From contig JAHBMJ010000236.1 of NCBI GenBank assembly GCA_018398765.1, forward strand, positions 1 through 37,500: a stretch of DNA of 37,500 nt, written 5' to 3'. The position numbers and the translations under genes were made by a program. Of the stretch, positions 1 to 37,500 are shown piece after piece (position 1 is the stretch's first letter; every line of letters starts with the position of its first letter). Under the pieces are notes generated by a model. It was given only the letters and a program-made list of their open reading frames with translations, searched no databases and was not told the origin of the DNA. The stretch is from Chromera velia (Eukaryota > Sar > Chromeraceae).

Positions 1-33
<33 letters not shown>

Positions 34-136
34 GAGACTTACGCCGACGCCGCCTCCTTTTGAGTTGCAACAAGAAGTCTGTGCACATCCTTCAAAGATC
101 GGACGCCGATCTGCATGCATCAGCACAAACCCATAT

Positions 137-204
<68 letters not shown>

Positions 205-307
205 GAGACTTACGCCGACGCCGCCTCCTTTTGAGTTGCAACAAGAAGTCTGTGCACATCCTTCAAAGATCGGACGCCGATCTGCATGCATCAGCACAAA
301 CCCATAT

Positions 308-353
<46 letters not shown>

Positions 354-358
354 ATCAT
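1..358. repeat. Two 171-bp tandem copies with GA/CA microsatellites
   Basis: A block made of a (GA)n tract, a 68-base unique segment, a short spacer and a (CA)n tract occurs twice with a period of 171 bases (unique segments at 43-110 and 214-281). The two unique segments look identical by eye. On the minus strand each is flanked by a TGCATGCAG acceptor and a GTAAGT donor, so the repeat duplicates an exon of gene C together with its intron flanks. Confidence 0.9.
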
Positions 359-3300
359 GAAGGACGGAAGAAAGCGACAAGGAATGGAGCCACAATCAAT
401 TATCGTCCCCCTCCCCTCCCTTTCCTTTTGTCACCCTCTTTTCCTCTTTCATCTTGATGCTCCCTCCACTCGTTGCACGTACCCTTGATCCCTCCAACCC
501 TTCTTTCTGCCTCTTTCCCCGCAGAACCTTTGCGTACCTCCCTACTGATTGACTCGACCAGTTGATCCATCAGGCCTTCCCCTGCATGCATGCCTACCCC
601 TTTCCACTACATGCCCTCATGAATCCGCTAAGTGGTGCATGGCCTGCATGACACGGCCACTGCTTGACTGATGTACTGACTGACCAGAGCCTTGCGGCCA
701 TCCACACACATCTCCAGCACAAAGTCGTCCCCGTTGAGGTATTCGATCAACTGACAGACAGACAGACAGACAGACAGACAGAACGACAGACAGACAGACA
801 GACAGACAGAATGACAGACAGACAGACAGACAGAATGACAGACAGACAGACAGACAGAATGACAGACAGACAGAATGACACAGAGGGAGACAGACACACA
901 TACACAGACACACACACAGAGGGAGAGAGAGAGAGAGAGAGAGAGAGGCTCTCAAGCGATGTGATGGGCCCAGCTGGGCTCACAAACGGATGGACATGCG
1001 ATGACATGCAGCGAGGGAGGGGGGGAGGCAGACCGATCGACCGACTGCATCACCGCATCTGCATGGACCCCCTCTTCCTTCCTCTCTCACTCGACGGCCG
1101 GACCGCTCAAATACGGATAAGGTTTCATTATGCTCATTCCACGGAAAGGGAAGCCAGAGAGGTGGAAAAAGGAGAGATGAGAAAAAAGGATAACCAGATC
1201 CGTCTCGCTCTGTTCCTCCTTTCCTGCAGCTGACTTTCCCTCCTTTCCACTTCTTCTGCGCATGTATGCAATCGCTAAGTCAGTAGCTTTCTTTCTGTCT
1301 CTGCATCAGAGCAACAGGATGGGGGTCTTCTCTGCCCCCCGTGATCTCCAGCCGTCCTCTTTCCATTTCTGTGCCTAAAAACTGACGGCGCACCTTTCTG
1401 TACACTTCTCGGCGGACATAACCGTCGGGCCATCCAGACAAGACGAGAACCTGAAAGAAAGCAGAGAGAGAACACAACAGCAGGAGGAAAATCCAACCCT
1501 CCCATACCGAAAGGAAAAGACAGAGCACATACACCGAACAAGGGTGTAATGTCAAATGTCGACAGAACAAAAGAAAATTGCCCTGCACAAGAGAAGGGCG
1601 CTGGTCAACCAGTCCACCCTCCCACTCACTTTTTCCATTAGAGAAAAGGGAGAGAACATATGAGAACAGGCAAGAGAGAGAGAGAGTGCGAACGAAACCG
1701 CGAATGTGGTTCCCGCTCTTCCTATTTCTTCTTTCGCTCTCTGTCAATGCTGCAAACCAGCCGCCTGACCGCCGACCAACCAGCCAGCCAAGCAACCAAC
1801 CAACCTGGGTTGCCGGGACGTCCCACGCTACTGGTTCAAATCTGCGACAGGGAAGAAAACATACAAACCATAAAATTATTGTTCTTTTTTTCGACGTTCG
1901 ATGAGAGCCGAACATCCCACCAGAAAGAGGAGCAAGAAGGCAGGAGACCCACAAACGAACTAAGATACAAATAAAAAATGAAACAAAAAGAGACAAAGAC
2001 AGATTGAGAGAAAATAAACAAAGATCGAAAAATCGATTCACCATGCATCTTCTAATTGAGCACAACTCTTTTGAAGCCTTCCTGGGATGCAAAGGGAAGC
2101 GCCGATTGATCGAAGAGAAAGCTGCCAAACTGGTCAGAGAAACCAAATGGACAGAAAGAGCAACAGCACAGCAAGGAAACATCGAGAGAGAGGAGTAAAT
2201 TGAAGAAGGAAAGCGAGACTCCAAGTTTCCTTCCCTCTACTCTTCACTCCTCTGTTTGTCTGACCGTCGTCGGAGAAGTTCCAGATCGAAGTCGTCGACC
2301 TGACAACACCCGTTCATTCATTCATTCATTCATTCATGCATTTGTCAAGTCAGTCAGTCCATCGGTCAGTCCATTTTAGTCAGGTCAAGTCAGCTGGGTA
2401 GGAGGAAGGGCACGCAGAGATGGCACGAAGATAGAACAGACGGAGAGAAAGGCACAAAGGAAAAAGAGAAAGAATGAGAGTGCAGGAGAATGAATGACCA
2501 GAAGGAGCTAAGGAAAACCAGAAGAATGGATTAAAGGACAGATTACTTCTTCTGCGATCTCCGTAAAGTGTAAGAAAACACCTTGTTTACAAAGAAACTT
2601 CTCTTTTCAAGCGAGAAGGTAAAAAAAGAGCTAAGCGAGAAGAGTAAGACCGGACGGTTTGCAGAAAATTCGACTTCATCTCGTCAATACCTCAACTTAC
2701 CGTATACTTCTTTATTTTCTGTCGGCTGCTGCTTGCCTCCTCAGTATCTCTTTCCCTTTCCCTGGTTCCTCTTGCTTTGCCTCGGCTCTTCGTTTCTTGC
2801 CTCTGCCCTCCTCTCCTTGCTTCCCTGCTCGGACGCTCATACCTCCTTCCTCCTCCTCGCCGTCTCCTCGGCGACACAGACACAGACTCATAGGAGGAAG
2901 AGGAGTAATAACTTGAAGAGGAAGAACAATCAGATGACGAAAAGTCGGAATCTGTGTCAGACAGATCATCGTCCTCCGACCCGTCCCCACTGTTGGGGGG
3001 AAACCCAGATCCTAAACCTTCTTCTCTCCACCTCCCTCCTCTGGCATTTGTGCTCTTCCCTCCTCTCTCACTGTCCTGTTCCCTCCTCGGCACTCTCGAT
3101 GAGGAAGGAGAAGGAGACGGCCGGGCCGAGGCCTCTGCATTTCTCTGTCTCAAATGCTTCTCATCTCTGCTGCGTGGTTCTGGTCTCTCCCGTCTTCCTC
3201 CTCGACTTCTGAGATCCTCAGCCTCTTCCTCCTCAGAAGAATAAAAAGATGAGCCATCGTCCTCTGAATGCACTCGACGTCTCTCAGCCCCGTGACGCCT

Positions 3301-3712
3301 CTCTGCTCTTTCACGTAACCGCGCTTTCCTTCTTTGTGCAGTTCGCCTTCCACTCTTTCCCTCTGCTGCTGAGGAGCCCTTTCTGAAATTATCTCCATCT
3401 TCTCCCTCCCCGTCTCCTTCCAGTTCCTGGATTTCACTTACGACTCCCCCTTCTTTCTTTTCTCTCCACACATGACCCCCGACCACAGGCTTTTCCGCCT
3501 TGGCCTTCTTCTTCTTCCTGTTTCCCGAGACCTCCGCTGCCTTCGGCTCCGGCTCTTCCCCCTCTGCTGGCTCAGGAGACGGACAGGGAGAGGAGGCGGG
3601 CACGGAGCGAAACCCAGAGACGACAGCGTCCAGCCGTCTCTTTACATCCTCCACTAATTCATTTTCCTCTTCCAATTCTTCCTGCACACCCATGCACGCA
3701 CGCACACACATA

Positions 3713-3745
<33 letters not shown>

Positions 3746-5506
3746 GTATATACACGTATATACATATACACACATACATACAACAGACCAGAAGGGAAGC
3801 ACCCTTCTATCTCTTTAGAGTCTCCCCTTGATGAGAATTCCCTTGCAGACTATCGTTCAGAACGCAGACAGGGAGGAAGGAGGGGACAAAGGAAGGAGAC
3901 AGAATCCGGTGAGTGTGGACTTGAACGAAGATAGACATACAGAGTCACTTACAGACCTCTTTGAGATTCTCCTGTTGCAGGGATAGCCTCTCTCTGAGCT
4001 TCTCCCTCTCTTTGCGCAGTTGCCTCACCTCCCCATTTGTCAGCCCTGCCTCTAGACTCGTCAGGGCCCCGGCACGAGGGGGGTCGCTCAAGAGGGGAAT
4101 GGGCGTCGTGTTGACGGAGGGGACCGGCTTCCTCTCTTTTTCCTTGTCTTTCTCCTTCTCTTTGCTCGGCTTCAGGTCAGACGTTTCCGAGGCCGTCTCC
4201 TTATCCCTCTTCCTCCAGGTAATCTCCTCGGCATCTTCCCCCCCTGAGAAGAACAAGGACAGTCGGTTAGGTATCAATACAATGGGAGGGGAGGAAAAGG
4301 CGAGCGCTATGAGGGAGAAAGAACAAGGGAGCATGAGAGGAAACAGTGAAAAAAAAAGAGGAGCATCGGAAGACAGCAAGATGGAAGAACAAGAAAGAGC
4401 AAATGAGGACCGTCAGAGTGATCCACAGACAGAAAGAACGAGAGACTCTCAAAGGGACAGAGGCAGAGAGAGAGAGATAGAGGGAGAGAAACCAACAGGC
4501 AAGAAGCAAGAAGACACCCATCGAAAGAGTCCTGTATGCATCAGCCGTCGTTTGTTGCCACTCAGTCACACAGTCATTCTTCCTCAACTCCTGAGCTTTA
4601 TTGAGCCTTCATGTTCGTTCTTCTGCTGACCTCCGTCTGTTCCGGCATCGTCCTTCTCGTTCTGCCCCAACGTTACCGCCTCCTTCCCTGTCTGCCCTGT
4701 GCTCTCCCCATCCTTTGGCTTCTCCCTCTTCTTCCACACCGCCCCTGTCAGGAAAGGCTGCCCCCCTCTCTCCTCAGGAGACGGGGAAGGAGACGGCGAC
4801 CCTCTCTCTCCAAGGCACTCACCCGAAGGAGACGGGGAGCTGCTTCCCGTCTCCAGACGTGCCTTGCCATTCACAACAGACTGACGCACGCCAGACACCC
4901 CAGACGATTCAGTCACCGGGCTGCCGGCAGGTGGTGGGCTGGCAGCCCCATCCCCGTCCTCTCCAGTGAGGGCAGCTGCCTTCTTCCGTCTCCTCTCCTC
5001 TTTCGCGTGTTTTTTTCGCATGTGAGGGGGCATGTAGAGACCGGCAGTCCCTGGAGGCTGCTGCCGTGGGGCGCGAGGGGGGCGCTCCGAGGGCGAGCTG
5101 GAGGGTGCAGAGGGAGAAGCGCGGGAAGGGGGGGCCTTTCCTCCTCTATCCCCGACCTCGGTCTCCCCTTCCTGGTGATCCTGCATTGACACACACAGAC
5201 ATCACGAAACAAGGCCCGTTCAAGGAACAAAGCAGTTATCGAATGGAATGAAAAGAAGCAAAGTGAAACTATGAAAGCGAAGAAAGAACGCACAGCAGAG
5301 GTCGACAAGAAGGATTGATGTGAGACCCCTCGAATCATATTTCTCTGCCGTGGCGCTGCCCTGCAGGCGCGACTTGCAGCTCGCTGTCGCTTACATGGTC
5401 GAGCATTGCGATGTCCTGCCTCCTGTGTTGAGCCGCTTTCACAAGCAGTGCTTGCCGCAGCTGGTTCCTCCGCTCAGTCAAATCCCAGCCAGTAGTAGCG
5501 AAAAAC
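43..5506 (-). CDS. Multi-exon gene C (partial): charged, Ser/Arg/Glu-rich protein with a conserved-looking helical C-terminal part; function unknown
   Basis: I do not recognise this protein. Exons chained in phase on the minus strand: 5506-5395 (5' end uncertain), 5180-4631, 4243-3957, 3681-2701, 2299-2265, 2081-2042, 1450-1394, 750-681, 581-538, then 281-214 or its copy 110-43. It continues past the left edge. A possible start is the ATG at 5406, giving at least 714 residues. The 4631-5180 exon is Pro/Ser-rich and carries [11 protein letters not shown], resembling the YIPPHLR eIF4E-binding motif of DDX3/Ded1 helicases; no helicase domain follows. Exon 3957-4243 ends in a short coiled coil ([13 protein letters not shown]). 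The 981-base exon is dominated by Ser, Asp, Glu and Arg runs. The last five short exons encode ordered-looking sequence ([57 protein letters not shown]). Two donors are ambiguous: 4631 could instead be a GTTGAG site further on, and 3957 (GTCTGT) was chosen over GTAAGT for phase. Confidence 0.65.
753..945. repeat. (GACA)n and (GA)n microsatellite
   Basis: Long GACA tetranucleotide runs interrupted by AATGACA units, followed by a CA-rich stretch and a (GA)n run. It lies in a gene C intron directly against the acceptor of exon 681-750, so the repeat itself supplies the pyrimidine tract (CTGTCTGTCAG on the minus strand). Long open frames here are repeat artefacts. Confidence 0.9.
2313..2338. repeat. 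(ATTC)n microsatellite in an intron of gene C
   Basis: Six ATTC units just upstream (on the minus strand) of the acceptor for the 35-base exon at 2265-2299. The same tetranucleotide recurs next to acceptors near 16200, 17115 and 20490. Confidence 0.85.
3704..3782. repeat. (CA)n / (TATACA)n microsatellite
   Basis: CA dinucleotide tract passing into TATACACGTATATACA-like units, immediately upstream on the minus strand of the acceptor (GTGTGCAG) for the 981-base exon of gene C. Confidence 0.85.
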
Positions 5507-6417
5507 CTACAAACATGCAAAGACGTCTGTGCAAAGTCATGCAGAAAGTCATGACAGGAAAGATCGCTTGCAGGAGCCCGTGCAGCAGGAAGAACCCTCT
5601 GCGGGCAGACGGCTTGTTCCCCTTCCACTCGTGAAGTCTGCCTGCAAACGTCATTTTGTGACTTCTAGCACCTTCCAGATTCTTCCAGCTACACAGGCAA
5701 AAAAATTGCAGAGCGTCTCGAATTGTGCATGCATGATCGTGAGAAAAATGTGAGAAAACCATGCTTCTGACGCACGCGCGCGAAATCGCGCGAAAGTGAT
5801 GCGCTGCAATGCGCTGCATTTTTTTTTTTTTTTACATGGAACAAAGCGAAAAACGTGGCCCAACACAGAGCATATACAAACAATGTTATCACAAAGGAGA
5901 GAGAGATCTACTTCTCGGCCGCTCATGCAGAGGGTTCCTAGGGTATCACACTAGGGTACGGTCGTATGAAAGTTCTAGTCAGTTTCACTCTTAAAAACTT
6001 AGTTAGAATCATATCAGACGAGGTTCACAATTGAATTTAAAGCTCAACAATGTTAAAGAACCCGTTTAAACACTAAATTAGATGTATTGCTATGTGCTAG
6101 TCTAGACATAAGGCTAGTCTGGACATAAGAAAATATATAGAACTAAAAGAAAGTGATTGATAAGAGAAAAAAATTAATTCCAAAATGATAGAAAAAGTAT
6201 AAGAAAGTATTGTTAAAAGTATTAGAAAATAAAACAAAAGAAGTATGAAAAAAATATCGAAAAATGATAGAAAATAATAGAAAAGCTGCAAAGAAGTTAA
6301 TATTTTATTTAGAAAAAAGGACGAAGACCAAACGATTGAAAATAAAGGTAAAAAGAAGTAAAAAGATAAGAAAAGACAAGAACCAGGCAAACACGATACT
6401 TTAGATAGGACCCAGCC
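5507..6417. other. Gene-free stretch: possible gene C upstream region, GC hairpin, T-run, AT-rich block
   Basis: No convincing gene. It holds a hairpin at 5777-5792 (CGCGCGA, AA, TCGCGCG), a direct repeat of ATGCGCTGCA at about 5799-5819 and a run of about 15 T. These lie 5' of gene C and could belong to its promoter, but no TATA box or start is evident. From about 6000 to 6400 the sequence is A-rich with many AGAAAA-like words, and includes two adjacent copies of CTAGTCT(A/G)GACATAAG at about 6096-6128. Confidence 0.5.
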
Positions 6418-6486
6418 TCCGTGGCCTAGTGGTTAGGATGAGAGGCTCAGACCAGGAGGTCCCGAGTTCGAGTCCCACCACCGGTA
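6418..6486 (+). repeat. tRNA-derived, SINE-like head
   Basis: TGGCCTAGTGGTTAGGA matches the RNA polymerase III A box (TGGCNNAGTGG), and AGTTCGAGTCC about 30 bases later matches the B box with one mismatch. The order and the GGTTAGGA stretch resemble a tRNA-Glu-like 5' half. A full cloverleaf does not form: the T stem has at least two mispairs and I find no proper acceptor pairing. A SINE head or tRNA pseudogene fits better than a working tRNA. Confidence 0.5.
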
Positions 6487-6508
6487 GAATTCCAAAATGC
6501 ATGTATCC

Positions 6509-6803
6509 GAATAAAGCGCGATCTAAAATCGATAGAACCGAATAAGACCCGGTCAGAAATCGAGACATTGAATAGTGCGCGGTCAGAAATCGGGGCATCG
6601 AATAGTCCGCGGTCTGAATTCGAATAACCGTCAGGCCGAAAACCGAATAGTACGCGGTCTAAAACCGAAGTACCCGAATACCACGTGGTCCATGCTTAGA
6701 ATAGCCGATTTTGCCTGGTCGAATTTTATGTGGTTTGAATTTGAATTTGAGCGCGGCGATTATTCGGCTCTGAGGTCGAATAATCGCCCAGTCTGAATAG
6801 CCT
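6509..6803. repeat. Degenerate ~30-bp tandem repeat, about eight units
   Basis: Units begin with GAATA and carry GCGGTC about 8 bases in, followed by an AAATCG-like word: GAATAAGACCCGGTC, GAATAGTGCGCGGTC, GAATAGTCCGCGGTC, GAATAGTACGCGGTC, GAATACCACGTGGTC and so on. Spacing is near 30 bases for the first units and up to about 55 for later, more decayed ones. It follows the tRNA-like head directly, so the two may form one composite repeat. Confidence 0.7.
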
Positions 6804-7136
6804 GTCGCATATGCAAAATCGGATCACACAAGAAAAATCAAAATCTGGATTTTCCCGAGAGGACCCCCGAGGTCATCGGTCACCTCTGGAGGTCCGACAC
6901 CCTCAGAATTGCCTCTCTGAAACCAACCTCCAAACTTGAGCAAAATCGAGACGATTTGCACTCAATATTGACTTGAAATCGATTAAAAAATGATCGATCA
7001 TAGCGCCATACATTGAACTTTCTTGAACCAAACCTCTGACTCTTTAGACCCTTAGACTATCTTGAAACCTCATTGGAGTTTGACTAGCGCCACTTCCCTT
7101 TGTCTATTCTAAGGGCTTCCAGTAGCTCTTAATATG
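6804..7136 (+). other. Probable remnant of the 5' LTR of the gypsy element
   Basis: No gene is visible. The segment precedes a primer-binding-site-like sequence at 7137, where the 3' end of a 5' LTR is expected. I found no matching copy downstream of the integrase, so LTR identity rests on position alone. Confidence 0.3.
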
Positions 7137-7155
7137 TGGTGACACCGAAACTCGA
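7137..7155 (+). promoter_or_regulatory. Primer-binding-site-like sequence
   Basis: TGGTGACACCGAAACTCGA starts with the TGG expected opposite a tRNA CCA end, and its second half (GAAACTCGAG) resembles the complement of a tRNA T arm. It lies about 1 kb before gag. The primer tRNA was not identified. Confidence 0.4.
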
Positions 7156-7812
7156 GAGATCAATCGTATCTCACAGAGCGGAGCGAACGGAAAGCATCCT
7201 TCTCTTCTTCACTCCACCGAACACAACCAAATCTGAAATCAACTATTCCTATCCCGTTTATGCAGGTGATGCAAGAGACTCTTTTCCTTATAGGAAACCC
7301 AAGAAAAAGAAGAAAGGAAAGAATTGAGTACTTTGGGCTTTTCCTCTCTTTTTAAAACAGATATCTCCGAGCTCTTTTCGTGCAACCTCACCTGACTCTA
7401 CTCGACTTAGCTGTCCCCACGCGTCTCTGTCTGTCCATGTTCAGGATGGACTCTGCTGAAACGTGGAAAAGAGTAGCCCCTCTGGACCCAGCGCTGTCTG
7501 GTCTCCCCTTCTTGCCGAATAGACTACCGACCCACCGATTTTCCTTCACCCCTACTCCTCTGCACGTCTTCTACCCGTTCTGACTAAAAGGAGAGACCTG
7601 CAAAAATCAAGATCCTTCTGCTACTTTGTACAAACTTCTGTGTTCTGACTGAAACCAAGCCTTACAGCGAAGCTCTGCCCAAAATTTCCACAGACAAGAA
7701 GCAACTCTCCTGTTTTCCTTGTCAAAACTCTTGCTTCCAGGAAAACCAGACCTGACAGCGAAGCTCTGTCAAAATTTAGCTTCCAAGCAAAACTCCGATC
7801 TCAGATTCTGTT
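7156..7812 (+). other. Gypsy element leader
   Basis: Untranslated leader of the element. It includes a repeated segment built around ACAGCGAAGCTCTG at about 7661 and 7758. No gene is supported; the short open frames have no recognisable content. Confidence 0.4.
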
Positions 7813-8163
7813 TTGTATCGTAGTGCCGCTGATCGTGACTTCACTGACCCGATAGAGAAAGCCCTTTTAATTACAGACCAGACTATAGAAGAAAACTACA
7901 AGTTCACTCACAGCAGAAAGGGTTTCCGGACCTTTCTTCTGGATCAACAGACAGCCTTCCTGAAAGCACACCACCATCTCTCAAAAAGAACACACCAAGC
8001 CCTTGCACTAGACACTATCAGTCAAGAGAGGTTCATGTCTATCTATTCCAAATACCTTCCCCCGTACGTCGAACCCCCAGGACAGTACATTTACCCCATG
8101 AAAGACTGCTCTTTGTGTCGTTCACAGAATGCCATCAAAAGCCAAGAAGGTAATCAAGCCTAA
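7813..8163 (+). CDS. Unrecognised 116-codon open frame in the gypsy leader/gag region
   Basis: The open frame has no ATG at its 5' end (the first codon is TTG) and ends at a stop at 8161. The predicted product is mixed helical and charged, with no motif I recognise. It overlaps in another frame the ATG (8129) of a Lys/Ala-rich open frame. It could be a leader ORF or a frameshifted N-terminal piece of gag. Confidence 0.35.
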   Translation: MYRSAADRDFTDPIEKALLITDQTIEENYKFTHSRKGFRTFLLDQQTAFLKAHHHLSKRTHQALALDTISQERFMSIYSKYLPPYVEPPGQYIYPMKDCSLCRSQNAIKSQEGNQA

Positions 8164-9977
8164 GGCTAAAGGCCTTGTACAACTAAAAGTAAAAGCAAAG
8201 GCAAAAGCGAAAGCAAAAGCTCACCCAAAAGCCAAGGCTGCTCCACCAGCAGCACCCGTAGTCCCTCAGCCAGAACCTGCGAATAATCCCCCTCTCCTAG
8301 CCAACCATGCAGCAGCAGAAGAAACCGGTGTACCCGAAGGACAGGTAGAGGAGCAAGCCCAGCCATTGGGCCTGCAGCAAATAAATCAATATGAACAGCA
8401 AGAAGAGAATTAAAGGGGCAACTCAATGAGTATGAATGCCGCAGGCGCTGTTCACAACGTATAGGGTTTAATGCAATCTGCCATCTCTCAGGAAGTAAAG
8501 AACGAACTAGAAAGATAGGGGGTCCTTCTGCAACCTAAACAAGATAGAACGTATGATCTCGTCTTTATGATAGATAGACAAGGAAGAAATGATGGGGCAA
8601 ACAGGGATACAGAGAGACAGACAGCAGCGGCAGCATCAGTGCCTTCATCTATCGATCCAGTCAGACAGACACACAACGCTTTCTCTAATCAAGAAAGGTG
8701 TGTGAATCCAGTAAGTGCTGCAGTCGAACAAACTGCTCCCTCCCCGGGGACAGTAAACCTAGCAGTAAACCCAAAAATCTCTGTCGACTTACCTCACTTC
8801 CACGGGGATCGGGTGACCGCTCCCACCTTCTGGAATTCATTTGAAATGCTTGCTTCGTCCTGCAGATGGACATTCACGGCAGTCAGAGATGTCTACTTTC
8901 CCTCTGCTCTGCACTAGGGCCTGGCACTTATATTGGGTTACAGGTTTTAACACCCCCCGTATGTAAGGGTATACCCCCCTGTAATGTTACCCTTACTTCA
9001 AAAGTGGTCCCAATCGATCAATCTCATCAGGTTACGTCTAAAAATATTGAAAACATCTTCTGTTGATTGAGGTTACATAAGAAACTGATGAAAAACGATG
9101 TGTCCCTTTCACTTTGTAGCCAAACCCCTTATAACCTTGTAACCTGTAACCTAAAATAACCCTCTTCAAAAGTGATGTAACCTTCGTCTACATGCATTTT
9201 AAAGTGTTTTTGAAGTAATTTGAAGAGTTTTTGAAAGTTGATTTTTTGGTTGGTTACGGACCTCAAGATCCCTTGTAACCTTGTAAGTTAACCTGTAACC
9301 TTGTAAGGGGACATATATAATAAGGGGTGTAACCTCATGTAACCATATAAGCTATACAGTAAAAGTGATTGATTTTGAAGTAACTCAACATACTGGACCT
9401 CTAGCTTGTCTAAAAAGCTCGTCTAAATGTTTTTTGGTTCATTTTTTATGTCATTTTTGCACTTGTAACCCTATATGAGCCCAAGAGTGCCCCCCCCTAG
9501 GCTCTGCAAGGATCTGCTTGTCAATGGTACAACAGACTCCTTTTTGCCGACAGGATAGCCATCTAAAATCTGTCTGACCTCAAAACCTTGTTCTTGGACA
9601 ATGTTATGTATTCCATCGACAAGAATAAAACAGAAAACATACGGATCACCCTTTATTAGATAAAGCAGCTCGAGTATAAGTTTATAGATAAGTATGCAAA
9701 AAGATTTCAACGCCTCTGTAAAGGAGCAAATTTGTCCATCAATTCTAAAGAAGCCATGACTGCGTTCAACAGAGGTCTCCGAGAATCCACTATCAGAATA
9801 CACTTACAAGAAAACTATCCTGCCTTTTCAGCTCTACTGAAGGAAGCCAGGAGACTTAGTGCAATTATTGGCAATACCTGCAGTGGTGATAACGAAGAGA
9901 AAGGAGGTTTGAAAATCAGTACCGTGGTCACGAAGGAAAATCAGGGACAGGCGGCAACACAGTCGACACAAGCATAA
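8129..9977 (+). pseudogene. Gag of the gypsy element, frameshifted and split by a MITE
   Basis: The ATG at 8129 opens a 94-codon frame rich in Lys-Ala repeats (KAKAKAKAK), then a Pro/Gln-rich linker ending at a stop at 8411. After stops, 8567-8913 carries a gag/capsid-like segment (VDLPHFHGDRVTAPTFWNSFE). This is cut at 8913 by the MITE and resumes at 9509, where the reading continues in the same frame across the target duplication. The rest has one or more further stops, then an open part at 9732-9977 (EAMTAFNRGLRESTIRIHL, LLKEARRLSAI), typical of gag capsid C-terminal helices. The family match is by pattern, not by alignment. Confidence 0.7.
8914..9500. mobile_element. 587-bp hAT-like MITE inside gag, with 8-bp target duplication
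   Basis: The 8-bp word GCTCTGCA occurs at 8906-8913 and again at 9501-9508. The inner ends are imperfect terminal inverted repeats: CTAGGGCCTGGCACT at the left and, read on the other strand, CTAGGGGGGGGCACT at the right (12 of 15 identical), both followed within about 20 bases by GGGTTACA. The interior has no ORF and is rich in GTAACC/GGTTAC words. An 8-bp target duplication and a TAGGG-type end fit the hAT superfamily. Confidence 0.8.
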
Positions 9978-10076
9978 AATCAGCTGCCAAGAGAAGAAGA
10001 CGCACTGCAGTGCGAATAGACATGGCAGCCTTAGTAAACGCGATTGTTCATAGTACTACTGCAGTGCAAGAGTAGA

Positions 10077-10220
10077 GAATAAACTGTGACAAGTATGGAG
10101 GATACGCTCCACACACAGCAGATGGGTGTACACTTTCTCCGTTCATAATATGCGAATATTGCTGTAAGCAAGGTCACAACAGTGCAGCATATCCTATGAA
10201 AAAAAGAGATGACTATTGAA
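10077..10220 (+). pseudogene. Gag CCHC zinc-knuckle remnant
   Basis: A short frame reads C-E-Y-C-C-K-Q-G-H-N-S-A-A-Y from 10151. This is the CX2CX4HX4C zinc knuckle of gag nucleocapsid with the last cysteine replaced by tyrosine, which would weaken zinc binding. A stop lies just upstream (about 10073), so it is cut off from the gag core. Confidence 0.6.
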
Positions 10221-10730
10221 GGCAGGCTGCCCCTTCTCCTTTTGAAGTCCCCAGACCGGTCGTACATCTCTACAATGGACCTCTGAGAAAAAGGCTCGGT
10301 TTCTTCCCTCCAACAGATAGACAAACTCGACCTCGGTGAGACGAAAGGCTCAACTTTTCACGTAACCAAACTTTCGAACCACGATACCCGAGGTGGAGAG
10401 AAAGACAAAATGACTTACCAGCAAATCCCTTCTTGGCTGTCTAAGGGTAAACTGCTCCTCTCTTACCATGGTCTCAGTCTGTTCAACCCCTCTCGCAGGC
10501 CGTCCAGTAAAGAGGAATGATGGTGCTTCCTCCTCCTCCACAAAAAGGAATGCTTGCACTTCCTGCTCCGCCTCCTGGCCTTAAACCTGATATCAGGACA
10601 GGAGGAAACAGACAACCAATATTGGGCAAGGGGTTCAATAAAAGAGGGGACAGTTGATCGATGAATGGAAATCAGCAAAAATATGGTTAGGTCTGCAGAA
10701 CAGGAGCCTCTGCAGACCTAGTTATTTCAA
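10221..10730 (+). other. Decayed gag-pol linker
   Basis: It lies between the zinc knuckle and the protease frame. No open frame with recognisable content was found on the plus strand. It is probably decayed coding sequence of the element. Confidence 0.4.
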
Positions 10731-11864
10731 ATGGCTCCTCTTGAAGGGAAGGACGTTTTGTTTTCAATTGTTCTCTCTCAAAAAAGACCTATGCATGAAG
10801 TGACTCCTGATCCTAGTGAGGCGCAAGAGCAAAAAGAAACGAGAATTGATCCCCTGCCTTCTTCCACATTAAATGAAGGTGTAAGAGGCGATCAAACCGA
10901 CCGAAAAGAGGATAGGGACCGAAAAAGAAAAATCCAGAAGATTGCCTCTATGCTCGCTACACTTAAAAAGAAATAGAGAGACGAAGAAAAAAGCACCAAT
11001 GTGAGTAAGAAGAAAGTAGCACATGTCCATTTGTCTTCTGTAGCTATGCAAGTAGGACTGCTCCTCCTACTTGAAAGAAAAGTAACAGTAGCTGCGCTTG
11101 TGGACATAGGGGCAGATGTCAGTTTGGTTAGCGAGGATACATGGGAACGACTAAAAATGGAAAACCCACAGTTGAAGGTCTTTCCTTCAGCCATCCAGAT
11201 TAAAATGGAAAGGGGGAAAGAATTGGAAACAAAGGGAGTAGTCCCATTGAAATTCTTTTTTAGTGAACAGCGTAAATAGCAATTTCATGTTTCTCCTGTA
11301 CTCAGTCATATGTGCATATTGGGAAAAGACTGGTTGGATACTGATGCTGAAGGAATCTTCTTTCAACGAGATAGGCTGAAATTGAGGAAAACGTTTGGAA
11401 AAGAAGCTTTCTCTCTTCCTCTCTCTCCCATTATGAAATTAGAAAAGTCCAAGCAGGTCTTTTCAGTTTTGGTGGCGACTCTCTCTTCGACTTTACTTAG
11501 TGAAAGACAAGCTTTTCCTCTCTATCTCTCCCTCCCTCCCGCCTGTGAGTCTCTGATACCTGATGGCGTAGATCTCTATGTTAAACCCACGCAGATAGAG
11601 TTGTCTGCAGGAATACTGGTTGCAAATACCATCAGCAAGGTGCATAACAAGAAAGTGTCTGTGATTGCTGTGAACACCACCTACTATGACTACACCCTTC
11701 CAGGCAGTCTGCCCGTTGCGTCCATGTCTATTTGTTCCGATCTCATTAAAAAGATTCGAAAAAGACATCAGATAAAGAAGCATCAATGGAGGCAAGGAAG
11801 AATTAAAAAGAAAAGGATGCGGAAAAAGAAAAGAAGGAGGAAGCAGAAGCAAAAAAACAAATAG
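10731..11864 (+). pseudogene. Pol N-terminal part with retropepsin-like protease
   Basis: One frame runs from the ATG at 10731 to 11864, broken by two TAG codons (10974-10976 and 11277-11279). The first ~80 codons are a charged linker. From about 11080 the sequence ALVDIGADVSLVS aligns with the retropepsin active-site loop A-x-x-D-(S/T)-G-A, but the usual Ser/Thr is Ile. CILGKDWLD at about 11312 matches the conserved ILG-x-D-x-L block near the protease C terminus. The tail becomes Lys/Arg-rich and goes out of frame in an A-rich run near 11845. Confidence 0.75.
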
Positions 11865-12646
11865 AAGAAGCCGTAGAAAAGAATAGTCAGCTCAATAAAG
11901 AGCAAAAGGAGCAGCTGAGAAACCTACTCCTTAAGTACATAGAACTCTTCCCAGCAAAGGAACAGGCAGGCACCCTCAAGGGAATCGAGGTGGAGGTCGA
12001 CACACAGGGGGCTGATCCTGTTTTTCAAAAGCCTCGACCAATGCCCCACACCCTAAGGGAAGAAGTGAATGAAATTATTACCGACCTGCAGGCACAGGGA
12101 GTGATTGAACTATGTTCATCTGAGTGGGGGTCACCCCTGGTGATAGTAAAGAAACCAAATGGACGTCTTCGCGTATGTATTGATTTGAGAAAGATCAACT
12201 CTCTGATCAAAATCCCTTGCTATCCGCTCCCCAATATGGATGACCTGCTGCACAAATTGCAAGGCGAATGTTTTTTCACATTACTTGACTTAAAGGGGGG
12301 GTTTCATCAAGTGCTGGTCAAAAAAGAATACAGAGACAGACTGGCTTTTGTGACAGAAAGAGGAATGTATAGGTATACAAAGATGCCTTTTGGTTTGGCG
12401 TCTGCGCCTGCAGTCTTTCAGAGGGCAGTTGACACAATATTGGCAGGATTGATCGGATTGAGTGCGCAAGCATACATTGACGATGTTTTGATTTCTTCCA
12501 CTACATGGGAAAGGCATTTGATGGACTTGGAGGAAGTTCTTCTCAGGCTGAAAGATGCAGGGGCTCGTCTTGCTCCAGGAAAATGCGTGTTTGCTCGAAA
12601 TGAGTTGATCTATCTGGGGCATGAGGTATCAAGGGAAGACATCTGA
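11850..12646 (+). pseudogene. Reverse transcriptase domain
   Basis: The frame enters after the shift near 11845 and runs to a TGA at about 12643. It shows the Ty3/gypsy RT blocks in order: GVIELCSSEWGSPLVIVKKPNG, RVCIDLRKINSLI, FFTLLDLKGGFHQV (catalytic Asp in LDL), MPFGLASAPAVFQ, then AYIDDVLI (the catalytic YIDD, near 12475), and LIYLGHEVS at the end. The core is intact in sequence; the stop truncates it before the connection and RNase H. Confidence 0.92.
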
Positions 12647-13347
12647 CCATCAAAGGAAAAAACGAAGTATGTGCAGGAAGTATAAGTGCAAAAAATCCCA
12701 AACAACTGAAGAGCTTTCTGGGGATGGTTGGCTTCTACAGAAAATTCGTGAAAAACTTCGCACCACTTTGCACAAATAGCTGCCCCCCTCTACACTTTGC
12801 TCAAATATGACACACCTTGGCAATGGCTAAGACCACAAAAAGTGGCTTTCCAGAAGCTAAAGGAGGCTCTCATGTAGGACGGTACCCTATCTTTATTCAC
12901 CCTGACTTCTCTCAACCATTCACTCTGAAAACAGACGTAAGTGGGGAGGCTCTGGGAGCGATCTTAGCATAAACAGACAAGGAAGGAAGAGAGAGAGTGA
13001 TTTAATATGCATCAAGAAAACTTACAGATACAGAGAAAAGATGGTTGGCTACCAAGCAAGAAGGTCTGGCTTTTGTTTGGGTGGTTACACAGCAATTCAA
13101 GAGTTTCTTGTATGGAAGGAAATTCTTCGCATACACAGATTGCCGAGCACTGCAGTACATTCAAAAATAAAAGGAAACCTCTCCTCGTCTGTTCAGATGG
13201 TCGCTCAAACTGGCCATTTATGACCATGAGATCAAGCATTGTGCAGGGAGAGCCAACAATGATATTGACTCTCTCACCAGGGCACCTTTTGTAAGCAAGG
13301 ATTTTCCACCCTCCATGCCAGACTAAGAGACAGATGACTCTATTGTA
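12647..13347 (+). pseudogene. Connection and RNase H region, heavily broken
   Basis: Fragments in several frames: LKSFLGMVGFYRKFVKNFAP just after the RT stop is the RT connection. Further on, a segment reading EGLAFVWVVTQQFKSFLYG and AYTDCRALQYI is typical of Ty3/gypsy RNase H, and DHEIKHCAGRANNDIDSLTR matches its C-terminal part. Multiple stops and shifts separate the pieces. Confidence 0.75.
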
Positions 13348-14448
13348 GTGGCAGCAGTCACAGAAAGAAAAGAAAAAACCGAAAAGGGGAAGGAAGAGCC
13401 CACCTTTAAAGCTCCGGAATCGTATTCCTCTGCAGAGATCAAGAAAGTACAGGCGGAAGATGTAGATCTCTCTTCTATAATTAAGTACTTACAGACTGAA
13501 GAGTTGGATGAGAGGCTCAGCAATAAAGAACAATTGACTATTCTTGCACAGGCACCTCTATACATACTGCATGAAGGAATTCTTCTTCGTCTTTTGCCTC
13601 CACTAAATCAACATGGGAAAGGCGTGCGTTTTCTTTTTACTGTACCAAAAAGCATGAGAGAAAAGATCTTTCATGAATACTATAAGGAGTATTTGAGTGG
13701 GCACTGCGGAATACACAGGTGCCTTCAGTCAATCTCACAGTACTATTACTGGCCCACACTCACCACTGACGTCAAATGGCACATCAAGACCTGCAGACAG
13801 TGCCAGCAAAGAAAGAAGAGAAAGCAGAAGAAAGATTTTCTCATCCAATCATTTACAGATGTGGAACCCATGTCGTCCTGGACTCTAGATGCCTGTGGTC
13901 CTTTTCCAGTCTCAGAGGAAGGATATCGTTTTTGCCTGACTTTCATAGACATACTATCGTCTCGTTACATTGAAGCTGTTGCCATAAAAGATCTGAGAGT
14001 GGAAACAATAGCACAAAAAATCATAGAGGTGCTACTTTATAGATACGGAAGACCAGTGTGGCTCTTGAGTGATCAAAGATCAAGCATGCTGGCACCAATC
14101 GTGCGGGCAGTGAATGATTTGGTAGGGACAGAAAGGGTCACAACGACAGCTTACCACCCTCAAACAAACGGAAGGCTTGAAAGGATGCACGCAAATTTGA
14201 AAAGGGTCTTGAGCTTGTACGCAGAACAAAACCACAAAAATTGGTTATCCTTTGTTCCTTTCGCTGTCTTTTCTCACAATTCCACCATTCACACAGCCAC
14301 AGGAATATCGCCATTTCATGTTCTGTACGGGAGAGAACCTCTGTATCTATTACGCTACCTTATTACCCTGGAAAAAGCGGGAGGACCAGTTTTTCCTCCC
14401 AACTACGTTGAGCAGCTGAGTGACAAACTTAAATCTTTGTTTTTTTAA
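13348..14448 (+). pseudogene. Integrase of the gypsy element (366-codon open frame)
   Basis: The zinc-binding head is present: HEYYKEYLSGHCGIHRCL with paired histidines, then CRQCQ (HHCC). The catalytic core has D in WTLDACGPF, D in LLSDQRSS and E in HPQTNGRLERMHAN, i.e. the D,D-35-E triad; the usual SDQGSEF is SDQRSSM. AVFSHNSTIHTATGISPFHVLYGREP is the conserved C-terminal core block. There is no chromodomain: the frame ends at a TAA in A/T-rich sequence. It is the best preserved part of the element, but isolated by upstream breaks. Confidence 0.9.
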
Positions 14449-15379
14449 AAAAAATTATATATTAATTTTGTCCTCTTAGGTAGTATCCGTATCGAGTTGC
14501 GGATACTTCAAGTATTCGACAAAGGAGTATATCTGCGTTAAATCTAATATTGAACCTATTAAATTCAATAAATTTGAATAAAACTCTAGATAAAACTCGA
14601 ATAAAATTAAGACTGCATAGACGAAAAAAAAAATATGTAATTTGAAATCTAGTTTCAAATTATGTATACCAACATTTTTGCATATATGTATATGTTTTTA
14701 TTTATGTATACAAATTCCTAGTGATGCTCTGATAGATCAAAGGGGGCATACACTGCCAGTGAAGCTTATGAAACTAGAAGGCACGGCACGACCGCCACGG
14801 TATTATAAAAACGAGCTATAGATAAAGTGGTGTCCGAGTCATGATCAACATCGCAACACTTTGGTTCCTCATGGTTTCTCGTTTTCCTAGTCGTTTTCCG
14901 ATATCAGTTTCTCAAATAGATTGAAAGTTAAAACCCTACTTGAAGATGCATGCCAAAAACATTCAGGACCTGGCGTGCCGCAGGCGTTGTGATTTTTTTT
15001 GTACGGGCGTGCACTAGCAAAGAGGCCAGCCAGCGCCCAGCAGAATGGAGAGGAACTGTCATCCCCCGGTGAGTCGAGGGCGTGCCAGTTTCATTCCTTC
15101 CTTCGAACGAAAAACGAAAAAAGATCACATCCAAATTTCCCTCTACATGAAAGTACTTAATTCCAACGAGACAAGAGCGGAGAGTGGGCCATAGCACAGT
15201 CACCCCTGCTTGCCTGCCTCTTTTCTCTGCCCCCGATTCCCCTCCCCTGCCTCTCTGCTACGTCACAACGGCGTGCACAGTGGTCACAGTGGCAGGCAGA
15301 AGGCCGCTCAAATACAGTCGGGGCGTCATGATGAATTAGTTCCTTGCATTCTGAATTAGAGTTTTCTGCTGAATTCGTG
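14449..15379. other. Gene-free AT-rich region with hairpins
   Basis: It follows the lost 3' end of the gypsy element. It includes an inverted repeat GTATCCG...CGGATAC at about 14483-14506 and a 9-base-arm hairpin AATTTGAAA / TTTCAAATT near 14639-14661. From about 14740 the base composition rises toward that of the host. The segment 14940-15379 would be the 3' flank of gene A; I found no exon in it. Confidence 0.5.
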
Positions 15380-17222
15380 TCACGTGTTGCCCGCTGCTTT
15401 TTGCTTGCTACTGATCGCCATCGAGAGCCGCCTGCTGAGCGTCGCTTTGGTCTTCTGAAGTTCGTCTCGCTCTGACTGCACACACGCACGCACACACCAC
15501 ACGCATGCAGAGTGAATGGAGAAAGAAAGAGAAGAATCAAATCATAGAAAGAAAAGTAAGTCCTGCGTGGATGAAACCAGTCAGGCAACAGGAGACTCTT
15601 CTCTGAGTATCCCCACATGCAGAAATCAGCGTGTCCTTCCGTCTGGGTGTCTGTCTGATGGAGCGAACGAGTAACGAAACAAGGGAAGGGGGGAGGGAGT
15701 TCTCCCAGAGACAGCTAGGCATTGCGCCGCTGCAGAGAGGGCCGGGATCATCACGCGCTCCGATCCCTCATTGAATGCAACGAAGGAAGAGAGAGGAGTT
15801 CGGGGAAAGCAAAGAGGGCGTGACCAGGCGACACACGGTTTCGTACAAAGGGGTGTCGCTGACCTGTTTCTGTCCACACAAGTTAAGAGACAATCAAGGA
15901 GAAGCAGGGAGAGAGAGCAACACTTTCCTAAAATTAATGAGGAAAAATACGGGATAGTAATCTGGTGACAAAGAAAGAAAGGAATGCAACAACAGGAGGA
16001 AAGAGGAGAAAGGAAAAAAGAGACATACACATTCTGACCTTGACAGTCTCTAGTTCCTGTTCCACCTCTGAGATCTTCTTCACAAGTTCCTCCATTCCCT
16101 TCCTCGTCTGGTCACTGTTGCCGCTCGTCGCAAGGCTTGATCGAAGATCCTCGATCGTCCTCTGCATTCGAATATCCATCCATCCATCCATTCATCCATC
16201 ATGCATTCATTCATTCATTTATCCATTGATGAGACACAACTCGGGGGCGTGCCAGTCATTGTTTACACATCAATGCTCCAGGCAGATGCGCACATGGTCA
16301 CGCAAGAAATACAAAGATTAGGGCAAAAAGACGGACAGATACAAAGAGGGAGAGAACACGGGCAAGGCCGAGGAGAACAGAAGAAACCAGTCAAGGTCAT
16401 ATGCGCTCTGTGGGCAGGATACCGATTTGACGTGTTGCCCACAAAAAACAGAGGAGGATCACAGAAAGAGATCGAGAGCAAGCAAGCAAGCGAGAGAGAG
16501 GCGTGGACATAGAGAGAGAAACGAACCTTGAACCCCTCCTCGTTGTCCGCGTTGACCTTCTCCACCCGCACCTTCTCGTTCATCAACCTGCACGGTTGGA
16601 AAGCACCTTTGGCATTTTTTCATTGTTTTCTGCATACTTCCTGGTTTTCTCTGTATATCTACCACTGTTTTTATTTTCGTTCTCAACTCTTCTGGTCAAT
16701 CAACCGGCATGGACAACCGAGAGCAGAAGAGACAGGCGTGTGAGACCGGACAGCAGGATGCGTCCTCTTGTCCTTCAGTCTCAGATACGGAAGGACTCAC
16801 ACCCAGGAAGTCCGAACAAGAGGAAAGGTGGCAAGCAAGGGTGAAGGAAGGAAAAGCAGAAAGAAGATAACACGTTTACGATGGACACAGAGACAGAGAC
16901 AAAAAACAGACGAAACACACGGGCGCGTGAGGGTGAGGATATCATTTCTTTCTCCGTTTTGCACAGGAAGGAGAGGTGCTTTCCGTATGCTTTCTGTGAT
17001 GGACCAGCCTGCCCAAACTGATTTTTTGACACAACGACCCACCGGTCGTTCTGCTGCTTCACGTGGAAGAGTTGTTTCTCCATCGTGCTGATCGTCTCCT
17101 TCATGTCTGCATTCATTTATTCATTCATTCATTTGAAGAAAGGGAGAAGGAGAAAAGAGGGAGGGAGGAAGGGGATCAATCGACCAGCAGATCAGATCAC
17201 TCAATCCATCTCTCGGCAAAGA

Positions 17223-17267
<45 letters not shown>

Positions 17268-18444
17268 ACCACGACGCAGGACGCGCACTGCCAGATGGAG
17301 AAAGAACAAACGTGAGAACAAGAGAGAAGCAGAGAGGAGACTCCGCCGCTCACCCTTCGCAAGCTCCTGCGCCTTCTTCCCCTCCCTCTGCTTTCCTGCG
17401 CGCTCCTTCTCAGCTTCTGTTCGCAGCTCTCTCAGGCTTGCTTCCTGCAGACAGGCAGGCAGCAAAGTAGACAGATGAAGTACGGTGGGAGGGAAGTTCA
17501 ACACACACAAAGAGGAGACAGTGTTCGAAAGGGACAGAAGACGCGAAGCAGATGGGAAAAAGGGAACGAGTGGAAGGAACACGGCAGAGAGAAACCAAGG
17601 ATCGGTTTTTAGATCGAAAAGAGACGATGATCTTGTTCTGTCTGCATGCTGATCTCCGTTTTATCCGTTTCTCTCTTTTGAGCCACACGGGGGCGAGAGC
17701 GGAAGGGCCCCCTTTTCCTTCCCGTTGCTTTCCGTCCTGCTTCGACTTATTGACTTTCGAGTGTCTGACTGAACCCCTGGCTACGGATCGACTGACATTC
17801 TTGAGGCGCTCCGTCTCCCACGTGTTCTTCTCTCTCTCTGCCTCTTCCTGCACCTGCACACGCGCACCACGAACACACAGCCGATCAGTGCGGCAGTCAC
17901 TGTTTATGACACCAAAAAGAAGAAAGAACCTCATGGGACAGCGGCAGAAGAACAGAGGCAGGCAGGCCGGCTTGACGATACATAAACAGCTGCCCAGAAA
18001 GCGGAAAGAAAACAAAAGCATCAAGACAAGATCAAAGCATGCACCCTAGCCACAAGCATCTGTGCACTGTCACTGGAGCTCACAAGCATCTGTGCGCTAG
18101 CTCACCTCTGTCAGCCGTCGTTTCAGTTGTTCAATCTCGACAAGCTGCACAGAGAAGGGGGGGAAAAGAAACAAAAAAGTCGACGAAGGAATGAAAGAAG
18201 GCAGAAAGACTCAAATAGAGAAAGAGACAGAAAGAAAGAGACAAACAAGCAAGTGAATATGAAAAGAAGACGGCGAACCAAACAAGAAAACAGAGAGAAA
18301 AAAAAAAAAAACGCTTGGGTCACTTCAACTGGGCGCAAAAAGACGAAAACCAATCCGCTTCTACCGACCGAATTACCCAAAGAGAAATGAAACCGACAGC
18401 AGGCAGGAAAACATACTTTCTGTCGGCTGAATAGTGCAGCGCTC

Positions 18445-18479
<35 letters not shown>

Positions 18480-21400
18480 ACTCTCTCTGTGAAAAGAACA
18501 ATAGAGTGTGGATGCATGTGATGACAACAGAAAGGAAGCAAAGCAGGGCAGACACAGAGAGACCTACGCCCAAACCATCTCACTACACGTAAAGCCGCAG
18601 AAGCTGCTGCAAAAGCAAGCATACCTTCTTTTTCACTTGCCCTGCCGCTTCCTCCACCGCCTTTGCGGCCCTCGCCTCTGCTTCTCGGAGGGACTGCTCA
18701 CTCTCTCGGAGACGGGTCTGCAGGGAAGGATCTCACAAGAGACGGATAAACAGAATGATACAATACAGAAACAGACACACATAAGCTTACATCAAAGCTT
18801 AAGCCCGATCGTTCGGGCCCACGGGCATGGGTGAGTACTCAGATAGAGAGAGTAAGCCTGTCCGCCCGCACTCGAGGGCGTCGCAAGGCAGTGGAAAGGC
18901 GAAAGAGGAAGGGTGCGCAGAAATGCAATCACTTTTACAGACAAAGAGGACCACACACATATACACCCACCCACCTGCAGCCTTTGACTCTCTGTGTTCG
19001 CCTCCTTTTCTCCCTTCCGAGCTGCTGCCTGCAAGGAAGGTCCCAAAAAGATCAAAAGCCCAGGGAGCAGAATCACATGCAGTACGTTGACGCAATTCGG
19101 CGGAGTTCAGGAGCCACAGAGAGGGGGGCCTGAGTGATCAAGAGAAAACGAAAAGCTTCATAACCCGAATGCAGACAGTTCTGGGCTCTCTCTGCGTCAA
19201 AAGAAAAGAAATCAAGACTGAGACAGACTCCGGAAGAGGCCCTCGGATGTCTGTGGATGTTGGGACACGGCGGACAGGCACGAACATGAATTCAAGTGCT
19301 TCACTTCTCTTGCCAAACGAGAAAACGAGAAAGACGAGACAAACTGACCACCTGCAACCGCAGCTTTTCCCTCTCCGTCTGCACCTGTGCGAGTGCTGCG
19401 GAGGGCGCCTGTGCGGCTGCTCCCACCTCTGCGCTCAGTCTGAATGCCTCTCTGGATGCCGCAGCTGCTCTCTCCGTCTCTTGTTGAAGACGGATGCTCA
19501 GGGCGTCTCTCTCGTTCTTCACAGCCTCCAGTTCACCCTGCATACACATGGTCAGAGACAGACAGACAGACAGACAGAGTGAATTCAGAACTTTGGGGCA
19601 CAAGAGAAAGGCCTGAACATTGAGAGAAAGGAAGCACACAGAGACGAACCAAGGAAGAAAAAGAAGAAAACGACACAGAGACTTGCACACTAATAGAGCA
19701 CCCTCCCTCTTTCCTTCCAGTATTACCATGACGGGAAAGGCCCATGTCTGTCCAGGAAAGCATGCGAATCCTGGGACTTGACTTTCCCCAGCCAATTGTT
19801 CCACACAATCTGCGCCGGTGTCTTTTTTTCCCTCTCTTTTCAATGAACTCTTGATGCGAGTCTGTCTGCTTCGCTTGTTTGACACTCTGTTCATCTCAAC
19901 GAGCACTGACCTGTTGTTTCTTTGAGAGCTCGTAGAGTTCTGCCACCTGTGCGCACTGCTGACGGGCGGCCGAGAGAGCGCTTGTAGCCTGAGGAGCGAT
20001 CATGGAGTTTGAGCAAAGCCGAGGAAGGGATAAGAAGAGGAACAAAAAAGTGAAATAGCCAGACATCAGATAGGCGGAGAAGAATACACACGCAACGGAA
20101 CATGGGAGAGAAACGGGAGACACGAAAAGCTTTAAAACGAGAGAAGGAGCGTGCGTCGACTCATGCGAGTTGAATGAGAACAGAGACGGATTTGCTTGTC
20201 TCTTTTCACTTCACTCCTCTGCCTGACCTTTTCCCTCTCCACTTCCACTCTTGCGGCTTCTTCTCGCACCCGTGCGAGCTCTGCCCTCAGTCTCTCTGCC
20301 TCAGCCTCGGCCTCCCTCGCCTGTCGCTGCTGCGCCTGATTGCCCCCCCCCGCCCCACTGCCCCCAGTGCCGTTGCTGTGAATGGCCATCGTGAGGGACC
20401 CGGCCATTGCCGTGCCCATTCGGTCCATCACGTCACGGTGCCCCACCCCGCCCCTCGAGGTTGCCTGGGAGGGGTACGGCATCTGCATTCATTCATTCAA
20501 GCAGCATCTTCGGGCATGTTGTGGGTATGAGTGCTTATGAAGCGAAGTACTTATCTTTTACTCATGCTTGAGCTGAGAAGTGTCGGCTTGCCCTGATGAA
20601 TACAAACACATATACAGAAGGGAGAAGGACAGTGCAGCTTCCGTGTGCGAAGTGGAGTGTTCATCCGTTCATGAAAGAAAAGAAAAGGACCAACGGTTGG
20701 AAAGGGCTGGTGGGAAGACACAAAAAAGGACGGCATGCAGGAAAGGAAGCCCCGCTCGCAGTGCCTCCCTCACTAACTTACATAGAGCGGTTTGCCTCCT
20801 TCTCCCTCGTCTCCCACGACGCTCTCGTCTCCCTCCTGCGTGCTCTCTCTGCTGTTGATTCCGTTCGTCACGCTCGAGCTCGCTGCAACATAGGTAGACA
20901 AGAAAGCAGAAAAGAAAGAAAGGAATTTGGACCTCTCTTCGGACAGCACTTTCGGAGGACGGGGCATGCCGAGTGATCACTTCTTTCTTTCTTTCTTTCT
21001 TTTCTTTCTTTCTTTCTTTCTTTTCTTTCTTTTCTTTTCTTTTCTTTTCTTTCTTTCTTTCTTTCTTTCTGTGGTTTAAACATGGACACGGAAAAATACA
21101 GACGAATAGGAAATTGCAGAGACGGGAATGCAGAAAACAGAAAAAAACGAATGAGCTGGAGACGATATGAATCTTCCTAGGAATCTTCAGCACTGACCGT
21201 TTTTGGTTGACTCCAGTTCTTCTTTGTAAATGTCAATGGTTTGCTGAAGGAAGGAAGGAAGGCACACAGATGCGAGCAGGGCGTTGGATTATGTGACCTT
21301 GCAGTTTTGCTCACGCAGAGAGAGAGGGCTTTGGGTTGTGGTGGCGGCGTATCGCCATTTTTGAACGCACGCTCTTTTGCGTCTTTGTGTGTGACTTTTC

Positions 21401-24400
21401 TTTTTGCTTTCCAGGACGAGTGGCAGACCTACAGATCCTCCCATCCACTCAGAAAAGCAGACTGGCTTTTCGTCTCGGGTTCTCGAGAAAGTGAGAGCTC
21501 CACTTGGAATGAAGTGAACAAATCATACAGATGCACAGACAGAGAGCATGAAGGAAGCATTGGGGCAGGCAGATCCTCAAAGGAGCGACCAACCTGCAGA
21601 GAAACTTTCTCCAACACCTGCTCCTCCACTGCCTCGCGCTGTCTGCACACACAAACAGAAGAAGGTGAAACAGAAGGACAGACAGACATTGCCGAACCAT
21701 GAAAGCGCTTCAAGCTGGACACGAACTTTGTTCCGGTGAGGATCGACAAAACACACTTTTCGGGCTTCTTCGTCCACTTCTTCTCCAAACGCCCTCCCCC
21801 CCCCTCGCCCCCGGCACAGAAGGTGGGCAGAGAGGGAGGACGGAAGGAGGGAAGAAGTTAAAGACGAACAATAGAAACTGCCTCAAGACCCTGCCACACT
21901 GTCCTCACTCACTCACTCACACACGCACACACACGCACACACACACACACAGAGAGAGAGAAGAGGGGGTGCGGGGGGCAGAAAAAAACCGAAAAGGAAG
22001 ATAGCATATGAAGCAAAAAAGAAGAAGGAAAACAAAAACGCCGAAAGACTCACTTCTCAAGTTCCCTCTCGACTGCCGCCAACTCCTCCCGCATTGCTGC
22101 CCGTTGCTGCAGAGGCGGAATGAAGAAACGGATAGAGGGAATGAGGGAGGCCAGAAAAGTGACTGTGCGGTGACCTCACACAGATATTTGCGTGCAGGAA
22201 GCCAGCCAAAGCAAGCAGGCAGAAAAAAGAAAAGACGGGCCCGGCCTGCAGGACAGGAGGATGAAAGCTGCACAGGAGTGGAAGTGGGAGGGGGGGCATG
22301 AAGTGGTGGGGGAAAAAGGAGGGCGATGATGGCAGGGCAGAGGGGGAAGGGAAGAAGAGCTCTGACCATCTCTCTCCTTTCCCCGTTTGCTTGCTTTTCC
22401 CTTCCGCCGCCTGCACACAGAACCGACCGCTGCGTCCATTGCTCTCTCGAGTTTCTCCTCCATCGACCGTCTCGACTGTACCACCCGGAGAGACCTCTCG
22501 TCCTGCAGGCAGCAGTCAGATTCAGAAGGGAAAAGTGCTCTTCTGACCATCCTCCGCACCCCTAACATGAACCATCAGTTGGTCCGTCGGTTGGCTTGCC
22601 ATGGACCCTCGTGGTGCAGTTTGGAGTGTCTCCTTAGAAGGGCCCATCGTTCAAATTTGAGGAAATACTACAGAGAGATGGAATTCCTGCCGCTTGTATT
22701 GCAGAGACTTCATTCAACAAAGCGCCTTCAGAGCGATAGAGAGAAGGGGAAAATAGACAAAGAGATAGCAAAGAAAGCCCAAAATGAAACGCTCAAATTG
22801 CTCACAACAGCTTCACAACGCTCAGACAGGGGAGACCGAAAAGAGAGGCACGTATGCAAGCAAGCGAACAGCCAGAGGTCCCCCCTCTGTGTATCCCCTC
22901 CCCCCACCGGTCGCTTTGCCCTCTCGGTCGCTTCTGCTTCTAGAGTCCTCAGAAACAGCAACGCCTCGTCGCGGTCACTCTCCAGCCCCCCCCCCGGCTG
23001 CTGCGTCTGTTGAGTTGCTTTCTTGTGGTTGTGCATGGGGAACTCAAGGCGAAGAGACTGCAGGGACGCGCCCTGGCCCCTGCACGACTCTGCAGGCAGA
23101 CTGAGCTCCACGTTCTGAACGTCGTAGGGTGAGGCGTCGATCGAGAATGCGTCGGTGCCGAGAGAGATTTCAATCAGCTCCGGGGCAGAGGCCGCAACCG
23201 GCGGGACCGGCGCGGACTCTGCAGAGAGAGGAGCAACGAAAGGGGGGGGTGGAGTGGGCTGAAATGAAAAGAAAAGTAGAGAAGAGAAGCGATGCTTTCA
23301 AAAAAAAAAAAGTAAGAAAGTGCCCGTGGTCTCCTGTAAGCGTCTTGTGTGTGTGATTATCTATGTGTGTGTCCATGTGTTTGTGTTTTCTTTCTGCTTT
23401 CTTCGACCCAGTCATCGGATTTGTTTCTCGGCTGTTCTTACTGACCATTAGAGGAGTTTCTGTAATGAGTCCTGTCTAGTTTTCTCAGTCTCAAGGTCTC
23501 CCTCTCCCTCTCCCCCCCCTGGAGAGACGAAGAAAGCGACCCGGGGGGGTGAGTGCTTAGAGAGAGCGTGTAGGGAACTTTGGCCATTGGAGTCCCTGTC
23601 TGGCTGTGCGCCAGGGATCCGCCAGACGAGGGGAAGAGAGCGTAGCACTCGAAAGTCCGACACTGTCGTTCTGCAAATTGTCGTCATGGGGGTGGGCAAG
23701 AGGCAAATGGACACACAAAGACACGCACGCGCAAACACCCAAACACAGTCAGAGACAAACGAGCAGACCTGACGGCCGTATGCCGTATGCCCACACTGCA
23801 TCGGTAGGCAGGCCGCCATTGAGGGGCAAATCGGATCTTTTGCTATTGCCGACGACAAAATGATGAGGGAATGGAGGGAGAAAGGCAGGGAGGGAAAGGG
23901 AAAAAGGCAAAGACGAACAGCCCACTGATGGACCCACCCACCAATATTTCTCCGCAGTTGTTCCACTGAACCCACTGTCGGCTTGATGGGACCGACAGAT
24001 GCGACAGCAGTGCCTGCATGGAAGGAAGACAACCAAAGGGACAATAAAATAAGGGCAACAAAGGGGATGACAGAAGGAAGAGGCAACTGTTGGGAAGGGG
24101 CACATCAGGCAATGTTGAAAAGGACATATCATGCCGTGTCCTCTCCTCTCCTCTCAGCCTTTTTGTCTCCCTTCGTCTTGTCCGAATGACCCCCCCCCCC
24201 ACACACACACACCTTTGAGTGAGGGATCGGATCCATCAGGGACTGCCTTCACTTCAATTTTGGAGTCAAAGTCATCAGCACTCAGGTGGTAGGTCCTGCA
24301 GGGAAGGTATACCGACAAGTCTTCATGAGTCAACTCATCCCTGTTCTTTTCTGATCCCCCCTTCTCTACTCTTGGAGAGTAACCTCAAGCAAGAGAGACC

Positions 24401-25006
24401 GCCTACGGAATGGGGCTTGCTTGACAGACTCAAAACTCCAGCGGATAAACCTCTCTCTTATTCGGAGAGACGGATCCAAAAACAGGACTCAGAGATAACG
24501 AGAGAACAAAAGACCACTGGACCGTTATTCATCCCAGCAAGAAAAAACTGGTCAGCAGCATCCCGACGATGAGGATAGAACAGAATTTGCACCCTGGAGA
24601 CGGTCATAAACGCTCAAAAAGGAGGACCGCGAAGGAGACTGCTAGAGCAACACCCAGAAGGCAAAAGAAAATGTCAGACTGAGGAAGACCCCAGCGAAGA
24701 AGCCGCTGACTAAGAGACTGACAGGCAATTCGATCCTGCTCTAGTGATTCGTGTGCGTTGGCCTCTTCGCACTCTGTACCATTTGTAGGCAACCATACAG
24801 GCACTCTGGCCAGTGTACTCTTCCGGCACAGCACAGGCGTGCACTACTCCTGCTTCCTTGTGCAGCTCTAATGTCAGCTCGAAGTTGCAGTCAGGCGATT
24901 GAAGAACAGTGGCCTCTCCCACGACCTTCACTTCCTCCTGGCCATGCTTCTGGAGCTGTGAGGAGATCCATTCACCTCCCATGCGAAGAAGTCCGGGGAC
25001 CGACAT
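15380..25006 (-). CDS. 23-exon gene A: Ig-like N-terminal half, long coiled-coil C-terminal half, 821 aa; function unknown
   Basis: Not recognised as a named protein. Exons (minus strand, 5' to 3'): 25006-24780, 24295-24213, 24013-23942, 23795-23769, 23670-23446, 23218-22908, 22502-22428, 22106-22054, 21642-21594, 21243-21198, 20882-20782, 20482-20228, 19988-19911, 19537-19352, 19028-18975, 18717-18625, 18144-18106, 17853-17797, 17444-17354, 17106-17043, 16587-16527, 16161-16039, 15475-15380. All junctions keep phase; total 2466 nt. The start is ATG 25006 (MSVPGLLRMGGEW). Residues 1-315 are beta-rich; MVAYKWTYHLSADDFDSKIEVKAV... followed by SVGPIKP recalls Ig-like AIR9 (A9)-type repeats. Residues about 316 to the end are Glu/Lys/Arg/Leu coiled coil (ELEAVKNERDALSIRLQQE), broken by an acidic then Gly-rich link (about 390-475). 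A structural, cytoskeletal or trafficking role is possible but only inferred. The 27-base exon and the donors at 22428 and 22908 are least certain. Confidence 0.72.
16170..16222. repeat. (ATCC)n/(ATTC)n microsatellite in an intron of gene A
   Basis: CCAT and ATTC tetranucleotides directly upstream (minus strand) of the acceptor of exon 16039-16161, which ends GAATGCAG. Confidence 0.85.
17222..17269. repeat. (CT)n(CA)n microsatellite in an intron of gene A
   Basis: A pure CT run followed by a CA run between exons 17043-17106 and 17354-17444. Confidence 0.9.
18448..18478. repeat. (GT)n microsatellite in an intron of gene A
   Basis: Uninterrupted GT dinucleotides in the intron between exons 18106-18144 and 18625-18717. 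Confidence 0.9.
20980..21070. repeat. (CTTT)n/(CTTTT)n polypyrimidine tract in an intron of gene A
   Basis: About 90 bases of pure pyrimidine on the plus strand, between exons 20782-20882 and 21198-21243. On the transcribed (minus) strand it is polypurine, GAAA-type. Open frames of Lys/Glu/Arg or Phe/Ser across it are artefacts. Confidence 0.9.
21905..21962. repeat. (ACTC)n(CA)n(GA)n microsatellite in an intron of gene A
   Basis: Mixed dinucleotide and tetranucleotide repeat in the intron between exons 21594-21642 and 22054-22106. Confidence 0.85.
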
Positions 25007-25663
25007 TTTGGGCTCTCGATCAATCTCAGTTGACGTCTCTTCCTCTGCATGCAAGCCCTTTGTACTGGCGTTACTGCCTGTTTACGCACTACCTCTCCCA
25101 GAAACAAAGAGACAAGACAGACTGCTGCACAGATGTAGAAATCGCACTGTGCACTGAAATGAATCAACGCGGGAGAATGCAAGAAATGCGAGAAATGAAG
25201 CAAAGATCTGACGGACAGAATTTTGCGCTTAATTCAGCTGCCACGGCGGAAAGCATGCAGGTGTCGCGTCGCGCGGCCCCACCTCGCGCGAGGCCGGGCG
25301 GGCCCGCGCGCGCGGCTCTGCACCAGCTGGCTGACGCCAGGCCGAGCCCGGCTCCATATATTGAAAAATCGATTCGTCGATCGATCCGATCGACGTCGAT
25401 CGACGCTTTCCTGCATGGTGTGGGCTCGAAGAATGTCGAAGAAGATTTTTGTCTGCAGCCAGCTAGGGCGGCTGCAAGATTTCCATCGCCTAAGCAGTTG
25501 CTAGGAAAGAAATCATGTCATTCAGCTTGCAAGTTTTTTGAGTGAGCGAACAGAGGAGACGGACGACGCTCAATGGGACGGGACGCTTTTGACTTGATCC
25601 ATCCGACTTTGATCGTGCGTGAGTCTTTTTTGTTCGTCTGACAGGCTTTGGTCAGCTCCGAAG
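25007..25663. promoter_or_regulatory. Divergent promoter / 5'UTR region between gene A and the aminotransferase gene
   Basis: The two genes face away from each other with 657 bases between start codons. The segment contains a CpG-dense stretch at about 25261-25345 (GTCGCGTCGCGCGG, CGCGCGAGGCC, CCCGCGCGCGCGGC) followed by TCGATCGA-type words at 25370-25405, a CpG-island-like core. On the minus strand a GCATGCAG site at about 25045 could be the acceptor of a 5'UTR intron of gene A. No TATA box was identified for either side. Confidence 0.5.
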
Positions 25664-27133
25664 ATGCTTTCCTCGTTAAATTTTCTTGCAGCTCTGGTCA
25701 TTTGTGCGTGTCTGGCAAGCGCTGATATAGTAGGTGTGCGGGCAGATGCAGAGACGCCAAGTGAGGTCGCTGTCTCCCGTCTCTGTCCGGATTTAAAGTC
25801 TGGGCAAATTCCTTCGTTTGGGGAGGAGATGAGGATGTGCTGGTTTGGACATTTGAACAGTACCTGGACTTTTCTCAACCACGGGAGCTATGGTGCCCCT
25901 CCCCTCTCTGTGATTCTGGGACAGGAGGAGATTCAGAGACGGGCACGGTCGAATCCCGACGTTTGGTTTCGGGAGCGAGACGGACTAGACGGTCATGTGA
26001 ATGCAACTCTGGATGCCGTGTCTTCCTATCTGGATCCCTCTGGATCCAATCAATTGCGCGACTCTCTCTTTCTCGTAGAAGACGCGAGTTCCGGCATCAA
26101 CGCGGTGCTTCGTTCTTTCCCCTTTGAAAAAGGAAGCCGGGTGCTAACCACCAGTCTCTACTACCCAATGGTCAAGAACACCCTCAATTTTCTAGAAGAG
26201 CACAGAGGAATCGTCACAGATGTTGTGCAGCTCTCCTTCCCGACCACTGAAGATGCCATCATCGAAGCCGTCTCCCGTCATCTAGCCGTCTCCCGTCATC
26301 TAGCCGTCTCCGAGAGAAACGAAATTGTGTACACCGACTCCGGGAAAGCAGGCTCCAAGGAGTCTCCGCCTCCCTACGCCATGGCGGTCTTGGACCACAT
26401 CACTTCCTTCCCTGCAGTTCTCATGCCGGTATTTTCCCTTGTCCCCTTATTGAGGTCCCATGGGGTTGGACGGGTACTGATCGACGGTGCGCACACAATT
26501 GGGCAACTTGAGCCGTCGGTTGTTGCCTCAAGTATGAGGCTCTCTGATTGGTATGTCGCGAATGTGCACAAGTGGTTGAACGGTGCCTGGTCTGCTGCTG
26601 TGCTGTTTGCCTCAGAGACAGGTCAGGCCTCTCTGCACCCAGCAGTGATTTCCAATTTCTTCAGGCAAACGCTGGCGGCGGAGTTTCGGTATGTCGGCAC
26701 CAGGGACTATGCGCCGATTGCCTCTGTTGCCGTTGCCGTGCAAACAAGGTTGGCTGCCGGGGATTCAGCCTGGAGAGGTTACTCCTCAGATATATGTGAC
26801 AAGATGGAGAGCCACTTAAGGGCCCACTGGAGTATCTCCGATCCGAGACCGAAGCTCCAAGCACCGTCTCTTCGAATGGTTGGGCCCCTTCCCTTTCCCT
26901 TCGAGTGTGGGGGCGATCCAAGTTTTGTGATGGAGGCGTTGAGGAGACGAAATGTGGTCGCAGTGATACAGGCTGTTGGCACTCAGCCGTCTGCACAAGT
27001 TTGGCTGCGCCTTTCATGTCAGCCGTACAACGTTCTTGAAGACGCGGAGGTCACCTCACGAGCGTACGATGAGGTTGTGGGGGCGTGCACTGCGACTCCA
27101 AGTGAACGCCCGTTGAGCGTTGAAGAAGCATGA
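25664..27133 (+). CDS. Secreted or organelle-targeted class-V PLP-dependent aminotransferase-fold enzyme (isopenicillin-N-epimerase / Egt2-like group)
   Basis: A single uninterrupted 489-codon frame from ATG 25664 to TGA 27131. Residues 1 to about 26 are a hydrophobic signal peptide (LNFLAALVICACLASA), so the product enters the secretory pathway or a bounded organelle. FLNHGSYGAPP (70-80) is the substrate-loop signature of the isopenicillin-N-epimerase/LolT-like group. DGAHTIGQ (274-281) holds the Asp that contacts the PLP ring nitrogen, and NVHKWLNG (300-307) holds the Schiff-base Lys303. FRYVGTRDYAP (341-351) matches the conserved GTRD block. Known members act as cysteine desulfurases, hercynylcysteine sulfoxide lyases or epimerases; the substrate here cannot be told. 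An 18-base in-frame tandem duplication gives VSRHLA twice at 203-214. It has no introns, unlike both neighbours. Confidence 0.9.
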   Translation: MLSSLNFLAALVICACLASADIVGVRADAETPSEVAVSRLCPDLKSGQIPSFGEEMRMCWFGHLNSTWTFLNHGSYGAPPLSVILGQEEIQRRARSNPDVWFRERDGLDGHVNATLDAVSSYLDPSGSNQLRDSLFLVEDASSGINAVLRSFPFEKGSRVLTTSLYYPMVKNTLNFLEEHRGIVTDVVQLSFPTTEDAIIEAVSRHLAVSRHLAVSERNEIVYTDSGKAGSKESPPPYAMAVLDHITSFPAVLMPVFSLVPLLRSHGVGRVLIDGAHTIGQLEPSVVASSMRLSDWYVANVHKWLNGAWSAAVLFASETGQASLHPAVISNFFRQTLAAEFRYVGTRDYAPIASVAVAVQTRLAAGDSAWRGYSSDICDKMESHLRAHWSISDPRPKLQAPSLRMVGPLPFPFECGGDPSFVMEALRRRNVVAVIQAVGTQPSAQVWLRLSCQPYNVLEDAEVTSRAYDEVVGACTATPSERPLSVEEA

Positions 27134-27685
27134 GGTGGGGGGCCTAATGAGACCCTTAATTTGCTCCTTTAGGGGATGTGAGATGGACCCAGAGATGGGC
27201 TCAAAAACTGTGCAAGATTCAAATTTATAAGGTTGATGCATGGATCCGAGTCGGCCATTTAGAACATAAGGTTTTAAACATTCAACGTACAATAAGAATT
27301 CAATCGGCGGCGGACAATCACACTACAGACTGGAAGCTACTAGTAAGCTCAAATTTTTATTAAGAATCTTAAATTCAAACAATTCAAAATTTGAATGGAT
27401 TTAATGGAATTAATTAAGTAGGATCAATAATTATGTGATGCTGAATATCTCGCAAATTGTAAGATAAACTTGATATCTAACAGTCAGATTCTAACTTAAC
27501 ACAAAATATACAAAGCTTGATCAGATTTAGCCTAACAATTTGAAATAACAAAAACTTAAAATTGTCATAGTGATGCCACTGTGATGGTACACAATCCTGT
27601 AATAAAGTGTTTTTAGCTATGACTACTAGCATGCACTGTTTCTAGGCTAGCTAGCTCTGCATGACCTCCCTAAACCTAACCACCA
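27134..27685. other. AT-rich 3' flank of the aminotransferase gene
   Basis: No gene seen. The AT content is high from about 27350, with repeated TTCAAA/TTTGAA words (27370-27410). It probably holds the 3'UTR and intergenic sequence; no clear polyadenylation signal could be singled out. Confidence 0.5.
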
Positions 27686-27865
27686 CTTGAAAGTTCAAGC
27701 CGCATTTTTGGATAAGCTTGAAAGTCCGTGCCGCAGGCGCGGATCATTTGCGATGTCTTGAAAGCCAAAGCCGTATATCTGGACGGTGTCTTGAATGCCT
27801 ACGCCACAAGCGTAGACGTACGGTCTCTTGAAAAACGATGCCACAGATAGAGATCATCTTGATTA
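27686..27865. repeat. Degenerate ~35-bp minisatellite, five to six units
   Basis: Units start with CTTGAA(A/T)G and contain GCC(G/A)CA about 10-14 bases later: CTTGAAAGTTCAAGCCGCA, CTTGAAAGTCCGTGCCGCAG, CTTGAAAGCCAAAGCCGTA, CTTGAATGCCTACGCCACA, CTTGAAAAACGATGCCACAG. The word GCCGCAGGCG in one unit also occurs near 8438 and 14976 in the retroelement neighbourhood. Confidence 0.75.
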
Positions 27866-28756
27866 TATTTTTTTAAGTGGCACTTAGGTTCAGAGAGGTT
27901 CTCTGCATTAAAAAAAAAAAACGAAACAATGCTGTTTTTTTTATATATATATATCAGCACAACAAGTGTTATTCTTCAAGCAGCACCTGCAACACTATGT
28001 AATTGTGGAGTCCTACCCTGTGACGCCACCCTTTGAGCCTTCGCATGCGCCGTGACTGAGTGAACCAGCGTGCCGCGCCATATTCCGCCGCCGTGCTTTG
28101 CTTCGTACGTGTTGCGCGCGTATCGATCGAAGTCGAGTCTGACCTTCGCAATGTTCGTATATTCAAACAACATGTCACTTGAGCAACAGATAGGATCGTT
28201 TAAGGCTAATGTCTGTTTATCATAAATCAGGAGTCTAAAACTCTAAGAGAGAGGAACAGAGAGAAGCATAAGTAGAAATTGTGCAATAATAGAATGAACC
28301 CAGCTGATTGGAATCCCAGATCGCGCTAGAACTTCAACTGATGTAGGGATGAACCTTCTGTAAACTGTTGCATAACTGAGTGTTGTAGATCTTCCCTAAG
28401 GTTCTTGTCCTCGCTTTACCTTCTGTCTGGATGCCATAAGATGGCCAGACAGGGGGGACAAAGCACAATACTCTTAAAAACATATAAATAACATCTTAGC
28501 AATACCCTAACAATACCTAAATAAGTATGATTTTTTGTGTACGTGTTTAACACTTTTTGATACTTTTTGTAACATATGTGAATATATGTGAACAACATCC
28601 TTACTAGTTGCTTCTAGTTGCTTCTTAAGTTCGCAGCACACTATTCGCTCCCTGAGAGGAAATGGTCTTTGGGGTCCAGAGGACTCTGAAACAGTCTGAA
28701 AGGGGGGCCGGCAATCGTAAAAGTGCGCGGCGCCTCGGTATTTTTCAGGGTTCCAG
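27866..28756. other. Gene-free intergenic region
   Basis: It holds an A-run and a T-run followed by (TA)n at about 27908-27953. Minus-strand open frames at 27969-28178 and 28507-28836 have no recognisable content and no supporting splice structure. Confidence 0.5.
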
Positions 28757-28794
28757 CCGGCCGGCCGGCCGGTGATCGCAGGGGCGCGCCCCTG
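28757..28794. repeat. Two adjacent 16-bp perfect GC palindromes
   Basis: CCGGCCGGCCGGCCGG (28757-28772) and CAGGGGCGCGCCCCTG (28779-28794) are each self-complementary over 16 bases and lie six bases apart, inside a short GC-rich island in otherwise AT-rich DNA. Confidence 0.9.
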
Positions 28795-29298
28795 GCCGGG
28801 CTTCGGGCTCCACCCCCTGGAGACCTTCATATACATAAATTAAAGCCCACGTACCATGCGTGTGCATAATCACGAGTACATCCAACCAGTTGGGTGAGTG
28901 CCTCGGGAGGCTATTTAGGGGGTCGGCCATAATTTGATTGCATGATGCAAACGCGTACCATCAGGGGCTTGGGTATATCTTGCCTGCAACCGGTAAGTAT
29001 CTAGGGCTACGCGGCAATGTGTGCAAAATATGCTTTTCGGGACCGCGTATGTGTATGCACGCTTATACAACTCCGTGCGAGTTACTTGAGGGGCACGTAT
29101 ATCATGAGGAGCGAATTAAGTGTGATCGCGGCTCCGGCAAGTTGCTTGAGGGGCATATTTTGGAATTAGGGCGACACCGTGATAGATAAACAAACAGACA
29201 GACACTGAGCCCCCCCCCCCAAAAATGAAAAAATGCTGTGGCCCCTAAGCTACGATATCTGTAGCCCAAACCAAAAGGAAAAAAGTAAAGGTGAGCCC
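28795..29298. other. Gene-free left flank of the gag array
   Basis: It includes two related segments, TTACTTGAGGGGCAC (about 29083) and TTGCTTGAGGGGCAT (about 29141), and a run of ten C at about 29211. No gene supported. Confidence 0.5.
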
Positions 29299-29640
29299 TG
29301 TTAGTATAACACGGCATGTACACGGCATGTCTTTGAGGCCACGGTCAAAACTAGCCGATTTTGATTGATCGATCGAGATTTCGATTGACGTGTACGTTCG
29401 CAACACTACAGTGTAGAAAGTACTAAAGCAACAGAAAGTACAAACTGACCGTTTGTCTAGGGAAAGTACTAAAGCAACAGAACTTCTGAATATGTTGAGA
29501 AGGGATCTGTGAGCTTTAGACTTCAGGAACAGTCAGAGTTAATCCTAAAAGTAGTAAGAAAGATAGTAGGACAGATTGTATTCATATCAGTGTATCAGAC
29601 TCCTGTGTCATTATATCTGATTTTCTTCTCTTTCTTTTAT
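29299..29640 (+). repeat. LTR-like segment, unit 1
   Basis: Begins TGTTAG and contains a tandem pair of ACACGGCATGT. The right end of the LTR could not be fixed: no TGG-starting primer site is evident before gag. Unlike the other three copies, this one has AAAGTACTAAAGCAACAGA twice (about 29417 and 29463) from a local duplication. Confidence 0.6.
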
Positions 29641-29662
29641 CTCGGTCAGAAGCTTCTCCGCC

Positions 29663-30622
29663 ATGTCTGCTCCCTCTTATTACTCTGGCGTTCCTCTTTT
29701 CAGTCTGTACTGTGAAGATGGAATACATGAAGAACGACAGGTCTTTCGCGAGGTTCTCGAATCAGTCCTTGCGGTGCATTTGAAGGCTGCAGGAACTAAC
29801 GTTGACAACCGTAACTCTCATCTCCGTTCGATCATTCTTGTTCCTGGTCAGGGAAAAGATGGGCGTCCCAATACCCACTATATATAGATCACGAGGACAG
29901 CTTTAGACACTGCCACGGCTACCCGCACTCAGAACACCGATCCCGTCTGCGAGAAAGACGTCATTGACGTCATTGAAAAGAAGGTTCTTGAGGACGCTCT
30001 GCGTCTCTGTCTGGATCTTCTCGCTGCAGTTCATGCCATTGAACAGCGGGAGGATGAATCGACTAAAGATTTCTGTGAGCGTTTCTACAAGCTCATCGGC
30101 AGTCATGATGTCGTTGGCAAAGCCGCCGGAAAGACCTTAGGAGATGATGACAAGTTTATCCAGATTGTGCGCGCCTTGCAGGACGGTCTACATCAAGCTT
30201 TTGCCCGGTTTCTCAACGGATCGGAGAACTGGTCCGATGTGGACACCGCCTTTGACAAGGAGATCTCGGAGGAGGCGATTTCAAAGCTTTGATCCTCTTG
30301 TCAGACGGCAAGGGGCCATCTTGCAGCGTCGGCTTTTGGAGTTCAGAAGAAGTCCCGCCCGCACCAGTTCCCTGCTACAACATCTTCCTCCACGGGGGAG
30401 GGATACCCCGCTCTAGCCTGCGGAGCGTGTGGCTTTCCCGCAGAAATGGGAACGCACATCTGCCCTGTACGTGACAAGCAGTGAAACAAGTGCAGCAGCA
30501 TTGAACACTCCACATGGATGTGTCGTTCTCAGATGGGACACGACCAGAGGGGCGAGCGCGGGTCTCACTCGGCAACCAGCAAATCCACTACAACTTCTGA
30601 AGACGCTATGTGGCTCGCGTAA
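29663..30622 (+). pseudogene. gag, unit 1 (three in-frame stops)
   Basis: Same length and frame as the open copy (320 codons) but with TAG at 29885, TGA at 30290 and TGA at 30482. The first two match CAG and CGA codons in other copies and so are C-to-T changes; the third replaces TGC, the first Cys of the second zinc knuckle, by C-to-A. The 3' end reads through TGG to a TAA at 30620. Confidence 0.8.
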
Positions 30623-31265
30623 GAGAGCAGTACGTATTGAGATAGAGACCGAAGGCTGAGGTTATACCTTCCGTTCAGATTTTGGTGTGACAGTCTGCCT
30701 GTCCGCAGAGTTAGGCAGGAGACAGAAAGAAGATCGATTGAGATTGAATGTTGAGTTCGACAATAAGAAAGTCTGACCACCCGGCAGAGTTTGGTGGCTG
30801 GTCGTCAAAAACTGTTTTCATCTTCTTGCGCGTTAGCGTCTGTGTGTGTATTTTTTTTTTCTGATATTTTGAATGCGTCGTTATCTTCCTCTCTCTTCCT
30901 TCGTCTTTGCACACAAGTTCAGCCAGCTTGTTGTGCTTGTTTTTGTGAAGGTGATGTGATGTTGACTGAGATCGGGGGGGCATGAGGCCTGTGTTTCTCT
31001 CTGATTAATTTCAACGTCTTTATGAAGCAGTTAGAGATGAGTGGCGCCAGAAAGTTTCTTTCATCAGCGTCAGCTTTTCTTCTACCTGCAAGTTAATGAC
31101 TTCGTGAGCGGGTGTGTAACTGCTGAAATGACGTTCCCATTACTTAGTGTCTGGACTTGCTGTCTCGGGTCGCCTTTTAAGGACCGCTAATGAGAATATC
31201 GTTTCTGTTGATTCATTTTTCTTGTGTTTGGACGGTTTGCAATCAAGCTTACAGTGAAACGCTTG

Positions 31266-31278
31266 ATTGAGGGGGGAA
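31266..31278 (+). promoter_or_regulatory. Polypurine tract before the unit 2 LTR
   Basis: A purine run ending GAGGGGGGAA abuts the TGTTAG of the next LTR, where plus-strand priming of an LTR element is expected. The same arrangement recurs at about 33236-33248 and 35204-35216. Confidence 0.7.
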
Positions 31279-31620
31279 TGTTAGCACAACACGGCATGTA
31301 CACGGCATGTCTTTGGGGCCACGGTCAGAGCTAGCCGATTTTGATTGATCGATCGAGATTTCAATTGACGTGTACGTTTGCAACACTGCAGTGCAGAAAC
31401 CGAACTAACCGTTTGTTTAGAGAAAGTACTAAAGCAATAGAACTTCTGAATATATTGAGAAAGGATCAGATTTTGTGAGCTCTAGACTTTAGGAACAGTC
31501 AGAGTTGATCCTAGAAGTAGTAAAAAAGATAGTAGGACAGATTGTATTCATATCAGTATGTTAGACTCCTGTGTCAGTATATCTGATTTTCTTCTCTTTC
31601 CTTCATCTCGGTCAGAAGCT
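31279..31620 (+). repeat. LTR-like segment, unit 2
   Basis: Starts with TGTTAG after the unit 1 polypurine tract. Shares with unit 3 a form reading GGATCAGATTTTGTGAGCTC where units 1 and 4 read GGATCTGTGAGCTT, so units 2 and 3 form one subtype. Confidence 0.65.
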
Positions 31621-31628
31621 TCTCCGCC

Positions 31629-32579
31629 ATGTCTGTTCCCTTTTATTACTCTGGCGTTCCTCTTTTCAGTCTGTACTGTGAAGATGGAACACATAAAGAA
31701 TGGCAGGTCTTTCGCGAGGTTCTCGAATCAGTCCTTGCGGTGCATTTGAAGGCTGCGGGAACTAACGTTGACAACCGTAACTCTCGTCTCCGTTCGATCA
31801 TTCTTGTTGCCGGTCAGGGAAAGGATGGGTGTCCCAATACCCACTATATACAGATCGCAAGGACAGCTTTGGACACTGCCACGGCTGCCCACACTCAGAA
31901 TACCGATCCTGTCCGCGAGAAAGACGTCATTGACGTCATCGAAAAGAAGGTTCTTGAGGACGCTCTGCGTCTCCATCTAGATCTTCTCGCTGTGGTTCAT
32001 GCCATTGAACAGCGGGAGGACGAATCGACTAAAGATTTCTGCGAGCGTTTCTATAAGCTCATCGGCAGTTATGATGTTGTTGGCAAAGCCGCCGGAAAGA
32101 CCTTAGGAGATGATGACAAGTTTATCCAGATCGTGTGCGCCTTGCAGGACGGTCTGCGTCAAGCCTTTGCCCGGTTTCTCAACGGATCGGAGAACTGGTC
32201 TGATGTGGACGCCGCCCTTGACAAGGTGATCTCGGAGGAGGCGATTTCAAAGCCTCGATCCTCTTGTCAGACGGTAAGGGACCATCTTGCAGCATCAGCT
32301 TTTGGAGTTCAGAAGAAGTCCCGCCCGCACCAGTTCCCTGCTACAACATCTTCCTCCACGGGAAAGGAATACCCCGCTCTGGTCTGCGGAGCGTGTGGCT
32401 TTCCTGCAGAAATGGGAACGCACATCTGCCCTGCACATGATAAGCAGTGCAATAAGTGTAGCAGCATTGAGCACTCTGTACGGATGTGTCGTTCTCAGAT
32501 GGGACGCGACCAGAAAGGCGAGTGCGGGTCTCACTCGGCAACCGGCAAATCCGCTACAACTTCTGAAGACGCCATGTAG
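31629..32579 (+). CDS. gag, unit 2: intact 316-aa Gag-like protein with CCHC zinc knuckle
   Basis: This is the only copy open from ATG (31629) to stop (TAG, 32577). The N-terminal and middle parts are helical and capsid-like (DESTKDFCERFYKLIG, DDKFIQIVCALQDGLRQAF), as in Ty3/gypsy or related Gag. The C terminus has CGACGFPAEMGTHICPA, then CNKCSSIEHSVRMCRS, a canonical CX2CX4HX4C nucleocapsid knuckle. In units 1 and 4 the frame reads TGG where this copy has its final TAG, adding three residues. Gag would form the particle and package RNA; replication would need pol from another element. Confidence 0.85.
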   Translation: MSVPFYYSGVPLFSLYCEDGTHKEWQVFREVLESVLAVHLKAAGTNVDNRNSRLRSIILVAGQGKDGCPNTHYIQIARTALDTATAAHTQNTDPVREKDVIDVIEKKVLEDALRLHLDLLAVVHAIEQREDESTKDFCERFYKLIGSYDVVGKAAGKTLGDDDKFIQIVCALQDGLRQAFARFLNGSENWSDVDAALDKVISEEAISKPRSSCQTVRDHLAASAFGVQKKSRPHQFPATTSSSTGKEYPALVCGACGFPAEMGTHICPAHDKQCNKCSSIEHSVRMCRSQMGRDQKGECGSHSATGKSATTSEDAM

Positions 32580-33248
32580 CTCACATAAGAGAGCAGTGCA
32601 CATTGAGATAGAGACCGAAGGCTGAAGTTATACCTTCTGTTCAAATTTCGGTATGACAGTCTGCCTGTCCACAGAGTTAGGCAGGAGACAGAAAGAAGAT
32701 CGATTGAGATTGAATGTCGAGTTCGACAATAAGAAAGTCTGACCACCCGGCAGAGTTTGGTGGCTGGTCGTCAGAAACTGTTTTCATCTTTTTGTGCGTT
32801 AGCGTCTGTGTGTGTGTTTTTTTTTTTTTTCTGATATTTTGAATGCGTCGTTATCTTCCTCTCTCTTCCTTCGTCTTTGCACACAAGTTCAGCCAGCTTG
32901 TTGTGCTTGTTTTTGTGAAGGTGATGTGATGTTGACTGAGATCGGGGGGGCATGAGGCCTGTATTTCTCTCTGATTGATTTCAACGTCTTCATGAAGCAG
33001 TTAGAGATGAGTGGCGCCAGAAAGTTTCTTTTATCAGCGTCAGCTTTTCTTCTATCTATAAGTTAATGACTTCGTGAGCGGGTGTGTAACTGCTGAAATG
33101 ACGTTCCCATTACTTAGTGTCTGGACTTGCTGTCTTGGGTCGCCTTTTAAGGACGGCCAATGAGAATGTCGTTTCTGTCGATTCATTTTTCTTATGTTTG
33201 GACGGTTTGCAATCAAGCTTGCAGTGAAATGCTTGATTGAGGGGGGAA

Positions 33249-33590
33249 TGTTAGCGCAACACGGCATGTACACGGCATGTCTTTGGAGCCACGGTCAGAG
33301 CTAGCCGATTTTGATTGATCGATCGAGATTTCGATTGACGTGTACGTTTGCAACACTGCAGTACAGAAACCGAACTGACCGTTTGTCTAAGGAAAGTACC
33401 AAAGCAACAGAACTTTTGAATATATTGAGAAAGGATCAGATTTTGTGAGCTCTAGACTTTAGGAACAGTCAGAGTTGATCCTAGAAGTAGTAAAAAAGAT
33501 AGTAGGACAGATTGTATTCATATCAGTGTGTTAGACTCCTGTGTCAGTATATCTGATTTTCTTCTCTTTCCTTCATCTCGGTCAGAAGCT
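33249..33590 (+). repeat. LTR-like segment, unit 3
   Basis: Close to the unit 2 copy, with the same GATCAGATTTTG form. Contains the paired ACACGGCATGT and GATTGATCGATCGAGATT words. Confidence 0.65.
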
Positions 33591-33598
33591 TCTCCACC

Positions 33599-34549
33599 AT
33601 GTCTGCTCCCTCTTATTACTCTGGCGTTCCTCTTTTCAGTCTGTACTGTGAAGATGGAACACATAAAGAATGGCAGGTCTTTCGCGAGGTTCTCGAATCA
33701 GTCCTTGCGGTGCATTTGAAGGCTGCGGGAACTAACGTTGACAACCGTAACTCTCGTCTCCGTTCGATCATTCTTGTTGCCGGTCAGGGAAAGGATGGGT
33801 GTCCCAATACCCACTATATACAGATCGCAAGGACAGTTTTGGACACTGCCACGGCTGCCCACACTCAGAACACCGATCTTGTCCGCGAGAAAGACGTCAT
33901 TGACGTCATCAAAAAGAAGGTTCTTGAGGACGCTCTGCGTCTCCATTTAGATCTTCTCGCTGTGGTTCATGCCATTGAACAGCGGGAGGACGAATCGACT
34001 AAAGATTTCTGTGAGCGTTTCTACAAGCTCATCGGTAGTTATGATATTGTTGGCAAAGCCGCCGGAAAGACCTTAGGAGATGATGACAAGTTTATCTAGA
34101 TTGTGTGCGCCTTGCAGGACGGTCTGCGTCAAGCCTTTACCCGGTTTCTCAACGGATCGAAGAACTGGTCCGATGTGGACGCCGCCCTTGACAAGGTGAT
34201 CTCGGAGGAGGTAATTTCAAAGCCTCGATCCTCTTGTCAGACGGCAAGGGACCATCTTGCAGCATCGGCTTTTGGAGTTCAGAAGAAGTCCCGCCCGTAC
34301 CAGTTCCCTGCTACAACATCTTCCTCCATGGGAGAGGGATACCCCGCTCTGGTCTGCGGAGTGTATGGCTTTCCTGCAGAAATGGGAATGCACATCTGCC
34401 CTGCACATGATAAGCAGTGCAATAAGTGCAGCAGCATTGGGCACTCTGTACGGATGTGTCGTTCTTAGATGGGACGTGACCAGAAAGGCGAGTGCGGGTC
34501 TCACTCGGCAACCGGCAAATCCGCTACAACTTCTGAAGACGCCATGTAG
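33599..34549 (+). pseudogene. gag, unit 3 (two in-frame TAG stops)
   Basis: Colinear with the unit 2 gag. Stops at 34097 and 34466 both replace CAG codons present in other copies (C-to-T). A Cys-to-Tyr change alters the CGACG segment (reads CGVYG). The second knuckle CNKCSSIGHSVRMC is intact in sequence but lies after the first stop. Confidence 0.8.
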
Positions 34550-35216
34550 CTCACGTAAGAGAGCAGTGCGCATTGAGATAGAGACCGAAGGCTGAGGTTA
34601 TACCTTCTGTTCAAATTTCGGTGTGACAGTCTGCCTGTCCGCAGAGTTAGGCAGGAGACAGAAAGAAGATCGATTGAGATTGAATGTTGAGTTCGACAAT
34701 AAGAAAGTCTGACCACCCGGCAGAGTTTGGTGGCTAGTCTTGAAAAACTGTTTTCATCTTCTTGTGCGTTAGCGTCTGTGTGTGTGTGTTTTTTTTTTCT
34801 GATATTTTGAATGCGTCGTTATCTTCCTCTCTCTTCCTTCATCTTTGCACACAAGTTCAGCCAGCTTGTTGTGCTTGTTTTTGTGAAGGTGATGTGATGT
34901 TGACTGAGATCGGGGGGGCATGAGGCCTGTATTTCTCTCTGATTGATTTCAACGTCTTTATGAAGCAGTTAGAGATGAGTGGCGCCAGAAAGTTTCTTTT
35001 ATCAGCGTCAGCTTTTCTTCTATCTATAAGTTAATGACTTCGTGAGCGGGTGTGTAACTGCTGAAATGACGTTCCTATTACTTAGTGTCTGGACTTGCTG
35101 TCTTGGGTCGCCTTTTAAGGACGGCCAATGAGAATGTCGTTTCTGTCGATTCATTTTTCTTGTGTTTGGACGGTTTGCAATCAAGCTTACAGTGAAACGC
35201 TTGATTGAGGGGGGAA

Positions 35217-35555
35217 TGTTAGCGCAACACGGCATGTACACGGCATGTCTTTGGGGCCACGGTCAGAGCTAGCCGATTTTGATTGATCGATCGAGATTTC
35301 GATTGACGTGTACGTTTGCAACACTGCAGTACAGAAACCGAACTGACCGTTTGTCTAGGCAAAGTACCAAAGCAACAGAACTTCTGAATATATTGAGAAG
35401 GGATCTGTGAGCTTTAGACTTCAGGAACAGTCAGAGTTGATCCTAGAAGTAGTAAAAAAGATAGTAGGACAGATTGTATTCATATCAGTGTGTCAGACTC
35501 CTGTGTCATTATATCTGATTTTCTTCTCTTTCCTTCATCTCGGTCAGAAGCTTCT
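35217..35555 (+). repeat. LTR-like segment, unit 4
   Basis: Starts TGTTAG after the unit 3 polypurine tract and has the GGATCTGTGAGCTT form shared with unit 1. Confidence 0.65.
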
Positions 35556-35560
35556 CTGCT

Positions 35561-36526
35561 ATGTCTGCTCCCTCTCATTACTCTGGCGTTCCTCTTTTCA
35601 GTCTGTACTGTGAAGATGGAACACATGAAGAATGGCAAGTCTTTCGCGAGGTTCTCGAATCAGTCCTTGCGGTGCATTTGAAGGCTGCGGGAACTAACGT
35701 TGACAACCGTAACTCTCGTCTCCGTTCGATCATTCTTGTTGCCGGTCAGAGAAAGAATGGACGTCCCAATACCCACTACATGTAGATCGTGAGGACAGCT
35801 TTGGACACTGCCACGGCTGCCCGCACAGTGACTCAGAACACCGATCCCGTCTGCGAGAAAGATGTCATTGACGCCATCGAAAAGAAGGTTCTTGAGGACG
35901 CTCTACATCTCCGTCTGGATCTTCTCGCTGCGGTTCATGCCATTGAACAGCGGGAGGACGAATCGACTAAGGATTTCTGCGAGTGTTTCTACAAGCTCAT
36001 CGGTAGTTATGATATCGTTAGCAAAGCCGCCGGAAAGACCATAGGAGATGATGACAAGTTTATTCAGATCGTGCGCGCCTTGCAGGACGGTCTGCGTCAA
36101 GCCTTTGCCTGGTTTCTCAACGGATCGGAGAACTGGTCCGATGTGGATGCCGCCCTTGACAAGGTGATCTCGGAGGAGGCGATTTCAAAGCCTCGATCCT
36201 CTTGTCAGACGGCAAGGGGCCATCTTGCAGCGTCGGCTTTTGGAGTTCAGAAGAAATCCCGCCCGCACCAGTTCCCTGCTACAACATCTTCCTCCACGGG
36301 AAAGGGATACTCCGCTCTGGTCTGCGGAGCGTATGGCTTTCCCGCAGAAATGGGAACACACATCTGCCCTGCACGTGACAAGCAGTGCAACAAGTGCAGC
36401 AGCATTGGGCACTCTGCACGGATGTGTCGTTCTCAGATGGGACACGACCAGAGGGGCGAGCGCAGGTCTCACTCGGCAACCAGCAAATCCACTACAACTT
36501 CTGAAGACGCCATGTGGCTCGCGTAA
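35561..36526 (+). pseudogene. gag, unit 4 (one in-frame TAG)
   Basis: Open except for TAG at 35783, the same codon that is TAG in unit 1. Carries a 6-base in-frame insertion (two residues, near 35826) absent from the other copies. Ends MWLA-stop at 36526 like unit 1. The zinc knuckle reads CNKCSSIGHSARMC. Confidence 0.8.
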
Positions 36527-37093
36527 GAGAGCAGTGCGCATTGAGATAGAGACCGAAGGCTGAGGTTATACTTTCCGTTCAGATTTTGGTGTGACAGTCT
36601 GCCTGTCCGCAGAGTTAGGCAGGAGACAGAAAGAAGATCGATTGAGATTGAATGTTGAGTTCGACAATAAGAAAGTCTGACCACCCGGCAGAGTTTGGTG
36701 GCTGGTCGTCAGAAACTGTTTTCATCTTCTTGCGCGTTAGCGTCTGTGTGTGTGTTTTTTTTTTTTCTGATATTTTGAATGCGTCGTTATCTTCCTCTCT
36801 CTTCCTTCGTCTTTGCACACAAGTTCAGCCAGCTTGTTGTGCTTGTTTTTGTGAAGGTGATGTGATGTTGACTGAGATCGGGGGGGCATGAGGCCTGTGT
36901 TTCTCTCTGATTGATTTCAACGTCTTTATGAAGCAGTTAGAGATGAGTGGCGCCAGAAAGTTTCTTTTATCAGCGTCAGCTTTTCTTCTACCTGCAAGTT
37001 AATGACTTCGTGAGCGGGTGTGTAACTACTGAAATGACGCTCCCATTACTTAGTGTCTGGACTTGCTGTCTTGGGTCGCCTTTTAAGGACGGC
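36527..37093 (+). other. 3' non-coding part of unit 4, cut short
   Basis: Colinear with the 3' regions of units 1-3 (at 30623, 32580, 34550), including a (GT)n(T)n tract near 36746 whose length differs in each unit. It stops at 37093 before the polypurine tract and next LTR, at an N. Confidence 0.75.
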
Positions 37094-37094
37094 N
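37094..37094. other. Single N: assembly join
   Basis: An ambiguous base sits exactly where the unit 4 3' region (TTTTAAGGACGGC) is fused to the interior of gag (TGCGTCAAGCC). GGACGG occurs at the matching place on both sides, so a short-homology misjoin is likely. Confidence 0.8.
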
Positions 37095-37500
37095 TGCGTC
37101 AAGCCTTTGCCTGGTTTCTCAACGGATCGGAGAACTGGTCCGATGTGGATGCCGCCCTTGACAAGGTGATCTCGGAGGAGGCGATTTCAAAGCCTCGATC
37201 CTCTTGTCAGACGGCAAGGGGCCATCTTGCAGCGTCGGCTTTTGGAGTTCAGAAGAAATCCCGCCCGCACCAGTTCCCTGCTACAACATCTTCCTCCACG
37301 GGAAAGGGATACTCCGCTCTGGTCTGCGGAGCGTATGGCTTTCCCGCAGAAATGGGAACACACATCTGCCCTGCACGTGACAAGCAGTGCAACAAGTGCA
37401 GCAGCATTGGGCACTCTGCACGGATGTGTCGTTCTCAGATGGGACACGACCAGAGGGGCGAGCGCAGGTCTCACTCGGCAACCAGCAAATCCACTACAAC
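37095..37500 (+). pseudogene. Partial gag copy, duplicate of unit 4
   Basis: The 406 bases after the N match 36093-36498 at every position I compared, including changes found only in unit 4 (TGCCTGG, GTGGATGCC, GGATACTCCGC). It is the C-terminal half of gag without a start. It is most likely the same locus repeated by assembly rather than a fifth unit. Confidence 0.75.

Follow-up and report, generated by a model that had tools for sequence, protein, structure and literature searches.

TR-GAG elements were reportedly described in plants by Chaparro et al. in 2015. Transposition of such elements is documented in Arabidopsis ddm1 (PMC8704663), and gag-only Copia families, such as Copia-N1_Ec32, are present in the brown alga Ectocarpus (PMC12477816). 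Tandemly arranged LTR retrotransposons are described in plants, with cases from Drosophila and kangaroo cited as well (PMC11899658). Neither copia elements with gag alone nor tandem LTR arrays are new to the literature. Priming by half tRNAs is likewise on record for copia elements: Osser, Bryco and part of Gymco-II use tRNA-Met, and Bianca an edited tRNA-Ile (PMC6317226), while Drosophila copia and, going by a title, yeast Ty5 belong to the same class (PMC5371799). About 30 Mb of transposable elements is reported for the Chromera genome (PMC4501334); no paper that brings Chromera velia together with transposable elements and copia came up in the literature searched.

The locus described here lies in a window of 37,500 nucleotides from Chromera velia (the whole stretch of DNA that was analysed), where units of LTR and gag, called family C below, follow one another head to tail. 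Our main reading, to which we give a probability of about 0.75, is that the array is a TR-GAG-type non-autonomous Ty1/copia satellite, dependent on a copia helper and primed by half tRNA-Val, and that the tandem was formed afterwards or at insertion. Like the plant TR-GAG elements, it carries gag as its one ORF between two LTRs, lacks pol and presumably relies on an autonomous relative of the copia type as helper; the features found are flanking LTRs, a single gag with a knuckle (unit 2), the lack of pol and a target duplication (at the dispersed copy C3881). Unlike the plant elements, it has a half-tRNA primer site, a shared-LTR tandem and a more distant helper (gag 28% identical), and its host is probably not a land plant. 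The host is taken to be a photosynthetic eukaryote because the genome has 58 matches to the light-harvesting family. For one of these, PDB matches below the top entry (9vfj) carry fucoxanthin, Lhcr and related names, which may point to the red lineage; a search for a psbA-type family found none, and of alveolin-type proteins there are 11 matches, although the Caulobacter control gives a signal as well. The array also resembles Copia-N1_Ec32 in being copia-type, in having one ORF homologous to an autonomous gag and in occurring outside plants, a likeness by description only; neither a tandem nor a primer type is mentioned in the excerpt on the Ectocarpus families (PMC12477816). The alternation of LTR and internal region and the sharing of LTRs are as in plant tandem LTR retrotransposons and Cassandra arrays (PMC11899658, PMC7215508). 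However, Cassandra is without gag, whereas the internal regions here are gag only (PMC7215508).

Layout of the array and state of its gag

Table 1. Positions, in the window, of the features of the family C array
Feature	Positions	Strand	Remarks
Unit 1	29299..31278	+	1980 bp, complete, leftmost
Unit 2	31279..33248	+	1970 bp, complete
Unit 3	33249..35216	+	1968 bp, complete
Unit 4	35217..37093	+	1877 bp, incomplete, cut at seam
Single N	37094..37094	.	scaffolding seam
Partial repeat of unit 4 gag	37095..37500	+	406/406 identical to 36093-36498
LTR, unit 1	29299..29586	+	288 bp, TGTTAG...TTCATA
LTR, unit 2	31279..31552	+	274 bp
LTR, unit 3	33249..33522	+	274 bp
LTR, unit 4	35217..35484	+	268 bp
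Putative primer binding site, unit 1	29587..29601	+	13/15 complementary to tRNA-Val(AAC); C opposite A34
Putative primer binding site, unit 2	31553..31567	+	14/15 complementary to tRNA-Val(AAC) anticodon arm
Putative primer binding site, unit 3	33523..33537	+	15/15 complementary to tRNA-Val(AAC) anticodon arm
Putative primer binding site, unit 4	35485..35499	+	14/15; C opposite A34
Gag, unit 1	29663..30610	+	broken: 2 TGA, 1 TAG
Gag, unit 2	31629..32579	+	open, 316 aa, two zinc-finger-like motifs
Gag, unit 3	33599..34546	+	broken: 2 TAG
Gag, unit 4	35561..36514	+	broken: 1 TAG
Polypurine tract, unit 1	31269..31278	+	abuts unit 2 LTR
Polypurine tract, unit 2	33239..33248	+	abuts unit 3 LTR
Polypurine tract, unit 3	35207..35216	+	abuts unit 4 LTR

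The initial annotation had placed four units of 1968-1980 bp here, ending at 37093. The repeat itself stands and three units are complete within that size range, but the fourth is cut short. Position 37093 marks a seam in the assembly and does not close the array, whose right end is unreadable, since the bases after the N match unit 4 itself. These bases are either a duplicated contig end or the start of a fifth unit. Each unit has, in order, an LTR, a primer site and one gag, to which the three complete units add a polypurine tract, and the LTRs are common to neighbouring units across the array. Self-comparison by BLAST agrees with the periodicity first noted, the units sharing a colinear block at 93-94% identity. 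The LTRs span 268-288 bp (TGTTAG...TTCATA), and all four begin with TGTTAG, as had been claimed. So too the polypurine tract abuts the next LTR at three junctions, one per complete unit, where the sequence is GAGGGGGGAA, then TGTTAG. The TTCATA end was set by the C3881 target duplication and by analogy with family B, described below; an LTR end at CA (277 bp) was ruled out, as the target duplications of C3881 and family B put the end at ..ATA. The TGTTAG start is found in families B and C and in one of three family A copies, and in the listed sites of all three families the ..ATA end is followed by TCAG.

The tandem could be largely a product of short-read assembly, in which dispersed LTR-gag-LTR copies were chained via their near-identical LTRs. 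The seam and the exact duplication of unit 4 sequence at the right end point in this direction, as do exact stretches shared between units (224 bp in units 2 and 3, 156 bp in units 1 and 4, 116 bp in units 3 and 4), which exceed a short-read k-mer; the published Chromera velia assembly, if it is the one used here, was made with velvet at k=71 and SSPACE (PMC4501334). However, the three junctions lie within uninterrupted sequence, the units differ by 2-9%, varying by segment, so that each is distinct, and among the LTR matches listed (at least 14) few ends could be the missing flanks. We consider a largely artefactual tandem unlikely.

A gag with a CCHC knuckle had been described for every unit. 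The motif CX2CX4HX4C is found in units 2, 3 and 4, but in unit 1 the CCHC is disrupted. The gag reading frame is open in unit 2 alone, with in-frame stops numbering 3, 2 and 1 in units 1, 3 and 4, respectively. Pfam gave no match to the family C gag, and the assignment is by homology to a copia-linked gag. In the PDB, a profile search with an E limit of 1 gave 13 matches, of which the strongest had E 0.016; those near the top were Gag, nucleocapsid and Lin-28 chains that bind nucleic acid, aligned over the fingers. The predicted structure (pLDDT 40, pTM 0.23) is unusable. A search of viral contigs returned a single weak match of 28 residues (L058).

A domesticated, repeatedly copied gag had been named as an alternative, in which the gag would have multiplied in tandem as a gene of the host. 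One gag is open, the raw dN/dS, which takes no account of transition bias, is 0.33-0.57 across ten pairs, and synonymous changes between units 1 and 2 number 31 where 23.7 ± 3.8 would be expected. However, three of the four comparisons tested agree with neutrality when transition-only change is simulated, three of the four units carry stops, the LTR, primer site and polypurine tract are retained, and one copy elsewhere in the genome is flanked by a target duplication. Because the drift of the array gag looks close to neutral and only the unit 2 gag is open, we regard domestication as extremely improbable.

Dispersed copies and related families in the genome

That the array lacks pol is borne out: the units, with 0.27 kb of LTR, 0.95 kb of gag and 0.67 kb of 3' part, have no room for it, and nothing in the window matches the family A reverse transcriptase. 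A dispersed copy with target-site duplication, sought in the genome as the initial annotation had advised, is present on C3881, where LTR-gag-PPT-LTR has TCGCA on either side. This 5-bp duplication indicates that the unit is a transposon. C3881 is the only dispersed near-full family C copy known, and its gag is broken; target duplications are absent at the family C LTRs of C211 and C108. At least 14 family C LTR matches are found in the genome. An autonomous partner with the same LTR and a pol, also sought, was not found: in the sequence examined around the LTR matches listed (at least 14), no pol of the family A type runs in their orientation, and the family A pol proteins match none of the C-LTR loci except for a reverse nested copy on C2641. 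At this last locus two C-type LTR pieces lie about 8 kb apart, but it was rejected as the partner, the copia genes there being in opposite orientation; the family A-type pol is a nested insertion in reverse, and a second reverse-transcriptase element is nested beside it. C604 carries the same nested element.

The same genome has a second gag-only family, B, with eight loci. Five are full-length (2855-2913 bp, LTRs of about 725 bp, TGTTAG...TTATA) and all five have 5-bp target duplications, three exact and two with one mismatch; at none of the eight loci do the family A pol proteins match. Family A is an autonomous Ty1/copia family with gag, integrase and reverse transcriptase. Downstream of its gag are rve (E=8e-11) and RVT_2 (E=9e-12), and on C377 rve is followed by RVT_2; integrase upstream of reverse transcriptase is the hallmark of copia. 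The family A gag matches the family C gag at E 2e-9, 2e-7 and 8e-6 (three copies) and the family B gag at E 3e-14 at best, and has a weak match, below cut-off, to the copia-type Retrotran_gag_2 (E=0.0019). All three gags share the spacing CX2C...HXCP...CNXC and are mutually about 25-30% identical, so each gag lineage appears to be old. Neither B nor C has pol, and both are filed under Ty1/copia by gag homology. The C3881 target duplication, the second gag-only family and the homologous gag in a pol-bearing copia family together favour the original proposal of a non-autonomous gag-carrying LTR family, with family A as a candidate helper.

Families B and C might instead be chance remnants of autonomous elements after internal deletion and not established gag-only families, given that the family A gag is homologous and pol-linked. 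However, the five full-length B copies, each inserted at its own site, have one structure and target duplications, the low identity among the gags speaks for old lineages, and family A-type pol is absent from the eight B loci and the C copies. Such an origin seems quite improbable to us.

The putative primer site

In families B and C, the site adjoining the LTR can base-pair with the anticodon arm of the genome's own tRNA-Val(AAC). Complementarity is 12-15/15 in seven of the eight family C copies scanned (C211 has no entry) and 14/15 in three of six family B sites, the remaining three carrying a 2-base insertion; the best score at 29,000 control positions is 11/15. The family A site is only a partial match (9/15 ungapped), so that helper and satellites differ there. 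A C lies opposite A34 in 4/7 C sites, 5/6 B sites and, with a one-base insertion permitted, 3/3 A sites, as expected for inosine at A34. When a tRNA arm pattern was predicted from the combined B and C primer sites and then searched in the genome, it gave 4 hits, compared with 28 for the reversed control pattern; two of the four are tRNA-Val(AAC) genes and the other two are not predicted tRNA genes. An earlier pattern, from one B copy, had two hits, C3830 (the element itself) and C1236.

This complementarity suggests that B and C are primed by half tRNA-Val(AAC), the tRNA presumably being used in cut form. A primer site that pairs with half a tRNA is a trait they share with Osser, Bryco, part of Gymco-II and Bianca (PMC6317226), and with Drosophila copia and, going by a title, yeast Ty5 (PMC5371799). 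As in Bianca, the partner would be a tRNA in which A34 has been changed to I by editing; unlike in all of these, the tRNA is tRNA-Val(AAC). No half tRNA-Val primer was found in the literature searched, which covered few subscription journals. The broader proposition, that a single copia lineage and the two gag-only families it carries as satellites all prime from half tRNA-Val with inosine at A34, is put forward tentatively, its chances being slightly under even. If it is true, the satellites would keep only cis signals and their own Gag.

Proposed mobilisation, possible origins of the tandem, and significance

In the proposed scheme, family C RNA would be packaged by its own Gag, that of the helper or both, with reverse transcriptase and integrase coming from an autonomous relative of the copia type, either family A or one close to it. 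The minus strand would be started by the 3' end of tRNA-Val(AAC) cut at the 3' end of the anticodon stem, and integration would leave the 5-bp target duplications. The shared-LTR tandem may have come from later unequal LTR-LTR exchange, much as the initial annotation had proposed, or from a multi-LTR product at insertion, and the array would since have decayed through C-to-T change.

The two routes to the tandem leave the identity of the element the same. At 40 of 51 informative sites the outer units resemble each other and the inner units likewise. This pattern hints at exchange or conversion in the course of time and speaks against a single insertion of a multi-LTR product (by read-through of a one-LTR circle) in place of later LTR exchange. 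However, single insertion is favoured for the rice tandems, for which both routes are held possible (PMC11899658), and the pairing does not exclude a one-step origin, as conversion afterwards is also compatible with it. We take the one-step route to be possible but somewhat doubtful.

The main reading, of a copia satellite with a helper, would place two gag-only satellite families in a photosynthetic lineage outside plants, with a plausible helper bearing a related primer site in the same genome. With it, tRNA-Val would join the few tRNAs listed as half-tRNA primers. A primer site this unusual would give a specific handle on which helper moves which satellite, and on why satellites keep gag.

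Layout, decay and origin of the array

When the window was compared with itself, a single colinear repeat block was seen at 29299-37093, which bears out the periodicity reported by the initial annotation. The four units of 1968-1980 bp claimed there are found for units 1-3, while unit 4 is shorter and ends at a single N (Table). The 406 bases that follow the N are an exact copy of unit 4 positions 36093-36498, so the array edge at 37094 is an assembly seam; the contig continues past the window, where the right end of the array is unreadable. All three inner junctions read GAGGGGGGAA followed directly by TGTTAG, a polypurine tract abutting the next LTR, as had been described. In the array units, the LTRs of this family (family C) are 268-288 bp (TGTTAG...TTCATA). 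The primer site opens a leader of 76 bp in unit 2, where gag is 316 aa long; the ~0.67 kb 3' of gag are non-coding, with the polypurine tract at the end. One gag with a CCHC knuckle per unit had been described. Gag is open in unit 2 alone, where it carries zinc-finger-like motifs CX2CX8HXC and CX2CX4HX4C; units 1, 3 and 4 have three, two and one stops, respectively. Family C gag had no match in Pfam.

Features of the array and the rest of the window
Feature	Start	End	Remark
171-bp unit, repeated 2.1 times	1	353	100% match, AG/AC-rich
Ty3/gypsy-type element, remains	6000	14500	
RVT_1 of these remains	11807	12643	E=6e-30
Integrase zinc-binding of these remains	13348	14445	E=1e-19
Unit 1	29299		1980 bp
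Unit 2	31279		1970 bp
Unit 3	33249		1968 bp
Unit 4	35217		1877 bp, cut by single N at 37094

Among the variable columns of the four units, 175 contain transitions only, against 10 that do not. Single-unit changes are strongly directional (107 C-to-T or G-to-A vs 18 T-to-C or A-to-G). Counted by sequence context, 95/868 C sites changed vs 18/974 A/T sites, with peaks at CG (33/186) and CA (32/244). This decay may be methylation-driven or RIP-like. The transition excess is not special to the array, because pairs of a second gag-only family, B, have transition-to-transversion ratios of 9 to 15. Raw dN/dS of gag is 0.33-0.57; when change restricted to transitions was simulated, three of four comparisons were consistent with neutrality, and between units 1 and 2 synonymous change is about two standard deviations in excess.

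At 40 of the 51 two-against-two informative sites, unit 1 pairs with 4 and unit 2 with 3; seven sites support 1+2 and 3+4, and four support 1+3 and 2+4. Compared with four equal copies, recurrent exchange or conversion is the better fit to this grouping, which is also compatible with a one-step insertion of the tandem. Room is left for short-read misjoining as well, since the units share exact stretches of up to 224 bp.

Dispersed copies and related families

The array unit is a transposon. Its LTR matches at least 14 places in the 178-Mb genome (a lower bound), four in the array and 10 on six other contigs. The genome search for a copy flanked by a target-site duplication found one on contig C3881, a lone LTR-gag-polypurine tract-LTR copy with TCGCA at both ends. 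Its gag has stops, and its 5' LTR is split by a later insertion of ~6.8 kb, possibly a DNA transposon, that repeats TGCA. By eye, this insertion (locus L044, 1087-7861) has imperfect inverted ends. No target duplication was seen at the LTRs of C211 and C108. On C108 (L043, 4706-5418) two C-type LTRs are inverted and nearly abutting (3 bp between matches), and on C211 (L042) a C-type LTR with bases 1-11 of the primer site lies within a TTCC microsatellite. The C2083 match is a fragment, and the copies on C604 and C2641 are interrupted by nested elements. One nested element, found next to C-type LTRs at both places (L046 on C604, and C2641), has a GIY-YIG-like stretch and a reverse transcriptase of YMDD type; Penelope-like is our guess.

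Of the 19 matches to a gag search, five lie in the array and its repeated end and three are pieces on C3881 and C604; family B accounts for eight and family A for three. Family B has LTRs of ~725 bp (TGTTAG...TTATA) and a total length of 2855-2913 bp. Eight loci were fetched, with five full-length copies, three of them with exact 5-bp flanks (GGATC/GGATC, CTATG/CTATG, TCTTT/TCTTT) and two with TGTTA/TGTTG and GTCAT/GTAAT. Another copy (L023, C1525:107067-110687) has the 5' LTR and internal region without the 3' LTR, and ACTAA on both sides.

Family A, the presumed helper, is an autonomous copia, in the order gag, integrase (rve, 8e-11), reverse transcriptase (RVT_2, 9e-12) on C377. Its gag matches Retrotran_gag_2 weakly (E 0.0019, under cut-off). 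Identity to family C gag is 28% for family A and 25% for family B. The window and 20 loci surrounding copies of C, B and A were compared with the integrase and reverse transcriptase of family A. Matches were confined to A copies (C377, C235, C2301 and a reverse nested one on C2641), except that the integrase weakly matched (26%, E 3e-9) the Ty3-type element of the window; the B and C copies gave none, and the claimed lack of pol stands. The C235 copy shares its contig with the window and is found past the array, in inverted orientation. The Ty3/gypsy-type remains include a protease-like stretch below cut-offs, and an LTR pair sought at 4-17 kb was not found.

Primer site and tRNA-Val

The primer site of unit 3, directly 3' of the LTR, is TCAGTGTGTTAGACT. 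From the C and B sites jointly, an anticodon arm TCAGT-CTAACAC-ACTGA was predicted and its core searched in the genome. Two of the four matches are in tRNA-Val(AAC) genes on one contig, with the arm exactly as predicted. The four matches are no enrichment, because a reversed control pattern gave 28; the argument is the location of these two. Over 15 bases, the C sites match the tRNA at 13, 14, 15, 14, 14, 13 and 12 (seven of eight copies; C211, keeping 11 site bases, gave no row). Sites from six of the eight B loci match at 14, 14 and 14, and, in three with a two-base insertion, at 8, 8 and 8 ungapped. The three A copies match at 9, 9 and 9, interrupted by one extra base. Control positions in the window (29,000, one strand) gave at best 11/15.

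In eukaryotes A34 of tRNA-Val(AAC) is edited. The base opposite it is C in four of seven C sites and five of six B sites, and otherwise T. This mix lends mild support to pairing with an edited A34, and only mild because C-to-T change is rampant here.

Gag-only copia-type elements are described from plants (TR-GAG; PMC8704663) and Ectocarpus (PMC12477816), and shared-LTR tandems from plants (PMC11899658; PMC7215508). Half tRNA-Met serves Osser, Bryco and part of Gymco-II in plants, and the plant Bianca elements are complementary to a half tRNA-Ile in which A34 is edited to I (PMC6317226). The C and B sites match tRNA-Val(AAC). A literature search for a half tRNA-Val primer found no precedent. 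As far as that search reaches, what is new is the putative use of half a tRNA-Val as primer by two satellite families and, with a less perfect site, by the helper presumed for them.
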